Source of the DNA: an uncultured Elusimicrobiales bacterium
Lineage (GTDB): Bacteria; Elusimicrobiota; Elusimicrobia; Elusimicrobiales; Elusimicrobiaceae
Length of the DNA stretch: 64,000 nucleotides
Reading direction: 5' to 3'
Assembly: GCA_944324115.1 (NCBI GenBank)
Contig: CALUVB010000005.1
Location: 1 to 64,000, forward strand
The notes beneath the pieces were generated by a model, which saw only the letters and a program-made list of their open reading frames with translations, did not search any database and had not been told where the DNA came from. A program made the position numbers and the translations under genes. This document shows positions 1-64,000 of this stretch, in pieces (positions within the stretch are counted from its first letter, which is position 1; each line of letters starts with the position of its first letter).

Positions 1-289
1 CCATTTCATAGATAAAGTTTTTTGTACAGTATCTGTGTCCGTCGTCACTCCACCGGCCTCCGCTGAGCTCCATAATATCCTGCGCCCTAGGCAACGAATC
101 AGCCGTTCCATAAGTCATATAATGCAAATTCCAAGCGTTTCGCGCATGCTTCATATTCACAAAAGCTTCCACCGCGCGGGATTTCTCCACCGCCGTTTCA
201 TACTGAGGCAAAGCGATCGCCGCCAGAATACCAATAATCAACACGACTACCAAGAGTTCTATCAAAGTAAAGCCATTTGTTTTTTTCAT
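1..289 (-). CDS. Type IV prepilin-like protein, 3' end cut by window edge
   Basis: The frame read from the ATG at 289 runs open to the window edge, giving about 96 residues. It begins MKKTNGFTLIELLVVVLIIG, a short class III leader ending in Gly, then Phe, with the conserved Glu at +5 and the hydrophobic N-terminal helix of type IV pilins and pseudopilins. The following LPQYETAVEKSRAVEAF segment is the usual continuation of that helix. PilD-type peptidase would cleave after the Gly. The visible C-terminal part (an Asp/Gly-rich region, a Cys and aromatic residues) resembles a pilin globular domain, but its end is outside the window. No strong Shine-Dalgarno is seen. Major pilin, minor pilin and type II secretion pseudopilin cannot be told apart. 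A second, similar gene lies at 9682-10149. Confidence 0.85.
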   Translation of the reverse strand, partial: MKKTNGFTLIELLVVVLIIGILAAIALPQYETAVEKSRAVEAFVNMKHARNAWNLHYMTYGTADSLPRAQDIMELSGGRWSDDGHRYCTKNFIYEM

Positions 290-674
290 AAGCAAGGTCT
301 CTTTTCTTTTGCCGTATAAAGAAATACTGTGCAATTAGACTTCCGGCGCTACGTTATTGCAATATATGGGCGGAGCCAACGGATTGCCTCTCAAATACCA
401 CTTTGCTATATTTCTCTCACCCCAGATATCCATTTATCAAGACCCAGACGGGAATGCACTGAAACATTGCATTTACAGCTTAAGCAAGCAGGAGCCTGGT
501 ATTTATTTCCCTTTTGCCAATCCACAAAAAAGAAGTCTTTCCTCCCCTTAACCAACCGCCAAACGATACGTTAACTTGCCAGAATTGGCAACCGCATGGG
601 CTTCGGCTTCCCTTAAACAGCCCCAACAACACATATAAACAATAAAATCCCCGGCTTCATGCGCCGGGGGCAAA
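290..674. other. Intergenic gap of 385 bp, no supported gene
   Basis: The gap lies between the truncated prepilin and the deaminase, both on the minus strand. It ends in the deaminase terminator (649-669). Short open frames exist on both strands, including a 32-codon minus-strand frame ending just upstream of the prepilin, but none has a convincing start and ribosome binding site or a recognisable product. A decayed pilin tail on the minus strand is possible but cannot be shown. Confidence 0.5.
649..669 (-). terminator. Rho-independent terminator after guanine deaminase
   Basis: A 7-bp CCCCGGC/GCCGGGG stem is followed, in the minus-strand direction, by a U-rich tract (AAAATAA on the plus strand just left of the stem). 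It lies a few bases beyond the deaminase stop codon. Confidence 0.8.
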
Positions 675-1163
675 TCAGTATTGCATTTTGTCTTCTTTTT
701 GGTCCCATCGCTCAAACGGCTCTTCCCGCTCTTCTAAGGTTATGCATACCGTTTTGATGCCGCGTTGGGCCGGCTCTTTGACGATTTCATCATAAATAAA
801 CTTATCATCAAATCCATGTTTGGCAGCCGTATGACGGTCCGCCGCGAAATACAATGCCTTCGGCCGCGCCCAATAAATAGCGCCCAAGCACATCGGGCAA
901 GGCTCACAAGAAGAATAAATGATGCAATCTTTAAGTTCAAAATGATTCAGTTTTTTGCATGCCGTGCGTATGGCATCTACTTCTGCATGCATAGTAGGGT
1001 CTTTGCTTCCCAGCACTTGATTGCTTCCACGCGCGATAATTTGACCATCTTTAACTATCACGGCCCCAAACGGCCCCCCGCGCCCTGTGGCAACATTCTC
1101 CCGCGCAAGCTTAATCGCTTCACGCAAAAACAGTTTATGAGTTTGCAGCTCTTTTTCTTCCAT
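675..1163 (-). CDS. guaD: Guanine deaminase (cytidine/deoxycytidylate deaminase fold)
   Basis: This 162-residue zinc enzyme should convert guanine to xanthine and ammonia in the cytoplasm (purine salvage). The catalytic motifs are intact: H59-A-E61 supplies one zinc ligand and the proton-shuttle Glu, and P88-C-P-M-C92 supplies the two Cys ligands. The wording around the motifs (RGGPFGAVIVKDG, DPTMHAEVDAIR, SSCEPCPMCLGAIYWARPK, GFDDKFIYDE) and the aromatic C-terminus ending in QY match the small Bacillus-type guanine deaminase better than tRNA adenosine deaminase TadA, and the length fits. The ATG at 1163 has AAGGAG six bases upstream. A terminator follows the gene. TadA or another nucleoside deaminase is the main alternative. 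Confidence 0.87.
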   Translation of the reverse strand: MEEKELQTHKLFLREAIKLARENVATGRGGPFGAVIVKDGQIIARGSNQVLGSKDPTMHAEVDAIRTACKKLNHFELKDCIIYSSCEPCPMCLGAIYWARPKALYFAADRHTAAKHGFDDKFIYDEIVKEPAQRGIKTVCITLEEREEPFERWDQKEDKMQY

Positions 1164-1199
1164 AAGACACTCCTTTTTCCAGCATGCCCTTATATTATA

Positions 1200-3068
1200 T
1201 TACAAATGCAGAGTGCTAGTGCGGTTTCGTTCGTTGTCATAGCGTTTTCCGTCTATCACAATAAACCGGTTATTTGCCGCCGTAACAAAGTGCAGCGGCC
1301 CGTCTGCCACTTCATATGAAATGCTGTCTCTGCCGCCGCTGTACCCCCGGTTGCGCCACAAGGCCCCTTTGCGGTTTAACAGCAATCCCCATTGTGCCGT
1401 AATACCCAGCCTATCAAAACGGATTTCTTCCCCGGGCCATATATCTGTAAAAGGCAGAACGGTCCGTTCCACCCGTATGCTGCGGGCCAGCGCTGCGGCT
1501 TCTGCGGTTTGTTTCGCTGCGTCTTCACTGATAAACACCGCATCTAACGTACGCGAGCCCGATGCAAGCACAGCGCGGGCTAATTTTTCTCCTTCTATCG
1601 CCGTTCCGAACAACAAACGTTTCCCGTCGGAAGTACGCAATAACACTGCGCTTTTGTTCCACTCATTAAGCAGCCACACCGTAGGCTTATTAAACAACGT
1701 ATACTGCACTATCGGCGCCAACACCATCAGAGCGGCTATCCCTTTCCAGCAACGGCGTACAAAATCTTTCTGCGGGATATTAAAAAGCAAAAAGATAGCG
1801 GCATAATAAGACACAATCCACCCCGGCCGCCATGCCGCAGCCACAAGAGAAGAAAGCGGAAAAGAGGCGAATGTTTCCACCAGCTGCTGAAAAAGCAAAA
1901 GCGTCGCCCCCGTCAGCGCCTGCAGCAAAAACCCCACATGCAGCAAAGTACACACATAATATGCCACGCCCAGCCCCATTAATACCGAAGCCAACGGCAC
2001 CAATAACATATTGGCTATAAGCCCTACAAATGACACTTTGAAAAACACATTCGTAAATACCGGCAAGAGCACTAACTGCGTACTCAGCGTAGCCAAGAAA
2101 ATCTGTACAAAAAATTTTACCCAACGCGGCCAATGATAAGGCAGCATATAATTATTTAGACAAACAATGATAGCCAATGTAGCCAAAAAAGACATCTCAA
2201 ATCCTGTTTCAAATATGGCCGCAGGCGTAATCAGCAAAATTATAAAACAGGAAACTATCAGCCCTTGAAAAACACCGCTGTTACGATGCAGAAAATAACC
2301 TCCCACCGCGCATACAGTCATAAAATATGCGCGCATTAATGGAGCGTCTGCCCCGGCAATCAGCGTATATATCCCCGCGATAACAAGCGCCAACAGAACC
2401 GTCTTTTTTCGGCCGGCTCCAAACAACGAACAGAAAGCAAATACCACCAATGTCACAAAGCCCACATTGCCGCCGGAGGCGACCAGCAAATGAATAGCGC
2501 CGCTGTCTTGAAAATCCGCATACAAAGAAGGATCTATTTCGCCGCGCTCCCCCAGCAGGACTCCTCCGGCAATGGCAGCCAAATTACGCGGAAAACTCCG
2601 CTCAAAAACAGCCAATATATCCTCTCGCACCGCAGATACCGAACGGAAGAAGAAAGAAGGAGCCTGCCGGCGTTGTACGGCTGTTACGTTGATTTCCGTA
2701 AATACATTTTTTGTAGCCAAATAAGCGCCCCAGTCAAAATTACCCATCAACGCAACAGAATAAGGCTTTTTTAACCTTCCCTCCAGTTGCAGCGTTTCAT
2801 GCCAGCGCGGGACATAGTCTTTAAAACGGGCATATACATAGCCGTCGGTTTTTTCTCCATTCACGGAGAATACCTTTATAATCACATTATGGCTTTTGGT
2901 TTTTTGTACCGGAAAGCCCACCACTTTCCCGGTCAGCGTGACTTGTTTTAGAGCAATTTTATGGTAAACATCGTTGGAAGAAGGCGCCGGCTTATAAAAG
3001 CAAGCCAACAGCGCCACATACAAAACAAGCAGCAACAAAAGAGGTCTTTTGTAATAGCTGTAATGCAT
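1200..3068 (-). CDS. comEC: ComEC/Rec2 family DNA-uptake channel with degenerate C-terminal domain
   Basis: This 622-residue polytopic membrane protein has an N-terminal membrane segment, an extracytoplasmic OB-like domain (about 40-130) and the ComEC channel core. The core starts with a GVLLGERGEIDP and DSGAIHLLVASGGNVG signature (about 168-205), followed by about ten hydrophobic segments to about residue 450. ComEC carries single-stranded DNA across the inner membrane in natural transformation. The C-terminal part (about 455-622) sits where a metallo-beta-lactamase nuclease domain is usually found. It lacks the DVGQGD and SHxDxDH motifs, so it probably cannot bind metal. The ATG directly follows the recR stop (TAAATG), so the two are probably translationally coupled. 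The prepilins in the window fit a transformation machinery. Confidence 0.87.
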   Translation of the reverse strand: MHYSYYKRPLLLLLVLYVALLACFYKPAPSSNDVYHKIALKQVTLTGKVVGFPVQKTKSHNVIIKVFSVNGEKTDGYVYARFKDYVPRWHETLQLEGRLKKPYSVALMGNFDWGAYLATKNVFTEINVTAVQRRQAPSFFFRSVSAVREDILAVFERSFPRNLAAIAGGVLLGERGEIDPSLYADFQDSGAIHLLVASGGNVGFVTLVVFAFCSLFGAGRKKTVLLALVIAGIYTLIAGADAPLMRAYFMTVCAVGGYFLHRNSGVFQGLIVSCFIILLITPAAIFETGFEMSFLATLAIIVCLNNYMLPYHWPRWVKFFVQIFLATLSTQLVLLPVFTNVFFKVSFVGLIANMLLVPLASVLMGLGVAYYVCTLLHVGFLLQALTGATLLLFQQLVETFASFPLSSLVAAAWRPGWIVSYYAAIFLLFNIPQKDFVRRCWKGIAALMVLAPIVQYTLFNKPTVWLLNEWNKSAVLLRTSDGKRLLFGTAIEGEKLARAVLASGSRTLDAVFISEDAAKQTAEAAALARSIRVERTVLPFTDIWPGEEIRFDRLGITAQWGLLLNRKGALWRNRGYSGGRDSISYEVADGPLHFVTAANNRFIVIDGKRYDNERNRTSTLHL

Positions 3069-3662
3069 TTACATTTTAGTACGGCCTTTGAGCGAATAGC
3101 CCAGCGTCATCTCATCTATATAGTCAATATCCCCGCCCAGCGGCACCCCATACCCAATACGCGTCACACGTTCCACCAGGCCATGCAGCAAATCTGCCAA
3201 ATACAAGGCCGTGGTCTCTCCTTCCGTATCCGGGTCTGTGGCTAAAATCACTTCCCGCACCGGCACCGGGGCATTTTGTACACGCTGCAACAGTTCTTTT
3301 ACTTTTACCTGCTCCGCCCCCCTGCCTTCCATAGGGGAGATAGCGCCGTGCAAAACATGGTACAATCCGCTGAAAGCGCCTGTTTTTTCAATAGATTCTA
3401 TGTCTTGAGGGTCCTCTACCACACAAATTATACTGCGGTCTCGGTCCGGATCTGCACAAATGCTGCAAATATCACTTTCGCTGTAAGCATGGCAAACACG
3501 GCAAAGCTTTACATTCTTTTTTACTCCCAGCACAGCTTCTACAAATTCCTCCACTTCCCCTTGTGCGGCCCGCAGAAAATATGAGGCCAAACGTTCCGCC
3601 TGGCGGGGTCCTACCCCCGGCATTCTGCGCAACGCATGTTCCAGCCGCTCCAATGCTTTCAT
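3069..3662 (-). CDS. recR: Recombination mediator protein RecR
   Basis: RecR, with RecO and RecF, loads RecA at gapped DNA. The 197-residue product has the family layout: a helix-hairpin-helix (RMPGVGPRQAERLASYFL, 13-30), a C4 zinc finger (C54, C57, C66, C69) and a Toprim domain with VVEDPQDI and ATDPDTEGETTALYLADLL, ending in the PLGGDIDYIDEMTLGYSLKGR tail. The ATG at 3662 was chosen over an upstream TTG at 3686, because it gives the family length and start (MKALERLEHALRRMPG) and lies one base after the dnaX stop; GGAGAGG inside dnaX serves as ribosome binding site. A dnaX-recR pair is common in bacteria. recF is not found in this window. Confidence 0.96.
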   Translation of the reverse strand: MKALERLEHALRRMPGVGPRQAERLASYFLRAAQGEVEEFVEAVLGVKKNVKLCRVCHAYSESDICSICADPDRDRSIICVVEDPQDIESIEKTGAFSGLYHVLHGAISPMEGRGAEQVKVKELLQRVQNAPVPVREVILATDPDTEGETTALYLADLLHGLVERVTRIGYGVPLGGDIDYIDEMTLGYSLKGRTKM

Positions 3663-3663
3663 A

Positions 3664-5682
3664 TTACGCCAAGACCTCTCCTTCAATCACATCAAGTATT
3701 CCTTTTATTTCATCAGGACATGTTACGGAAGCGGGCTCTATATCTGCTGAAAAATCTGCTGCCACAAAAGGCTCCTCCCGACTGATCACCACACCGGCAG
3801 GGGAAGATTCCTTTTTGGTTTGTGAAACACAAGCCGTCTGGGACACTTGACGACCCGCACCAGCTGACGCGCCTGCCCGGCTGTCCTTTTGTCCCGGCAC
3901 CGCAGCGGCCGAGGCCCCCTCTGCCGCAGCTGATGACGCCGCAGGAGAGTGATTCTGAACGGCAGACGACGCCACAATCTGTATTTTAATATGGCGGCCG
4001 CCCAACTTAAAAGCCGTTTTCTCCAGTTCAGCCAATTTAGTCTGAGCCGGAACCTTATAAAATTCTTTTCCCGCGCTAAAATGAATTAGCCACAAATCCC
4101 CTTCAAAATGCACAGAACAATTAGTCATCGCGTCATACACAAACGGGCTGCGTTCAAACGCTTTCACCACTTTATTCCACAAAAGATGATTATCTTCCAC
4201 CACGGCGGAGGGTTGTGTCGTGCCACTGGCGGAGAGAGGCTTTTGTGCTGCAGCCGTGGCAACAGGTGTACTTATCGTAGAGAAAGCAGCGTCAGCTGTA
4301 CGAGTTTGCGCAGCAGCCGTAACCGCATTCCCTTGATACGCCGGCAAAGGCCCCACGGCCAAAGCCGCTGCGTTCCCCGAAGCAGCCGGAGATTCAGCGG
4401 TCTTTTGCGTATACCAAGCCGCTTGGGTATGATTTTCTGTGCTATGGCTTGTCCCCTGAGAAACAGGCTTTGCCCCAGAAGGCATCTGACGTTTGGAAGA
4501 AGAACTAGAAGACGTTTGCGAGGGAGACCCCCCGCCATTGTTTTCTCCGCGTTCCAATGCTTCCAAACGGCGGATAAAACCTTCCACGTCAAAACAACTG
4601 TCCATAACCGTAAACAATCCCACCTCAGCGCTGACTAAGGCATTATCTGAAAATTTTACTTCTTCGGCCAATTTATTAATTTTGCGAGATAAGGCCGCCA
4701 ATAATCCAGCCGAAGCTTGTTTAATAATAGCCGGAGCCTGATCAAATGGCGTCGCGCCGTGATTGAGGGAAAAATAAAACAACTCTCCCAGCGCATTTTT
4801 TAAATCTTTCAAGAATGCATTAGCGTCAAATCCTTCGGCGCGCAGCGTTTCAAACACGCTATGCAGCGCGGAGCCGTCTTTTTCAATTAAAGCACGCACG
4901 GTTTGCGCCAGCAAATCCTGCGGAGTAAGCCCCAGCATTTCCCCCACCAGTTTTTCGTCTATTTTACCATCAGAGTAGGCAATCGCTCGGTCCATCAGCG
5001 TCAACGCATCACGCATGGCGCCGCCGGCATTTTTGGCAATAATGCGGGCCGCTTTCTCCGTCAAATCCAGTCCTTCCGCTTCCGCTAAGTCCAACAAGTG
5101 ATTGGTAATTTCGTCGCTTGTCATAGGACGGAAACGAAAAGTTTGGCAACGGCTGACAATCGTGGCCGGCACTTTATGTTTTTCCGTGGTAGCCAAAATA
5201 AAAACTACATGTTGGGGCGGCTCCTCAATTGTTTTCAGCAGAGCATTAAAAGAGCTGGTGGAAAGCATATGCACTTCATCTAAAATAAACACTTTATAGC
5301 GGTTGCGCGAAGAAGCCAGCGCCACTGTATCAATAATTGCTTCGCGCACTTTTTCCACCTGGGTATTGGAAGCGGCGTCTAGTTCCAGCACGTCCATATC
5401 CGCACTTTGCGCAATATCCTGGCACTGCGGGCACTCACCACACGGCTGCGGCGTGGGTTTGTCCTGTCCATGCCCGGTACAGTTTAACGCTTTGGCCAAA
5501 ATACGGGCAGTCGTCGTCTTGCCGCAGCCGCGCGGACCATAAAACAAATACGCATGGGCAATACGGCCCAATTTTAACGCATTTTGTAATGTCTTTGAAA
5601 TGCTTTCCTGGCCAACCATATCCTCAAAACGCTGAGGGCGGTATTTGTTGGCCAAACTGACATAGGGGGTATTTTCACTCAT
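3664..5682 (-). CDS. dnaX: DNA polymerase III subunits gamma/tau
   Basis: This is the clamp-loader ATPase of the replisome. The 672-residue protein has an AAA+ core with Walker A GPRGCGKTT (49-57), a zinc module (C68, C81, C84, C87), Walker B/DEVH box (LDEVHML, about 127-133), an SRC motif (TIVSRCQTFRF) and the gamma/tau domain III to about 370. A long Ala/Ser/Gln-rich linker (about 375-500) leads to a tau-type C-terminal region. No A/T-rich slippery heptamer was noticed at the gamma/tau boundary, so a separate gamma form by frameshifting is not supported. AGAGG precedes the ATG. The gene follows a DoxX-like gene by 3 bp and precedes recR by 1 bp. Confidence 0.96.
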   Translation of the reverse strand: MSENTPYVSLANKYRPQRFEDMVGQESISKTLQNALKLGRIAHAYLFYGPRGCGKTTTARILAKALNCTGHGQDKPTPQPCGECPQCQDIAQSADMDVLELDAASNTQVEKVREAIIDTVALASSRNRYKVFILDEVHMLSTSSFNALLKTIEEPPQHVVFILATTEKHKVPATIVSRCQTFRFRPMTSDEITNHLLDLAEAEGLDLTEKAARIIAKNAGGAMRDALTLMDRAIAYSDGKIDEKLVGEMLGLTPQDLLAQTVRALIEKDGSALHSVFETLRAEGFDANAFLKDLKNALGELFYFSLNHGATPFDQAPAIIKQASAGLLAALSRKINKLAEEVKFSDNALVSAEVGLFTVMDSCFDVEGFIRRLEALERGENNGGGSPSQTSSSSSSKRQMPSGAKPVSQGTSHSTENHTQAAWYTQKTAESPAASGNAAALAVGPLPAYQGNAVTAAAQTRTADAAFSTISTPVATAAAQKPLSASGTTQPSAVVEDNHLLWNKVVKAFERSPFVYDAMTNCSVHFEGDLWLIHFSAGKEFYKVPAQTKLAELEKTAFKLGGRHIKIQIVASSAVQNHSPAASSAAAEGASAAAVPGQKDSRAGASAGAGRQVSQTACVSQTKKESSPAGVVISREEPFVAADFSADIEPASVTCPDEIKGILDVIEGEVLA

Positions 5683-5685
5683 GTA

Positions 5686-6138
5686 TCAACCTCTGAAAAA
5701 CCGGCGGGCAGCACGCTGACTGCGTTTATAGTCCAGGCTTATCAGCCCCGGCCCCAGCCACAGCAGTGTACCAAGCGGAGCACAAAGCAGCAGGCATAAG
5801 ACAACAAACGCTTTGTTATAGTCTCCCGCGAAAAATATAATAGCACATATCAGCGTCAGCGGCAAAGCGACCAACGCACTAAAACGAGTATGCCACCCCA
5901 ACAGCAAAAAAAGCCCCAAAAACAGCTCTGCCCCCGTCAGAGCAAACGCCACCGGCACCGAAAACGGAAACCCCAGCGCCGCCGTATTTACCAAAAATTC
6001 CCGCCAGTACAACAAACTGCCCAGCGCAAAATAAATCATAGAAATACCGGTAAAAAACCGACACAAAAACATCGCTTTAGAAAAAGATTTTTCATCTACG
6101 TTACAATGTAAGGCAAAAGAGGAGTTTTGTTTTGCCAT
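5686..6138 (-). CDS. DoxX-like integral membrane protein
   Basis: This 150-residue protein has four hydrophobic segments (about 24-45, 55-76, 82-105, 108-130), with GAELFLGLFLLLGWHTRFSALVALPLTL in the middle. That four-helix layout and the G-E-L-x-x-G-x-x-L-L-x-G motif are those of the DoxX/SURF4-like family, whose members take part in quinone- or thiol-linked redox chemistry or have unknown roles. The start and the C-terminal basic tail are normal. It lies between a beta-barrel protein gene and dnaX, all on the minus strand with short gaps, so it may be cotranscribed with dnaX-recR-comEC. The exact role is unknown. Confidence 0.7.
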   Translation of the reverse strand: MAKQNSSFALHCNVDEKSFSKAMFLCRFFTGISMIYFALGSLLYWREFLVNTAALGFPFSVPVAFALTGAELFLGLFLLLGWHTRFSALVALPLTLICAIIFFAGDYNKAFVVLCLLLCAPLGTLLWLGPGLISLDYKRSQRAARRFFRG

Positions 6139-6153
6139 AAAAACCTCTGTCTG

Positions 6154-7005
6154 TTAAAATTCCGTGCTGGCGGACATAAAAAAATATGTTTTACGGTGGT
6201 CTTGGCGGTTTTGTTCAAAAATTTCCACCCCGCCGCTAATTGTACCTTGTCCTAAATGCAACGCCAGCCCGCCCGCCACAGATACCGTATATTCGCTGCT
6301 TACCAAATACTTATAACGCGCATACACAGCATATGGAGAAATCCACCGCGTGCGGTATGCTATACGGACAGCCGTCATATCACTGACAAACCCCTGCACC
6401 ACCGCCGTCATATAGGGGATTTCAGTCCAATTAGAAGTAATCTGCTGCGGAGGCTTATGATTATATTTTATCACTTTATCATAGCGTGCTTGCAGCCAAA
6501 AAGCGCCCAGCTCGCTGCCCAATTCCAAAGAGGCCGCCGTGGCCGTTGTTTTAAAACGTGAAGCAAGCGGCTGGCCGTTGATATCTTTCGCAATGTCATA
6601 AAAAGACTGCCCGGCACGGGCATGAATATAAGGATTTTTAAACGGCCCACAGCGGTAACACAAGGTATAAACCAGCCCGGCCCCATACATGACGTTTTCA
6701 AACCCCAACCGGCGCGGGATATACGCCCCGGCAAGGTCCGCTACTAAATTATCCATTATTTCATAGGCTACGGATAAGGCGTATTTCGTTGTGGCGCCGG
6801 GTTCATCTTCTTCTTTGTCACTCATGCGGTAATACCCCACAGCCGGCGTCAAAATAAATCCATTATCCAAATCCCACCGGTAACTGCCCTTAAGCGCCGC
6901 ATACCCGCGTTCTCCATTTACCCCTGCAAAATGGAGCTGCCCGTAGGACACGACCCACGGGCAGATTACAAGTACAAGCGTTAAGAGCAGTTTCAAGCGA
7001 AGCAT
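6154..7005 (-). CDS. Predicted beta-barrel outer-membrane protein
   Basis: The product has 283 residues with a clear signal peptide (hydrophobic 3-20, cleavage near SYG/Q). The mature part alternates aromatic and polar residues in short strands separated by Gly/Asn/Asp turns (for example GSYRWDLDNGFILTPAVGYYRM and VRIAYRTRWISPYAVYARYKY). It ends in Phe (FFMSASTEF), the usual C-terminal signal for insertion by BamA. No family name is assigned. Its ATG directly abuts the stop of the DHS-like gene (TAAATG) and no separate Shine-Dalgarno is visible, so translation is probably coupled. Similar small barrels occur at 45272-45931 and 50245-50910. Confidence 0.72.
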   Translation of the reverse strand: MLRLKLLLTLVLVICPWVVSYGQLHFAGVNGERGYAALKGSYRWDLDNGFILTPAVGYYRMSDKEEDEPGATTKYALSVAYEIMDNLVADLAGAYIPRRLGFENVMYGAGLVYTLCYRCGPFKNPYIHARAGQSFYDIAKDINGQPLASRFKTTATAASLELGSELGAFWLQARYDKVIKYNHKPPQQITSNWTEIPYMTAVVQGFVSDMTAVRIAYRTRWISPYAVYARYKYLVSSEYTVSVAGGLALHLGQGTISGGVEIFEQNRQDHRKTYFFMSASTEF

Positions 7006-8088
7006 TTATTTCTTGGCTTTATTCTCTTTAGCTTTCAATGCGGCCACTTTTTTATCTTCATCTTGCAGGAATTTCACATAGTTGGCCGCTTTGCGTTTTT
7101 TCCATGCGCCTTTATGATAGCCATATCCGATGATAAGCGGAATGAGCGTGGTGCATTCGCCATACACCATTTGTTCCAGCGCGGTGGATACCTTGCCCCA
7201 AGAAGAAGCCTCTTTGAGCGTAGAGCCGGACAGTGCGCCGTCACGCTCGTCGGCTACCGTGATTTGTACGGCGTATTTGTGCATCGGAGCGTCTGCGCCT
7301 AAAATTTCAGCCGCAACCACCGTATCTTGGGCAAAATTCTTCGGTACGCCGCCGGAGAACATCATCAAGCCCGTTTCTTTGGCTTTGATTTTAATTTTGG
7401 TCAATTCCAAAAAGTCTTTGGCGCTGTCAATAGTGACATGAGCCGTCGGGTGTTCGGTTTGGTGTGCTACAAAGCCAAAGCCGGCGGAGCAATCGGAAAA
7501 AGCCGGCACAAACACCGGTACGCCGTATTTATAAGCATTATAGACGACGCTGTCTTTGCCTTTTTTGTTCTTTTCCAACCATTTGCCCATTTCCCAAATA
7601 AACTCGCGGGAAGAATACGGGCGCGGCTCTAACGAATTGCAAATTTTGTGTACGGTTTCATCGCACACTTTCAATTCGTCTTCATTGATGTAGGTGTCGT
7701 AAATGCGGTCAATGTGCAAATCGCGCAAAAGGTTGTCATCAGCATTATGCGGAGTACCTAAATAGTGTTTATAGCCCAAAGCTTCAAAAAAGTCTTGGTC
7801 CACAATATTGGCCCCGTTGGAAACGATGGCGTCTACCATGTTGTTTTGAATCATGTCCACAATAATCTTTTTCAGCCCGGCCGAAATCAACGAGCCGGCA
7901 ATGCACAAAATAATGGAGCAGTTCTTGTCGGACAACATCTGGTGGTAGATTTTGCTGGCGCGGGCCAGGTCGCGGGAAGAATAAGCCATGTTTTCAAAGG
8001 CTTCTACCATGGGGACCACATTGTATTTCTTCATGTCAATGTGTTTGATGGTGCCTTTGAGGAAGTCTTTTTGCGTGAGTTTTGCCAT
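7006..8088 (-). CDS. Deoxyhypusine synthase-like protein (probable homospermidine-type synthase)
   Basis: The 360-residue protein belongs to the deoxyhypusine synthase family, NAD-dependent enzymes that move the aminobutyl group of spermidine or putrescine to a lysine or amine acceptor. Family marks are [16 protein letters not shown], a [15 protein letters not shown] segment and [14 protein letters not shown], which keeps the Lys that forms the covalent imine in the family. Bacteria lack eIF5A, so bacterial members are usually polyamine enzymes, for instance making homospermidine. The agmatinase and arginine decarboxylase genes at 51-52.5 kb would supply putrescine. AGAGGTG lies ten bases before the ATG. 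A 6-bp GC hairpin (8119-8136) lies in the leader. The family call is firm; the product is inferred. Confidence 0.8.
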
Positions 8089-8118
8089 TTTTTATTACAC
8101 CTCTGCATGTGGGAATAT

Positions 8119-8143
8119 GCGCCGCACAAACGGCGCTTTTTTT
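8119..8143 (+). terminator. GC hairpin with T-tract in the divergent glyA/DHS promoter gap
   Basis: GCGCCG-cacaaa-CGGCGC is followed on the plus strand by seven Ts, a textbook intrinsic terminator. No plus-strand gene ends before it. It may stop antisense transcription leaving the DHS-like gene, or act as a 5' leader hairpin of the minus-strand DHS-like mRNA. Its role is undecided. Confidence 0.6.
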
Positions 8144-8172
8144 ATTTTCTTGTTTATTAAATTATATGAAAA

Positions 8173-8201
8173 TTCAAGCGGTTTTCATAGTAAAATATAA
8201 T
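8173..8201 (+). promoter_or_regulatory. Candidate promoter of glyA
   Basis: TTCAAG (8173-8178) and TATAAT (8196-8201) are separated by 17 bp. This would give a leader of about 47 nt ending in the GGAAGGAG ribosome binding site of glyA. The -10 is consensus and the -35 is weak. Confidence 0.5.
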
Positions 8202-8255
8202 AAAAAGCGCGAAAGAAAAACACGCGCGCCGCAAAATGATTTGGAAGGAGTTTTT

Positions 8256-9503
8256 ATGTATTCTGAACTAGAAAAAAATGACCCTGAAGTCTTTGCCGCA
8301 GTGGCGGCGGAATTAAACAGACAACGCAAGAAACTGGAACTGATTGCGTCGGAAAATTTCACTTCATTGGCGGTCATGCAGGCGCAAGGGTCCGTACTGA
8401 CCAACAAATACGCCGAGGGATACCCCGCCAAACGCTATTACGGCGGCTGCGAATTTGTAGATATAGCTGAAAATCTAGCCATTGAACGCGCCAAAAAGAT
8501 TTTCGGCGCCGAACACGCAAACGTACAGCCCCATTCCGGAGCGCAAGCTAATATGGCCGTCTATGTCGCTTTGGTTAAACCAGGCGATACGGTGCTGGGG
8601 CTCAACCTCTCCCATGGCGGACATTTGACCCATGGGCACCCTCTTAACTTCTCCGGCAAATATTTTAACATCGTGGCTATGAACGTACGCCCCGATACCG
8701 AACAAATTGATTACGATGAAGCCGCCGAGTTGGCTTTAAAACACAAACCTAAACTAATTATGGCGGGCGCGTCTAATTATTCCCGCGTGTTTGACTGGAA
8801 ACGCCTGCGTGAGATCGCCGACTCCTGCGGCGCTTATTTGGCCTGTGATGTAGCGCATTATGCCGGACTGATTGCCGCCGGAGAATATCCGAACCCCGTA
8901 CCTTATGCCGACGTGGTAACCACCACTACGCATAAAACGTTGCGCGGGCCGCGCGGCGGGCTGATTTTATGCAAAGAAAGCTTGGCTAAAGCCATCAACT
9001 CCGCTGTATTTCCCGGCGTGCAGGGCGGGCCTTTAATGCATGTAATCGCCGCCAAAGCCGTCTGTTTTGGAGAAGCATTAAAACCACAATTTAAAGCCTA
9101 TCAACATCAAGTTGTCTTAAACGCCAAAGCATTGGCTCAAGCCTTGCTGGATAAAGGATACCGCTTGGTAGCTGGCGGCACAGACAGCCATGTAATGTGT
9201 ATTGATTTACGTTCCAAAGGACTCACCGGCAAAGCCGCCGAAGCCGCCTTGGACAAAGCCGGCATCACCGCCAACAAAAACACTATTCCTTTTGACCCGG
9301 AAAAGCCGTTTGTTACCAGCGGGCTGCGCATTGGCACCCCAGCTATTACCACCCGCGGAATGAAAGAAACAGACATGATAAAAGTGGCCGATTTTATTGA
9401 CCGCGCGATTACACATCATGAAGATGAGTCTTATTTAACGGCGCAAGCGCAAGAAGTAGAAGCATTTTTGAAAGGATTCCCGCTCTATCCGCAATTGGGT
9501 TAG
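8256..9503 (+). CDS. glyA: Serine hydroxymethyltransferase
   Basis: This PLP enzyme interconverts serine and glycine with tetrahydrofolate and supplies one-carbon units. The 415-residue product has the family signatures LIASENFTS near the N-terminus, [27 protein letters not shown], the [12 protein letters not shown] region and [14 protein letters not shown] (PLP-binding Lys near residue 226). The ATG at 8256 was chosen because GGAAGGAG lies six bases upstream and it gives the normal N-terminus ([16 protein letters not shown]); the open frame extends upstream without meaning. It is the only plus-strand gene in the first 34 kb, divergent from the DHS-like gene. A GC-rich hairpin follows the stop. 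Confidence 0.97.
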
Positions 9504-9511
9504 TTAAACAA

Positions 9512-9534
9512 CAGCCCCCGCTTGCAAAGCGGGG
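9512..9534 (+). terminator. Hairpin after glyA
   Basis: GCCCCCGC-ttgcaaa-GCGGGGGC forms an 8-bp GC stem shortly after the glyA stop. The T-tract is poor on both strands, so termination may be incomplete. Confidence 0.55.
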
Positions 9535-9681
9535 GCATATTCCTAACAAAGATTTACCGATGTCTTGACGCTACTTATGCCATATGCGGCGTTTATATGC
9601 CCAAATGAGGCTGAGCCATATGACAGCTGTATTAATTTGACAAAAAACTCGTACACAAATAATCAAACTTCGTATCGTAAC

Positions 9682-10149
9682 TTAAACAATTTTTTCCCAT
9701 TTTCCATTTACGTCTCTTTTCAACAAAAACTGCCAATTGGGACCACCTAAATGAGCGGCATCTTTCAGATCTCCGGCTGATATTGAAATCTCCTGTGCGG
9801 AATGATGAACTCTATAATAGTAGTATTCACTGCCACATTCCGTATAAGTATCCGAGCACCCCATAGAAGTAATATCTATATCTAGTTCATTTAATGGCAA
9901 AAATCCCGCCTGTGAGGGCCAGCCGTTCGCCAAGATATACATTTCCACCGAAGTTTGCAAATTACGCAACACGGAAACAGCTTCCGCCATGCGCGCTTTT
10001 GCAACGGCTCTCTCATATTGGGGCAAAGCAACAGCCGCCAAAATACCGATAATTAGCACCACCACTAACAGTTCTATCAGCGTAAAACCGCTGCGAAATG
10101 TTCGGTAAGTTTTTGGATCTAAAGAAAATGTTTGATAGATTTTATTCAT
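9682..10149 (-). CDS. Type IV prepilin-like protein
   Basis: The 155-residue product has a 21-residue basic leader ending in Gly, then FTLIELLVVVLIIGILAAVALPQYERAVAKARMAEA, the class III signal and N-terminal alpha helix of pilins and pseudopilins (conserved Glu at +5). The globular part (TSMGCSDTYTECGSEYYYYRV) holds a Cys pair likely to form a disulfide. The long leader comes from taking the ATG at 10149, where TGATAAAAT sits six bases before the ATG with no Shine-Dalgarno. This suggests a leaderless transcript. Its helix is nearly identical to that of the gene at the window's left edge, consistent with a family of dispersed pilin genes. Confidence 0.9.
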   Translation of the reverse strand: MNKIYQTFSLDPKTYRTFRSGFTLIELLVVVLIIGILAAVALPQYERAVAKARMAEAVSVLRNLQTSVEMYILANGWPSQAGFLPLNELDIDITSMGCSDTYTECGSEYYYYRVHHSAQEISISAGDLKDAAHLGGPNWQFLLKRDVNGKWEKIV

Positions 10150-10155
10150 AGCTAA

Positions 10156-10164
10156 ATTTTATCA
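10156..10164 (-). promoter_or_regulatory. Extended -10 giving a leaderless pilin mRNA
   Basis: On the minus strand TGA-TAAAAT is followed by six bases and the ATG at 10149. Standard spacing would put the transcription start at the A of the start codon. Confidence 0.55.
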
Positions 10165-10220
10165 AAACTAATTTCAAGGGGAATCTTTTCCCAATGGCTG
10201 CCCTTACAAAAACAGAAAGC

Positions 10221-11357
10221 TTATTTGGAAGCTTGCTCTAACAAAGCCGCCGCCTCTTGGTGACCTCCCCAGCTGGCTACACGCAGCCAACGCAAAGCTC
10301 TCTCTTTATTGCGCGCAACGCCAATTCCTTCCAGATAGCTCTTTCCCACATAATATTGAGCATCGACATTGCCTTGTTCGGCAGCTTGTTGAAACAAAGC
10401 AAAGGCTCTGGGCAAATTCTTCGCAACGCCTTGCCCGCGCCAATACAACAGAGCGCTTAAATATAAAGCGTCTGTGTATTTCTGTTGGGCCGCCCGGTTA
10501 AGCCACGCCAACGCCGTTTTCTGGGAAGCGGGGTCTGTGGGGGCGGCTTCATATATTTTTTTGCCCAGCATATATTGGGCTTGGGCAAGGCCGCTGTTGG
10601 CGGCACGCCTTAAATAGTCAGCGGCTTTAAACTGATCTTGATTGACCGAAGGAGCGGAATACAGCTCAAAAAGCGCATAAGATGCTTTCGCGTCGCCCTG
10701 TTGGGCCAGCTGGTCCAAATATTTTTGGGCTTTATCCGTATTTTGCTCCAGGAGACCTCCCTGTAAAAACCACTGCCCTGCTTGCCACAACGCTTCTTTG
10801 TCTCCGGCTTGGGCTTGCTGCAACGTATTGTTTATTTGCTCAATTTGCTGTGCCGAAGCAGGAGAAGAAGAATAGAAATCATCTAATGCTTTTTGCGCTT
10901 CCTGGTTTTGCTGGCGGGCGGCTTCTGTCCACCACAGCACGGCTTGCACTTGGTTGCTTGGCAGCGTTTTATAACCGGAAAAATATAAATTACCCAACAA
11001 ATACTGAGCCGGAGCATATCCTTGCTCGGCGGCTGATTTTAAATAAGCCAGTCCTTCATTCCGTTTGGAAGACCAATGGCTGTCAAACAAATAAATTTGC
11101 GCCAGCTCATAAGTGGCTTGCACTTGACCTTGGGCGGCTGCCTGTTCATACAAGGCAGCGGCGGCTTGGGTATCTTTTCCCACCATATCGCCTGCAATAT
11201 AACGTTGCGCCATAGCCAGCTGTGCCTGCGCGTCTCCTTGTTCAGACGCGGCTTGATCCTGACGGAAGGATTGCGTTTGGGGTCTTTTATAGAAGAAAAA
11301 ATACCCCAGCGCCCCCGCCAGAAGAACAATCAATAAGAGAATCAATAATTTCTTCAT
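10221..11357 (-). CDS. Membrane-anchored Sel1-repeat protein
   Basis: This 378-residue protein has an N-terminal hydrophobic anchor (3-22) followed by about eight Sel1-like helical repeats of about 36 residues. Their hallmark AxxGxxxAQxxLGxxY is seen repeatedly (ASEQGDAQAQLAMAQRY, AAEQGYAPAQYLLGNLY, AANSGLAQAQYMLGKKI, AAEQGNVDAQYYVGKSYLEG). Sel1 repeats are protein-binding scaffolds, usually periplasmic when anchored like this. The gene starts two bases after the SPFH gene stop and has no separate Shine-Dalgarno, so it is probably translationally coupled to it. The two proteins may work together at the inner membrane. No specific partner can be named. Confidence 0.85.
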   Translation of the reverse strand: MKKLLILLLIVLLAGALGYFFFYKRPQTQSFRQDQAASEQGDAQAQLAMAQRYIAGDMVGKDTQAAAALYEQAAAQGQVQATYELAQIYLFDSHWSSKRNEGLAYLKSAAEQGYAPAQYLLGNLYFSGYKTLPSNQVQAVLWWTEAARQQNQEAQKALDDFYSSSPASAQQIEQINNTLQQAQAGDKEALWQAGQWFLQGGLLEQNTDKAQKYLDQLAQQGDAKASYALFELYSAPSVNQDQFKAADYLRRAANSGLAQAQYMLGKKIYEAAPTDPASQKTALAWLNRAAQQKYTDALYLSALLYWRGQGVAKNLPRAFALFQQAAEQGNVDAQYYVGKSYLEGIGVARNKERALRWLRVASWGGHQEAAALLEQASK

Positions 11358-11359
11358 AC

Positions 11360-12169
11360 TTATTTAGCCATTACAAAAGGCATTTGGTCTCCCGCCATAT
11401 AAGTAGGCATGCGCCCGTCCCACTTTTCTATTGCTTTAAGTTGGGCTTCCACCTGGCGCAGACGAATTAAATTATCCGACACCACTTCCCGCTGCAAACG
11501 CAATGACTGAGCTTCCGCCTGAGCTTGCAAAATTTTCTGTTCGGCTTCTTTCTTTACTTTTTCCACCAAATTGGTGGCACGTTTGGCTTCTTGTTCCGCA
11601 ATTTGTTTTTCTTCTACGGCTTTTAAAAACTGAGGAGAAAACTCAAAATTCGTAATCGCCACATCAGAAATTACTACTTGTTTTTCAGCCATTTTGGATT
11701 TTAAAATCTCATCTAATTCTTTGGCCACTTGCACCCGGTTAGAAATGACGCTCTCCGCAGAATATTTAGCCAAAACCGCTTTGGTCCATTCCTCCACTGT
11801 CGGGCGCAGCACCGTGTTGGTATAGTCCGGACCCAGGTTGCGGTAGACGGAAATAATCGTCTCGGGCAAAATGCGGTGGTTAATGGCCAGCGTCAAACCC
11901 ACACTCTGCAAATCTTTGGAAAAAGCTTCCGTTTCAAAAGAATCCTTTTTAATACGGACAGAAAATTTCTCCACCCTGTCAATCAACGGCAGTTTCAAAT
12001 GCAGCCCTTCCGTATAAGAGCCGATAATTTTTCCAAAGCGCAGCTTCACGGCAACGCTGCCCGCCGGCACCGTAAAATAAGAACCCAATCCCACAATCAC
12101 AAGCGCCAATATAACTATCACCCAAACAATTTTTTTACTATCCCACGCAAATTCGGTTACGTTACGCAT
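11360..12169 (-). CDS. SPFH/prohibitin (band 7) domain protein
   Basis: The product is a 269-residue inner-membrane protein with one N-terminal transmembrane helix (about 13-35, KIVWVIVILALVIVGLGSYF). An SPFH domain follows (GSVAVKLRFGKIIGSYTEGLHLKLPLIDRVEKF), then a long charged coiled coil (about 185-250, EEKQIAEQEAKRATNLVEKV). It resembles prohibitins and HflK/HflC, which assemble into rings that organise membrane microdomains or regulate FtsH. The ATG at 12169 was chosen because GGAGAGG lies just upstream; a GTG at 12196 has no ribosome binding site. It forms a coupled pair with the Sel1 gene downstream. Confidence 0.88.
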   Translation of the reverse strand: MRNVTEFAWDSKKIVWVIVILALVIVGLGSYFTVPAGSVAVKLRFGKIIGSYTEGLHLKLPLIDRVEKFSVRIKKDSFETEAFSKDLQSVGLTLAINHRILPETIISVYRNLGPDYTNTVLRPTVEEWTKAVLAKYSAESVISNRVQVAKELDEILKSKMAEKQVVISDVAITNFEFSPQFLKAVEEKQIAEQEAKRATNLVEKVKKEAEQKILQAQAEAQSLRLQREVVSDNLIRLRQVEAQLKAIEKWDGRMPTYMAGDQMPFVMAK

Positions 12170-12216
12170 ACTCCCTCTCCAAGCAAAAGATGACACTTCT
12201 TTCCCATTATATAAAA

Positions 12217-12246
12217 AACCCGCTCCTTACACACAAGAAGCGGGTT
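12217..12246 (-). terminator. Terminator after the sugar transporter operon
   Basis: The AACCCGCT/AGCGGGTT stem is followed in the minus direction by a U-run (AAAAAA on the plus strand at 12213-12218). It lies 17 bases beyond the transporter stop codon and separates that unit from the SPFH gene. Confidence 0.8.
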
Positions 12247-12262
12247 CCAAAACAACAAACGC

Positions 12263-13429
12263 TTACGCTGCGGATTTGATTTTACCCATCAAGCACAACA
12301 AATACAGTACGCCTAAGGTCATCACGAGCACGCTGCCGTTCTGACTGCCCATCAAATCGGAAGCATATCCCATCAACAACGGGAACACCGTACCGCCAAT
12401 CAGCCCCATAATCATCAACCCGGACACTTCGTTTTTCTTATCCGGTCTATATAATAAAGCCTGCGAGAAAATAATGGAGAAAATATTGGAGTTGCCCAGC
12501 CCAATCAAAGCGATACAGGCATAAATGGGCCACTGATTATGGAAGACAAACAGCCCAATCATCGCCACCAGCATAAAGGATACACTGATCCTAAAGACGC
12601 CTTTAGCAGAGTATTTGGCCAGCAAAAACGCGCCTAAGAAACAGCCAATCGTGCGGAACATAAAATATACGCTCGTGGCATAAATGGCTTGGGAAAGGGT
12701 CCAACCCAGCCGGTCTATCAAGATTTGGGGTGCCGTAGTATTCGTACCCACATCAATACCCACATGGCACATAATCCCCACAAAACACAGCAAAATCATC
12801 GGATCGCCCAGCAAAGCAAACGCTTCTTTAAACCCGGTAATTTTGCCGCTGAGTTCTTCTTCCTGGATATCTTCGCGGGCCAACAGAACAAACGCGACCA
12901 AAGCTTCCAAAGCAAATACGCCGTACATAAAGGCCCAGTTATTAAATCTTGCCGCACACCATGCAGCCAAAATGGGCGCTATAAACGAGCCGATGGCTTT
13001 GACAAATTGACCAAAAGTCATAAAGCTGGCCAATTTTTGTCCGCTGACAATATTAGACACCAGCGGATTTAAAGACACCTGCATAATCGCGTTTCCAATA
13101 CCCAACAAAGCAAAAGCCAACATCAGCGTGGCAAAATGGTAATACATCAAAGGCAAGGCCAAAGCCGCCACCGTAACAATTAAGCTGACCAACACCGTTT
13201 TGCGCCGGCCGATTTTATTCATCAGCATTCCGGTAGGCACCGAACACACCAAAAACCAAAAAAACACCATAGACGGGCACAAATTGGCTACCGTGTTGGA
13301 CAGGTTGAAGCTTTCTTTTACATAGTTTGTTGCCGTACCGACAGAATCAACAAAGCTCATGGCAAAAAAAGCCAACATGACCGGAACTAGTTTTGCTGTT
13401 AACGACGAGTTTTGCTTCTCTTGAGTCAT
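12263..13429 (-). CDS. MFS transporter, FucP/sugar:proton symporter-like
   Basis: The 388-residue protein has twelve predicted membrane segments and the major facilitator loop motif GMLMNKIGRRKTVL between helices 2 and 3. Features such as FFAMSFVDSVGTATNYVKESFNLS in helix 1 and the GNAIMQVSLNPLVSNI stretch recall the fucose/hexose:H+ symporter branch. It overlaps no gene but lies 12 bp downstream of a PfkB-type kinase in the same direction, so uptake and phosphorylation of one sugar is the likely unit function. The substrate is not determined; fructose fits the kinase. AAAGGAG lies six bases before the ATG. Confidence 0.8.
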   Translation of the reverse strand: MTQEKQNSSLTAKLVPVMLAFFAMSFVDSVGTATNYVKESFNLSNTVANLCPSMVFFWFLVCSVPTGMLMNKIGRRKTVLVSLIVTVAALALPLMYYHFATLMLAFALLGIGNAIMQVSLNPLVSNIVSGQKLASFMTFGQFVKAIGSFIAPILAAWCAARFNNWAFMYGVFALEALVAFVLLAREDIQEEELSGKITGFKEAFALLGDPMILLCFVGIMCHVGIDVGTNTTAPQILIDRLGWTLSQAIYATSVYFMFRTIGCFLGAFLLAKYSAKGVFRISVSFMLVAMIGLFVFHNQWPIYACIALIGLGNSNIFSIIFSQALLYRPDKKNEVSGLMIMGLIGGTVFPLLMGYASDLMGSQNGSVLVMTLGVLYLLCLMGKIKSAA

Positions 13430-13441
13430 AGGTTCTCCTTT

Positions 13442-14299
13442 TTAATGATAAGCAGGCCAAGCGCCCTCTTGCGTGCAGACGAAAGCAGCCACGCGGACTG
13501 CTTCTTCATGCGCTTCTTTAAGCCCTTTGCCTGTCAAAATATGATACACAAACGCACCGGAAAAACTGTCGCCCGCTCCCACCGTATCCGCCACATGTAC
13601 ATGCGGCGTAGGGAAATAGGATTTTTCTCCCGGGGCATACACGGCACTGAACTGATCTCCTGCCGTAAACACGACATACTGCAAATCAAAACGCTCCAGC
13701 AACGTGCGGCAAACATCATCATCGGTGCCGGATAAAACAAACATTTCCCGCAGTACGCGGATTTCTTCATCATTAAATTTAAATACATTTGCCCGGCGCA
13801 ACAATTTTTCTATCAGCTCTTTGCTGTAATAATGCTGGCGCAAATTGATATCAAAAAAACGCAAAGCGCTGGGAGAACTGCAATCCAACAAAGCTTCCAC
13901 TGTTTTACGGGAATCTGCATGGCGCAAGGCCAAAGAGCCAAAACAGACGCAATCCGCCTGTTTGACCAGCTCTATGCTTTGCTCCGTAAGCGGGATATGG
14001 TCCCATGCCACATTTTCCACAATCGTATAGTCCGGAATTCCATTTTTTAAAACCACGTTGACATGTCCGGTTGGGTAATCCAATTGTGCCACCTGGTGCT
14101 GGATACCGGCCTTATTCAGCTCCTGCAATATTTCGGCACCTAAAGCGTCATGACCTACCGCACTGATGGCGTATCCCCGGGCACCCAGCTGGGTGGCATG
14201 ATAAACAAAATTAATCGGTGCGCCGCCGGCCCGTTTGCCGGAAGGCAACATATCCCACAAAAGTTCTCCCAGCCCTACTACGATTGGTTTGTGATTCAT
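13442..14299 (-). CDS. PfkB-family sugar kinase (fructokinase-like)
   Basis: The 285-residue ribokinase-fold kinase transfers phosphate from ATP to a sugar. It has the N-terminal substrate loop (GELLWDMLPSGKRAGGAPINFVYHATQLG, with the GG pair of the family), a central DINLRQHYYS motif, and the C-terminal signature DTVGAGDSFSGAFVYHIL, which carries the catalytic Asp and the anion-hole glycines. The ATG at 14299 was chosen because GGAG lies seven bases upstream; an in-frame upstream start would add 20 residues of hydrophobic leader foreign to the family. With the adjacent transporter it probably imports and phosphorylates fructose or a similar hexose. The substrate is inferred. Confidence 0.85.
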   Translation of the reverse strand: MNHKPIVVGLGELLWDMLPSGKRAGGAPINFVYHATQLGARGYAISAVGHDALGAEILQELNKAGIQHQVAQLDYPTGHVNVVLKNGIPDYTIVENVAWDHIPLTEQSIELVKQADCVCFGSLALRHADSRKTVEALLDCSSPSALRFFDINLRQHYYSKELIEKLLRRANVFKFNDEEIRVLREMFVLSGTDDDVCRTLLERFDLQYVVFTAGDQFSAVYAPGEKSYFPTPHVHVADTVGAGDSFSGAFVYHILTGKGLKEAHEEAVRVAAFVCTQEGAWPAYH

Positions 14300-14647
14300 A
14301 TAAATTCTCCACAGAAGGGTCTTCCCCCTTATTGTACACAAAATTACCACAAAAAACACTTCTGTTTTTCTTCTTAACCCACGAAGCCTTCCTAAGCGGC
14401 CGTCTCCGAGAACAAAATGGAGTTTGCGGCACAGAACAGACCGTCTGATTTGCTTTAAATATGTGTTCTGCCAAACAAACGGTGTTTCAAAAAAGCAAGG
14501 CTATGTCTGCTCATAAAACCCGGCAAGCGCCTTCTCTGCATGCAGCCATACTGTTGGCTATAATAACTACGCATTCAACCCCGCCATGCCCAAGGCTATA
14601 TTAAAAAACCCCGCCTGTAAAGGCGGGGCAAAAACAAAAAAGGAAGC
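14300..14647. other. Intergenic gap between sugar kinase and atpC
   Basis: The gap holds the sugar kinase leader and probable promoter (minus strand TACAAT near 14333-14338) and, at its other end, the ATP synthase terminator (14609-14628). No gene with a credible start was found. Confidence 0.5.
14609..14628 (-). terminator. Terminator of the ATP synthase operon
   Basis: CCCCGCC-tgtaaa-GGCGGGG is followed in the minus direction by a U-run (TTAAAAAA on the plus strand). It is placed about 20 bases after the atpC stop. Confidence 0.85.
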
Positions 14648-15061
14648 TTAGCCCAAATGATGTTTTTTGACTTTCATGCGGGCGATGGCTTGTTTAATCT
14701 CCAGCTCCGCCAACTCAAAGTCTATATCGGCATCTTTGCGCGAGAGCGATTCTTTGGCGCGTTTAATTTTTTGTTTCTCCGCTTCCTCGTCAATTTCATC
14801 AGCCAAGTCCGCCCCTTCGGCAAAAACATTTACGCCTTCGCGTAATATTTCCGCCAAACCGCCCAAGACGGCAAATTCTTCTTCTTTGCCGTTTACTTTA
14901 TAGCGCAGCGAGCCATATCCCAGCTGCACAATCATCGGCAGATGGCCCGGCAGCACGCCCAGCTCCCCCGCCGCAGCCGGCAGCACTACAGACTCCACCG
15001 CCACGCTGTCCAGCAGCTGCTTTTGAGGGGTCACCAGGTTTAGATAAAGCGTTTTTGCCAT
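14648..15061 (-). CDS. atpC: F-type ATP synthase epsilon subunit
   Basis: The 137-residue epsilon subunit of F1 couples the central stalk to the c-ring and inhibits ATP hydrolysis. The beta-sandwich domain carries the family signature (LNLVTPQKQLLDSVAVESVVLPAAAGELGVLPGHLPMIVQL) and is followed by a helical C-terminal domain (about 85-137, EIDEEAEKQKIKRAKESLSRKD). It is the last gene of the atp operon, three bases after atpD, and is followed by a strong terminator. Confidence 0.95.
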   Translation of the reverse strand: MAKTLYLNLVTPQKQLLDSVAVESVVLPAAAGELGVLPGHLPMIVQLGYGSLRYKVNGKEEEFAVLGGLAEILREGVNVFAEGADLADEIDEEAEKQKIKRAKESLSRKDADIDFELAELEIKQAIARMKVKKHHLG

Positions 15062-15064
15062 AAA

Positions 15065-17417
<2,353 letters not shown>

Positions 17418-17426
17418 ACCAAGTCC

Positions 17427-18356
17427 TTATTTGTTTTTGCCTTCCAAAATGCTCACATAATCGGCAATGGCTGTCTCCAACGTATAATCGGGCTTATAAC
17501 CGATTTTCTCCCACGCCAAATTCATATCCGCTTCCGTTTTGTTTTGGAAGAACGGATAGGGATTGTCAATATATTCCGGTTCCAGATTGGTACCCAACTC
17601 ATGGTTTAAGCATTTAATAACGTCATTGTAACTGCGGGCAATGCCGGTGGCGCAGTTATAGACGGCAGTCTCTTTGCCGTTTTGCAGGGCGCAGAGGTTG
17701 GCCTTGACTACATCTTTAACGTATACGAAGTCGCGCATTTGTTCACCGTATTTAAATACACGGGGGCGTTTGCCGGCTTTCATTTGATTATAAAGCTGAT
17801 AGACCATGCTGGCCATTTTGCCTTTAAAATCTTCGCCCGGGCCAAACACATTGAAATAGCGCAGCCCGATAATTTTCATATCCTGGTGGTCATGGCTGAA
17901 CATACGGGCCACATTATCATCTATTACTTTAGAAAATCCATACACATTTTCCGGGTGGGTTGGCTGGGATTCTTTCATCGGTACGGCGCCGTTGCCGTAC
18001 GTCGCGGCGGAAGAAGCATAAATCACTTTTGGAATTTCATTTTCGGCAGCGTAATTAAGCAAATTGCGGAAAGCTTCCACATTTTGCTCCATCATCAATT
18101 TTTGGTCCATTACGGTTGTATCCGTGATGGCGGCCTCATGAAAAATAGCATCAAAATAATCATTTTCCGGCAAATAATTGAATAAATCTCCGGCAATCAC
18201 ATCACCTTTAAACCCAATTAAGTTCTTAAAATGGCCGTTCTTGGAGAAGTCATCAATGACCGTCACCTCATGTCCTTGCGCCTCCAAGGTTTTGGCAATA
18301 TTGCTGCCGATAAATCCGGCGCCGCCGGTCACTAAATATTTTTTCTTCGTTTCCAT
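17427..18356 (-). CDS. HldD/RfaD-like NAD(P)-dependent sugar-nucleotide epimerase inside the atp operon
   Basis: This 309-residue short-chain dehydrogenase-type protein has a Rossmann motif GGAGFIGSN (11-19), a Ser-Ser-Ala catalytic region (VIYASSAATYGNG), the YGFSK Tyr-x-x-x-Lys pair, and the LRYFNVFGPGEDFKGKMASMVYQLYNQM stretch typical of ADP-L-glycero-D-manno-heptose 6-epimerase. The C-terminal AWEKIGYKPDYTLETAIADYV also fits that family. It would make the heptose for the lipopolysaccharide inner core, in line with kdsC at 46 kb. Other UDP-sugar epimerases remain possible. It has a strong AAGGAG ribosome binding site and short gaps to atpG (9 bp) and atpA (12 bp). It therefore appears to be a true member of the operon transcript, which is an unusual place for it. 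Confidence 0.83.
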   Translation of the reverse strand: METKKKYLVTGGAGFIGSNIAKTLEAQGHEVTVIDDFSKNGHFKNLIGFKGDVIAGDLFNYLPENDYFDAIFHEAAITDTTVMDQKLMMEQNVEAFRNLLNYAAENEIPKVIYASSAATYGNGAVPMKESQPTHPENVYGFSKVIDDNVARMFSHDHQDMKIIGLRYFNVFGPGEDFKGKMASMVYQLYNQMKAGKRPRVFKYGEQMRDFVYVKDVVKANLCALQNGKETAVYNCATGIARSYNDVIKCLNHELGTNLEPEYIDNPYPFFQNKTEADMNLAWEKIGYKPDYTLETAIADYVSILEGKNK

Positions 18357-18368
18357 GGTTTATTCTCC

Positions 18369-19892
18369 TTATTTACCGCTGAAAATAGATTTAAACTCGT
18401 CTAATGCGCTGTTAAGTTTTTGGGCCAAATCTTCCGTCAGTTCCGCAGCCGAGTCCAATTCTTCCATTAAGTCTTTTTTCTGCGCACCGGCCCAGGCAAT
18501 CAGCTGCGCTTCGTATTGGCGCACTTGCTCTACGGCTATTTCATCGGTATAGCCGTGCACTCCGGCATACAAAGCCAACACTTCCTGACACAAGCGCATC
18601 GGTTTATATTGGTCTTGCTTAAGCAGCTCTTTCATGCGTTTGCCGCGTTCTATTTGGCGTTGGGATTCTTTGTCCAGCTCTGAACCAAACTGAGCAAAAC
18701 CTTCCAATTCCTGATACTGGGACATATCAATACGCAGCGTACCAGCCACTTTGCGCATAGTCTTGCGTTGGGCGGAGCCGCCTACGCGTGAGACGGAAAG
18801 CCCTACGTTGACAGCCGGCTTGACGCCGCTTAAAAAGAGACTGCTTTCCAAATAAATTTGTCCATCGGTAATGGAAATTACGTTCGTCGGAATATAAGCC
18901 GACACGTCATTGGCCTGTGTTTCAATAATAGGCAGCGCGGTCAACGAGCCGCCGCCGTTTTCATTAGAGAGCTTGCAAGCGCGTTCCAACAGACGGGAAT
19001 GCAAATAAAACACATCGCCGGGATACGCTTCGCGGCCGGGCGGGCGGCGCAGCAGCAAAGACATTTGGCGGTAAGCTTGGGCGTGTTTGGACAAATCGTC
19101 ATACACAATCAACACGTCTTTGCCTTTCCACATAAAATATTCGCCAATGGCACAGCCGGCGTATGGGGCAATATAAAGCATAGAAGCCGGGTCCGCCGCG
19201 GTGGCGGCTACGACGGTGGTGTATTCCATCGCGCCAAAGTCCGTCAGCGTTTGCACTACTTGGGCTACGGTGCTGTTTTTTTGCCCAATAGCGACATAAA
19301 TGCACAGACAGCGCTGGTCGGCCGGCAAATTCTTTTGGTTGATAATGGCGTCTATGGCAATGGCGGTTTTACCGGTTTGGCGGTCGCCGATAATCAGCTC
19401 GCGCTGGCCTTTGCCGATAGGCACCAGCGCATCAATGGCTTTTAGGCCGGTTTGAAGCGGCTGTTTGACGGGCTGGCGCTCCACAATGCCGGGGGCGACG
19501 ATATCCAGCGGCATGTTTTTGTCAGTTTTTATTTCGCCTTTCCCATCTAAGGGGCGTCCCAACGGGTCCACTACGCGGCCGATAATGCTTTCCCCTACGG
19601 GAATGCTAATTACCTCGCCGGTACGTTTGACTGTGCCGCCTTCATGCACCACATCGTCAGAGCCCATCAGCACACAGCCGACATTATCATACTCCAAGTT
19701 CATAGCCATGCCTTTAACGCCGTGACCAAAATCCACCAGCTCAGAGGCTTTCACTTGGTTCAACCCGTACACGCGGGCTATACCGTCTCCTACTTGAATG
19801 ACGGTGCCGACTTCGCTCAAGTCCGCTTGGGTTTGAAAATGTTCTATTTTTTCTTTAATAATACTTGTTATTTCTTCCGGTCTAATTGCCAT
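18369..19892 (-). CDS. atpA: F-type ATP synthase alpha subunit
   Basis: The 507-residue non-catalytic nucleotide-binding F1 subunit has Walker [20 protein letters not shown] (about 169-187), the [40 protein letters not shown] signature and the [17 protein letters not shown] alpha/beta family motif with the arginine finger. The N-terminal beta-barrel and the C-terminal helical domain are full length. The ribosome binding site is weak; atpH ends ten bases upstream, so translation may depend on it. Confidence 0.97.
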
Positions 19893-19902
19893 ATACGCAC
19901 CG

Positions 19903-20430
19903 CTATTTGGTTAATTCTTGTTTTAATTTTTCAAATTTTGCTTTCAGCGTACCGTCTATCAGCACATCGCCGATTTGGGCCCGCAGACCGCCCAACAAGG
20001 CAGGGTCTGTTTGATATTGGACACACGCGCTTTTGCCGCTGAAACGGCCCAACGCTTCTTCCACCCGCTTTTTTTGTCCGTCAGAAAGTTCAAACGCCGT
20101 CTGCACGTGGGCCCGCACTCGGCCCAAACGCTCATCTAACAACAGCCCCACTTCCTCCACACAGCTGTCCAGCAAATAATACCGCTTGGCCTGCACCAAT
20201 GCGCAAATAAAACCGGCTACAGCCCTGTCCCCTTGCAACACATCTTCAATCCAAGCGGCTTTTTCCGCAGAAGAAAAGGCCGGATCCTGCATATATGCCT
20301 GGACCGCGCGCAAAGCGTGCGCCGCGTGCTGCAGTGTTTCAAAACGCGCCGCAGCCTGCGTGCTGTCTTGACTTAAAGCGTCAAAAGCGCGGGCATAACG
20401 CCGGGCTAAAATACGGTCTGCACTTTTCAT
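19903..20430 (-). CDS. atpH: F-type ATP synthase delta subunit
   Basis: The 175-residue protein fits the peripheral-stalk delta (OSCP) subunit in position (between atpF and atpA), length and pattern: an N-terminal helical bundle ([44 protein letters not shown]) and the C-terminal segment [30 protein letters not shown], which is the well-kept part of the family. AAAGAG lies close upstream of the ATG. Confidence 0.93.
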
Positions 20431-20436
20431 ATCTCT

Positions 20437-20946
20437 TTATACACGGGCGGAGTGCTGTTCGCTTATTTCATGAAGCACTTCTTCTACCGCCTTTTCTGCG
20501 GATTGGGCATTAAGTTGCTGTTGCGTCACTTTGGCCGCAGCCAAAAGCGCCGTATTAACCACTTGCTCGCGCACATCAGCCAATGCCTGATTTTTTTCGG
20601 CTTCTATTTGCGCTTTGGCTTGTTCCAACAAACGCTCCGCCTGCTGTTTGGTTTCGTTTAGCAATTGCTCTTTTTGCGCATTTCCCAACGCCACTGCTTC
20701 TTGCATTTTCTTGGCGGCTTCAGAGGCAATCTGCTGCAGGCGCGCGTCTAACTCCGCCTTTATATTTTGCGCTTCCTGGCGGGCCTGGGCGGCGGCGGCT
20801 TTATCATCAGCTATTTGCTGTTCGCGTTTTTCCAACGCGCCGATAATGCCTTTCCACGCAAATTTGTGCAAAAGCCACACCAACAGCAAAAAGTTGACTA
20901 CCGTCAACGCCATGACCCCGAAATCGGGATTTAACAGTTTATCCAT
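20437..20946 (-). CDS. atpF: F-type ATP synthase b subunit
   Basis: This 169-residue peripheral stalk protein has an N-terminal membrane helix (about 9-27, GVMALTVVNFLLLVWLLHKFAW) followed by a long Ala/Glu/Gln-rich helix (about 35-150) that forms the dimeric stator. Sequence conservation is low as usual for this subunit; position between atpE and atpH and topology make the assignment. AGAGGAAA precedes the ATG. Confidence 0.94.
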   Translation of the reverse strand: MDKLLNPDFGVMALTVVNFLLLVWLLHKFAWKGIIGALEKREQQIADDKAAAAQARQEAQNIKAELDARLQQIASEAAKKMQEAVALGNAQKEQLLNETKQQAERLLEQAKAQIEAEKNQALADVREQVVNTALLAAAKVTQQQLNAQSAEKAVEEVLHEISEQHSARV

Positions 20947-20965
20947 TCTTTCCTCTTACGGAAAA

Positions 20966-21193
20966 TTACAGCACCATCGTCAACAGACAAATGACCAGGC
21001 CCAACATGGCGGCGCCTTCCAACAGCGCGGCGATGATAATCATGGTCGTACGCAGTGCGTTGGCCGCTTCGGGCTGGCGGGCGGTGCCTTCCAAGGCGGC
21101 ATTACCGATTTTACCTAAACCCAACGCAGCACCGATAACCGTCAATCCAGCGCCGATACCGGCGGCGATGAATTTCAAGACTTCCAATTCCAT
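20966..21193 (-). CDS. atpE: F-type ATP synthase c subunit (rotor ring)
   Basis: The 75-residue proteolipid has two membrane helices (8-35 and 49-74) joined by the ARQPEA loop. The ion-carrying carboxylate is E59 in the second helix (AALLEGAAML). Sodium-type rings need Gln in helix 1 and Ser/Thr after the Glu. Here the corresponding places are Leu (GLGKIG) and Gly (E59-G60), so the ring most likely carries protons. An AAAGGAG site precedes the ATG. Confidence 0.96.
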   Translation of the reverse strand: MELEVLKFIAAGIGAGLTVIGAALGLGKIGNAALEGTARQPEAANALRTTMIIIAALLEGAAMLGLVICLLTMVL

Positions 21194-21230
21194 ACTTTTT
21201 CTCCTTTGGCGGGCAGACCCGCCCGTTAAA

Positions 21231-21992
21231 TTAATGCGAATGAATGACTAATCCTACATAAATAGACGTCAGCAGGGTAAACACATATGCCTGCAAAAAC
21301 GCCACCAACAACTCCAACAACGTCATAAAAATTTCAAGCCCCATAGCCGGAATGGCAGCGCCGGTACCGGCAATTTTGCTCATGCCGCCAATAATGAAAA
21401 TAATCAGCAACAAACTAAGCAGCACCATATGCCCCGAAAGCATATTGGCAAACAAACGGATAGCTAACACGCATACGCGAATAAGCAAACTAATTACTTC
21501 CAACGGAAAAATAAGCGGCACCAACCACCACGGCGTACCCCCGGGAACAAATGTTTTTACAAATCCCCACAACCCGTGGAATTTAAGACCGCAATACACG
21601 ATCAGCGCGCCGGAACATAAAGCCAAACCGCCCGTAACGGAAATATTGGAAGTGATGGTCTTTACTTGCGGGATTAACCCCGCCAGATTGGAAAAAAGAA
21701 TAAACAAAAACAATGTGCAGAAATAAGAAAGAAACTGTTTGCCTTCTATCCCCATACCCGGGATTACGATGCCGTCTCGCATAAAAGATACATATTCTTC
21801 TCCAACTGTATGCAACAACCGCGAAAAAACGCTTTTACCCCGGCGGGCCATCAAAATACCAATTAGCAGTAAGACTAAGCTAATGCACGCCATCGTAACG
21901 GTATGTGCAGTAACAGGCAAATGCAAGGTACCTATCATGACGCCAAAATCATGGTCCAAAATATGATGTGCAATAGTTTCAGATACTTCCAT
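21231..21992 (-). CDS. atpB: F-type ATP synthase a subunit
   Basis: The 253-residue membrane stator forms the ion half-channels against the c-ring. The essential Arg lies in LAIRLFANMLSGHMVL, the family signature, and the last helices (ELLVAFLQAYVFTLLTSIYVGLVIHSH) are typical. Six or so membrane segments are visible. The start overlaps the end of the upstream AtpZ-like gene by 14 bp, so the two are probably coupled. Confidence 0.96.
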   Translation of the reverse strand: MEVSETIAHHILDHDFGVMIGTLHLPVTAHTVTMACISLVLLLIGILMARRGKSVFSRLLHTVGEEYVSFMRDGIVIPGMGIEGKQFLSYFCTLFLFILFSNLAGLIPQVKTITSNISVTGGLALCSGALIVYCGLKFHGLWGFVKTFVPGGTPWWLVPLIFPLEVISLLIRVCVLAIRLFANMLSGHMVLLSLLLIIFIIGGMSKIAGTGAAIPAMGLEIFMTLLELLVAFLQAYVFTLLTSIYVGLVIHSH

Positions 21993-22233
21993 TTTTCTTT
22001 TTATCCTTATCCAATCGGTCCGCGCGGGCCATGCGTTTGGCTTCTTTAATCACGATATACATTCCTAAAGAAAACCCGGCCAATACACCCAACACAGTCA
22101 GCCACGGCATCATGTGCCAGCGTAGATCAGCCCAATATCCGCCGCCGGCCCCCAAAGCTACCGCTACGGCAAACTCCAGCCCTAATGTCGTGATGACCAC
22201 ATGGTCTTTAGGCGTAAAAGGCCCGATGGGCAT
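21979..22233 (-). CDS. AtpZ/AtpI-like ATP synthase accessory membrane protein
   Basis: The 84-residue protein has two hydrophobic helices (about 14-34 and 42-62) and a basic, Lys/Asp-rich tail. The first gene of an atp operon is often such a small protein (AtpI or AtpZ), thought to help c-ring assembly or form a small cation channel with its partner. The GLEFAVAVALGAGGGYWADLRW and GFSLGMYIVIKEAKRM segments match the AtpZ type (Gly-rich helix 1, aromatic plus Asp at its end). It has a strong GGAGG site and lies just behind a palindrome and promoter-like sequence. Confidence 0.8.
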   Translation of the reverse strand: MPIGPFTPKDHVVITTLGLEFAVAVALGAGGGYWADLRWHMMPWLTVLGVLAGFSLGMYIVIKEAKRMARADRLDKDKKKNGSI

Positions 22234-22509
22234 AGCGGCCTCCGTTTATTTACCGCGCGGTAAATTATTAATTATATTATAAATTAATTTATGGCAAAAA
22301 GCGAACTCTTTTTTCGCCGTAAAAAAGCTTTTCTTTTATTGTAATAAATCTAAAAGGAAAGAGGAACTGTATTTTCAGACTAAAAAAGGAAACAAGGGCC
22401 AAAGGAGTGTCCCTCGGCTTCTGCGCACGGAACCCCACATCAAACGCCTTCTGCGTAGGGCATTGTTTTCCACACCATGGCCCTGTGATGGCTGAGAGAT
22501 TTATTTTGC
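22234..22509. other. atp operon promoter region and tail of the upstream gap
   Basis: On the minus strand a TATAATATAAT block (22271-22281) lies about 40 bases before the first atp gene, with an 18-bp perfect palindrome between it and the ribosome binding site. The remainder to 22509 (3' side of the secreted hypothetical gene) shows no gene and no clear terminator. Confidence 0.5.
22248..22265. repeat. Perfect 18-bp palindrome at the atp operon start
   Basis: ATTTACCGCGCGGTAAAT is a perfect inverted repeat centred between bases 22256 and 22257. It sits just downstream of the probable -10 of the atp operon (minus strand), so it would lie at the 5' end of the mRNA. It could be an operator for a dimeric regulator or an mRNA-stabilising hairpin with a GCGC loop. 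Confidence 0.65.
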
Positions 22510-23703
22510 TCAGCGGGGCAAAACGAGCTGTAGGCGTTGTACGACCTGTTGTTGCATTTCTTTGTACTGCTGCTGCTGTTCGCGGCACGCTACAGAAGCC
22601 ACAAACTGCTGTTCTTGAAGCGGCAGCGAATGATATATGCGAACTAAATCCACCATTTGGTAAAAAGCCGTTTTTAAAACATCAGATTCTTCAACGACGG
22701 CTGCTTCTTGTTCGTTCAAGTACAACAACAAAGAGGGGTTTTGGGCTATTCGCTGGGCCAAAACCGCCTCTTGGCTCTGCTTCTGGCTGAAATGCAGCAA
22801 CGCCGCCACCAAAGCCAACGGCACCAGTACCTTGGTCTTAGATATTGTTTTTGCCTTGAGAGCATCATGCCATTTGGCTTCTATAGGCCCCGCGCCTACA
22901 AGCCCTATCAAATCTCCCTTTTTCTCCATTATTTCCAACGCACGCAGCGGATCTGTATCTCGGTAAAGACTCTTGATTTTTTGGTATATTTTTTTAGGCG
23001 TTCCGTATTCTATTTCTTCCTGCCAAACAAAGTCGGCCATGGCGCGGGCTTCTTCTTTAGAAACATTGCTGAACAAAACGTCATATACGCCTAAGTTTTC
23101 CAAGCGGGGATTTTTCTTCAGCCACATCATTTTGTTTTTAGCGAGCCACTTTTTTACCGCCCAATTGGCCCGCTGCAACACTGCGCGTTCCTGTTTTCTC
23201 TTCAAAATAGACACTTGACGCGATTTGTATTCCAAAATACGAGGCACCGGCCAAACTGTTTCCTGTTGCAACTGCGCCCATTGGCGGCGGTATGCTAAAA
23301 TGGCCGGGAGATGGCGGGCTTCTAAAAAGAAGAAATGCGTACGGGCGGAGAGCGCTTGCCAGCTTCTTTCTAACGCACGCGTATTACGCCGCAGGAACTG
23401 CCCCGCCTGCCGCTGCCACTGAGCCCATGAAAGAAAAGATTCCGGCAAATCTAAAGGAAAAGCCCCGCTCTTGTAACCTAAATATAAATAGCGGCTTATC
23501 ATGACAGTTCCGCCGCCGCTGGCTAACCAAAAGACCACTTCTTTTGAAATTTCTTGATTTTTCAACGCTTCTTGCATAGCGCGATATGCCGCATCAAATT
23601 CCGGATCAACAGAAGATGAGAAAGATGTCTTTGCGCCAAATAAGGGAGCCCAAGAAAAAAGAACAAGACTAAAACAGCACAAAAAAAGCAGAGTTCGTCG
23701 CAT
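22510..23703 (-). CDS. Secreted or periplasmic protein of unknown function
   Basis: This 397-residue protein is not recognised. It has a signal peptide (MRRTLLFLCCFSLVLFSWAPLFGA), a mostly helical, Trp/Gln/Arg-rich body with several WxxxQxQ-like segments (FLSWAQWQRQAGQFLRRNTRALERSWQAL), a short hydrophobic stretch near 305-318 (TKVLVPLALVAALLHF) and a Gln-rich C-terminus. The ATG at 23703 was chosen because GAGG lies eight bases upstream and the signal peptide starts there. It stands alone between the atp operon and the glycosidase gene. No catalytic motif is visible. Confidence 0.75.
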   Translation of the reverse strand: MRRTLLFLCCFSLVLFSWAPLFGAKTSFSSSVDPEFDAAYRAMQEALKNQEISKEVVFWLASGGGTVMISRYLYLGYKSGAFPLDLPESFLSWAQWQRQAGQFLRRNTRALERSWQALSARTHFFFLEARHLPAILAYRRQWAQLQQETVWPVPRILEYKSRQVSILKRKQERAVLQRANWAVKKWLAKNKMMWLKKNPRLENLGVYDVLFSNVSKEEARAMADFVWQEEIEYGTPKKIYQKIKSLYRDTDPLRALEIMEKKGDLIGLVGAGPIEAKWHDALKAKTISKTKVLVPLALVAALLHFSQKQSQEAVLAQRIAQNPSLLLYLNEQEAAVVEESDVLKTAFYQMVDLVRIYHSLPLQEQQFVASVACREQQQQYKEMQQQVVQRLQLVLPR

Positions 23704-23766
23704 ACCCCAGTCCTCAAACAAAATAGAAACACACAACAGCTAGGTACGGCTTATACCTTATAAAAA

Positions 23767-23788
23767 AGACACCCCTTCCGGGGTGTCT
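23767..23788 (-). terminator. Terminator overlapping the glycosidase stop codon
   Basis: AGACACCCC-ttcc-GGGGTGTCT is followed in the minus direction by a U-run (TAAAAAA on the plus strand). The stem includes the TAG stop of the glycosidase gene, so coding region and terminator share two bases. Confidence 0.85.
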
Positions 23789-25250
23789 AAATCGCGTAAG
23801 TAAAGATTTTGCTTTCAAATGGCTTGAGTTCTATCTCAAAGCCTTGTTGCTGCAGCTGCGGAGTAACCGCTTGGCAATCTCCCGAAAATTCTTCGGTCAG
23901 CGGCTTACCTTCGACGGCGGCGGCTTTTACCTTGAGGCGGCATTTAGCCGGGACTTCGCTGTAGTTAATCACTACAGTGGAAGCGGTATTCATTTGCTTC
24001 CAAGTCCAACACAAAATGTTCCGGCAAGAAGCTCCGTCTCCTCCCGCAGGGCCGACTTCCGTCAAAGACCACTGGCCTCCATGGAAGGCCGGTTTGGAAG
24101 CTATCCGCAACAGTTTAGCGTAATAATCACGGATTGGCTCGTCTTCTTTAAAGAAATCTTTTACATACTGTATCGGCACGCGGACCGGGTGCCCCATCAT
24201 TTGGAACAGATAAATCATGCGCGCACCGGGCAGTGTGGCAATAATCGTACTGGCGGCTAAGGATTTCTCCCGACCGAATGCTTTCAGGCTTTCTTCTTCG
24301 TCGTGGTTGGCTGTAAAACGAATGGAGCGCATTTGGAACAAATGTTCCGCTCCCAAATGTCCTTTAATATTTTCGGAATTGGAAAAACGCAGCCGGTCAT
24401 AGAGGACTTTATCGTAGGTATAATCAAAACCCATTTCCTGGATTTCCCATTCCAAGCCCCAATATACTTCTGCGATAAATTTAAAATCCGCATGTTCTTC
24501 ACGCACTTTGCGCAAAGCAACAGACCAAAATTCTTCTTTTGGCAAATTCCCGCCGACGAATTCCCACCAGGTGTCCCTATGCACTTTATTAAGAGACAAC
24601 ATGGCCATATCACAACGCACGCCGTCGCACAAATCCGCCACTTTGAGCAGATTGTTAAGCATAAATTCTTTCGTCTTAGGATTAAAATAATTCAGCTGGG
24701 CGGTATCTGTCCACGGAGCGAAATACGGATCGCGCCCGTGGGCAATCCACACGCCGTGGGCATTTTGGAAAAACCAATCTTTATGCACGCGGGGCGCTTC
24801 TTTGCCGGTATTAATATATAGATCCGGCTCCGACTCTACAGACGGACTGTCTATTGCGGTATGATTGGCTACAAAATCCAAAAACAACTCCATACCCATA
24901 CCATTCAGTTTCTCATGCAGCTGCCGCAGGGATTGCTCTCCGCCCAAATCCGCCGCCGCTTCATATTCGTAAACGGCATACGGAGAAGCGATAATATCTT
25001 CTGTTTTAAAATCGGGATACACTTGGCGGATTTGCTGTTGTATGTCTGTGTTGGTACGGGCGATTTCGCCGGCTTTGGGACTTTGTTTCCACACTCCCAT
25101 CAACCACACTGCGTCAAAACCGCGGTCTTTAAATTCTTTCCAATACTGGTCCGGAATTTCATGCAACAAAAAGCGCCGCCCGTGCTTTGCCTCTAGCCGA
25201 GCCAACCAAGCGCGCGTATTAATTTCCAAAATATGCGGATTTGTCCTCAT
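23787..25250 (-). CDS. GH13 alpha-amylase family glycosidase
   Basis: The 487-residue enzyme has no signal peptide and should act on alpha-glucans or maltodextrins in the cytoplasm. The family's conserved regions are present in order: DFVANHT (region I), DGVRCDMAML with the nucleophile Asp (II), FIAEVYWG with the acid/base Glu (III) and TANHDEE with the transition-state Asp (IV). It is a compact version with a C-terminal beta domain (about 400-487). The wording (VWLMGVWKQSP, AEVYWGLEWEIQEMGFDYTYDK) recalls a subgroup often annotated just as alpha-amylase family protein. The substrate is not determined. AAGGG lies upstream of the ATG and a well-formed promoter at 25280-25308 serves it. Confidence 0.9.
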   Translation of the reverse strand: MRTNPHILEINTRAWLARLEAKHGRRFLLHEIPDQYWKEFKDRGFDAVWLMGVWKQSPKAGEIARTNTDIQQQIRQVYPDFKTEDIIASPYAVYEYEAAADLGGEQSLRQLHEKLNGMGMELFLDFVANHTAIDSPSVESEPDLYINTGKEAPRVHKDWFFQNAHGVWIAHGRDPYFAPWTDTAQLNYFNPKTKEFMLNNLLKVADLCDGVRCDMAMLSLNKVHRDTWWEFVGGNLPKEEFWSVALRKVREEHADFKFIAEVYWGLEWEIQEMGFDYTYDKVLYDRLRFSNSENIKGHLGAEHLFQMRSIRFTANHDEEESLKAFGREKSLAASTIIATLPGARMIYLFQMMGHPVRVPIQYVKDFFKEDEPIRDYYAKLLRIASKPAFHGGQWSLTEVGPAGGDGASCRNILCWTWKQMNTASTVVINYSEVPAKCRLKVKAAAVEGKPLTEEFSGDCQAVTPQLQQQGFEIELKPFESKIFTYAI

Positions 25251-25279
25251 ATCAACACCCTTTCAAAACCCTTTGTTAT

Positions 25280-25308
25280 TTTATACCACTTTCGGCAGGA
25301 AATGTAAA
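25280..25308 (-). promoter_or_regulatory. Sigma70-type promoter of the glycosidase gene
   Basis: On the minus strand TTTACA (25308-25303), a 17-bp spacer ending in TGG, and TATAAA (25285-25280) form a near-consensus promoter with an extended -10. The start would fall near 25273, giving a leader of about 23 nt with its own Shine-Dalgarno. Confidence 0.7.
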
Positions 25309-25693
25309 CCTTTTTTTAGAAGTTACTTTCTGTCGGACAGGCTAGATATTTTATCCTAGAGCTTCCGACTTGTTTGGAACATGCGGACAGCTGCTATATA
25401 CCGCCTGGGACTCCCTTCTTTCTGTCCAAAATTTTATGACCACATTAGATTTTAATTGCCTTTCCAATGCCAGCATATGTCGTACGCCACCCGCGCCGCA
25501 GCACCCATTGTTTTAGAAAACAGACGTTTGCTTGTGACATTGGTTGTTTAAAAGATATGCACGCCTTCCTCCGTTGGGCGCGCATCTTTGGCGACAGCGG
25601 GGCCCTCTTTTCAAACATATCCCCGCGCCATGCGTCCGCATATACCCTCCGCCCCGGTATGCGCGTATTCACACAAATATATGCCAATAAAAA

Positions 25694-25716
25694 ACCCCGG
25701 CCTTTCAGACCGGGGT
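25694..25716 (-). terminator. Terminator after gyrA
   Basis: ACCCCGG-cctttcaga-CCGGGGT is followed in the minus direction by a U-run (AATAAAAA on the plus strand). It lies 17 bases after the gyrA stop. Confidence 0.85.
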
Positions 25717-25732
25717 ATAAATCCAAGGGAAA

Positions 25733-28264
25733 TTATTTCCCTTCCGGCTCCTCCTCCGGTTCTTCATCTTTTACTACCGGAGCAATGCGGGCGATTTTGT
25801 CGCCTTCTTCCAGCTTTACCAGACGCACGCCTTGCGCGTTGCGGCCGACGGAGCGGATTTCTTCGCAGCGGGTACGGATTGTCATGCCTTTTTCCGTTAC
25901 CACCATGAGGTCTTTGCTCTCATCTACCAGCTTAATGCCTACGACTGCGCCGTTGCGCTCGCTGGTTTTAATGGTGATGACGCCCATACCGCCGCGGTGT
26001 TGGCGTTTGTATTCGCTAAATTCCGTGCGTTTGCCAAAGCCGTTTTCGCACACAGACAAGACATCTGGCTGTTCTGCGTCATTGGGAGCTTGTTCCATGC
26101 CCACCACTTCATCACCTTTGGCTAAGGCAATACCACGCACCCCTTTTGCCGGGCGGCCCATGGCGCGCACTTCGTTTTCATCAAAACGAATGGATTTGCC
26201 ATGTTTGGTGGCAATAATAATATCGCTCTTGCCAAACGTCATCTGCACGCTGATAAGCACGTCGCCTTCTTCCAGCCCGATGGCAATAATGCCCGTCTTG
26301 CGGATATTGGCAAACTCAATGAGTTCCACGCGTTTGATACTGCCCATGCGGGTGCACATGGTCAGATATGCTTTTTCTTTTTCCGCATCGTGCTTCTTGG
26401 GGTCAAAGTCCTCAATAGCCAGCGCAGAGGTTACTTTTTCTTCGCCGGTCAGCTGCAAGAGATTAACTATCGCTTTGCCTTTGGACATACGCGTGCCTTC
26501 CGGTATTTCAAAGGCGCGCAGCGCAAAGACGCGGCCGCGGTTGGTAAACATCAAAATAGTAGCGTGCGAAGACGTAATGAACAGATGTTCCATGAAGTCT
26601 TCTTCTTTCGTTTTGCCGCCGATAATGCCCTTGCCGCCGCGGTTCTGGCTCTTATAGGTAGAGAGCGGAATGCGTTTGGCGTAGCCGTCATTGGAAATGG
26701 TGATAACTACATCTTCCTTTTCAATAAGGTCTTCCATAGAGAAGTCCGTCATGTCCGGGCCGATTTGGGTGCGGCGCGCGTCGCCGTAATTCTTTTTCAA
26801 TTCCGCCAGTTCGTTGACGATGATGTCCAAAATTTTCTGCGGATCTGCCAAAATGCCCTGCAGCTCGGCAATCAGTTTGAGCAATTCTTTTTGCTCCTGC
26901 TCAATAGCCGCCGAAGACAGCTGCGTCAGCTGGTGCAAACGCATATCCAAAATAGCTTGGGCCTGCACTTCTGAAAGAGTAAACTTGTTCATCAAGGCCA
27001 GCTTGGCCGCCGGAACGTCTTGACTGTTGCGGATAATAGCCACCACTTCGTCCATATTGGCAATGGCAATAAGCAAGCCGGACAAGATGTGTTCCCTGCG
27101 CTGGGCTTTGTTGAGGTCAAATTTGGTGCGGTTCGTCACGACTTCCTGGCGGTGTTTGACGTATGCTTTCATTACGTCTTTGAGAGACAAAACACGCGGC
27201 CGGCCATCTACAATTGCCAGCATATTGACCGCAAAAGAAGTCTGCAGCTGCGTATGTTTAAACAGATGATTGAGCACCACCTGGGCATTGCCGTCACGTT
27301 TGATTTCAATGACTAAACGCATGCCGCGGCGGTCCGACTCATCACGGATATCGGAAATATCGGTAATTTTCTTATCACGCACCAACGCTACAATGCTTTC
27401 TATCAAGGCCGTTTTGTTCACTTGGTACGGAATGGCGGTGACTATAATGGCTTCCCGGCCGCCTTTTCTTTCTTCAATTTCCGTAGAGGCCTGCACCTTG
27501 ACGCTGCCGCGCCCTGTTTCAAAATACTCGTAAATTCCTTTGGTGCCGCGTATCCAGGCGCCTGTCGGAAAATCGGGGCCTTTGATGATTTTCATCATTT
27601 CTTTGGTGGTAATGGCCGGGTTTTTAATATAGGCGATAATCCCGTCGCATACTTCGCCCAAGTTGTGAGTAGGAATATTCGTAGCCATACCCACCGCAAT
27701 ACCAGAGGAGCCGTTGACCAACAGCGCAGGCAGCTTGGCCGGCAAAACAGAAGGTTCTTGCAAAGAGCCGTCATAGTTGGGAATCATTTTGACGGTATCT
27801 TTGTCCAAATCGTCTAACATTTCGTCTGAAATGCGCTGCAGGCGGCACTCAGTATAACGCATGGCGGCGGCGGAATCTCCGTCAATAGAACCGAAGTTCC
27901 CCTGGCCGTCAATCAGCGGCTGGCGCAAAGAGAAATCCTGCACCATACGCACCAGCGTATCGTACACGGCAGTATCGCCGTGCGGGTGGTATTTACCCAA
28001 TACATCGCCGACTACACGGGCGGATTTTTTATAGGGCTTATTGTATTTTAGCCCCATCTCATTCATGGAATAGAGCACGCGGCGGTGTACAGGCTTGAGT
28101 CCGTCGCGCACGTCGGGCAACGCACGCCCGACGATGACGCTCATTGCGTAGTCAATATAGTAGGAACGCATTTCGTTGGCGATATCACGCTGTTGGATAT
28201 TGCCAAATAAATCCACGTTGTTTTGCTGCGGTTCTTGTACCGCGCCCGTCAATTCTTCGCTCAT
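25733..28264 (-). CDS. gyrA: DNA gyrase subunit A
   Basis: This 843-residue breakage-reunion subunit introduces negative supercoils with GyrB. Active-site Tyr is Y137 ([10 protein letters not shown]). The quinolone pocket reads [10 protein letters not shown], with T98 in the place of E. coli Ser83 and D102 at the Asp87 place. The C-terminal pinwheel carries a GyrA box (QNRGGKG, near 545), which marks gyrase rather than topoisomerase IV. The protein ends in a very acidic tail. AGGAG lies upstream of the ATG and gyrB ends 66 bp before it. Confidence 0.97.
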
Positions 28265-28330
28265 TGTTTTTTGCTCCTGTTAAACCGTTCAAATCGTTCT
28301 CCCACACCCGCCAACAGGCGCGGGAAGAAA

Positions 28331-31112
<2,782 letters not shown>

Positions 31113-31114
31113 AT

Positions 31115-32224
31115 TTATATACGCACAGGCATAATGACGTATTTTAAATCCGTGCCTTCTACCGGTTCTATGAGTACAGGCTGGGAAGCATTAACAAAAG
31201 AAAAAGACACCTTTTCACTGCCGATATTTTTTAATACGTCAATAATAAATTGAGGATTAAATGCACAATCAAACGCTTCCTGCGTGTATTCTATAGGAAG
31301 TTCATCGGTAAATTCCATATTCTGAGAAGTAGAAGAAACAGTCATAGTATTATCTTCCATATGGAATTTTACGGTGCTGCCAAATTCGCCTGAACACAAA
31401 GCTGCGCGGCGGGTGGAAGCTAATAACTCTTTGGTAAATACTTCAAAAGAAATATTTTTCTTAGTCGGAATAACCTGCTTATAATTAGGGAAATTTCCTT
31501 CTATTAAGCGGGAAATAAAGGTTGTTTCATTTAATTCAAAGCTTACTTGGTTAGAGGCTACGTTTACTTGAATCATAGCATCTTTGTCCGGTTTAGCTAA
31601 AGAGATAAAACGGACCACTTCATTTAAAATCTTAGTAGGAATAATAATTTTAAATTCACCGGAATTAGGCAATGCCGCATGGCTGGCTACCGCCAAACGG
31701 CCTCCGTCTGTAGCAACCACTTCAAATTGTTCAGCCGTATTATTCCATAATAAGCCGTTTAGAATATAACGGGTTTCCTGTGTAGAAGCGGAAAAAGCCG
31801 TTTTATCTATCATAGTTTGTAAGGCCAAGGGACTTAAACTGAGGCTGTTTGTTTTCTCAATTTCCGGAATAGCGGGATATTCTGACTTGGGAATTCCTAT
31901 TACCCAAAATTTGCTTTTGCCGGATTTAATATGAAATTTGTTATTTTCACCGGTAAAAAGATTTATCTCTTTTCCGTCGGGCAAATTTTTAATAATTTCA
32001 GAAAATTCTTTTGTCGGGATAGTAAGGCTTCCTTCTTCTTCCACTTCCGCAGGAATATAATGTACTACCGCCATTTCCATATCCGTGCGGACCAATTTCA
32101 GTTTATTGCCTTGCGTTTCAATTAAAAAGTTATGCAAAATCGGCATTGTTGTGCGGGAGGCTACTCCTGTAGAAATAACCTGTATTCCTTCCAAAAGAGT
32201 TTCTTTAGTTATGTTAATCTTCAT
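31115..32224 (-). CDS. dnaN: DNA polymerase III beta sliding clamp
   Basis: The 369-residue ring subunit tethers polymerase to DNA. Three repeated clamp domains are evident, with the domain-3 ending FNPQFIIDVLKNIGSEKVSFSFVNASQPVLIEP and final YVIMPVRI typical of DnaN. The ATG at 32224 was chosen because AGGA lies eight bases upstream and the family start (MKINITKETLLEGIQVI) follows; an open frame continues upstream through the DnaA-box region. dnaA lies 170 bp upstream in the same direction. Confidence 0.97.
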   Translation of the reverse strand: MKINITKETLLEGIQVISTGVASRTTMPILHNFLIETQGNKLKLVRTDMEMAVVHYIPAEVEEEGSLTIPTKEFSEIIKNLPDGKEINLFTGENNKFHIKSGKSKFWVIGIPKSEYPAIPEIEKTNSLSLSPLALQTMIDKTAFSASTQETRYILNGLLWNNTAEQFEVVATDGGRLAVASHAALPNSGEFKIIIPTKILNEVVRFISLAKPDKDAMIQVNVASNQVSFELNETTFISRLIEGNFPNYKQVIPTKKNISFEVFTKELLASTRRAALCSGEFGSTVKFHMEDNTMTVSSTSQNMEFTDELPIEYTQEAFDCAFNPQFIIDVLKNIGSEKVSFSFVNASQPVLIEPVEGTDLKYVIMPVRI

Positions 32225-32409
32225 ACTTTTAATCCTGTTATTATATATTGTTAATAGTGTGGATTTTGTGTATTGCCCTATACAAATTGCCTTGCGTTGC
32301 TGTGCATAAGTTTGTTTTTTTATAAACATTACACACATTGATTTTTTTTATGTGCTGATTTTTTAATTTATACTCCTTTTATCCACTGTTTTTTTATTTT
32401 TTATCCACA
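32225..32409. other. dnaA-dnaN intergenic region with DnaA boxes
   Basis: DnaA-box matches occur here: TTATGCACA on the minus strand (plus-strand TGTGCATAA, 32301-32309), TTATCCACT (32379-32387, one mismatch) and TTATCCACA (32401-32409, inside the dnaA end). The stretch is AT-rich with long T-runs. It could be one half of a two-part origin, as in Bacillus, or a site for DnaA autoregulation. Confidence 0.6.
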
Positions 32410-33758
32410 GCTTTAATGTCACTGATAATTTGGTTAATTTCTGCAGAGAAGAAAGGATCTTCTTTTATTTTTTGTTTAACTATATCTCTTGCGTATAAAA
32501 CAGTGGTGTGATCGCGGTTAAATTCACGACCTATTTCCGGCAAAGACAAATCAGTTAATTCTGTACATAAGAACATGGCAATTTGTCTAGGCCAAGCGAC
32601 CGATTGTGTTTTGCGTTTCGAGGTAAAATCTTCTATATTTATCCGCGAATGTTTCCCTACTACTTTTTTAATGGCATTTACATTTACCGCCAAGCGTTGT
32701 TCTTCTTGAATTAGAATATCTGAGAGTAATTCTTTGGCTATGGGGATAGTGGGGGTGACTCCATGAGTACTACAATATGATACTAAGCGAAACAGAGAAC
32801 CTTCCAATTCCCTAATATTTGTTTGTATACCTTCTGCAATAAAAGAAATTACATCGTCTCCAATATCAAAATGAATAGAGTCACGTTTCTGACGTAAAAT
32901 TGCAATACGGGTTTCTAAATTCGGTTTTTTGATTTCCGTAATAATTCCAGAAAGCAGACGAGAGGACAAACGTTCGTCTAAAGCTAATTGCTGCGGAGTT
33001 CTGTCTGAAGACAAAACAATTTGTTTGCGGCTTTCAAATAACGCATTAAACGTATAAAAAAATTCCATTTCGCTGGCGGATTTTCCGGCAACAAATTGAA
33101 TATCGTCCATTAAAAAACAATCCAAAGAGCGATATTTTTTACGAAAACTTTCTGAAGATTTATTTTGCAAAGCTTCTATATATTCGCCTACAAATTCTTC
33201 CCCAGACATATAAAGTACGCGCGCATTCGGATTTTGCTGTAAAATCTGGTTACCGATTGCATGCAAAAGATGGGTTTTTCCTAATCCCGGCGTAGAATAA
33301 AATACTAAGGGATTATTTTTGCGGTCTCCCATTTTATTTACTACCGCCTGTGCCGCTTTGTAAGCAAAGCGGTTGGAAGGGGATTCTATAAAATTATCAA
33401 ATCGGTATGAAGAATTAAGCCGGGCCGGAAACGGATTTTTTACTATTACCGGCGCCGGGGCAGGAGCTTGGATAATCCTTTCTATGGCGTCATGCGGATC
33501 CGGATTCGTTTCTTTTATAATATACAGAACGTTAATTTCTTGGCCCGTGTGTTGCAAAAAAGCGTCTTTAATAATCTGTTCATAGCGGTTTTGTATGGTA
33601 TTTTTCCAGACGGAGTTGGGTAATTGTATAGATAATACATTATCCTGAAAAGTAAATACTACCGGCTTAAACCACATGGTAAAGGTATCTTTGCCTAGAA
33701 TTTTTTCAATTTCGGAAAATATAGGAGCGAGATCTTCGCTGTTTGAGAGAGTGTCCAC
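32394..33758 (-). CDS. dnaA: Chromosomal replication initiator DnaA
   Basis: The 454-residue AAA+ protein opens the origin. It has an N-terminal domain for DnaB and partner contact (1-85), a short linker, the AAA+ core with Walker [16 protein letters not shown] (about 155-170) and Walker [10 protein letters not shown], and the DNA-binding domain with the DnaA signature [21 protein letters not shown] (about 410-430). The start is a GTG at 33758: no in-frame ATG follows in the N-terminal domain, and GGCGG lies about eight bases upstream. The 3' end contains a DnaA box. It is the first gene of the minus-strand group leading away from the proposed origin. Confidence 0.97.
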
Positions 33759-34194
33759 TGCTTTACCGCCATAAATTAAGATATATTACAATCTTACTAA
33801 TTATTGAATTCAGCGTCAATAAAATGAAGCGGTTTTGTAGTTTAAATAAATAGAAAAGCATAAAAGAGGCATTTTTTTAACAATCAAATACCCCTCCCTC
33901 TAATGGAGGTGCGTAAAGCGTAAATTCTTTAATTTTAGCCCAAAAAAATAAAAAATAGAGTTATCCACAGTTTTTGTAACTCCTAATTACTTTTTATATC
34001 TTGTTGTAGAAAAAGAAAGGTTTTATAATAGCAACATATAAATATAGTATAATTAAATAGGAATTTTTCTTATTTAATTTTATATTGTATACATATATTT
34101 TGGGCTGGGAAAGAAAGTATAATACGGTATAAGGTAACATATATATAATATGTATATATGTTTGTTTATGTAAATTATAAAGAGGGAGTGTTTT
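33759..34194. other. Candidate oriC: AT-rich divergent gap with a DnaA box
   Basis: The 436-bp gap separates the minus-strand genes (dnaA side) from the plus-strand genes. It carries a perfect DnaA box TTATCCACA (33961-33969) and a very AT-rich block (about 34020-34180) with many TATAAT-like stretches suited to unwinding. Only one perfect box was found. It probably also holds the divergent promoters of dnaA and the oxygen-defence genes, for example TATAAT at 34118-34123 and 34144-34149. Confidence 0.65.
33961..33969 (+). promoter_or_regulatory. DnaA box
   Basis: TTATCCACA matches the DnaA binding consensus exactly. It lies next to the AT-rich block upstream of dnaA. Confidence 0.75.
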
Positions 34195-34578
34195 ATGACA
34201 CAAATCAATGAAATTTATAAATGCAAAGTATGCGGCAATATGGTGGAAGTGGTACATGCGGGAGCGGGGGAACTGGTGTGCTGCGGTCAGCCTATGGAAA
34301 AACAGGTGGCTGGTACAACCGACGGAGCCAGCGAAAAACATGTGCCTGTTATTGAGAAAATAGAAGGTGGATATAAGGTGAAAGTGGGTTCTGTACCGCA
34401 CCCGATGTTGGAAGCACACTGGATTGAATGGATTGAATTGGTTACCGCGTGCGGACGTGTACAGCGCAAGTATTTAAAACCAGGCGAAGCTCCGGAAGCC
34501 ACATTTCAATGTGGGGCCGACAAAGTAACCGCCCGCGAATACTGCAATTTGCACGGTTTGTGGGAAAAAGAAAATTAA
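34195..34578 (+). CDS. dfx: Desulfoferrodoxin (superoxide reductase)
   Basis: The 127-residue non-haem iron protein reduces superoxide to hydrogen peroxide without making oxygen, a trait of anaerobes. The N-terminal desulforedoxin domain has the FeS4 ligands C10, C13, C29 and C30. The catalytic centre has H49, H69, H75, C117 and H120, with the E47-K48 pair that helps protonation. It is therefore a two-iron enzyme of full length. AGAGGGAG lies upstream of the ATG and a strong terminator follows. Flavodiiron protein, flavin reductase and rubredoxin genes come next, giving the probable electron donor and partner enzymes. The symbol follows common usage. Confidence 0.96.
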
Positions 34579-34585
34579 GTATTGA

Positions 34586-34615
34586 TCCCCCGCTTTAAGC
34601 GGGGGGACTGTTTTT
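34586..34615 (+). terminator. Terminator after superoxide reductase gene
   Basis: TCCCCCGCTT directly followed by AAGCGGGGGGA makes a near-perfect hairpin, then TGTTTTT. It separates the superoxide reductase gene from the flavodiiron unit, so the latter needs read-through or its own promoter. Confidence 0.8.
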
Positions 34616-34648
34616 GCAAGAAAAAAGACTACATGCAGAGGAGAAGAT

Positions 34649-35839
34649 ATGCAGGCGGTTAAAATAACAGACAAAGTATATTGGGTGGGGGCTATTGATT
34701 GGAATATACGCGATTTTCATGGATATTCCACCAAACGCGGTACCACCTATAATGCGTTTTTGGTGTTAAGCGGCAAACCAACCTTAATTGATACAGTTAA
34801 AAAAGAGTTTTATCCTGAAATGATGGCGCGTATTGCCAGCATTATAGACCCTAAAAAAATTGAAATAATTATTTCTAATCATTCGGAAATGGATCATTCC
34901 GGCGCTTTGCCGCAGGCAGTGGCCGCTATACAGCCGAAAGAAATTTATTGTTCGGATATGGGTCTTAAAAATTTAACCGCCCAGCTTTATCCTCAGTTTG
35001 AAATGAAACCCGTAAAAACCGGCGATCGTATAGACGTTGGCGGGGACAGTATTTCTTTTGTGGAAGCGCGCATGCTGCATTGGCCGGACAGTATGTTTTC
35101 TTATTTAGAGAAAGAAAACATACTTTTTACTAATGACGTATTTGGCATGCATTATGCCACCGGAAAACTGTTTGATGATGAAAATGAAGAAAGAATGTGG
35201 CTTTATGAAGCGGAAAAATATTATGCCAATATTGTATTGCCATATTCTGACATTGTGTTGCGCTTTTTAGACAATGTGCAAAAAATGGGTCTCTCTCCCA
35301 AAATGATTGCTCCGGATCATGGCTTTATTTGGCGTAAAGACCCTTCTAAAATCATTAATTTGTATGCCAAATGGGCTTCCCAAGCGCCTAAGAATAAAGC
35401 CATAGTCGTATATGATACGATGTGGGGTAGTACGCAGAAAATGGCGGAGTATGTGGTGGAAGGGTTGCGCCAGGGGGGTACGGAAGTGAAGCAGCTGTCC
35501 ATGCACGCTTGCCACCGCAGCGATGTGGCAACGGAATTGTTAGACAGCAGCGGTCTTGTTATTGGCTCGCCAGTATTAAATTCTGAAATTTTCCCGGCCA
35601 TGGCAGACGTGCTGTGTTATTTAAAGGGCTTAAAGAAAAAGAATTTAGTGGGTGGCGCTTTTGGTTCGTATGGGTGGAATCCGGGGCCGATAAATACGCT
35701 GTCGGATATGCTTAAAGCTATGAATGTGGAACAAGTGGCTCCTGTAGTCAGCTCTAAGTTTGTGCCTGATGAAGGGGTATTGAAAGCTTGTAGTGAGCTG
35801 GGCTTGACCATAAGCAAAAAAATTGCGGAAAAACTATAA
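34649..35839 (+). CDS. Flavodiiron protein (A-type flavoprotein, oxygen/NO reductase)
   Basis: The 396-residue soluble enzyme reduces O2 to water and/or NO to N2O. The metallo-beta-lactamase-like domain keeps the di-iron ligands H78, E80, D82 (HSEMDH), H144, D163 and the His of APDHGFIW. The C-terminal flavodoxin domain starts near 248 (AIVVYDTMWGSTQKMAEYV) with the FMN phosphate loop. Rubredoxin is the usual electron donor, and a rubredoxin gene lies 630 bp downstream with a flavin reductase between. An AGAGGAGAAG site precedes the ATG. Whether O2 or NO is preferred cannot be read from the sequence. Confidence 0.95.
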   Translation: MQAVKITDKVYWVGAIDWNIRDFHGYSTKRGTTYNAFLVLSGKPTLIDTVKKEFYPEMMARIASIIDPKKIEIIISNHSEMDHSGALPQAVAAIQPKEIYCSDMGLKNLTAQLYPQFEMKPVKTGDRIDVGGDSISFVEARMLHWPDSMFSYLEKENILFTNDVFGMHYATGKLFDDENEERMWLYEAEKYYANIVLPYSDIVLRFLDNVQKMGLSPKMIAPDHGFIWRKDPSKIINLYAKWASQAPKNKAIVVYDTMWGSTQKMAEYVVEGLRQGGTEVKQLSMHACHRSDVATELLDSSGLVIGSPVLNSEIFPAMADVLCYLKGLKKKNLVGGAFGSYGWNPGPINTLSDMLKAMNVEQVAPVVSSKFVPDEGVLKACSELGLTISKKIAEKL

Positions 35840-35849
35840 AAGAGGGCCT

Positions 35850-36365
35850 ATGTCTGAACAGGAAATTGCGGAAGGATTGAATTTTATTACATATGGGCTG
35901 TATATTGTTACTTCCTCTTGGAAGGGGCGTGATAATGGTATGATTGTCAATACTGTTTTTCAAGTAACTGCCCAGCCGGCGCGGGTGGCAATTTCAGTCA
36001 ATAAAGAGAGTCTTTCGCATGAACTTATCAGCCAAAGCCGCGTGTTTGCCGCCATGCCGTTGGCCCAAAGCGCCGATCTAGTATTTATTGGCCGGTTTGG
36101 ATTTCGCAGCGGGCGTACATTTGATAAATTTGCCGGTTTGCAAATAGAACGCGGCACCTTAGGCTCCCCGATTGTGAGAGATCACACGTTGAGTTTTTTA
36201 GAAGTGCAGGTAGAGCAAACAGTAGATGTAGGAACGCATACGTTGTTTATTGGTACGGTTAGAGACGGGGTCTGTTTTCATACGGAAAAACCTGCCCCGA
36301 TGACGTATGAATATTATCATACCGTCATTAAAGGCAAAGCGCCTAAAGGCGCCACCCACGCCTAA
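35850..36365 (+). CDS. Flavin reductase domain protein (NAD(P)H:rubredoxin/flavin oxidoreductase-like)
   Basis: The 171-residue FMN-binding split-barrel protein of the flavin reductase family has NFITYGLYIVTSSWKGRDNGMIVNTVFQVTAQPARVAISVNKESLSHELI at the N-terminus, the usual FMN site. In acetogens the same domain is fused to rubredoxin (high-molecular-weight rubredoxin) and passes electrons from NAD(P)H to the flavodiiron protein. Here rubredoxin is a separate gene 105 bp downstream. The ATG at 35850, 11 bp after the flavodiiron stop, has AGAGGG seven bases before it; an in-frame ATG-like start upstream lies inside that gene. It probably is the electron entry of the oxygen-defence chain. Confidence 0.88.
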   Translation: MSEQEIAEGLNFITYGLYIVTSSWKGRDNGMIVNTVFQVTAQPARVAISVNKESLSHELISQSRVFAAMPLAQSADLVFIGRFGFRSGRTFDKFAGLQIERGTLGSPIVRDHTLSFLEVQVEQTVDVGTHTLFIGTVRDGVCFHTEKPAPMTYEYYHTVIKGKAPKGATHA

Positions 36366-36469
36366 AGAAACCCGGGCCCTTGCTTTTTCTTTGGAGAAGG
36401 CGGCTCCTGCCGGAGATGGGCGTGGAAGAAGGAAAATGAGTTTTTAAAAAAGATACGGGAGGTAGTTTT

Positions 36470-36628
36470 ATGAAATACGTTTGTGAAATTTGCGGTTATA
36501 CCTATGACCCTGCGGCCGGAGATCCGGAACATGGCATAGCTGCCGGAACAAAATTTGAAGATTTACCGGCGGACTGGACTTGCCCCGTCTGTGGTGTCGG
36601 CAAGGACCAATTTAAGCCGGCAGAATAA
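36470..36628 (+). CDS. Rubredoxin
   Basis: This 52-residue one-iron electron carrier has ligands C5 and C8 ([16 protein letters not shown]) and C38 and C41 ([14 protein letters not shown]), the full rubredoxin pattern. A strong GGGAGGT site lies seven bases before the ATG. It would donate electrons to the flavodiiron protein and superoxide reductase encoded upstream. A hairpin with a T-rich tail (36646-36680) follows and probably ends the unit. Confidence 0.96.
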
Positions 36629-36645
36629 CAAGCTTTTTGCATGGT

Positions 36646-36680
36646 ATCCGCTTCGGTCTAAACCGGGGCGGATATTTTAT
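36646..36680 (+). terminator. Probable terminator after rubredoxin
   Basis: ATCCGC/GCGGAT with an inner TCGGT/ACCGG pairing is followed by ATTTTAT. The T-tract is short, so confidence is moderate. Confidence 0.6.
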
Positions 36681-36905
36681 GGAGAAATTGTTTTCTAGTT
36701 ATCTTTTATAATACGTCTTAGGCCTAAACTGGGCCGAGTATGAGACAGAATTTGTGTTATAGAAACCCATAGCGCTCCCCAGGCCAGTACACTGACAAAA
36801 AAGGTTGGTCACGACGATATAAACAGACATGTCCGTATCTAAAAAGAACAAGAGCGTATTGTTTTTTGTAGCGAAGGGGGGTTCATTTTTTGCTTCTGAT
36901 AACTT

Positions 36906-36914
36906 TGCTATAAT
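36906..36914 (+). promoter_or_regulatory. Extended -10 giving a leaderless glycosyltransferase mRNA
   Basis: TGC-TATAAT is followed by GGAAAC and the ATG at 36921, exactly six bases. No good -35 or Shine-Dalgarno is present. Confidence 0.6.
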
Positions 36915-36920
36915 GGAAAC

Positions 36921-38024
36921 ATGAAGATTTTATATGTATGCACTACTACGGATATGGGCGGGGCGGAGACGGCTTTGCGCGCGTTGGCTTTGGCAGCACA
37001 CAAGCAAGGACATAGCGTAAAAGTTATTTCATTGAAGCCGCTTGGCAGTATAGGCCGGGATATGCAGCAGCAAGGGCTGGAAGTGTTTTCCTTGGACATG
37101 GTTGGCAAGCTAAATCCATTGGAAACGGCGGGCGTATTGGGGCGTTTGATCCAAGAAATAGAATCGTTTCAGCCAGCCGTAGTGCATGCTTTTTTGTACC
37201 GGGCGATCCAATTGTGCCGTCTGGCAAAAAGAAAAATCCCCTGCCGTCTGATTACCACTCCTCATTATGATTTATCGCACAAAAATTATTTGTTGCGTTT
37301 GCTGGACCGGGCTTTAAAAGACGAAGACACTCTTTCTTGTGCGGAGTCACGTGCGACGGCTTCTTTTTTAGAAAAAAAACAGCGCTATGTTTCCTCTAAG
37401 CTGCGTTTTGTGTCCAACGGCGTAGATTTAAATCATTTTATTCCCGATGAAACTGCCCGGCGCCAGGCGCGTGCTCTATTGCACATTGCGGATACGGATA
37501 TTGTATTTTTGTGCGTGGCGCGTTTAGCTGCAGAGAAAAATCATTCCGTTTTGTTAGAAGCTTTTAAGGCGGTAATATCCCGTCAGACGACTGCACGGCT
37601 GTTGCTGGTAGGAGACGGGCCAGAAAAAGAGAAAATAGTGCAAATAATTCGGGCCGAAGGACTTGAAAAGGCCGTATTATTAGCAGGGGAAGTAAGTAAT
37701 GTAAAGCCTTATTTGTTAGCAAGCGATATATTTATTTTGGTGTCCTCTATTGAGAGTTTGCCGATGTCTTTATTAGAGGCTTGTTCGTGTGGGCTTCCCG
37801 CTATAGTTAGTAAATGTGGGGATATGCCCAGTGTCGTGCTGCATGGAGAAACAGGTTTTGTTTGTAATGCCAAAGATCCTATAATCATCAGCGCTTTAAT
37901 GGCGGAGTTGGCTGAAAACAAGCCGTTGCGTCAAAGAATGGGGCAGGCGGCCCGCAGACGTATAGAACGATATTATACCTCTCCAGAACAAATTTATTTA
38001 AAAATTTATAAAGAAATACAATAG
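36921..38024 (+). CDS. GT4-family glycosyltransferase
   Basis: This 367-residue retaining glycosyltransferase of the GT-B fold has the N-terminal Gly-rich loop (TTTDMGGAETALRALALAAHKQGHSV), a central GVDLNHF segment and the C-terminal nucleotide-sugar site with SSIESLPMSLLEACSCGLPAIVS, which contains the E-x7-E-like pair of GT4 enzymes. It probably adds a sugar to a cell-surface polysaccharide. Neighbours do not reveal the acceptor. No Shine-Dalgarno is visible and the -10 element lies six bases before the ATG. The stop codon TAG overlaps the first base of a parS-like palindrome. Confidence 0.9.
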   Translation: MKILYVCTTTDMGGAETALRALALAAHKQGHSVKVISLKPLGSIGRDMQQQGLEVFSLDMVGKLNPLETAGVLGRLIQEIESFQPAVVHAFLYRAIQLCRLAKRKIPCRLITTPHYDLSHKNYLLRLLDRALKDEDTLSCAESRATASFLEKKQRYVSSKLRFVSNGVDLNHFIPDETARRQARALLHIADTDIVFLCVARLAAEKNHSVLLEAFKAVISRQTTARLLLVGDGPEKEKIVQIIRAEGLEKAVLLAGEVSNVKPYLLASDIFILVSSIESLPMSLLEACSCGLPAIVSKCGDMPSVVLHGETGFVCNAKDPIIISALMAELAENKPLRQRMGQAARRRIERYYTSPEQIYLKIYKEIQ

Positions 38025-38039
38025 TTTTCACGTGGAAAC
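38024..38039. repeat. parS-like centromere site 1
   Basis: GTTTTCACGTGGAAAC is an inverted repeat with one mismatch around the CACGTG core, close to the bacterial parS consensus. It lies between the glycosyltransferase stop and lepB. Confidence 0.75.
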
Positions 38040-38049
38040 CGGAGAATAT

Positions 38050-39030
38050 ATGGAGCAAAAACTTTTTACAGTTGCTTGTATTATGTATGTTTTTTCTTGG
38101 GGAAGTAAAAGGCTTTTTCAGAAAAAACGTTTAGAAAAACCCACCTTGTTTGCCTTGTGGCATGCGGCTTTTTTGATGCTGATTTTAGGGTGTGCTTATT
38201 ATGTTTTTGATTTTATTATGAGCAGTTCTTCTCCTGTATTGCCGGAGTCGGGCATATCCGCCAAGAGTCTGTTTGTTGGTGTTGTTATTATGGCATTGGC
38301 GGGATATGGTTTTGTGGCGGCTAAACATAAGAAAGAGGAAAAGCAGCGGCAGCCTTTGATTAAAACAGATTTGGAATGGGCCAATACGGTGTATTTTGCC
38401 GGATTTGTAGCCTCTTTTGTGATGTTTTTCTTTATACAAGCTTTCAAAATTCCCTCCGCCTCTATGCAGAACACCTTATTGATTGGAGATCATTTGTTTG
38501 TGAACAAAGCGGCGTATGGTTTTCGTATTCCATTGACACAGATTCGTTTTGGTGAATTCCGCCAAATTAAACCGGGTGACATTATTGTTTTTTCTTTCCC
38601 GGCAGACACGCCGGAGCAGATTAATTGCGGGGGATATCAATATGGGCGCGATTATGTAAAGCGGGTAGTTGGTATGCCTGGAGATAAAATAGAAGTAAAA
38701 GAAGGAGTATTGTATATTAATGACCAAGAGGCCCCGTTACATGGGTATGAGATTTTTGAACCTGTTGAGCGTCTTGCTTCTGACGATATTCTAGATTCCC
38801 AGACTTATCAAATATTGTGGGAAGACCGAAAGTTAGAAGATATATACGGCCTCTCTCTGCGTGATGATTTTGGTCCTGTTATCGTACCAGAAGGAAGCTA
38901 TTTTGCTATGGGTGATAATCGGGATAATTCTTGTGATTCCCGTTTTTGGGGGCCTGTTCCTAGGGAAAATATTAAAGGAACCGCTTGGTTTATACATTGG
39001 CCACTGAGCCGTATCCGTTTAATAAAATAA
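38050..39030 (+). CDS. lepB: Signal peptidase I
   Basis: This 326-residue inner-membrane serine protease cleaves signal peptides of exported proteins. Three hydrophobic segments (about 35-56, 73-92, 111-130) precede the periplasmic catalytic domain with S138 (IPSASMQNTLL), the general-base Lys (RDYVKRVVGMPGDKIEV) and the box E motif GDNRDNSCDSRFWGPV. The long N-terminal part is typical of Gram-negative enzymes with extra membrane spans. The ATG at 38050 has GGAG five bases upstream; a GTG at 38032 lies inside the parS-like site. It sits between two parS-like regions. Confidence 0.95.
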   Translation: MEQKLFTVACIMYVFSWGSKRLFQKKRLEKPTLFALWHAAFLMLILGCAYYVFDFIMSSSSPVLPESGISAKSLFVGVVIMALAGYGFVAAKHKKEEKQRQPLIKTDLEWANTVYFAGFVASFVMFFFIQAFKIPSASMQNTLLIGDHLFVNKAAYGFRIPLTQIRFGEFRQIKPGDIIVFSFPADTPEQINCGGYQYGRDYVKRVVGMPGDKIEVKEGVLYINDQEAPLHGYEIFEPVERLASDDILDSQTYQILWEDRKLEDIYGLSLRDDFGPVIVPEGSYFAMGDNRDNSCDSRFWGPVPRENIKGTAWFIHWPLSRIRLIK

Positions 39031-39068
39031 AGGTGTTGGCTTTTGTCTGTCTATGGGATAGGCTTGGT

Positions 39069-39077
39069 TTATCCACA
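39069..39077 (+). promoter_or_regulatory. DnaA box upstream of parA
   Basis: TTATCCACA, a perfect match to the DnaA consensus. Confidence 0.7.
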
Positions 39078-39103
39078 TTCATTCACAGCCTGGCGCATAG
39101 CGT

Positions 39104-39121
39104 TGTTTCCACGTGAAAACA
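39104..39121. repeat. parS-like centromere site 2
   Basis: TGTTTCCACGTGAAAACA is an 18-bp inverted repeat with one mismatched pair outside the CACGTG core. Confidence 0.8.
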
Positions 39122-39176
39122 TGTTGTTTTCTCGTCATAACACTTCTATCTAGGTCCAGTAAGCTTGTGCATTTAA

Positions 39177-39185
39177 TTATCCACA
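39177..39185 (+). promoter_or_regulatory. DnaA box upstream of parA
   Basis: TTATCCACA, a second perfect match, 108 bp after the first and in the same orientation. Confidence 0.7.
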
Positions 39186-39205
39186 GATAAAGAAATAAGG
39201 TGCCG

Positions 39206-39221
39206 GTTTCCACGTGGAAAC
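39206..39221. repeat. parS-like centromere site 3
   Basis: GTTTCCACGTGGAAAC is a perfect 16-bp palindrome, 53 bp before the parA start. Confidence 0.82.
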
Positions 39222-39273
39222 AACGCCTTGCTTTTATGTTTTATTTATGATTTAATATAGACACGGAGGATTT

Positions 39274-40107
39274 ATGGGTGAAATAATAGCCATAGCGAAT
39301 CAAAAAGGCGGTGTGGGTAAAACGACAACGGCCATTAATCTAGCGTATGCTCTTGCTTACTTAGACCAAGAAGTCTTGTTAGTAGATTTTGACCCTCAAG
39401 GGAATGCCGGTTCCGGTTTAGGCATTACATTGGCTGACGGGGAAAAATCCGTATATCATTTATTAACGCAGAACGCCACTTTTGAAGAAGTGGTACGCCA
39501 GACATCTAATGAGATGTTAGATGTATTGCCTACCTGCAAACATTTGGCGGGTGCGGAGTTGGAATTAGTAAATGTACGCGGTAGAGAGAATATGCTGCGT
39601 AATGTGTTAAATCCGCTTCGCTCCATGTACCGCTATATCATTATAGACTGTCCCCCCTCTTTGGGGTTGTTAACGTTAAATGCACTGATGGCGGCCGACA
39701 GCGTGATCCCTCCTGTACAATGTGAATATTATGCAATGGAAGGGCTGGCTCATTTTATGTCCACTATTTCTAAAATCCAGCAATTCTTGCACACCAATTT
39801 GAAGTTAGACGGCGGAGTGCTTACCATGCATGATTCCCGCATGAACTTATCCAAGCAGGTATTTGAACAGGTAAGCCAATTTTTTGGAGATAAAGTATAC
39901 AAAACTCCTATTCCGCGTAATATCCGTTTGGCGGAAGCGCCCAGTTTTGGGCAATCTATTTTTGATTATGACCCCACCTGCCGCGGGGCCAAAGCGTATG
40001 TTCAGTTGGCGGTAGAATTTTTAGCACGGCGCGGCGCCAATGTGGCTGATTTTGTCCAGCCGGAAAAAACCGATGCCAACGCATATAATTATGATTTTGG
40101 AGGATAA
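39274..40107 (+). CDS. parA: Chromosome-partitioning ATPase ParA (Soj)
   Basis: The 277-residue deviant-Walker ATPase moves ParB-parS complexes and helps set origin segregation. The Walker A motif is KGGVGKTT (11-18, with the signature first Lys), and there is a DFDPQGNAGSGLG loop, Walker B-like YIIIDCPPSLGLLTLNAL and the C-terminal FGQSIFDYDPTCRGAKAYVQLAVEFL. It has no N-terminal HTH, as usual for chromosomal ParA. GGAGG lies upstream of the ATG. It is followed two bases later by parB and preceded by parS-like sites and DnaA boxes. Confidence 0.97.
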   Translation: MGEIIAIANQKGGVGKTTTAINLAYALAYLDQEVLLVDFDPQGNAGSGLGITLADGEKSVYHLLTQNATFEEVVRQTSNEMLDVLPTCKHLAGAELELVNVRGRENMLRNVLNPLRSMYRYIIIDCPPSLGLLTLNALMAADSVIPPVQCEYYAMEGLAHFMSTISKIQQFLHTNLKLDGGVLTMHDSRMNLSKQVFEQVSQFFGDKVYKTPIPRNIRLAEAPSFGQSIFDYDPTCRGAKAYVQLAVEFLARRGANVADFVQPEKTDANAYNYDFGG

Positions 40108-40109
40108 AT

Positions 40110-41000
40110 ATGGCCAGACAAGCTTTAGGTAAAGGGCTAGATGCCTTATTGAAGCAAACCCAAGAGGTATTGGATAATCCCGCCTCTTCATCAGCCCATA
40201 CGGCTGGAGCCAGCGTGCAGAAAATCGCTTTGGATAAAATTATTCCCAACCGTTTCCAGCCGCGCCGTGTTTTTGATGAGGGAAAACTGCAGGAGTTGGC
40301 CCAATCTATTCGTGAACATGGGTTAACTCAGCCTATTGTGGTGGTTTATGACGCCGGATTGGATAAATATGAAATTGTCGTAGGGGAACGTCGTTTCCGT
40401 GCCAGCCAGTTGGCCGGGTTAAGCGATATTGATGCATTGGTGCACAAGGCATTAACTGACCAACAAATGTGCGCATTGGCGCTGATTGAAAATATCCAAC
40501 GGGAAGACTTAAACCCCATAGAAACGGCTTTGGGATACCGCAACTTAATAAATAAGTTCGGCATTTCTCAAACGGATTTAGCCCAATACTGCGGTAAATC
40601 TAAGGGGGCGGTTTCCAATTCGTTGCGTTTGCTGGAATTGCCGCAGCATATGCAGGAAGCTTTGCAAGATGGAACGATTACGGAAGGACACGGCAAGGCC
40701 CTTTTGATGTTGGCTGATCCGGCTAAAAAAGAAACCCTTTTTCAACGCATGAAGAAGACAAAAATGTCGGTCCGCCAAGCGGAAGACGCCGCTCATGCAC
40801 TCTTGCAGCCTGCCGCCGCCCAAAAGCTGCCCAAACCGCCGGAAGTGGCCTCTTTTGAAAATGAATTGCAGGCCGCTTTAGGCACCAAAGTAGAAGTGCG
40901 CTACGGTAAAAAAATGTCTAAAGGGGTATTGATTATTCAATACCATTCTTTGGAAGAGTTGGATAATTTAGCCAGTCGTTTGAAAATGAAGCTGTTATAA
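40110..41000 (+). CDS. parB: Chromosome-partitioning protein ParB (Spo0J)
   Basis: This 296-residue CTP-dependent DNA clamp loads at parS sites. The N-terminal CTPase domain has the PRRVFDEGKLQELAQSI region, GERRFRASQLAGL and ENIQREDLNPIETALGYRNL motifs; a helix-turn-helix (ISQTDLAQYCGKSKGAVSNSLRLLELP) recognises parS, and a short C-terminal domain (about 245-296) dimerises. A GGAGG site precedes the ATG. Three good parS-like palindromes lie within 2 kb upstream. A strong terminator follows. Confidence 0.97.
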   Translation: MARQALGKGLDALLKQTQEVLDNPASSSAHTAGASVQKIALDKIIPNRFQPRRVFDEGKLQELAQSIREHGLTQPIVVVYDAGLDKYEIVVGERRFRASQLAGLSDIDALVHKALTDQQMCALALIENIQREDLNPIETALGYRNLINKFGISQTDLAQYCGKSKGAVSNSLRLLELPQHMQEALQDGTITEGHGKALLMLADPAKKETLFQRMKKTKMSVRQAEDAAHALLQPAAAQKLPKPPEVASFENELQAALGTKVEVRYGKKMSKGVLIIQYHSLEELDNLASRLKMKLL

Positions 41001-41013
41001 ATGTTTGAAAAGC

Positions 41014-41046
41014 AAACCGGACCCGCTGACAACGGGTCCGGTTTTT
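41014..41046 (+). terminator. Terminator of parAB
   Basis: AAACCGGACCCG-ctgacaa-CGGGTCCGGTTT is a perfect 12-bp stem running into a T-tract, 14 bases after the parB stop. Confidence 0.92.
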
Positions 41047-41309
41047 ATATATAGGCCTTACAGAGGTGCCGGTGGGTTATACATGCATGTATGAAGGCGG
41101 CGATATCAAATGGCACAGCAAAGCGCTGCCGGACCGTACTATCTGTTGTCTTCTTGGCGGGATCTAAAACCTGCATTATTCGTATCATCGGTCAAAATAT
41201 ATGTTGGGACTGGTTGCAATTCGGGTATTTGTCGGTGGGATAAAAAGAGAGTCCTTTCGGTTCCTTTTAATGACAGGCTGTAAAAAGAATGTTGGTTTAT
41301 TTCAGCTTA

Positions 41310-41325
41310 GTTTCCATGTGAAAAC
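41310..41325. repeat. Degenerate parS-like element
   Basis: GTTTCCATGTGAAAAC resembles the three parS-like sites but has CATGTG in place of the CACGTG core. ParB binding is doubtful. Confidence 0.35.
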
Positions 41326-41880
41326 TTTTCTTTAATCTTTCTTAACCTTAACTACCGGGTCCATATCTTGGTTTTTTGGTCGGTTCTTATATTTGACAAG
41401 CGAAAATGTGAGATTTTGGGCCTAATAGGCTAAAATAACAGTTTTTGGTCTGTTTTGGCTTTTATTGGCCTTATTTTTGTTTTTTAACGCCTAATAACTG
41501 GTGTTTTGGCTAAAATTATTTTCTCAGACGGAGAAAATGCCTGTTTTCTACTAAAATGGCTCCCAAAGTCTCCACAGAGCTTTTGAATTAATGCATATTC
41601 TTCAAATATTATAGACCTTTTTAAATCCGTTCCCGCCCCGCTTGTTGGCCAGGAAACACAAACCCCTTTTTAAAAGAGAATTACTATCATATGAGACCTG
41701 TATGGCGGTATAAGACGGACAGGAGCCCGGCGCTGCTTTTGGAAGGCCTGTTCGGGTGCAAGTCGGCCGATAGAGACCGTGCAGAACAAATTTATAAGTT
41801 AGGAAAACTTACTTTTAAAGCGAGTGGGATAAAAGTTAGTTTTTCTAAAATTTGTGTTTTTGTAAACAGAGGAGGGGGTA

Positions 41881-41967
41881 ATGATTTTTCTGGCTGAGAA
41901 TGGGCTTTGTGGCACTGTTTGTTCGTGTAAAAACAGCGTGGCTGTTTGTGTTACGCAAAAGGCGTGA
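41881..41967 (+). CDS. Possible 28-residue Cys-rich small protein
   Basis: The ATG at 41881 is preceded by AGAGGAGGGGG with five bases from GGAGG to the ATG, one of the best ribosome binding sites in the window. The product (MIFLAENGLCGTVCSCKNSV, then eight residues) has four Cys in a C-x3-C-x-C-x6-C layout and ends at TGA. It resembles no family known to me. The good site and the Cys spacing could be chance in a noncoding region. A short metal-binding peptide or leader peptide are both possible. Confidence 0.28.
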   Translation: MIFLAENGLCGTVCSCKNSVAVCVTQKA

Positions 41968-42018
41968 GGAAACAAAGACCTCCTTTTTCCGACGGGAGAG
42001 GAAAACCGCATATATGCA

Positions 42019-42045
42019 AAATCCCCCGAAACAAACGGGGGATTT
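42019..42045 (-). terminator. Terminator after the DegT aminotransferase
   Basis: AAATCCCCCG-aaacaaa-CGGGGGATTT is a perfect 10-bp stem. It lies 45 bases beyond the aminotransferase stop, with A-rich sequence on its left giving a U-tail in the minus direction. Confidence 0.75.
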
Positions 42046-42089
42046 GGAAATATACATACCCCCGCGCGTTTGGCCCGGGGTGATAGCAG

Positions 42090-43214
42090 TTACTTACCTT
42101 CGTAGAAGTCTCGTATTGTATCGCATACTTGAGATACTTGTTCCGGCGAAAGTTCCGGAAACATGGGAATAGACAATACTTCTTGAGCGGCTTTTTCAGC
42201 GTTGGGATAATCTTCCGCTTTCAACCCCAAGTGTTTATATGCAGGTTGTTTATACAAAGGCACCGGGTAATATACCGCACAGCCTATGCCGTGGTCTTTA
42301 AGATATTGCTGTAATTCGTCGCGGCGTTCGGCGCGGATAGTATATACATAATAAGACTGGGAATAACCGGCAGGCGGCGTCGGCGGAGTAACCACCGGCA
42401 GGCCGTGCAGGCCTTCCTCGTACAAAGCGGCTACTTTTTGGCGGGCGTCACTCCACTCTTGCAGATGACGCAGTTTCACGCGCAAAATGGCGGCTTGCAC
42501 TTCGTCCATACGTAAAGTAGAGCCTTCCAGGTCATATTCATAGGCTTTATTTTTTGCGCGGCCGCTGTGGCGCAGGCTGCGGCAGCGGTCCGCCACGTCA
42601 TCGTCATTCGTGGTGATAGCTCCTGCGTCTCCGCAGGCGCCTAAGTTTTTGCTGGGATAAAAGCTAAAAGCTCCCGCATCGCCGATACCGCCCACTTTCA
42701 CGCCGTCAGCCGTGGCCAGATGCGCTTGGGCGCAGTCTTCTATTACACGCAAATCGTGTTCACGCGCCAAGTTCATAATGGAATCCATATCCGCCGGAAA
42801 ACCATATAAATGTACGGGCAAAATGGCTTTTGTTTTTTTGGTGATTTTGCGTTCAATATCTTTTGGATCAATGTTATAGGTGCGGGGGTCGATGTCGGCA
42901 AAGACAAACTTCGCTCCAGTCAAAGACACGGAGGAAGTGGTGGCGATAAACGTAAACGGAGTAGTTATGACTTCATCTCCTTCTCCAATACCTGCCGCGC
43001 CTAAAGCAATTTGAATGGCGCTGGCTCCAGAGGAACAGGAAATACAATGTTTGACGCCAATGGCTTCGGCAAATTCTTTTTCAAAAGCTTCTGTTTGCGG
43101 GCCGAGCAGCCAGTGCATAGAATTCAGTGCATCTAAAGCGGCGGCATTGAGTTCCGGTTTCAATGATTCATGTTGTTTCTGCAGATTAAACAGCGGGATT
43201 GGATTTTGTGACAT
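42090..43214 (-). CDS. DegT/DnrJ/EryC1 family PLP aminotransferase
   Basis: The 374-residue sugar aminotransferase fold has the PLP Lys in [20 protein letters not shown] (near 186), the EDCAQAH motif, [15 protein letters not shown] near the N-terminus and the C-terminal [14 protein letters not shown] signature. These enzymes aminate keto-sugar nucleotides for lipopolysaccharide or other glycans. The exact sugar is unknown. It is near cell-envelope genes (kdsC, outer-membrane protein). No close Shine-Dalgarno is evident: GGAG lies 14 bases upstream of the ATG. Confidence 0.92.
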
Positions 43215-43234
43215 AGAGATATGAACGGCTCCTT

Positions 43235-43864
43235 TTATTTATACAGACTATATACGTCGGGCATTTCCAAAAGTTCTTTGGTGAGCTTTTGGAATTCCCG
43301 TCCGGTAAATGTGGCCACCAGCGCCACAGAAAATTGTTTATCGTGTTTGGTAACTACTTTTTTTAAGATTTGTACATTCTGCTTTTCTATTTCATGACAA
43401 ATTTGGTCCACCACTTTCCAGCTGGGGGCACAAGTAAGAAAAATAGTGTCGTAGCGGCGCAATTGTTCCAACAAACCTAATGTGCGGCGTACGCCCAACT
43501 GCAGCAAAATAGCCGCAGCGCACGCGGTAGAAGCCAGCAAGTATTGACCAAAACCTACCGCCATACCGACGGCAGCCACCAACCATACGGCGGCCGCGGT
43601 GGTCAAGCCGGAAATTTTATTTCCTTCGCGCAAAATGGCTCCAGCCCCCAGAAATCCTACGCCGGAAACAATTTGCGCTGCGATGCGGCCCGGGTCCCCG
43701 CCCATTTCGGCCATATACAGCGAGAGCATGGTAAACAAAGCCGCGCCCAAACAAATGATGGAATTGGTGGCATATCCGGCTGGCTTCTCATTATATTCGC
43801 GTTCCAGCCCCATAATACCGCCCAGCACCAAAGCCAAAATGATTTTTACGATAAAATCTTCCAT
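43235..43864 (-). CDS. MgtC/SapB family membrane protein
   Basis: The 209-residue protein has four or five membrane helices in its first 130 residues with the family motifs [34 protein letters not shown] and [41 protein letters not shown] soluble C-terminal domain (about 140-209) follows. MgtC proteins affect magnesium homeostasis and F-ATPase activity in pathogens; the role here is unknown. The ATG at 43864 was chosen because the family start follows it and TGCTATAAT lies six bases upstream. The in-frame extension to 43927 adds a Cys-rich stretch foreign to the family. Confidence 0.88.
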
Positions 43865-43870
43865 AGTCTT

Positions 43871-43879
43871 ATTATAGCA
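43871..43879 (-). promoter_or_regulatory. Extended -10 giving a leaderless mgtC-like mRNA
   Basis: On the minus strand TGC-TATAAT is followed by AAGACT and the ATG at 43864. No Shine-Dalgarno is present. Confidence 0.6.
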
Positions 43880-43904
43880 AAAGCCGTCAACAGCGGAAGC
43901 AAAA

Positions 43905-44954
43905 TTACAGCAGCCACAGCAGCGCAAAGAAATACACCAGCATCATGCTTATTCCCATTGGAAGCGCAATGCGGGCCCAGTCGCGGCTTTTGATGTTCAG
44001 TTTGGAAGCGCAGATAATATTCGGGATATTGCCCGGAATTAATAATCCCCCCGCCAAGATGAGTGATATGAATAGAAAAATAAGAGTATCCGGAGGCAGT
44101 GTGGGCTGTATTTCTATGCTGGCCATGGTGGCGTTATCTAATACGGCGGAGAGACTGTTTATCCAATACAGCGCGCTGCGTGAAAGCGAATGGATCAAGC
44201 GGCCTGCCAGCGGCTTGAGCCCTTCCCCCAGCAAAATTAATGCGGCAATAAACAGATATACTTTTCCGGCCCGTTTTAGTACAGTGGCATGGGTGTCGGC
44301 AGAGACGGCGCGCTGGGCGTCAGTTAGCGGGGCAATGCCTAACCGGGCCGCCAGCCCCGCAAACAATAACAATCCGGGCAAAATCCAAAAGCCCAGTTTT
44401 TCCAGCAAGAAGAAAAATCCGGCGTGATACGGTTCCCCGCGCAAACGCGCTATGGCAATGGTGGAGAGGGGTTCCCCCACCGGCGTCAGTACCGCCCCTA
44501 ACCCAATAGCAAAGCATAAATAAACCGCAAGGCGGTTTTTCTGTTTGTCATGCAAGCGCAATCCTTTGATGATTTCTGCTCCAATTAACGCTGCAATAAT
44601 GGCGGTTATCAGACTGGAACAAATTCCCAACGCCAGCACCAGCAAAAACAGAAACCAGCGTGGGCCCGTTTTGCTTTCCACATGATGCGCAGCCAGATGC
44701 AGTTTCCCGCCGAACCGTTTAAATAATATGCCTAAAACAAACACCGCAGCGGCAATTAAAATGGGCTCTTTGAGGGTTTCTTGTACCAAATGAATAGTCC
44801 ATACCTCCGCCAGCGTCACGGCCAGCAGACCGCAAACAAAAAGAAAGCCTTCCAGTTGTTCCTCTGCTTTCTTGAATAAAAAAGGCAAAAAGAAAACCGC
44901 CAGCACCAAAGCCGCAAGCAATATGTTTTGCCAAGAAGAAAGTTCTCCGTGCAT
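43905..44954 (-). CDS. DUF1646-type multi-pass membrane protein (putative cation transporter)
   Basis: The 349-residue protein has about ten hydrophobic segments. The AEVWTIHLVQETLKEPILIAAAVFVLGILFKRF part, a central polar AIGLGAVLTPVGEPLSTIAIARLRGEPYHAGFFFLLEKLG and the late INSLSAVLDNATMASIEIQPTLPP / GGLLIPGNIPNIICASKLNI stretches fit the DUF1646 family, related to ion-transporter superfamily proteins such as NhaD. The substrate is not known. The family name is from memory and moderately sure. TAAAAT lies six bases before the ATG and no Shine-Dalgarno is present. Confidence 0.68.
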   Translation of the reverse strand: MHGELSSWQNILLAALVLAVFFLPFLFKKAEEQLEGFLFVCGLLAVTLAEVWTIHLVQETLKEPILIAAAVFVLGILFKRFGGKLHLAAHHVESKTGPRWFLFLLVLALGICSSLITAIIAALIGAEIIKGLRLHDKQKNRLAVYLCFAIGLGAVLTPVGEPLSTIAIARLRGEPYHAGFFFLLEKLGFWILPGLLLFAGLAARLGIAPLTDAQRAVSADTHATVLKRAGKVYLFIAALILLGEGLKPLAGRLIHSLSRSALYWINSLSAVLDNATMASIEIQPTLPPDTLIFLFISLILAGGLLIPGNIPNIICASKLNIKSRDWARIALPMGISMMLVYFFALLWLL

Positions 44955-44960
44955 AGTTTT

Positions 44961-44966
44961 ATTTTA
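44961..44966 (-). promoter_or_regulatory. -10 element six bases before the DUF1646-type gene
   Basis: On the minus strand TAAAAT is followed by AAAACT and the ATG at 44954, with no TGn extension and no Shine-Dalgarno. Confidence 0.45.
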
Positions 44967-45218
44967 CTTGTTCTGCCATACTTATATCGTTGTAAAAATA
45001 GATTAAAATCAGCGTCTTCGGTACGCGGCATTTTATTCTGGCAAGTATAAAAGAGGAGTTCTCTTTTGTACATTGAATGAATAGACTGAAATCACGGAAA
45101 GAGAATGCTTGCGCATAGGGTATTCCTATCGCCTGCAATCCAAAGCGCCCCCCTTTGGCGCGGCGGTTGGCATTAAATCCGTGGGTAGCTGCGGCCTGGG
45201 CTCCGACGATAGAAAAAA

Positions 45219-45246
45219 GCGCCCGCCTTGTGTGATAGGCGGGCGC
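45219..45246 (-). terminator. Terminator after an outer-membrane protein gene
   Basis: GCGCCCGCC-ttgtgtgata-GGCGGGCGC is followed in the minus direction by a U-run (AAAAAA on the plus strand left of the stem). It lies 25 bases after the gene's stop. Confidence 0.85.
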
Positions 45247-45271
45247 AAAAGGCAGTTGCTGCAAAGCAGAT

Positions 45272-45931
45272 TTAAAATTTCACACCCAGCTTCAGCATAA
45301 TGGTCCAATAGCCGTAATCATCTTTGCCAAAGCGGTCTTTCATATCGCCGCGCAAACCCAACCAATTGTAGCGTCCTTCGGCTCCGAACACGACTGTTTC
45401 GTCAATGTCAAATTCCAACCCGGCGCCCAACATCCAAGCTATATCCGTGCTGTCGTAGGTTTCTTTGCTGTTGGTGGCGGCGTCTTTTTCTTTGGCATAC
45501 ATGTATCCAGCCCCGATACCGGCCGTACCATAAAGGCGTGTCATGGAAGCGGGGAACAAATATACGCGGCCGGCTACCATGCCGGTGGCGATGCCGGAGC
45601 GGTAATTAACGGTGTTTCCGCTGGAGATGGTGATGTCGTCTCCAGTGCTCAAGCCGGCATAATTTCCGTCTAATCCCAGCGTCAGCCAAGGCAGCAGGTT
45701 GCGTACAAAGGCGATGCCGGCGGAAAAACCGGTATCTCCCAACTGCAGGGTTTGTCCGTTTTCGTTCCAGTCTTCTGCGGGCAAAGCCACTCCGCCGTAA
45801 AATTCCACGCGGGTGGTGTTAGTTTGTAACCCGTATTTAGGGGTTTCTTCATAAGAGCAGCAGGTATACTGTGCTGCCGCATAAAGCGCTGGTGCGCAAA
45901 ATAAAGCGGCTAAAACTAATAATTTTTTCAT
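45272..45931 (-). CDS. Predicted beta-barrel outer-membrane protein
   Basis: This 219-residue protein has a signal peptide (MKKLLVLAALFCAPALYAAA) and a barrel-type mature region: glycine-rich strands of alternating hydrophobicity (GIATGMVAGRVYLFPASMTRLYGTAGIGAGYMYAKEKD, VVFGAEGRYNWLGLRGDMKDRF) and a C-terminal Phe (YWTIMLKLGVKF), as in OmpA/OmpX-like eight-strand barrels. The ATG at 45931 has AGGAG five bases upstream; the upstream frame has no signal peptide. It is followed by a strong terminator. The specific role is unknown. Confidence 0.8.
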   Translation of the reverse strand: MKKLLVLAALFCAPALYAAAQYTCCSYEETPKYGLQTNTTRVEFYGGVALPAEDWNENGQTLQLGDTGFSAGIAFVRNLLPWLTLGLDGNYAGLSTGDDITISSGNTVNYRSGIATGMVAGRVYLFPASMTRLYGTAGIGAGYMYAKEKDAATNSKETYDSTDIAWMLGAGLEFDIDETVVFGAEGRYNWLGLRGDMKDRFGKDDYGYWTIMLKLGVKF

Positions 45932-45972
45932 AAAGCTCCTTGCTGAGAATATACGCGTATCCACTTATTATT

Positions 45973-46569
45973 TTATTTTTTCCAATCGTTTTTGACAACA
46001 ATTAACTGGCTGCGCGGATCTTGAAAAGATCCTTCTTCTACGGAGCGCACGATGCTTTCCCATTGGCCGCGCGCTTTTAAAATTTGTTCGCAAATATCGC
46101 GCACCGCGCCAAAGCCGCCGTGTTTGGAAGAGACATACAACGCCACGCGTTTTACTTCTTCTACCCCGTTGGCCACTGTGAGCGGCATGCCGACGGTTTT
46201 TAATATACCCAAGTCAATAATATCGTCTCCGATAAAAGCCGCTTCCTGCGGCGTTGCCCCAAAGCGCGCACACGCATCTAAAAGAGCCGCCGATTTGTTC
46301 AGCGTAGAATAATACAAAATATCCATGCCCAACAGGGTGGCCCAATGCTGCAGCACCGGGGCCGAGCCGCGCGAAATAATACCCGTACGGATACCGCAGG
46401 CGCGCAGGAAAATCATGCCCATTCCGTCTAAAGATTCAAAATTTTTGACTTCAATATGGTTCCCGCTGCCGTCGGTATACCAGACCAGCTTGCTGTCCGT
46501 CATGACGCCGTCTATGTCAGTAAGCAGTAGTTTTAGCGTTTTTGCTTTTTGGATAAAGGCTTCATTCAT
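45973..46569 (-). CDS. kdsC: KDO 8-phosphate phosphatase (HAD superfamily)
   Basis: The 198-residue phosphatase releases phosphate from 3-deoxy-D-manno-octulosonate 8-phosphate in lipopolysaccharide core synthesis. HAD motif I is LLLTDIDGVMTD (nucleophile D18, acid/base D20) and the later IGDDIIDLGILK is motif III/IV. The family's small, cap-less layout is kept (C0 HAD). It may instead act on a related sialic-acid type phosphate, but kdsC is the most likely name. TGGTATAAT lies six bases before the ATG without a Shine-Dalgarno. It is divergent from a lipoprotein gene that has the same arrangement. Confidence 0.87.
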   Translation of the reverse strand: MNEAFIQKAKTLKLLLTDIDGVMTDSKLVWYTDGSGNHIEVKNFESLDGMGMIFLRACGIRTGIISRGSAPVLQHWATLLGMDILYYSTLNKSAALLDACARFGATPQEAAFIGDDIIDLGILKTVGMPLTVANGVEEVKRVALYVSSKHGGFGAVRDICEQILKARGQWESIVRSVEEGSFQDPRSQLIVVKNDWKK

Positions 46570-46575
46570 ATATTA

Positions 46576-46584
46576 ATTATACCA
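46576..46584 (-). promoter_or_regulatory. Extended -10 giving a leaderless kdsC mRNA
   Basis: On the minus strand TGG-TATAAT is followed by TAATAT and the ATG at 46569. Confidence 0.6.
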
Positions 46585-46628
46585 TTTGCTCGTGTTATAC
46601 TAAGAGGATAGAGGCATGGTAAAAATTA

Positions 46629-46634
46629 TATAAT
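46629..46634 (+). promoter_or_regulatory. -10 element six bases before the CsgG-like lipoprotein gene
   Basis: TATAAT is followed by GAAACT and the ATG at 46641. A second extended -10 (TGTTATACT, 46593-46601) lies upstream and would give a leader of about 33 nt, so a dual start is possible. Confidence 0.5.
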
Positions 46635-46640
46635 GAAACT

Positions 46641-47318
46641 ATGAAGAAGATTTTTCTTTTTTTAGCGGTTGCGGTGCTGTTTGGCGCCGGCTGCACGCCT
46701 AAGACGGTCATTAGCCAAAGTTATGACTTTGACAAGATGAACCGTATCGGCATTATGGGGTTTTCCAGCCCGTACAGCGGGCTGTCTGGCGTGGAGAATT
46801 TGTTTGCTAAATATTTAATAGAATCCGGCTTTAAAGTGGTGGAACGCGCCCAGCTGGAGCAGGTATTGCAGGAACATCATATTTCCGTATCCGGTTATTT
46901 GTCGCCTGAAACGACCCGCAAGATCGGGGAAATTTTGGGAGTAGATGTGTTGCTGATAGGTGAAGTGACTTCTTATACTCCTACCCGCACGGGCGTTACG
47001 ATGGTATCTTCCCGCCGTACGGAATCCCACCCGGTCTATTCTCAAAACGTTATGCAGCTTCCTGACGGAAGCTATGCCGCTTATACGCAGCAGGTAGGCA
47101 CGCAATATACGCACAGTACCGATGTGCGGCCCAGCCAATATACCATTAATGCCCAAGTGGGCATCATTGCAAAACTGGTAGATGTAGAGACGGCCGAAAT
47201 AGTATGGATCGGGTCTTTGTCGGAAGACAGTTCCAGTGCGTTAGATGCGGCCGATTACATTGCGCGCAGCTTGGTAAAAAGCTTTACCAAAGAGCTGGCT
47301 AAACTGCGGGGCGAATAA
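46641..47318 (+). CDS. CsgG/curli-type outer-membrane lipoprotein
   Basis: The 225-residue lipoprotein has a lipobox near GAGC (C18). The mature part reads VISQSYDFDKMNRIGIMGFSSPYSGLSGVENLFAKYLIESGFKVVERAQLEQVLQEHHISVSGYLSPETTRKIGEILGVDVLLIGEVTSY, which is the CsgG/FlgT-like nucleoside-fold domain pattern (a conserved Arg/Gln pair, then LLIG). CsgG forms curli secretion pores, but many relatives are assembly or stress lipoproteins of unknown role. A TATAAT element lies six bases before the ATG. The small membrane protein gene and serS follow closely. Confidence 0.78.
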   Translation: MKKIFLFLAVAVLFGAGCTPKTVISQSYDFDKMNRIGIMGFSSPYSGLSGVENLFAKYLIESGFKVVERAQLEQVLQEHHISVSGYLSPETTRKIGEILGVDVLLIGEVTSYTPTRTGVTMVSSRRTESHPVYSQNVMQLPDGSYAAYTQQVGTQYTHSTDVRPSQYTINAQVGIIAKLVDVETAEIVWIGSLSEDSSSALDAADYIARSLVKSFTKELAKLRGE

Positions 47319-47320
47319 TT

Positions 47321-47578
47321 ATGCGGCCGGTTACTCAACAGCAGAAAACGTTGGCCGGTCTAGCCTTGGGCGGGTTCTTTTTTATAGTCAAAACGGTGAC
47401 GGCGGCCCTGTTGGTTTTGGCGGCGGTGTTGGTCGTCAGCCAAAGTGCGGTGGCTCCCGTCAGTACGCGTTTGCTGGGCATGTATGCTTTGCGATATACG
47501 GCACAAACCGTCAAGCCGTACCGGCATTTGTTTCCGCAGCCGTATATGGTCAATTTAGAAGAAGAACAAACGAGGTAA
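47321..47578 (+). CDS. Small membrane protein of unknown function
   Basis: This 85-residue protein has one long hydrophobic stretch (about 12-40, LAGLALGGFFFIVKTVTAALLVLAAVLVV) and a tail rich in basic and aromatic residues. It is not recognised. It starts two bases after the lipoprotein stop and ends three bases before serS, so it is cotranscribed with both. The open frame and tight spacing support a real gene, but there is no family evidence. Confidence 0.6.
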   Translation: MRPVTQQQKTLAGLALGGFFFIVKTVTAALLVLAAVLVVSQSAVAPVSTRLLGMYALRYTAQTVKPYRHLFPQPYMVNLEEEQTR

Positions 47579-47581
47579 TCC

Positions 47582-48871
47582 ATGTTGGACATTAAACAAA
47601 TTCTTGCTAATCCCGATGAAATCAAACGGCGCCTGTCTTTGCGCAAGACCGCTTTGGCGGCGCAAATAGACGAAGTGCTCTCTTTGTACGAAAATTACAA
47701 AAAAGTTTTGGCCGCCGTGGAAGAAATGCGTGCCCAGCGCAACAGTCTTTCTAAACAAATTGGACAAATAAAAAAAGAACAAGGAGACGCCGCCGCCAAA
47801 GAAGTGATGGCGCAGGTGAGCCAGCTGAAGGAAACTATGGCCCAGAAAGAGGCGGAGCTGGAGCCGCTTAAAAAGCAAATAGATGATTTGTTGTTAAGTA
47901 TTCCCAATATTCCCAATGAAAATATCCCGGTGGGCGCCTCTGACGCCGATAACCCGGAATATTTGCCTTGCTCCATGCCGCTGCCGAAATTTGATTTTAA
48001 GCCGTTGGACCACCAAAGTGTTGGAGAAAAATTGGGTATTTTGGATTTTGCTGCCGCGGCCACGCTCTCCGGCAGCCGCTTTGCTTTGTATAAAGGAGAC
48101 GGAGCCCGTTTGGAGCGCGCCATTATTTCTTTTATGTTGGACATGCACGCGCGCAAAGGATATACGGAAATTTTGCCGCCGGTCATTGTAAACGAAGAAA
48201 TCTTGTACGGCACGGGCCAGCTGCCCAAATTCCGAGAAGATATGTATGAGCTGACCGGGGAACCGAAACAATTTTTAATCTCTACAGCGGAAATCCCGCT
48301 GACTAACTTAAACCGCGGGCGCGTAATTGCCGAGGCGGAACTGCCTATTAAACTGACCGCATGGACCCCGTGCTTTCGCAAAGAGTCCGGCACCTATGGC
48401 AAAGATACGCGCGGTTTAATCCGCAATCACCAGTTTAACAAAGTAGAGCTGGTGATGATTTCCAAACCGGAAAATTCCTATCAAATGCTGGAAATCATGG
48501 TCTCTGATGCGCAGGAAGTGCTCAAAGAACTGGGCCTGCCTTACCATGTAGTGGAACTGTGTTCCGGCGATATCGGTTTTTCTTCCGCCAAAACCTATGA
48601 TATTGAAGTGTGGATGCCCAGCGAGAACCGCTTCCGCGAGATTTCTTCCTGCTCCAACTGTTTGGACTTCCAGGCCCGCCGTATGGGGCTGCGCTATAAA
48701 AACGCGCAAGGCAAGCTGGAATATGTGCATACCTTAAACGGCAGTGGATTGGCCGTAGGCCGCACATTCGCCGCCATTTTGGAAAACTGCCAACAGGCAG
48801 ATGGCTCGGTCGTGATTCCGCCGGCGCTGCGCCCGTATTTTGGCAAGGATAAAATAGAGGCCAAGAAATAA
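47582..48871 (+). CDS. serS: Seryl-tRNA synthetase
   Basis: This 429-residue class II enzyme charges tRNA-Ser and tRNA-Sec. The N-terminal coiled coil (about 30-105, LSLYENYKKVLAAVEEMRAQRNSLSKQIGQIK) is followed by the class II core with motif 2 (FRKESGTYGKDTRGLIRNHQFNKVEL) and motif 3 (LNGSGLAVGRTFAAILEN). GAGGT lies five bases before the ATG. Its stop overlaps by one base the start of a TPR gene (TAATG). Confidence 0.98.
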   Translation: MLDIKQILANPDEIKRRLSLRKTALAAQIDEVLSLYENYKKVLAAVEEMRAQRNSLSKQIGQIKKEQGDAAAKEVMAQVSQLKETMAQKEAELEPLKKQIDDLLLSIPNIPNENIPVGASDADNPEYLPCSMPLPKFDFKPLDHQSVGEKLGILDFAAAATLSGSRFALYKGDGARLERAIISFMLDMHARKGYTEILPPVIVNEEILYGTGQLPKFREDMYELTGEPKQFLISTAEIPLTNLNRGRVIAEAELPIKLTAWTPCFRKESGTYGKDTRGLIRNHQFNKVELVMISKPENSYQMLEIMVSDAQEVLKELGLPYHVVELCSGDIGFSSAKTYDIEVWMPSENRFREISSCSNCLDFQARRMGLRYKNAQGKLEYVHTLNGSGLAVGRTFAAILENCQQADGSVVIPPALRPYFGKDKIEAKK

Positions 48872-50064
48872 TGCGAACGTTTTTTTCTCTGTTTGCCTCG
48901 CTGCTGTTTACCGCAGCTGTGGCGTTGCCGTCTGCTGCGGAAATCAAATTGCCTCCCGATGTAATGGAGTATGCCACCGTGGGTATAAACGGGGTGTATA
49001 GCTTGGATTTTGCCACCGCGCAAGAAAATATAAAAAAAGTATTTGCCCTGTATCCGGATCATCCGTTTGCACATTTTGGTAATGCGATGATTGCCTGGTC
49101 GCGCTACGAGTATGAATTTGAAACCAGCGACGACACGCAACGCAAAGTATTTGAAAAGACACTTGATGACTCCATTAAAGGCATTAAGCGCTGGATTAAA
49201 CAACACCCAGACGATCCCAACGCTTATATGGGTATCGGCGCTTTATATGGGCTGCGGGCCATGTTTTCCATGCGTACCCGCAGCTGGATTACGGCCTATT
49301 TTTCCGGACGTAAAGCCATTGGCAATTTGGAAAAATCGCTGAAACTTGACCCTACCTATTATGACGCTTATTTCGGGCTGGGTATTTACAATTATTATGC
49401 CGGTACGTTGCCCAGCGTGATTAAAATTTTGGCCGCTATTGTGGCGATTAAGGGGGACCCAGACAAAGGAGTGCAACAGCTTAATCTTTCGCGCGAGAAA
49501 GCTATGTTTACTTCGGACAGCTCCAAACTGATTTTAATAGAAGTGCAAAACACGCGCGGCGGAAAATATTACGACCCGGAAAAATCGTTGGAATATATCC
49601 GCCAACTGCGCAAAAAATACCCGAATAATCCGCTTATGCATTATGTGGAGTTGATTTGTTTGTATGAAACCGGCCATTATGAGGAAGTGGAAAAAGGCGG
49701 GAGAGAATTTTTGGAGTTAATAGGCAAAGACCCATTTTATAAAGATATTTATATTTCCCGTGCGTATACCGCTATTGGTACGTCATTGATGTCGCGCGGC
49801 CAATGGGAACAGGCGCGGGAGGCTTTTGAAGAAGGCCAGCAAGCGCTTAAAAGCCAAGCCCCCAGCCGCTGGGGCGTTTGGAATGAGTACCGCTTAGGTC
49901 AGGTGTATGATATGCTGGGCCAGCGCGGCAAGGCGGTGGCGCAATATAAAAAAGTGCTCTCTTTTAAAGACAAGTGGGGTTTTGACGAAGTAGCCGAGCA
50001 AGGGCTGAAAACCCCCTGGCAGCCGCAGCCTGGGCATGACGCGGGGCCTTTGCCGCCGCTGTAA
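48871..50064 (+). CDS. Secreted TPR-repeat protein
   Basis: This 397-residue protein has a signal peptide (MRTFFSLFASLLFTAAVALPSA) and several tetratricopeptide-like helix pairs (for example LDPTYYDAYFGLGIYNYYAGTLPSVIKIL, and LKSQAPSRWGVWNEYRLGQVYDMLGQRGKAVAQYKKVL near the C-terminus). TPR proteins are scaffolds; this one probably acts in the periplasm or at the envelope. No catalytic residues are visible. The start overlaps the serS stop by one base, so translation is coupled. A strong terminator follows. Confidence 0.82.
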   Translation: MRTFFSLFASLLFTAAVALPSAAEIKLPPDVMEYATVGINGVYSLDFATAQENIKKVFALYPDHPFAHFGNAMIAWSRYEYEFETSDDTQRKVFEKTLDDSIKGIKRWIKQHPDDPNAYMGIGALYGLRAMFSMRTRSWITAYFSGRKAIGNLEKSLKLDPTYYDAYFGLGIYNYYAGTLPSVIKILAAIVAIKGDPDKGVQQLNLSREKAMFTSDSSKLILIEVQNTRGGKYYDPEKSLEYIRQLRKKYPNNPLMHYVELICLYETGHYEEVEKGGREFLELIGKDPFYKDIYISRAYTAIGTSLMSRGQWEQAREAFEEGQQALKSQAPSRWGVWNEYRLGQVYDMLGQRGKAVAQYKKVLSFKDKWGFDEVAEQGLKTPWQPQPGHDAGPLPPL

Positions 50065-50076
50065 AAACAATTTTTC

Positions 50077-50101
50077 AAACGGGCCTGCAGCCCGTTTTTT
50101 T
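50077..50101 (+). terminator. Terminator after the serS unit
   Basis: AAACGGGC-ctgca-GCCCGTTT is followed by a T-run. It lies 13 bases after the TPR stop. Confidence 0.9.
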
Positions 50102-50244
50102 CAGGCGGTTTTATGTTCTGCTCTGTGAGGGGGAATATCACGCGGCAGAAGAATGAGGGTTGTTGTGCATGGGGTTGTTCTCTGCTTTGCGCGGGAAAAT
50201 TTTGGTATGATAAGATATCTTAGCCGGGCAGAAGGAGGGCAAAT

Positions 50245-50910
50245 ATGAACAAAGTGTGTAAGATTTTGGCCGTGGGCTTAGGGTGTCTTTTCCCTTTGCT
50301 CGCACAAGCAAATGGCTTGGAAAAAGGAGATCAAATGGTATCGGGTTTCTTTGGAGGCGCGCTGTCAGCCAGCGGCTCTGAAATAGACATAGAAACGTCA
50401 TGGGGCACCGCGGACTCGGTAGGGTGGGGAAATGGCGCCATTTCCTACGGACTGCAATATTTATATGCACTGAATCCTTATTTGGCTGTGGGAGCGGAAT
50501 TTAATGCAAATAATTTTGAATCTACCACGGACACGGTGTGGGGATATGGCTATGAGGAAAGCGTAAGCAGTAAAATGGACGTGTACAGCCTTATGGCGGC
50601 CGGCCGTCTGACAACTAGTCCGGCTTCTAGTTTTCGTTTTTATATTCCGTTTGGCGCCGGGTGGGCTTTTGCCAAAAATTCTGTTTCCGCCACAGTGGCT
50701 GGCGAGTATGGCAGCGACAGTGACAGCGACAACTCTTTTATTTATTATGTAGGTATGGGGTTGGAGGGAGACGTCAGTGATAATTGGTTGGTCGGGCTGG
50801 AGCTGCGCTACAGCAGTTTCCCTTTTGATAACAGCAAGCTGGTCATGGGCGGCGGGAAAGAAGCCTATTCTTTCTTGTCATTTATGCTGAAAGCATCATA
50901 TAAATTTTAA
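50245..50910 (+). CDS. Predicted beta-barrel outer-membrane protein
   Basis: This 221-residue protein has a signal peptide (MNKVCKILAVGLGCLFPLLAQA) and a barrel-like mature part (alternating strands such as GWGNGAISYGLQYLYALNPYLAVGAEFNANNF and YYVGMGLEGDVSDNWLVGLELRYSSF, ending in YKF). An acidic Ser/Asp turn (GSDSDSDN) is notable. AAGGAGGG lies upstream of the ATG. It is separated from the serS unit by a terminator and stands alone. The role is unknown. Confidence 0.78.
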   Translation: MNKVCKILAVGLGCLFPLLAQANGLEKGDQMVSGFFGGALSASGSEIDIETSWGTADSVGWGNGAISYGLQYLYALNPYLAVGAEFNANNFESTTDTVWGYGYEESVSSKMDVYSLMAAGRLTTSPASSFRFYIPFGAGWAFAKNSVSATVAGEYGSDSDSDNSFIYYVGMGLEGDVSDNWLVGLELRYSSFPFDNSKLVMGGGKEAYSFLSFMLKASYKF

Positions 50911-50976
50911 GATTCATGCCCATGCGGGCAAAACCCGCACATTGCGTTTAAAAGCAATCGTTTTTTCTTTTGACAA

Positions 50977-51003
50977 AAACCCGCCCTTCGGGGCGGGTTT
51001 TGT
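50977..51003. terminator. Bidirectional terminator between convergent genes
   Basis: AAACCCGCCC-ttcg-GGGCGGGTTT has a T-run on the right and an A-run on the left. It can serve the outer-membrane gene on the plus strand and agmatinase on the minus strand. Confidence 0.88.
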
Positions 51004-51016
51004 ACAGAGGGAACGC

Positions 51017-51904
51017 TTATTTCTTCTTTTGAGTCTTTAGCGTCAAATATCCCATTAAGCGGTAGATAAGCTTAGATACGTTAAACTCCGTAATGGGATC
51101 TGCCTTTCTTTGGCAAGCTTCCACCACGTCTACAGCCACAATATTTTTCTTTTCAATGACCGCGCGGAACAAATCCAGCGCTTCATACCAGCCAAACCCT
51201 CCGGGCTGCGGCGTACCGGTGGCCGGAATGACGGAGGGATCAAAGCCGTCAACGTCAATAGTAATGTACACCGTATCCGTCAGTTTTTTGAGCACTTGAG
51301 GAATCAGCTTGTTCACATCGCGGTGTTCGTGCATGAAAAACGTGGTTACTTTGCCTGCGTTGCAATATTGTTTTTCTTCGCTGGCTACGCTGCGTATCCC
51401 CACCTGTACTACAGGCACCTGGCGGGAAGCCGGGTAGAGCGCGCAGGCGTGGCTTTTGGGCGTGCCTTCAAAGGTTTCGCGCAAGTCGGCATGTGCGTCA
51501 AAATGTAAAATGCTCAGATTTTTATACGCATCAATATACGGCTGCGCCAACGCCTGCGTGACAGTGTGTTCCCCGCCGATATAAAAAGGGATGCATTGTT
51601 TGTGCGTCATCATTTCGCGCACAGTTTTGTCTATTTCTTTGAAAACTTTAGACGTCGGGCCGGAACATTTGACCGCCGGACAAGTGTGTATGCCTTCCTG
51701 CCAGGTTTCGGTTTTGGTTTCTTCGTCCCAAAGTTCAATCTGGGTAGAGGCTTCTATAATGGCGGCGGGGCCTTTGGCCGTGCCATGTCCGTAACAGACC
51801 GTTTTTTCAAACGGCACGGGAACGACGGCGAACTTACAAAGGGCCAGAGAGCTGTTTTTGCTCTCTAGCCCCATAAACTTATCAGTTTGTACGTTATCGC
51901 TCAC
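51017..51904 (-). CDS. speB: Agmatinase (ureohydrolase family)
   Basis: The 295-residue manganese enzyme splits agmatine into putrescine and urea. Metal-binding motifs are GGEHTVT, DAHADLRE and DVDGFDPS, and the ATGTPQPGGFGWYEAL and VVEACQRKADPITEFNVSKLIYRL segments are those of agmatinase rather than arginase. It lies 12 bp downstream of a pyruvoyl-dependent arginine decarboxylase, so arginine should be converted to agmatine and then putrescine by one operon. The DHS-like protein at 7 kb could lengthen putrescine further. Confidence 0.93.
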   Translation of the reverse strand: MSDNVQTDKFMGLESKNSSLALCKFAVVPVPFEKTVCYGHGTAKGPAAIIEASTQIELWDEETKTETWQEGIHTCPAVKCSGPTSKVFKEIDKTVREMMTHKQCIPFYIGGEHTVTQALAQPYIDAYKNLSILHFDAHADLRETFEGTPKSHACALYPASRQVPVVQVGIRSVASEEKQYCNAGKVTTFFMHEHRDVNKLIPQVLKKLTDTVYITIDVDGFDPSVIPATGTPQPGGFGWYEALDLFRAVIEKKNIVAVDVVEACQRKADPITEFNVSKLIYRLMGYLTLKTQKKK

Positions 51905-51916
51905 AACGGGTCCTGA

Positions 51917-52468
51917 TTATTTTACAAATACGGCTGCAGCGATGACCGTGGTCCACAGTCCTTCCACGCAGATAGCAGACTGCGTGATGTTGGTCGTGCG
52001 AACGATTTTGCCGCTCATTTTCCAGATTTCTTCTTTCTGGTCCCAGGTGGTGTTGTTGTCAAACTCAATCCCCAGGGTAGTAGACAGCATCAGCGCGGCC
52101 AAGTCTTCAGCGTAATCGCCGGCTTGTTTGTCCGTTTCGCCGAAGCTGTGGTGTTCGGAAATGTAGCCGTGGGTTTTTTTGTCTTTCGGAATGGCCAAGC
52201 CGACTGATGCAGAAATCAAGCGGCGGTATTCGTTGCTGGTGTTGCGGCTGATGACGCAGTGCAAAATCTGGCCGGTACGCAGCTGGCTGACGCCTTTGGC
52301 TATGGGGATGGTTTTGCATCCCGGAGGGAAAATGCTGGACACGGGCACAATGTTAAACGGAGCAATCTTTGCATCGCGCAAGGCTTCTTCAAAGCTTGCC
52401 AGTTTTTCTTTGTGTCTGCCGATTCCTTTGGTAAGGAATATCTCTTTGGGAACAAACGGTTCGTACAT
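51917..52468 (-). CDS. Pyruvoyl-dependent arginine decarboxylase
   Basis: This 183-residue proenzyme cuts itself between S44 and S45 (VPVSSIFPPGC) to make the pyruvoyl group that decarboxylates arginine to agmatine. The sequence around that site and the GYISEHHSFGETDKQAGDYAEDLAALMLSTTLG region match the family, found in archaea, chlamydiae and various anaerobes. The ATG at 52468 is 14 bases after GAGGA, a wide spacing; the upstream in-frame extension has no better site. An extended -10 (TGTTATAAT, minus strand, -10 at 52506-52511) lies upstream. Agmatinase follows directly. Confidence 0.9.
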   Translation of the reverse strand: MYEPFVPKEIFLTKGIGRHKEKLASFEEALRDAKIAPFNIVPVSSIFPPGCKTIPIAKGVSQLRTGQILHCVISRNTSNEYRRLISASVGLAIPKDKKTHGYISEHHSFGETDKQAGDYAEDLAALMLSTTLGIEFDNNTTWDQKEEIWKMSGKIVRTTNITQSAICVEGLWTTVIAAAVFVK

Positions 52469-52505
52469 TTTAAGTTTTAATTCCTCGTGAATTAATATAA
52501 TATAA

Positions 52506-52514
52506 ATTATAACA
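52506..52514 (-). promoter_or_regulatory. Promoter of the arginine decarboxylase-agmatinase operon
   Basis: On the minus strand TGT-TATAAT forms an extended -10, with start expected near 52499 and a leader of about 30 nt. The -35 region (TAACAA at 17 bp) is weak. Confidence 0.5.
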
Positions 52515-52604
52515 AATACCATATGGCTTTGTTATATTTATACGGCCCGTCTTACCAAAACGGCTGGTCCACTTAGTGTAACAAATTAAACGGATTAATT
52601 CCAT

Positions 52605-54644
52605 ATGCAAAAATGGGTGACCCTTATTTTTATTTTAGCCCTTGCGGCGGGAGTGAACGGCATGGAAAGCATGTTTAGAAACGGCGTTTTACATTTTGAC
52701 TATAAAGCGGAGGACCTGGCCCCCGCCGAAGCGGCTGCCCGGCAACAGCTGGAAAAAGATTTGGCGGCTTTGGTGGCTATCCCCGATGAGGAGCGTACGT
52801 TTGACAATACGGTGCTGGGGTATGAACGTGCTTTTGAAAAATATGGCGATGCGCTGGGTATGAGCGGTTTTCTGTCTTATGTATCTACGGATAAAAATTT
52901 TCGCGACGCGGCCCTGGCTCTGCAAATGCAGATGAGTCAATACATGGTAGACGTAGCTACCCGGCGCGATGTGTACCGCGCCATTAAAGCATATGCTGAC
53001 ACCACCCCGCAATTGGAGCCGGACCAAGCCTTGCTGCTTAAAGACATGATGATTGGTTTTAAAAACAGCGGTATGGAATTGAATGATGAGGAACTGGAAA
53101 CATTTAAAAAATTAAACAAAGAAAAAGCCCAATATGTTATCCAATTTGACAAAAACGTGCAAGAATATAAGGACTATTTAGACGTTGATGAGGCCCAACT
53201 GCAGGGGTTGGGGGCCGATTATATTTCCAAGCTGCAAAAAACACCGCAAGGAAAATACCGCGTGACGCTGGATTATCCAGACTATGTTCCGTTTATGCTC
53301 AATGCCGAAAGCGACGCGGCGCGCAAAGAGCTGGAATTTAAATACAACCGCCGCGGCGGGGAAGAAAACGTGGAGCTGCTTGAAAAAACGCTGACGCTGC
53401 GCCGCCAAATCGCGCAGCTTTTGGGATATAAAAATCACGCCCAGCTGAAGTTGGAAAACCGTATGGCCAAAAATCCCGAAACAGTGGAAAAATTCTTAAA
53501 AGATTTACAAAAACGTTTACAGCCGATGGCCAAACAGGAAGACAAAAACTTAATTGCCTATAAAAATGAAAAAAAGGGCAGCAAAAGCCGCACGCTTTAT
53601 CCTTATGAAAGCGGGTATTGGGGCAATAAATATAAAAAAGAAAATTTAGATGTAGACCCGGAAATTATCAAAGAATACTTTCCTTCTGATGTCGTGATAG
53701 AAGGCATGTTGGATTTGTTTGGCAATTTGTTTGGTATTTCTTTTGAGCCGGCGGATATCCCGGTATGGCACCCAGATGTCAAAGCGTTTAAAATCATCAA
53801 TAAATCAGACGGTGCCTTGGTGGCGTATTTTTATATGGATTTATACCCGCGGGAAGGGAAATATAAACATGCCGCTTGTTTTGATTTAGTGGAAGGAAAA
53901 GAAAAAGAAGACGGTTCCTATCAAATTCCGTTTGTGGCTATCGTAGCTAACATGAACAAGCCTTCCGCCCAGACTCCTTCTTTGTTGAAACATGGCGAAG
54001 TCAGCACATTATTTCATGAGTTTGGGCACGTCTTGCACAATGCGTTGACCAAAGCGCGTTATTCTTCCCAATCCGGCACCAGCGTCAGCTGGGACTTTGT
54101 GGAAACGCCCAGCCAAATGTTGGAACGCTGGGCTTGGAATCCGCAAGTGCTTAAAAAGATAAGCAAACATTATAAAACCGGGGAACCGCTCCCAGATGAG
54201 CTGATTGAGCGTATGATTGCCGCCAAAAATTTCGGTGCGGCCGGCGCGTATCTGCGTCAAGATTTTTTTGCCCAGTACGATATGACGCTGCATACAAAAA
54301 ACAAAACGCCGGATACCACAAAAACCTACTTTTCTCTGACCAAAAAAATTCGCGGACTTCCTCTTACGAAAGGCACCTATCCGCAGGCGGCTTTTGGGCA
54401 TATTATGGGCGGCTATGATGCGGGGTATTACGGCTATTTGTGGTCGGAAGTGATTGCGGAAGATTTCTTCAGCGAGTTTGAAAAGAACGGCGTTTTTAAT
54501 CCGGAAATGGGATTAAAATTCCGCCGTGAAATTTTAGAGAAAGGCGGCACGGTGGAAGAAGAACAAATGGTGCAGAATTTTTTGGGCCGCAAAGAAGATA
54601 TTACGCCATTTCTTAAATCCATTGGCGTGGAGGATACCAAATGA
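52605..54644 (+). CDS. M3-family zinc metallopeptidase, exported
   Basis: The 679-residue peptidase belongs to the thimet/oligopeptidase-dipeptidyl carboxypeptidase family. The zinc motif is FHEFGHVLHNAL (HExxH near residue 471-475) with the third ligand expected in SWDFVETPSQMLERW. A hydrophobic N-terminus (MQKWVTLIFILALAAGVNG) looks like a signal peptide, so it probably works in the periplasm on oligopeptides, unlike the cytoplasmic OpdA/PepF relatives. Length is normal for M3. No Shine-Dalgarno is obvious. It starts an apparent operon with coaW and the squalene/phytoene-type gene. Confidence 0.92.
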   Translation: MQKWVTLIFILALAAGVNGMESMFRNGVLHFDYKAEDLAPAEAAARQQLEKDLAALVAIPDEERTFDNTVLGYERAFEKYGDALGMSGFLSYVSTDKNFRDAALALQMQMSQYMVDVATRRDVYRAIKAYADTTPQLEPDQALLLKDMMIGFKNSGMELNDEELETFKKLNKEKAQYVIQFDKNVQEYKDYLDVDEAQLQGLGADYISKLQKTPQGKYRVTLDYPDYVPFMLNAESDAARKELEFKYNRRGGEENVELLEKTLTLRRQIAQLLGYKNHAQLKLENRMAKNPETVEKFLKDLQKRLQPMAKQEDKNLIAYKNEKKGSKSRTLYPYESGYWGNKYKKENLDVDPEIIKEYFPSDVVIEGMLDLFGNLFGISFEPADIPVWHPDVKAFKIINKSDGALVAYFYMDLYPREGKYKHAACFDLVEGKEKEDGSYQIPFVAIVANMNKPSAQTPSLLKHGEVSTLFHEFGHVLHNALTKARYSSQSGTSVSWDFVETPSQMLERWAWNPQVLKKISKHYKTGEPLPDELIERMIAAKNFGAAGAYLRQDFFAQYDMTLHTKNKTPDTTKTYFSLTKKIRGLPLTKGTYPQAAFGHIMGGYDAGYYGYLWSEVIAEDFFSEFEKNGVFNPEMGLKFRREILEKGGTVEEEQMVQNFLGRKEDITPFLKSIGVEDTK

Positions 54645-55480
54645 ACGTCATTATCGGGATTGATGTGGGTGGGTCCACTACCAAAATTGTGGGCTATTCC
54701 ACTGAAGGCAAATTAATTGGCCGGTTGAAGGTGGAAGCCGCCGACCCGCTCACCTCTGCTTACGGAGCGTTGGGTAAATTTATCAATGAGAACAAACTGG
54801 CTCTTTCCCAGGTAAAACAAATTGTGCTGACGGGGGTGGGGTCCTCTTTGTTTACAGGAGACATTTATGGTATTTCCGCCCGCAAGGTAGATGAATTCCA
54901 GGCCATTGGGTTAGGCGGATTGGCTTTGTCTAAAAAGAAAGAAGGGCTTATTATCAGTATGGGTACGGGCACGGCTTTTGTGCGGGCGGATAAAAACGGA
55001 ATACGTCATATTGGCGGTTCTGGCGTAGGGGGCGGTACGGTGTTGGGCCTGTGCGGAGAGTTGTGCAACGCGCGTTCTTTTGAGACAGTGGTGGAAATGG
55101 CGCACCGCGGAGACTTGAAAAAAGTAGATTTGAACATTTCAGATATTTGCCCCGGAGATATCGCCACGCTTTCGCCGGATGTTACTGCTTCCAATTTTGG
55201 CAAAATGGCTGACGGTCTGACAGCGGAAGATTTGGCCCGCGGCGTACTCAATATGGTCTTTCAAACGATAGGCATGCTGGCAGTGTTTGCTTGCCGGAAT
55301 GATCCCGTGAAAGATGTGATTGTAACCGGCACGCTCAGCACCGTTCCGTGCGCCAAGGTGCTGTTTAAACAGGTAGAACGTTTATATAAAATTCGGTTTA
55401 TTATACCGCCTCATTCCATTTATGCTACGGCCACCGGGGCGGCGTTGTCTTATATTCATCAAAATAGCAAGAAAAAGTAA
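54641..55480 (+). CDS. coaW: Type II pantothenate kinase
   Basis: This 279-residue ASKHA-fold kinase phosphorylates pantothenate, the first step of coenzyme A synthesis. It has GIDVGGSTTKIVGYST at the N-terminus (phosphate-1 motif), LTGVGSSLF, a SMGTGTAFVRADKNGIRHIGGSGVGGGTVLGL stretch and a C-terminal ATGAALSYI, which match the Staphylococcus/eukaryote type rather than type I or III. The type II bacterial form is usually insensitive to CoA feedback. Its ATG overlaps the M3 peptidase stop by four bases (ATGA), so translation is coupled. Confidence 0.87.
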   Translation: MNVIIGIDVGGSTTKIVGYSTEGKLIGRLKVEAADPLTSAYGALGKFINENKLALSQVKQIVLTGVGSSLFTGDIYGISARKVDEFQAIGLGGLALSKKKEGLIISMGTGTAFVRADKNGIRHIGGSGVGGGTVLGLCGELCNARSFETVVEMAHRGDLKKVDLNISDICPGDIATLSPDVTASNFGKMADGLTAEDLARGVLNMVFQTIGMLAVFACRNDPVKDVIVTGTLSTVPCAKVLFKQVERLYKIRFIIPPHSIYATATGAALSYIHQNSKKK

Positions 55481-55489
55481 TGTCAGCTT

Positions 55490-56314
55490 ATGACGGATAT
55501 TCACGCAGAATACAAAAAGTCCAGTTTCGGCCCGGCGTTTTTGTTTTTAGATAAAACCCGGCGGGAAGCGTTGGCGGCCTATTATGCGTTTTGCCGGTTG
55601 GCAGATGATATAGCTGACGAGCCTGGCGTGTCGGACCGGCTGGGAGAGTTGACGTTGTGGCGCGAAGAAATAGGCCGTGTGTTTGACGGCAAAGCGCAGA
55701 CCCCTTTAGGAAAAGAGTTGCAGCAAATTGCGGCACGCTATAACATGAAGCCGGACCGGTTTTTATTGTTATTGGAAGGCATGCAAGCTGATATACAGGG
55801 GCGCAGCTACGCGAATTTTGAAGACTTGGAATGGTATTTGTGGCGCGTGGCGGGCATAGTAGGGCTGGCCACATTGGATATTTTAGGCGTAAAAGGCTCC
55901 CAAGCCCAGGCGCTTGCCCGGGCGTTGGGTTTTGCCGTGCAGACCACTAATATTATCCGAGATGTTTATGAAGACGCTTCTTTAGGCCGCGTTTATATTC
56001 CGCAGGATTTGTTGGAGGCGCACGGCTTGAGCCGGCAGGATTTGCTCTCTTCCGCCCACCCCAGCAGACTGCCGGGCGTGCTGGCGGTATTGGCAGGCAA
56101 ATCCAACGAGTTTTACCGCCAGGCCGGACAGTTAATGCGTGTTCTGCCCGCCCGCAAAATGTTGCCTTGCCGCGTGATGGGTTTTGTTTATCGGGCAAAT
56201 CTTGCTAAAATAGAAAAAACGGGCTTTTTATTTGACCGGCCCGTAAAACTTTCTAAACCGGAAAAAGCATTACAATGTATTTATGCGCTATGTAAAACCG
56301 ACTTTGTTTTTTAG
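55490..56314 (+). CDS. Squalene/phytoene synthase family protein
   Basis: This 274-residue all-helical prenyl synthase fold has both Asp-rich motifs: DDIADE (about 38-43) and RDVYEDASLGRVYIP (about 158-172), the latter following NI. Such enzymes join two isoprenyl diphosphates head to head, making squalene, phytoene or their presqualene intermediates. Length and both motifs suggest an active enzyme. The product is not known; no hopanoid or carotenoid gene is nearby. No Shine-Dalgarno is visible before the ATG, and the next gene's promoter lies within its 3' end. Confidence 0.87.
   Translation: MTDIHAEYKKSSFGPAFLFLDKTRREALAAYYAFCRLADDIADEPGVSDRLGELTLWREEIGRVFDGKAQTPLGKELQQIAARYNMKPDRFLLLLEGMQADIQGRSYANFEDLEWYLWRVAGIVGLATLDILGVKGSQAQALARALGFAVQTTNIIRDVYEDASLGRVYIPQDLLEAHGLSRQDLLSSAHPSRLPGVLAVLAGKSNEFYRQAGQLMRVLPARKMLPCRVMGFVYRANLAKIEKTGFLFDRPVKLSKPEKALQCIYALCKTDFVF
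56271..56276 (+). promoter_or_regulatory. -10 element inside a gene, six bases before a TPR gene
   Basis: TACAAT is followed by GTATTT and the ATG at 56283, all within the end of the squalene/phytoene-type gene. No Shine-Dalgarno is present. Confidence 0.45.
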
Positions 56315-57623
56315 TCTATTTGTCACGTTGTGTCCAGCTTTTGCCTTGGCACAAACGCAGCTGACCGCTTGTTTGGAACAAGGCAAGAAAGAGTTTTCCG
56401 GGCGCGATTATACGCATGCCCGCAGCACTTTTGAGCGCTGTCTGAAAATGGACCCGCAAAATGTAGAGACCCTGCTTAGTTTGGGCGGAGTGGCTCTGAC
56501 ACAAGACAAATTAGATGAGGCCCGCCGCTATTTCCGCCGCGCCATTGGGAATATGGAACGTACGTCTCCGTATTTTTCGTACAGCTATTCCATGTTGGGA
56601 GACATCGCTTTTAAACAGCAGCAGCCTCAATCTGCGCTCAAGTATTATGACCGTTCTTTGGGATATAACCGAGCCAATGTCAATTCGTTGGTGGGCAAGG
56701 CGGTGATTACCGAAAACCAAGGCAATCTAAAAGAGGCGGCCCAGCTGTATGAAACTGCCCTGGCTGTAGAGCCCTTGAACGTGGTGGCGCGCAAGCGGTT
56801 GATAGCGCTGGAACCCGTTTATTTTTCCGATGAGGAGAAATTAGCCGCGCTGAAGCAGCGTTACGCCGCTTTGCCGGATAAGACAGACATATCGGAAACG
56901 GACCGGGCGCTGTTTAATAAAATACATTCTGCCGAACAGCGCGGCGGCATTGATTATTTAAAAAGCAAGTATAAAGTGCTGCCGGCCGATTATGTGGTGA
57001 CGCTGTTTAAAGATACGGATTTTTCCCGGGAAGTCTTGACGCTGAGCGGATATAACGCCTTGCAAAAACAGATTGGACAAGATGCTGTTGTGGTGTTCCA
57101 GAAAATGAAAGTCCGCACACAAGATGTATTTGATTTGAGGGATTTGAAAGGAAATAAAATTTTCTTGCCGGACAGCACATTGACCGACAGCGGCTTTTAT
57201 GTCTATAATGAGGCGCTGCAGGGGAGGAAAGCGTTTCTGTTGCCGTCGGAAAGCGTGCCTCCTACGCAGGCTGATTTAGATAAACTGGCCGCCCGGGTAA
57301 GCGATTTGGAACGCAGCGGTTATACGGAGATTTCCCGTTCGGAGCTGGCCTTGGTTGAGCAACAGACCAACTGCTCGGAAGATACCTTGCGCCAATATAT
57401 GGGGTTGTATGTTTTAACTGTTTCTAAAAACGATAAACGCTATTTTGTCCCGCAGGGAGAAACTGCTGACCCTAAAAAAGGAGTGGCCTATTATTATGTC
57501 GCTCGTGCGCGCGCCAAACGCAACCCCAATATCCGCATTCCGCGGAACAGTTTGGCGGAAATGTATGAGTCTTATGGCTACAAATTGTGCAGTTCGGTTG
57601 ATGGGGAATTGCTGGAAATGTAG
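56283..57623 (+). CDS. Exported TPR-repeat protein
   Basis: This 446-residue protein has a signal peptide (MRYVKPTLFFSLFVTLCPAFALA) followed by about four TPR units to about residue 185 (for example LEQGKKEFSGRDYTHARSTFERCLKMDP, ALKYYDRSLGYNRANVNSLVGKAVI). The C-terminal part (190-446) has no clear repeats and may form a separate domain. It overlaps the previous gene by 32 bp and has a -10 element six bases upstream, so it can be transcribed apart. The role is unknown; an envelope scaffold is likely. A bidirectional terminator follows. Confidence 0.78.
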   Translation: MRYVKPTLFFSLFVTLCPAFALAQTQLTACLEQGKKEFSGRDYTHARSTFERCLKMDPQNVETLLSLGGVALTQDKLDEARRYFRRAIGNMERTSPYFSYSYSMLGDIAFKQQQPQSALKYYDRSLGYNRANVNSLVGKAVITENQGNLKEAAQLYETALAVEPLNVVARKRLIALEPVYFSDEEKLAALKQRYAALPDKTDISETDRALFNKIHSAEQRGGIDYLKSKYKVLPADYVVTLFKDTDFSREVLTLSGYNALQKQIGQDAVVVFQKMKVRTQDVFDLRDLKGNKIFLPDSTLTDSGFYVYNEALQGRKAFLLPSESVPPTQADLDKLAARVSDLERSGYTEISRSELALVEQQTNCSEDTLRQYMGLYVLTVSKNDKRYFVPQGETADPKKGVAYYYVARARAKRNPNIRIPRNSLAEMYESYGYKLCSSVDGELLEM

Positions 57624-57638
57624 CGCCTGTTTAAATTT

Positions 57639-57676
57639 AAAAAGCCCACAAAGCATTTTAGCTCTGTGGGCTTTTT
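57639..57676. terminator. Bidirectional terminator between TPR and ligA genes
   Basis: AAAAAGCCCACA and TGTGGGCTTTTT form a 12-bp perfect stem with A-run left and T-run right. It lies 15 bases after the TPR stop. Confidence 0.88.
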
Positions 57677-57821
57677 ATAGGTGAAATTGCGGCGGTGCTG
57701 CCCGGTTTTGACTGTACGCTCGTAGATTATGGGCGCATAAATCCCAGCGGATCCGCCGCGGGCGATGTCTGCGGCGTGTTTGATAAAAAACGGAAAGCCC
57801 GAGCGTTTGGCGGCGTTTTGT

Positions 57822-60235
<2,414 letters not shown>

Positions 60236-60424
60236 AATCTTTTCCTCTCGTCTGGAGTTATTTTATTTTACTATATTTGCGCGCGCAACGCACCGGCCCT
60301 CATATACTAAGGCCTAACAGCGGGCTGGGCCCTTTACGGAAAAAACTTGGGTCCAAAAGCCCATGTATTAATTCAAAAAGATCCTTATAATACTAAATAA
60401 GCCATCATACAAGGAGAACAAAAC
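60236..60424. other. Divergent gap before the secreted hypothetical gene
   Basis: The gap contains TATAAT (about 60388) upstream of the plus-strand gene. Nothing else was recognised. Confidence 0.4.
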
Positions 60425-61210
60425 ATGAAGAAAGCAGTTATTTTCTTGTTTTTCTGTTTCGGGGTGGGACTTCCGTTTGCGGAGCCTGTTTGTGCCCAAG
60501 AGAGCAAAGCGGCCTCCCGGCCTCAAGCGGTTGTTTCCGGGGAATACAGCCGGGCGGAATTAATGCAGAAAGTAAAAAATATGGAAGTGTTGGATTTTAA
60601 AAGAATGCCGTCTTCTTTTTGGTATTTGGCGGGAGATGCCTATTTGAGCAAACAGGAAGACATCAATATTTTCTATATGGCCAAAAACCGCTATGAGCGC
60701 AATCCCAATCAATTTGTTGCTGTATTTAATTATGCCACCGTCATTTTGGGTTTAAACGCCGGCGAAGGCTGCGCCTGCTCGGACATGCAGCTTGATGAAG
60801 CGTACCGTTTGTTGGAACGTGCCCAAAAACTGCGCTCAGATTATTTGCCTGTATATCAGCAGCAAGACTTCGTGCTGATGTTTAAAATTTTTGGTCCGGT
60901 ATGGGCAGGGCCTGGCTACGATGAGGAAGATGCCGTTGTTTTGTACCGCAAAATGCCGGACTTGGCCCGCAAACGTTTGGCAGTACAGGAAAAACTGATT
61001 GCCCAAGGAGAAGGAGATTTGTATACAGCCCGGCAGATTTGCCAAGCGCTGCAGCGTAGCGCCAGTGCGGCGAAATATCAACAGATGATGGAGGAACAAA
61101 AAGCCGCCCTTCGCGCCCAACGTTACAAAACGGCAGAAGAATTTGCACGGAACTTGGCAGTCATTGGCAGCAGAATCCAACAATCCAGCCAAGAGAGACG
61201 TCGCAACTAA
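60425..61210 (+). CDS. Secreted protein of unknown function
   Basis: This 261-residue protein has a signal peptide (MKKAVIFLFFCFGVGLPFAEPVCA) and helical, TPR-like segments around 80-170 (NPNQFVAVFNYATVILGLNAGEGCACSDMQLDEAYRLLERAQKLRSDYLPVYQQQDFVLMFKIFG). A CAC motif in that segment could form a disulfide. The Arg/Gln-rich C-terminus is charged. No family was recognised. AAGGAG lies eight bases before the ATG and a strong terminator follows, so it is a single-gene unit. Confidence 0.72.
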   Translation: MKKAVIFLFFCFGVGLPFAEPVCAQESKAASRPQAVVSGEYSRAELMQKVKNMEVLDFKRMPSSFWYLAGDAYLSKQEDINIFYMAKNRYERNPNQFVAVFNYATVILGLNAGEGCACSDMQLDEAYRLLERAQKLRSDYLPVYQQQDFVLMFKIFGPVWAGPGYDEEDAVVLYRKMPDLARKRLAVQEKLIAQGEGDLYTARQICQALQRSASAAKYQQMMEEQKAALRAQRYKTAEEFARNLAVIGSRIQQSSQERRRN

Positions 61211-61242
61211 TTTATTCCTGTTCTTCATATGTGTTCTCCCCG

Positions 61243-61266
61243 CCCCGGCATCCGCCGGGGTTTTTT
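61243..61266 (+). terminator. Terminator after the secreted hypothetical gene
   Basis: CCCCGGC-atcc-GCCGGGG is followed by six Ts. Confidence 0.92.
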
Positions 61267-61499
61267 GGTGTGGCAAACAATTCTTCCTTTTGAAAATAAA
61301 CGGAGCTGTGAAGCGGATAAAGCTTGAGCAGGTGTTTTGTGGCGGAGCGGCTGTGTGAGCCTGTTTTTGAAAGCAGTAGCGTGGAGCTTTTTGCGTATGG
61401 GAGAACCGGTGTCATATTACGAAATTGGAAAATAGATGTTTTTGCAAAATAAGAGATAAAACTTATTAAGAATTTTTACTGTTATTTTTCTTTTGTTTT

Positions 61500-61629
61500 T
61501 GCTACAATAAAATGCTTTCGGTTCGCGCAGGCAGGCATAGCGGCGGAAGTGTAGTTGGAGAAAGCGCCACTCCCAGTCTGACACGGAACGAAAGAAATTA
61601 AGGTCTTAAAGACCTAAAGGAGAATAAAC
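61500..61629 (+). promoter_or_regulatory. Extended -10 and long structured leader of the DUF2807 gene
   Basis: TGC-TACAAT at about 61500-61508 would start a leader of about 115 nt. Near its ends CTTTCGGTTCG and CGGAACGAAAG can pair over about ten positions with one mismatch, enclosing a GC-rich interior. A small AGGTCTTAAAGACCT hairpin then sits just before the AAAGGAG ribosome binding site. It resembles no riboswitch known to me. A cis-acting RNA element or RNA-stabilising leader is possible. Confidence 0.45.
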
Positions 61630-62547
61630 ATGAAAAAAATGATACTTGCGCTTTGTGCGCTGACGCTGGTTTCTGCTTGGCCCGTTCAAGCCAAACCGGT
61701 GTATGTAACCGCCAGCCAGAACTACATTACCCAGGAAGTGGCCGGATTGGCGTCGTTTACTGCCTTGTCTGTTGACGGGCAGGCAGAAGTGGACTTCCGC
61801 CAAGGTGCGGAAGCAGAACCTTTTGTGGTAATTTACGGTTCCGATAATTTGGTCAGCTTGGTAGATGTGAAAAGCGATGGGAAAACGCTGACTGTCAGCT
61901 ATAAAGAGCCGCTGTTGATTATGGGAGAAGGCCGTCTGAAAGTGACGGTGGTGGCTCCGTCATTGGAACGGGTGGAAGCGTATCAAAGCGCCGAAGTAGA
62001 TGTGCAAGGCTTGCTGACGGCCGCAGATTTGTCCGTGATAGCTTCTGGGGAAGGAGAGGTTTCTTTCCAGTCAGTGAATGCTGCTAAAGTGACGGCGGCT
62101 CTGTCTGGAGATGCCAGCGTGGAATTTGACAGCTTAGCCTGCCAAAGCTTACAGGCTGACGCGCGCGATACGGCCTCTTTTGAGTCTGACCGCACCGCTT
62201 GTGACCATGTTGTCTTGACGGCTAAAGACCGCGCGGAAGCTTCCGCGGAGGGGCTTTCCGGCCGCAGTGTCAGCGCGACCGCCAGCGATTATGCGGAAGT
62301 AGAGCTGAAAGGTTCCGTCTTGACGGCGGATTTCAAAGTGTCCGGCTCTGCGCAATTAGATGCAGATGATGTAACCGCGCAGACAGTCCAAGTGAGCGCA
62401 ACGGATTCTTCCCGCGCCAAAGTGTATGCTTCCTCCACGTTAACTGCCGACGCTTCTAAACGTGCCACCATTATTTACAAAGGCTATCCAAAAGAAGTAG
62501 TCCGCCACGGAAAAGAAGCAAATATCCGCGCTCATTTAAACCGCTAA
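61630..62547 (+). CDS. Exported GIN-domain (DUF2807) protein
   Basis: This 305-residue protein has a signal peptide (MKKMILALCALTLVSAWPVQA) and a right-handed beta-solenoid-like body of short repeating strands (SVDGQAEVDFRQGAEAEPFVVIYGSDNLVSLVDVKSDGKTLTVSYK, then repeats such as VSATASDYAEVELKGSVLTADFKVSGSAQLDADDVTAQTVQVSATDSSRAKVYASSTL). That is the pattern of the head GIN domain, DUF2807, common in exported proteins of Bacteroidetes and others; function is unknown. AAAGGAG precedes the ATG. A long structured leader and a strong terminator make it a single-gene unit. Confidence 0.85.
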   Translation: MKKMILALCALTLVSAWPVQAKPVYVTASQNYITQEVAGLASFTALSVDGQAEVDFRQGAEAEPFVVIYGSDNLVSLVDVKSDGKTLTVSYKEPLLIMGEGRLKVTVVAPSLERVEAYQSAEVDVQGLLTAADLSVIASGEGEVSFQSVNAAKVTAALSGDASVEFDSLACQSLQADARDTASFESDRTACDHVVLTAKDRAEASAEGLSGRSVSATASDYAEVELKGSVLTADFKVSGSAQLDADDVTAQTVQVSATDSSRAKVYASSTLTADASKRATIIYKGYPKEVVRHGKEANIRAHLNR

Positions 62548-62565
62548 AGCCGGCTGTTTTATGCG

Positions 62566-62595
62566 GCCCCGCCGGGGTTACCGGCGGGGCTTTTT
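62566..62595 (+). terminator. Terminator after the DUF2807 gene
   Basis: GCCCCGCCGG-ggtta-CCGGCGGGGC, a perfect 10-bp stem followed by TTTTT. Confidence 0.93.
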
Positions 62596-63099
62596 ATATC
62601 CAGAAATTTTTGTGCTTTGACGTTTTAAGAGCTTTTTGTGTCGGGAGTGTTAACTCTTAGCTGGGCCGGGACTGTAAAAGTTGAACCGTTGCCCAAGAAG
62701 AACTCTTTTTGTATAGCACATTGCCTGTGTCAGCGGGCAATGTGACAAGAAGATAAGGCGAGCGAGCTGTTTCCGTTTGACCAAAGCTTGTGGAAAACAG
62801 AGTAAGCGCAAGCGGCAGTCTGCCGCAACGCATACCCTGCGTGTACTAAAACGGGGCCGGGCTCCAATATAACAATTCCCGATTGGGCGGAAAAGTGTAT
62901 AGTGAATAAAATATAAGAAGGGAGAGGCTCTTTTGAGGTACAAAACTGGCCGGGCTGCCATGTGTCTTGTGTTGGGTTGGGGTATACTTGTTGTACAGAG
63001 CGATAGCGGCAAATAGCCTGGGTGCCGCGTAAAACGGGCCTTTATTCAGACCTCTTGGCGGGTCGTGCCGCCTGGCTGCTGGGCCAGACGTATTTATTT
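62596..63099. other. Intergenic gap of about 500 bp with hairpins, no supported gene
   Basis: Hairpins are seen at about 62722-62750 (CACATTGCC with GGCAATGTG, 9 bp) and 62809-62823 (GCGGCAGTCTGCCGC). A minus-strand 120-codon frame and a plus-strand 25-codon frame near 62934 (TTG start behind GGAGAGG) have no recognisable product. An unknown small RNA is possible. No tRNA, SRP, 6S or RNase P feature was found. Confidence 0.4.
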
Positions 63100-63108
63100 T
63101 GTTACAAT
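63100..63108 (+). promoter_or_regulatory. Extended -10 giving a leaderless lipoprotein mRNA
   Basis: TGT-TACAAT is followed by AAACGT and the ATG at 63115. Confidence 0.6.
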
Positions 63109-63114
63109 AAACGT

Positions 63115-63546
63115 ATGAAACATTTTGTATGGTTGTTGGCGGCTTTTGGAGTGGCGGCCTGCAGCGGGGTGGAGCAGCTGGATTCCCCGCTGGTAGGCGG
63201 GGAGCGGGATTCGTACGGCTGCGTCACTTCAGCTGGATATACTTATAGTCATCTTCGGCAGCAGTGTCTGCGCCCGTGGGAAGACGGCATTCGCCTTGCA
63301 GCGGTGGAAACGGCGGGCGTGCCGCTTGCGTCGGGTGCGTATGTTCTTTTGTCTGACGACGGCAGCCGTGCAGAGCTGTTTTGGGCCTTGGGTCCATCGG
63401 CTGTGTTGGAGCGTGCATTCGCGCCGCAGGGCCCCTATTGGACCAATGACGGAGTACGCTTGGAGCGCCTGCCTCAAGGTTGGCGATTGTATAAAGAAAA
63501 CAGGTTGCTTTTCCAAGCCGACAATCCTCCCGCAGAAGCAAATTGA
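63115..63546 (+). CDS. Predicted lipoprotein of unknown function
   Basis: This 143-residue protein has a lipoprotein signal (MKHFVWLLAAFGVAAC, C16). The mature part contains a Cys pair in YGCVTSAGYTYSHLRQQCLRPWEDGIRLAAV, a motif seen in small bacterial lipoproteins of unknown role, and a compact C-terminal domain. The ATG at 63115 is the signal-peptide start; the in-frame upstream extension is not signal-like. No Shine-Dalgarno is present. A hairpin with T-run (63578-63602) follows. Confidence 0.75.
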   Translation: MKHFVWLLAAFGVAACSGVEQLDSPLVGGERDSYGCVTSAGYTYSHLRQQCLRPWEDGIRLAAVETAGVPLASGAYVLLSDDGSRAELFWALGPSAVLERAFAPQGPYWTNDGVRLERLPQGWRLYKENRLLFQADNPPAEAN

Positions 63547-63566
63547 CACCTTTTGATACAACTTGG

Positions 63567-63572
63567 TATAAT
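63567..63572 (+). promoter_or_regulatory. Probable -10 element upstream of infC
   Basis: TATAAT preceded by TGG (extended -10). Its start would fall at the base of the following hairpin, close to the lipoprotein terminator, so promoter and terminator overlap. Confidence 0.5.
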
Positions 63573-63577
63573 AAAAG

Positions 63578-63602
63578 AGTCCTAGAAAGGACTATTTTTT
63601 TT
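63578..63602 (+). terminator. Short terminator or attenuator before infC
   Basis: AGTCCT-agaa-AGGACT is followed by A and eight Ts. It probably ends the lipoprotein transcript. Because it also lies at the predicted start of the infC transcript, it could act in infC control. Confidence 0.7.
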
Positions 63603-63616
63603 GCAAAGAAAATAGA

Positions 63617-64000
63617 ATGGCTCGATTTGATATTAAAAGAACCTTTAAAAAAGATTTGTATAACCGCAACGGCAATATCCGCGCGCCGGAAGTAAGAGTC
63701 ATTAACTCTGACGGTACTATGGTGGGTGTCCTGCCCACTGCGCAAGCCGTAGCGATGGCTAAAGAACAAGAGCTGGACCTGGTGGAAATATCACCCAACG
63801 CCCAGCCGCCTGTTTGTAAAATACTTGATTACAATAAGTATGTTTTTGAACAGAGCAAAAAAAATAAAGACGCTAAGAAAAAACAGAGCAAAGTGACGCT
63901 TAAAGAGCTGCGTATCAAGTCACGCATTGCTCCGCATGACTTAGACGTCAAACTCAGACAAATAGAAGGATTTCTTAAAAAGAAAGATATGGTGCGCCTG
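63617..64000 (+). CDS. infC: Translation initiation factor IF-3, 3' end cut by window edge
   Basis: The 128 visible residues match IF-3: an N-terminal domain with LYNRNGNIRAPEVRVINSDGTMVGVLPTAQAVAMAKEQELDLVEISPNAQPPVCKILDYNKYVFEQ, the linker helix rich in Lys, and the start of the C-terminal domain (SKVTLKELRIKSRIAPHDLDVKLRQIEGFL). IF-3 checks start-codon pairing on the 30S subunit and prevents premature subunit joining. The ATG at 63617 has only a weak ribosome binding site. IF-3 also discriminates against leaderless mRNAs in some bacteria, which is notable given the leaderless gene starts in this window. Confidence 0.96.
   Translation, partial: MARFDIKRTFKKDLYNRNGNIRAPEVRVINSDGTMVGVLPTAQAVAMAKEQELDLVEISPNAQPPVCKILDYNKYVFEQSKKNKDAKKKQSKVTLKELRIKSRIAPHDLDVKLRQIEGFLKKKDMVRL

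What the first reader, a model, noticed from the sequence alone, without database searches (positions are those of the whole stretch)
32301..34194. Likely bipartite oriC around dnaA
Transcription direction switches at 33.8-34.2 kb. The 436-bp gap there is very AT-rich and has a perfect DnaA box, and the dnaA-dnaN gap has a second box group (32301, 32379, 32401). This resembles two-part origins where dnaA lies between box clusters. The genes dnaA, dnaN, dciA, gyrB and gyrA are all present.
Basis: partly seen in the sequence, partly recalled or inferred. Interest (0 to 1): 0.5.

Follow-up and report, generated by a model that had tools for sequence, protein, structure and literature searches.

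The report
One-sided replication origin beside dnaA
This stretch of an Elusimicrobiota bacterium's chromosome very probably holds its DNA replication start site, but the conserved start-protein binding sites lie almost all on one side of the dnaA gene, and further groups of the same sites sit in front of the chromosome-partition genes and of an outer-membrane lipoprotein gene.

Summary
An origin at or very near dnaA is well supported: in a two-contig relative, GC skew changes sign at dnaA. "Bipartite" is only weakly supported. Of 46 genus genomes (window included), 42 hold at least 2 perfect boxes in the dnaA-dnaN gap; the 71-450 bp upstream of dnaA hold one in 16 and never two. Other families of the phylum have a box cluster directly upstream of dnaA; here it is weak. 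I read a one-sided oriC (32225-32410) with an accessory upstream box.

oriC, parA and this site share TTGTAKAG-N-ATCCACA (54 matches in 61 genomes, 49 at these three places; reversed control 1). That suggests one DnaA-centred circuit linking replication, segregation and envelope. No binding was tested.

The parts
32225..32393 (.). dnaA-dnaN gap: proposed oriC core (box array)
   Evidence: at least 1 perfect box in 46 of 46 and at least 2 in 42 of 46 genus genomes
32401..32409 (+). DnaA box A, TTATCCACA, inside the last dnaA codons
   Evidence: nearly invariant in the 63-row alignment
32379..32387 (+). DnaA box B, TTATCCACT (1 mismatch)
32320..32337 (+). weak DnaA boxes C (TTATAAACA, TTACACACA; 1 mismatch each)
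32301..32309 (-). DnaA box D, TTATGCACA
32258..32285 (-). composite element TTGTATAG-N13-ATCCACA ending in weak box E (AAATCCACA, 32258-32266)
   Evidence: same 28-bp length in 16 of 16 exact oriC matches
32205..32257 (.). candidate DNA unwinding element from box E to just inside the dnaN start
   Evidence: least stable part of the region averaged over 36 loci (centre about 170 bp beyond the dnaA stop); function inferred
32394..33758 (-). dnaA
   Evidence: TIGR00362
31115..32224 (-). dnaN
   Evidence: TIGR00663
33759..34194 (.). divergent dnaA-dfx gap, AT-rich
33961..33969 (+). single upstream DnaA box, 203-211 bp before the dnaA start; accessory
   Evidence: 16 of 46 genus genomes
34037..34096 (.). 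least stable 60 bp of the window (possible second unwinding site or promoter region)
39031..39273 (.). lepB-parA gap with DnaA boxes and parS-like sites
39069..39077 (+). DnaA box TTATCCACA before parA, followed by weak TCATTCACA at 39079-39087
39177..39185 (+). DnaA box TTATCCACA before parA
39105..39120 (.). parS-like GTTTCCACGTGAAAAC
39206..39221 (.). parS-like GTTTCCACGTGGAAAC
38024..38039 (.). parS-like GTTTTCACGTGGAAAC
41310..41325 (.). parS-like GTTTCCATGTGAAAAC (1 mismatch)
39274..40107 (+). parA
   Evidence: AAA_31
40110..41000 (+). parB

Best explanation
The region is the chromosome replication origin of an Elusimicrobiota bacterium. Its working core is the roughly 170-bp dnaA-dnaN gap together with the last codons of dnaA: DnaA binds boxes A-D, then the group next to the unwinding site (TTGTATAG element, weak abutting boxes around box E), and opens the AT-rich stretch at the dnaN start (inferred). 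The single box upstream of dnaA is a lineage-specific accessory site, more likely regulatory than a second origin half. DnaA also very probably binds two other places: the parS/parA promoter 5 kb away and, outside the window, the promoter of an OmpA-family lipoprotein. It would so tie segregation and envelope gene expression, or DnaA titration, to the initiator (inferred). Shown: the sequences, their conservation and the skew change. Not shown: any binding, unwinding or regulation.
For: GC skew sign change at dnaA in G047 and skew minimum 33228 in the window. Neighbourhood parB-parA-lepB-GT-fprA-dfx|dnaA-dnaN-dciA-gyrB-gyrA conserved in the 36 named relatives as far as their contigs reach, L037 apart. 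TTATNCACA density in the window and 36 relatives: 13.2/kb in the dnaN-dnaA gap, 0.53/kb in the dnaA-dfx gap, 3.4/kb in the lepB-parA gap, 0.046/kb elsewhere. In 46 distinct genus loci: gap boxes with <=1 mismatch 26.7/kb against 2.2/kb for the reversed pattern; at least 2 perfect in 42 of 46; near-upstream at least 2 perfect in 0 of 46, far-upstream at least 2 in 0 of 46. Alignment of 63 gaps shows boxes at fixed places. The dnaN end of the gap is the least stable part on average.
Against: The least stable 60 bp of the window are in the upstream gap (34066), not in the dnaA-dnaN gap. The window's box E is degenerate (AAATCCACA), and only 2 perfect TTATNCACA boxes remain in its array. Near-upstream weak boxes in the genus are slightly above control (8.2/kb against 4.6/kb; at least 1 perfect in 8 of 46), so the upstream side is not empty everywhere. 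DnaA-trios after box E are not above shuffles. Skew cannot separate sites a few kb apart, and gene direction changes at the same place. The skew test was made in a relative (83% DnaA identity), because the window's own genome is 25 contigs.
Confidence: 0.72

Rival explanations
1. True bipartite oriC as in Bacillus subtilis or Helicobacter pylori: DnaA bound at 33961 and at the dnaA-dnaN array interacts and loops out dnaA; the AT-rich upstream gap may even be the unwinding site.
For: Perfect box 33961 in a conserved context (A-rich tract, then AGTTATCCACAG) in 10 of 10 near loci chosen for alignment, 16 of 46 genus genomes; least stable 60 bp of the window about 100 bp away; outside the genus, boxes stand on both sides of dnaA (near-upstream 15-30/kb and gap 9-23/kb by group, controls 0-4/kb).
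Against: One box is not a cluster: <=1-mismatch boxes in the window's upstream gap are at the shuffle level (255 of 500) and, genus-wide, far-upstream density is 1.9/kb against 1.5/kb for the reversed pattern. 30 of 46 genus genomes lack a perfect far-upstream box.
Confidence: 0.18
2. The upstream box only regulates transcription of dnaA and/or dfx, with no part in initiation (this concerns the upstream box alone and is compatible with the main explanation).
For: It lies between two divergent genes whose gap holds several conserved TATAAT-like elements, and outside the genus many of the boxes just upstream of dnaA lie within about 60 bp of, or at, the dnaA start.
Against: At 203-211 bp before the dnaA start it is far from the dnaA promoter that I infer from the alignment; no expression data.
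Confidence: 0.45
3. The initiation site is really the lepB-parA gap (39.03-39.27 kb), the dnaA-side boxes being regulatory.
For: Two perfect boxes (0 of 500 shuffles reach this), next to parS-like sites.
Against: Boxes absent from 27 of 40 lepB-parA gaps of the genus; skew minimum at 33.2 kb; the gap is not especially unstable.
Confidence: 0.03

Closest known systems
Bacillus subtilis / Helicobacter pylori bipartite oriC (passages of PMC8235120)
   Same: DnaA boxes beyond the dnaA 3' end with an AT-rich unwinding stretch; dnaA between box-bearing gaps
   Different: B. subtilis oriC1 is given as 13 boxes; here a single upstream box, in only 16 of 46 genus genomes; no trio array found after box E
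Basal unwinding system, BUS (passages of PMC8287927)
   Same: DnaA boxes next to an AT-rich region
   Different: DnaA-trio runs after box E not above shuffles in 36 loci
Caulobacter crescentus DnaA at parS, and Vibrio cholerae RctB at parS2 (passages of the review PMC6399470; the primary paper of Mera 2014 was not held)
   Same: initiator boxes next to a centromere site a few kb from oriC
   Different: other phylum; boxes sit in the parA promoter gap; binding untested
E. coli DARS1/DARS2 and datA (passages of PMC5742627; E. coli K-12 stretches L210, L211, in which I took the box triples for the DARS cores from recalled positions)
   Same: box cluster far from oriC; the lipoprotein-promoter triple has two boxes one way and one the other, as the DARS core
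   Different: steps of 11 and 12 bp against 12 and 14 in the E. coli triples; lies in a promoter region; no IHF or Fis site examined

Membership tests
chromosomal oriC | GC-skew sign change at the site | tested here: met
   29 sampled stretches of relative G047; window minimum 33228; G090 less regular
chromosomal oriC | clustered DnaA boxes above chance and conserved | tested here: met
chromosomal oriC | replication actually starts there | not testable with these tools
   needs read depth or marker frequency
bipartite oriC | a cluster of DnaA boxes on each side of dnaA | tested here: not met
   one box upstream in the window; no far-upstream or near-upstream stretch with 2 perfect boxes in 46 genus loci
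bipartite oriC | both sub-regions needed, DnaA loops out dnaA | not testable with these tools
   needs experiments
BUS | three or more DnaA-trios within 16 bp of a box | tested here: inconclusive
   scored only after box E in 36 loci; relaxed runs of 3 or more in 22% against 23% of shuffles, strict motif 0%; other boxes not scored
DARS (for the lipoprotein-promoter cluster) | three boxes, one opposite to the other two | tested here: met
DARS (for the lipoprotein-promoter cluster) | same core spacing as DARS1/DARS2 | tested here: not met
DARS or datA | ADP release or ATP hydrolysis on DnaA; IHF binding | not testable with these tools
   needs experiments
canonical parS | TGTTTCACGTGAAACA within 3 mismatches | tested here: not met
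   0 in the window; the 16-mer GTTTYCACGTGRAAAC is found instead
DnaA-centromere crosstalk (Caulobacter type) | DnaA boxes at parS | tested here: met
   window and 12 other gaps, 13 of 40
DnaA-centromere crosstalk (Caulobacter type) | DnaA binds there and affects segregation | not testable with these tools
   needs experiments

The most novel reading that the evidence does not exclude
In this lineage one composite DnaA-binding element (TTGTAKAG, a usual 13-bp step, then ATCCACA, with further boxes) stands in front of three kinds of target: the replication origin, the parS/parA centromere region (there with a longer step) and an OmpA-family (Pal-like) envelope gene. A single initiator, perhaps with an unknown partner reading TTGTAKAG, would then time replication, segregation and envelope growth together.
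Probability: 0.3. Interest if true: 0.75.

Novelty: new variant of a known kind. Interest (0 to 1): 0.5.

Why it matters
My searches of the held library (listings only, texts not read) listed no paper titled on an Elusimicrobiota origin. The comparison suggests that the main DnaA-box cluster moved from the 5' flank of dnaA (most other families) to its 3' flank (this genus, with the rest of the family between), a change of origin layout within one phylum. The DnaA boxes at the centromere and at an envelope gene would give a further, independent case of initiator-centromere coupling, testable in vitro with one purified protein.

Tried and rejected
Tried and rejected or left open: (1) origin at the parA gap (rejected). 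(2) The lipoprotein-promoter cluster as the true origin: G047 skew does not change sign near C2:484 kb (-0.069 at 450 kb, -0.066 at 525 kb); rejected. (3) DnaA-trio search after box E: negative. (4) The parA gap as a copied piece of oriC: plain local alignment beat all 300 shuffles in none of 12 genomes (reached by 4 to 193 of 300); the 'boxes masked' variant is invalid because masked letters matched each other. Only the short composite element supports a link. (5) DARS membership: order met, spacing not met. (6) One search had a slicing error for a locus whose contig starts inside dnaA (L025), which inflated the far-upstream length; one search repeats the count with L025 and L141 (upstream) and L060, L140, L146, L149, L160 (gap) left out. 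(7) The first tree call (64) failed on overlapping labels and was repeated; its count of label changes (4, shuffles as low in 241 of 500 for the main group) says nothing, since nearly all labelled rows are carriers; the one-clade statement is my reading of the tree. (8) In one search, L027, L067 and L060 were left out (broken or distant dnaN match), as was L039, which is the window itself; some of the 63 rows are the same genome under two locus ids.

Full report
What is there. The window is nearly all of contig C5 (64,359 bp) of a 1.53-Mb, 25-contig genome. Relatives found by DnaA are uncultured Elusimicrobiales / Elusimicrobium metagenome genomes, some titled from rumen or faeces. On the minus strand lie dnaA 32394-33758, dnaN 31115-32224, a DciA-like gene, gyrB and gyrA; on the plus strand dfx (desulfoferrodoxin), fprA, a rubredoxin-like gene, a glycosyltransferase, lepB, parA and parB (rubredoxin, glycosyltransferase and lepB are named by me from the translations). 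This order is conserved in the 36 named relatives as far as their contigs reach, L037 apart (the short rubredoxin gene was matched in only a few).

The observation. Box 32401 is inside dnaA's last codons. Shuffles show that the dnaA-dnaN group is far above chance, that the upstream gap is not a cluster, and that the lepB-parA gap is a third group (perfect TTATNCACA reached by 0, 9 and 0 of 500 shuffles; with 1 mismatch by 0, 255 and 3 of 500).

Is it the origin? I sampled 29 stretches of relative G047 (2 contigs, DnaA 83% identical). On contig C1 skew is -0.09 to -0.02 in the 7 samples between 1 and 220 kb, 0.006 at 220-228 kb (dnaA is at 222.1-223.5 kb) and +0.04 to +0.08 in all 12 samples beyond; contig C2 turns from plus to minus between 83 and 150 kb, as a terminus would. 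In the one-contig relative G090 (unnamed; its length would fit Elusimicrobium minutum, recalled, not checked) skew is positive after dnaA and negative before the contig end, with irregular values between. The window's cumulative minimum is 33228. Gene direction turns at the same place, so skew locates the origin to a few kb, not to one gap.

One side or two? In 36 relatives plus the window, TTATNCACA counts are 103 in 7.8 kb of dnaN-dnaA gap (37 loci), 10 in 18.8 kb of dnaA-dfx gap (35 loci), 14 in 4.1 kb of lepB-parA gap (32 loci) and 33 in 710 kb elsewhere. After removing repeated dnaA genes 100 loci remained, 47 of them of the genus; for each measure 46 of these 47 could be scored: gap with at least 1 perfect TTATNCACA 46 of 46 and at least 2 in 42 of 46; 70 bp before dnaA with at least 1 in 8 and at least 2 in 0 of 46; 71-450 bp before dnaA with at least 1 in 16 and at least 2 in 0 of 46. 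Those 16 are the box at about -209. Outside the genus the picture is turned round: at least 1 perfect box within 70 bp before dnaA in 35 of 52 loci and at least 2 in 21 of 52, against at least 2 in the gap in 4 of 49 and at least 1 in 17 of 49 (sums of the rows). The other genera of the window's own family lie between: 2 of 9 loci with a perfect near-upstream box, 6 of 9 with a perfect box in the gap. In the other families the upstream boxes often stand 11 bp apart (for example -32, -21, -10). So most of the phylum has its strong cluster at the 5' flank of dnaA with weaker boxes beyond dnaA, and this genus has the strong cluster at the 3' flank. The direction of the change is inferred.

Anatomy of the core. 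The alignment of 63 gaps shows boxes A and B (TGTGGATAA, dnaA-sense), weak box C, box D (TTATnCACA), then TTTGTATAGGG, then roughly three abutting 9-mers (..ACA..ATCCACA..ATnAACA) and an AT-rich stretch up to the dnaN start. In 46 loci a 40-bp block around box E was placed without gaps by best match. The least stable 40-bp windows, averaged over 36 loci, lie at the dnaN start (mean -1.01 per step, against -1.07 for the least stable upstream place). I infer that this is the unwinding element. A DnaA-trio run after box E was not above shuffles. The least stable 60 bp of the window itself are at 34066 in the upstream gap, which speaks for the rival reading.

Second group: parA. Two perfect boxes at 39069 and 39177 lie among parS-like palindromes. 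Of 40 different lepB-parA gaps examined, 13 hold 1-3 perfect TTATCCACA and 27 hold none, not even TTATNCACA. In the DnaA tree the 12 carriers that are in it fall in one 15-row clade (support 100/96); three members of that clade were not tested (L008, L045, L068), and one carrier, G023 (L221), is not in the tree. The parA promoter and parS-like sites are conserved in most gaps; 4 of 40 gaps lack an exact match to the 16-mer pattern.

Third group: outside the window. G000 has 23 perfect TTATCCACA (reversed control 14); apart from the window only C3:67818-68145 is a cluster. It lies before an OmpA-family lipoprotein gene (PF00691; lipoprotein and Pal-like are my reading). In 17 of 17 genomes examined there are at least 2 perfect TTATNCACA in the 420 bp upstream, and five boxes (up to 1 mismatch) stand at steps of 20, 83-84, 11-12 and 12 bp. 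The triple TTATCCACA-2-TTATCCACA-3-TGTGGATAA (up to 3 mismatches) occurs in 32 of 148 phylum genomes with 0 reversed controls: 29 of 31 in the genus (not in G040, G060), G090, and two distant genomes (G129, G151) where it lies just upstream of dnaA (the dnaA match begins 53 bp further on, at query residue 19). Of the 30 genus and G090 loci, 29 have it within 400 bp upstream of the lipoprotein gene and 1 at 765 bp. The E. coli triples that I take for the DARS1 and DARS2 cores have the same order read backwards but steps of 12 and 14 bp.

A shared composite element. TTGTAKAG-N{6,36}-ATCCACA was found 54 times in 33 of 61 genus genomes, the reversed control once; 28 of 61 have no exact match. By place, counted by me: 16 in the dnaA-dnaN gap; 12 in the parA gap (10 by position about 5 kb from dnaA, 2 only by letters identical to such a site, on other contigs: G020:C3, G052:C84); 21 before the lipoprotein gene (three genomes give two overlapping matches; G001 by a partial gene match; G049 at about 765 bp); 5 elsewhere (G041:C31, G019:C80, G022:C120, G039:C2, G054:C11). 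The matched length is 28 bp in 16 of 16 oriC matches and 15 of 21 lipoprotein matches (the rest 29, 38 or 39), and 40-42 bp in the parA gap. In the window it is at 32258-32285(-) only; the window's own parA gap lacks it. TTTGTATAG read backwards (CTATACAAA) differs from a DnaA box at two positions, so it may be a weak inverted DnaA site or the site of another protein. TGTATAG stands at a similar place (+76 to +80) in the gap of 5 loci of genus g2. A copy of oriC at parA is not shown: alignment scores did not beat shuffles.

What it means. The origin itself is an ordinary oriC with a one-sided layout. What would be new is the set of other DnaA-box groups at the centromere and at an envelope gene, sharing an element with oriC. 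Precedents for the first are Caulobacter DnaA at parS and RctB at parS2 (passages of a review). For the second, datA/DARS-type control sites or simple transcriptional control are both open.

Noticed in passing
window 38024-41325; genomes: parS-like sites are a 16-mer palindrome GTTTYCACGTGRAAAC, one base longer per half than the canonical parS core. In G000 all 4 sites (one with a mismatch) lie within 3.3 kb around parAB. Exact GTTTTCACGTGAAAAC also in G168, G073, G166, G124, G177, G136 (not in G130), while G080, G061, G092, G085, G095 carry the exact canonical parS. No paper of the library held the three spellings searched.
   Followed up: partly
window 40110-41000 (ParB): The best solved relatives by sequence are Noc proteins, and the recognition helix has K where the ParB of 4umk has R; this may go with the altered parS.
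   Followed up: no
G000:C4, L070:1635-5162(-): A 1175-aa open frame with a DnaA-type ATPase domain at residues 788-944 (PF00308, E 2.9e-30); a second, weaker DnaA match in a long open frame appears in nearly every genus genome. Function unknown.
   Followed up: no
L002 / G000:C3:67.8-68.15 kb: Strongly conserved non-coding DnaA-box cluster before an OmpA-family lipoprotein gene (treated in the report).
   Followed up: partly
G129:C22:2112-2143 and G151:C39:102-133: In two distant genomes the same DnaA-box triple lies just upstream of dnaA itself.
   Followed up: partly
phylum genomes G064, G072, G083, G092: Second DnaA-like matches at 41-44% identity over the ATPase domain in other open frames (the list was cut), suggesting a DnaA paralogue family.
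   Followed up: no

What the first reader, a model, noticed from the sequence alone, without database searches (positions are those of the whole stretch)
38024..39221. Three parS-like palindromes beside parAB, interleaved with DnaA boxes
GTTTTCACGTGGAAAC, TGTTTCCACGTGAAAACA and GTTTCCACGTGGAAAC lie within 1.2 kb upstream of parA, one between glycosyltransferase and lepB and two before parA, where two perfect DnaA boxes alternate with them. The sites are close to the general parS consensus but prefer GTTTcC over TGTTNC. Close mixing of DnaA and ParB sites suggests joint control of parAB or coordination of segregation with initiation.
Basis: partly seen in the sequence, partly recalled or inferred. 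Interest (0 to 1): 0.55.

Follow-up and report, generated by a model that had tools for sequence, protein, structure and literature searches.

The report
Shifted-code bacterial centromeres beside parAB
The palindromes are very probably the bacterium's chromosome-segregation centromeres, but with one key letter moved outward by one base, a change that goes hand in hand with a swap of one amino acid in the protein thought to read them.

Summary
In detail: three palindromes and two perfect DnaA boxes lie upstream of parAB, 4-7 kb from dnaA and the GC-skew switch. A fourth, weaker site follows parB. These four are the only copies in the 1.53 Mb genome, which has no canonical parS within one mismatch.

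The sites keep the inner core NCACGTGN, but the outer guanine sits at -8 instead of -7 (GTTTNCAC, not TGTTNCAC). This "8/8" form is the rule in much of four families of Elusimicrobiota.

It tracks ParB residue 165, which aligns with Caulobacter R173, the residue reported to contact that guanine. In an even draw of Omnitrophota, R goes with 7/7 in 39 of 39 and K with 8/8 in 4 of 4. In hand-picked Elusimicrobiota, K never goes with 7/7-only sites (0 of 35); ten R exceptions fall in one family and include asymmetric 7/8 sites. Position 165 is the best predictor among 296 columns.

The DnaA boxes are conserved only in a subclade (18 of 20 near relatives, 0 of 10 farther ones).

Best reading: functional parS with a second natural ParB-parS recognition code, evolved more than once. 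Binding is untested.

The parts
38024..38039 (.). parS-like site 1, GTTTTCACGTGGAAAC (8/8 half-sites), at the glycosyltransferase/lepB junction
   Evidence: a site about 1 kb upstream of the parA-proximal ones recurs in relatives G193, G063, G156
39069..39077 (+). DnaA box TTATCCACA
   Evidence: perfect boxes in the same gap in 18 of 20 near relatives, window included
39104..39121 (.). parS-like site 2, TGTTTCCACGTGAAAACA (8/8)
39177..39185 (+). DnaA box TTATCCACA
39206..39221 (.). parS-like site 3, GTTTCCACGTGGAAAC (8/8, perfect palindrome), just upstream of a promoter-like element of parA
   Evidence: most of the 30 genus members read keep a site starting -66 to -85 of parA
39228..39258 (+). 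promoter-like element of parA read by eye, TTGCTT-N17-TTTAAT within TATGATTTAATAT
   Evidence: sequence; a similar TATGRTTTAATAT block recurs in relatives printed; the consensus scan did not list it
39274..40107 (+). parA, chromosomal ParA/Soj-type ATPase (KGGVGKTT)
40110..41000 (+). parB: ParB_N, HTH_ParB and ParB_C domains, GERR box present
40602..40604 (+). parB codon 165 (AAG, Lys), equivalent to Caulobacter R173 and B. subtilis Noc Q158
   Evidence: alignment to 7ol9; contact of R173 with guanine 1 in PMC7383237
40614..40616 (+). parB codon 169 (TCC, Ser), equivalent to position 177; candidate permissive residue
41310..41325 (.). weak fourth site GTTTCCATGTGAAAAC downstream of parB
   Evidence: CATGTG/CACATG-core sites downstream of parB recur in genus g2
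32339..34190 (-). dnaA and its AT-rich flanks, the likely oriC region
   Evidence: dnaA 32394-33758 and dnaN, GC skew changes sign here, DnaA boxes 32401 and 33961

Best explanation
These palindromes are the chromosome's parS centromeres, where the neighbouring ParB loads near oriC. They belong to a second natural form of parS in which the outer guanine of each half-site stands at -8 rather than -7 from the dyad (GTTTNCAC|GTGNAAAC). The residue that in ordinary ParB is arginine and contacts the -7 guanine (Caulobacter R173) is lysine here (K165). Proposed mechanism: losing R173 ends the demand for G at -7, and lysine, in a helix that often also carries Ser at position 177, favours G at -8. The rest of the interface (inner CAC, Gly equivalent to G201) is unchanged, so loading, CTP-dependent sliding and ParA-driven segregation would proceed as usual. 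The site beside the parA promoter may also let ParB autoregulate parAB. In this subclade DnaA boxes beside it may tie parAB expression or ParA/DnaA cross-talk to initiation. Shown by computation: site form, position, exclusivity, co-variation with residue 165. Inferred: binding, base contact, segregation and control roles.
For: Only four copies in the genome, all within 3.3 kb of parAB and near dnaA and the skew switch. 8/8 form in 56 of 58 members of the genus drawn; the two without it, G230 and G264, also lack a parA match, so the locus is probably missing from those assemblies. Phylum-wide: 8/8 in 115 of 294 and 7/7 in 80 of 294 genomes. ParB residue 165 against site type. Elusimicrobiota, 75 ParBs from genomes picked by hand: K with sites 35 = 31 8/8-only, 4 mixed, 0 7/7-only; R with sites 30 = 20 7/7-only, 6 mixed, 4 8/8-only; S 1 = 8/8. 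Omnitrophota, even draw: R with sites 39 of 39 7/7-only, K with sites 4 of 4 8/8-only. Genomes of other or uncertain groups chosen only by holding the 18-bp motif: K in 12 of the 21 with a ParB. Among all 296 ParB columns, 165 predicts site type best: 108/112 overall, 43/43 in the even Omnitrophota draw. On a ParB tree built without the HTH columns, 11 phylogenetically separate K/R pairs: 10 go the same way in site type, 0 opposite, 1 no difference. R173 contacts guanine 1, Noc's Q there reads adenine 1, and R173 is called absolutely conserved in ParB orthologs (PMC7383237 passages).
Against: No binding data exist here. Ten Elusimicrobiota ParBs of family f2 (nine in genus g10, one in g15) keep R yet have 8/8 or 7/8 sites; all carry Ser at 169, so residue 165 is not the whole code. 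Four K proteins have a 7/8 site. Six Elusimicrobiota K proteins and one Omnitrophota K protein have no exact site in the fetched region. Two motif-selected Spirochaetales genomes have R with an 8/8 site elsewhere in the genome. With strongly supported branches only, just 5 independent pairs remain (4-5 concordant, 0 opposite; sign test 0.06-0.13). The Elusimicrobiota genomes were hand-picked, partly by site type, so only the Omnitrophota draw is an unbiased sample.
Confidence: 0.8

Rival explanations
1. Ordinary canonical parS sites that are merely degenerate; the ParB has the usual specificity.
For: Inner core NCACGTGN, dyad, place beside parAB and near oriC are all as in canonical parS; site scoring that tolerates mismatches would call them parS.
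Against: No canonical site within one mismatch anywhere in the genome, while T at -7 and G at -8 are held across the genus and in much of four families; 7/7 and 8/8 sort with ParB residue 165.
Confidence: 0.07
2. The sites are mainly operators for parAB autoregulation or for another regulator, not centromeres.
For: Site 3 ends 6 bp upstream of a promoter-like element of parA (by eye), and a site at about -70 of parA is common in relatives.
Against: Another site lies 1.2 kb upstream, at the glycosyltransferase/lepB junction, and one downstream of parB; site form co-varies with ParB; no other protein is implicated. Both roles can hold together.
Confidence: 0.1
3. The link between residue 165 and site form is shared ancestry; another part of ParB (for example position 169 or 153) sets the register.
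For: Within Elusimicrobiota position 169 predicts as well as 165 (52/56 each); R with Ser169 occurs with 8/8 or 7/8 sites in family f2.
Against: In Omnitrophota K goes with 8/8 whether position 169 is S, A or V, and R with 7/7 whether it is A, T, V or S; 10 of 11 separate tree pairs concordant, 0 opposite.
Confidence: 0.15
4. The DnaA boxes beside the sites are chance, with no joint control.
For: Absent in 10 of 10 more distant genus members and in 73 of 73 other phylum genomes; 9-mers are common (23 in the genome).
Against: 18 of 20 near relatives have 1-3 perfect boxes in the gap, with varied number, order and orientation, and a box-to-next-site distance of 28-56 bp; random 400-bp windows have a box in 19 of 3520.
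Confidence: 0.2

Closest known systems
Chromosomal ParABS with canonical parS TGTTNCACGTGNAACA (B. subtilis Spo0J, Caulobacter ParB)
   Same: parA-parB pair, three ParB domains, near-oriC palindromes with inner core NCACGTGN, Gly at the G201 position
   Different: outer guanine at -8 instead of -7, and Lys instead of the reportedly invariant R173
Noc and its sites NBS (B. subtilis)
   Same: the specificity change involves the same residue (R173; Q158 in Noc) and the same base position (guanine 1), per PMC7383237 passages
   Different: Noc has Gln there and reads A at that position, plus Arg at the 201 position and a changed base 6; NBS are scattered over the chromosome, these sites are confined to parAB
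Bsr partition sites of Burkholderiales secondary replicons (PMC5450999, passages only)
   Same: 16-bp palindromes with T-rich ends and a central CG; the six-base core 2C, 2G, 1A, 1T is also met by CACGTG
   Different: those belong to secondary replicons and plasmids; here it is a main chromosome with the CACGTG core. Whether Bsr ParBs also lack R173 was not settled (one search held no clear Bsr member)

Membership tests
Chromosomal ParABS system | ParA with deviant Walker A encoded directly upstream of ParB | tested here: met
   parA 39274-40107, parB 40110-41000
Chromosomal ParABS system | ParB with N-terminal (GERR) domain, HTH and C-terminal dimerisation domain | tested here: met
   PF02195, PF17762, PF23552 all over cut-off; GERRFRA in the sequence
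Chromosomal ParABS system | parS palindromes clustered near oriC, few or none elsewhere | tested here: met
   4 of 4 sites in 3.3 kb; dnaA and skew switch 4-7 kb away
Chromosomal ParABS system | ParB binds the sites and spreads with CTP | not testable with these tools
   needs in vitro or ChIP work
Canonical parS | TGTTNCACGTGNAACA with at most one mismatch | tested here: not met
   none at 0-1 mismatch in the whole genome
Canonical ParB specificity class | Arg at the R173 position | tested here: not met
   Lys165 aligned to Noc Q158 (7ol9); PMC7383237 equates Q158 with R173
Noc/NBS | Gln at the 173 position and Arg at the 201 position | tested here: not met
   Lys165 and Gly193 by the alignment
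Noc/NBS | sites scattered over the chromosome | tested here: not met
Bsr secondary-replicon parS | carried by a secondary chromosome or plasmid | tested here: not met
   contig carries dnaA, dnaN, gyrB, gyrA

The most novel reading that the evidence does not exclude
A second, orthogonal natural ParB-parS recognition code (R173 lost, usually to Lys; guanine read at -8) has arisen independently several times in bacterial chromosomes (Elusimicrobiota, Omnitrophota and a few others). One genus (g10) is caught in the middle of a switch: its ParBs have Arg with Ser at 177 and its sites range from 8/8 through asymmetric 7/8 to 7/7, so protein and centromere can be seen changing one half-site at a time through a dual-specificity state.
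Probability: 0.7. Interest if true: 0.8.

Novelty: new variant of a known kind. Interest (0 to 1): 0.72.

Why it matters
ParB-parS is often described as nearly universal and fixed, with R173 called absolutely conserved. A natural second register tied to one residue, with repeated origins and apparent intermediates, gives a ready test case for how an essential protein and its few DNA sites change specificity together. It also means that parS surveys built on the canonical motif can miss centromeres in whole families, and it suggests an orthogonal ParB/parS pair for chromosome labelling. The DnaA boxes woven between the sites in one subclade offer a case for testing a link between initiation and segregation.

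Tried and rejected
Terminator reading of the palindromes: the window sites have no T-run after them. Early reading that the DnaA boxes are window-specific (one genome of 74): corrected by a denser sample of the genus. Early reading of the motif as a 1-bp insertion in each half-site (notes): dropped because the variable pyrimidine stays at -4 in both forms, so the outer G has moved in a fixed register. G167 (family f15), which seemed to carry both forms, has its 8/8 sites on a 3,389-bp contig (JAISRM010000176) with an f1-like ParB, probably contamination; its own ParB (R) goes with 7/7. Relaxed palindromes for ParBs with I, V or P at 165 and for K proteins without sites gave nothing convincing except G329 (K, tagttttcacgtgacaacta). 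Plasmid ParBs as a test of the Bsr family: five regions fetched; none was a clear Bsr member; one Subdoligranulum plasmid has R with three TGTTCCACGTGGAACA sites, as the rule predicts. No structure prediction was run, because a protein-only model cannot show the base contact. Published mention: searches showed no Elusimicrobiota parS study, no paper with GTTTTCACGTGAAAAC and none with ParB plus R173K in the held library; subscription papers are mostly not covered.

Papers: PMC7383237, PMC5450999 and PMC7022226 were read as passages only; PMC12704722 was seen only in search listings. Recalled, from no call: the canonical parS and DnaA consensus strings first typed as patterns, and that Elusimicrobium minutum is in culture.

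Full report
What is there. The window (contig 5 of a 1.53 Mb, 25-contig genome) carries gyrA, gyrB, dnaN and dnaA on the minus strand and, 4-7 kb away, glycosyltransferase, lepB, parA and parB on the plus strand. GC skew changes sign around dnaA. A fourth, weaker palindrome follows parB (41310). Allowing two mismatches, these four are the only copies in the genome, and canonical TGTTNCACGTGNAACA has none at 0-1 mismatch. The host is placed in Elusimicrobiota because contigs of same-genus genomes (for example G022 C15, 37,130 bases, and G193 C70, 29,477 bases) have the lengths and sites of records named Elusimicrobium or Elusimicrobia.

Register. Counting from the dyad, canonical half-sites read T-8 G-7 T-6 T-5 Y-4 C-3 A-2 C-1; here they read G-8 T-7 T-6 T-5 Y-4 C-3 A-2 C-1. 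The variable base, nearly always a pyrimidine, stays at -4 in both forms, so I read this as an outward shift of the outer guanine in a fixed frame, not an insertion. By construction of the classes, the G and T positions are fixed; only -4 and the flanks are informative. I call the forms 7/7, 8/8 and (asymmetric) 7/8.

Distribution in Elusimicrobiota. In the same 294 genomes, the pattern allowing either register hits 191, strict 7/7 hits 80 and strict 8/8 hits 115. 8/8 is found in 56 of 58 members of the window's genus and in families f1, f2, f7 and f8; outside the class only in G167, whose 8/8 contig looks like a contaminant. Families f3-f6, f10, f11, f14 and, where a site is found, the other classes use 7/7, and two genera nested in 8/8 families (f2 g12, f7 g28) also use 7/7. 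Subtracting searches shows asymmetric 7/8 sites in f2 g10 (10 of its 22 genomes, by my count from the tables) and in f8. Several f1 genera use a CATGTG core with 8/8 arms.

ParB residue. Aligning 75 Elusimicrobiota ParBs showed that the residues that best separate 8/8 from 7/7 lie in the HTH, foremost 153, 165, 155 and 169 (site types there assigned by hand, then recomputed by script). Position 165 aligns with Q158 of B. subtilis Noc (7ol9), which PMC7383237 equates with Caulobacter R173, the residue that hydrogen-bonds parS guanine 1 and is called absolutely conserved in ParB orthologs. Gly193 of the window aligns with the G201 position, unchanged. Counts: K with sites 35 = 31 8/8-only, 4 mixed, 0 7/7-only; R with sites 30 = 20 7/7-only, 6 mixed, 4 8/8-only; S 1 = 8/8; 9 without sites in the region. 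The ten R exceptions are all in family f2 (nine g10, one g15) and all have Ser169. These genomes were picked by hand to span types (80 of the 294), so they show association, not frequency.

Independent phylum. 107 Omnitrophota genomes were drawn evenly; 100 have a match to the ParB query and 80 parB regions were read. R with sites: 39 of 39 7/7-only. K with sites: 4 of 4 8/8-only (G347, G352, G357, G365). One K (G329), two I, one V, one P and 32 R had no exact site in the region. With the motif-selected omnitrophs added, K occurs with S, A or V at 169, and R with A, T, V or S, so 165 is the better predictor. Over all 112 ParBs with pure site types, 165 ranks first of 296 columns (108/112); in the even Omnitrophota draw it is 43/43.

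Motif-first test. One exact scan of the species-genome collection for AGTTTTCACGTGAAAACT returned 85 stretches, mostly Elusimicrobiota. Of 23 genomes I took from it, nearly all from other or uncertain groups, 21 have a ParB over the cut-off; residue 165 is K in 12, R in 2 (Spirochaetales, site not beside parB), V 1, P 2, T 2, C 1 and S 1. The T, C and S cases and one P are divergent Noc-like proteins. This set tests only which residue goes with 8/8, not the converse.

Tree. On a 168-ParB tree with the HTH columns removed, K/R changes at least 13 times and 8/7 at least 13 times. 113 rows carry both traits (rows without sites, with equal 7 and 8 counts, or with neither K nor R were dropped): R,7 60; K,8 48; R,8 5; K,7 0. 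Separate pairs on all branches: 11, of which 10 concordant, 0 opposite, 1 undecided (my own greedy pairing; two-sided sign test on 10 about 0.002). On strongly supported branches only: 5 pairs, 4-5 concordant, 0 opposite. The tree is a quick one and several long rows are uncertain.

Genus g10. Its ParBs have R165 with S169 and branch beside K-bearing genera. Their sites run from 8/8-only through 7/8 to one 7/7. I infer a reversal from K to R with the sites following half by half; the direction is not proven, because the tree is unrooted.

DnaA boxes. In 30 genus members whose parA locus was returned (of 63 with a match), 18 have a perfect TTATCCACA within 420 bp upstream of parA: 18 of 20 with parA at least 81% identical to the window's and 0 of 10 below that (the 81% line was drawn after seeing the data). 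Ten of 30 have two or more. Random 400-bp windows have one in 19 of 3520. Number, order and orientation vary while the 9-mers stay perfect, which suggests selection. Of 74 phylum loci read, only the window had boxes there. Function (DnaA control of parAB, or ParA-DnaA cross-talk) is inference.

Verdict. Very probably real parS sites (about 0.93), of a second register that follows loss of R173 (about 0.8 that residue 165 is the main determinant). Binding, base contact and segregation remain untested.

Noticed in passing
G299 (uncultured bacterium SI.B36.metabat-bins.38, CASFZN), L153, L170, L390: 45-46 copies of sites of this kind, mostly GTTTCCACGTGGAAAC, scattered over a 1.2 Mb genome, with a divergent Noc/ParB-like protein; only 2 of 78 genomes of its order have any 8/8 site. 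Looks like an NBS-style scatter with this motif.
   Followed up: partly
G316 (CAMVRX, Elusimicrobium MAG; L150, L155, L168, L187, L193-L195, L201, L207) and G215 (RUG10714): 10 and 9 copies respectively, many away from parAB, within a longer palindrome AAAGTTTTCACGTGAAAACTTT with A/T runs that also resembles a bidirectional terminator; no ParB found in G316.
   Followed up: partly
L169 (JAISRM010000176, Endomicrobium MAG): 3,389-bp contig with an Elusimicrobiaceae-like parAB and 8/8 sites in an Endomicrobium assembly: probable contamination.
   Followed up: yes
G000:C3:67818-68145: Three perfect DnaA boxes within 330 bp on another contig of the window's genome.
   Followed up: no
window 34195-34578 and 34649-35839: Desulfoferrodoxin and flavorubredoxin-like genes, an oxygen/NO defence pair, next to the dnaA/oriC region.
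   Followed up: no
window 30810-31112: Short ORF between dnaN and gyrB with a weak, below-cut-off DciA match.
   Followed up: no
L347, L355, L332, L281 (Omnitrophota): ParBs with Ile, Val or Pro at the R173 position and no recognisable CACGTG site nearby.
   Followed up: partly
L220 (Coriobacteriales) and L226 (Clostridiaceae): ParBs with Pro and Val at the R173 position, each with one 8/8 site within about 1.5 kb.
   Followed up: no
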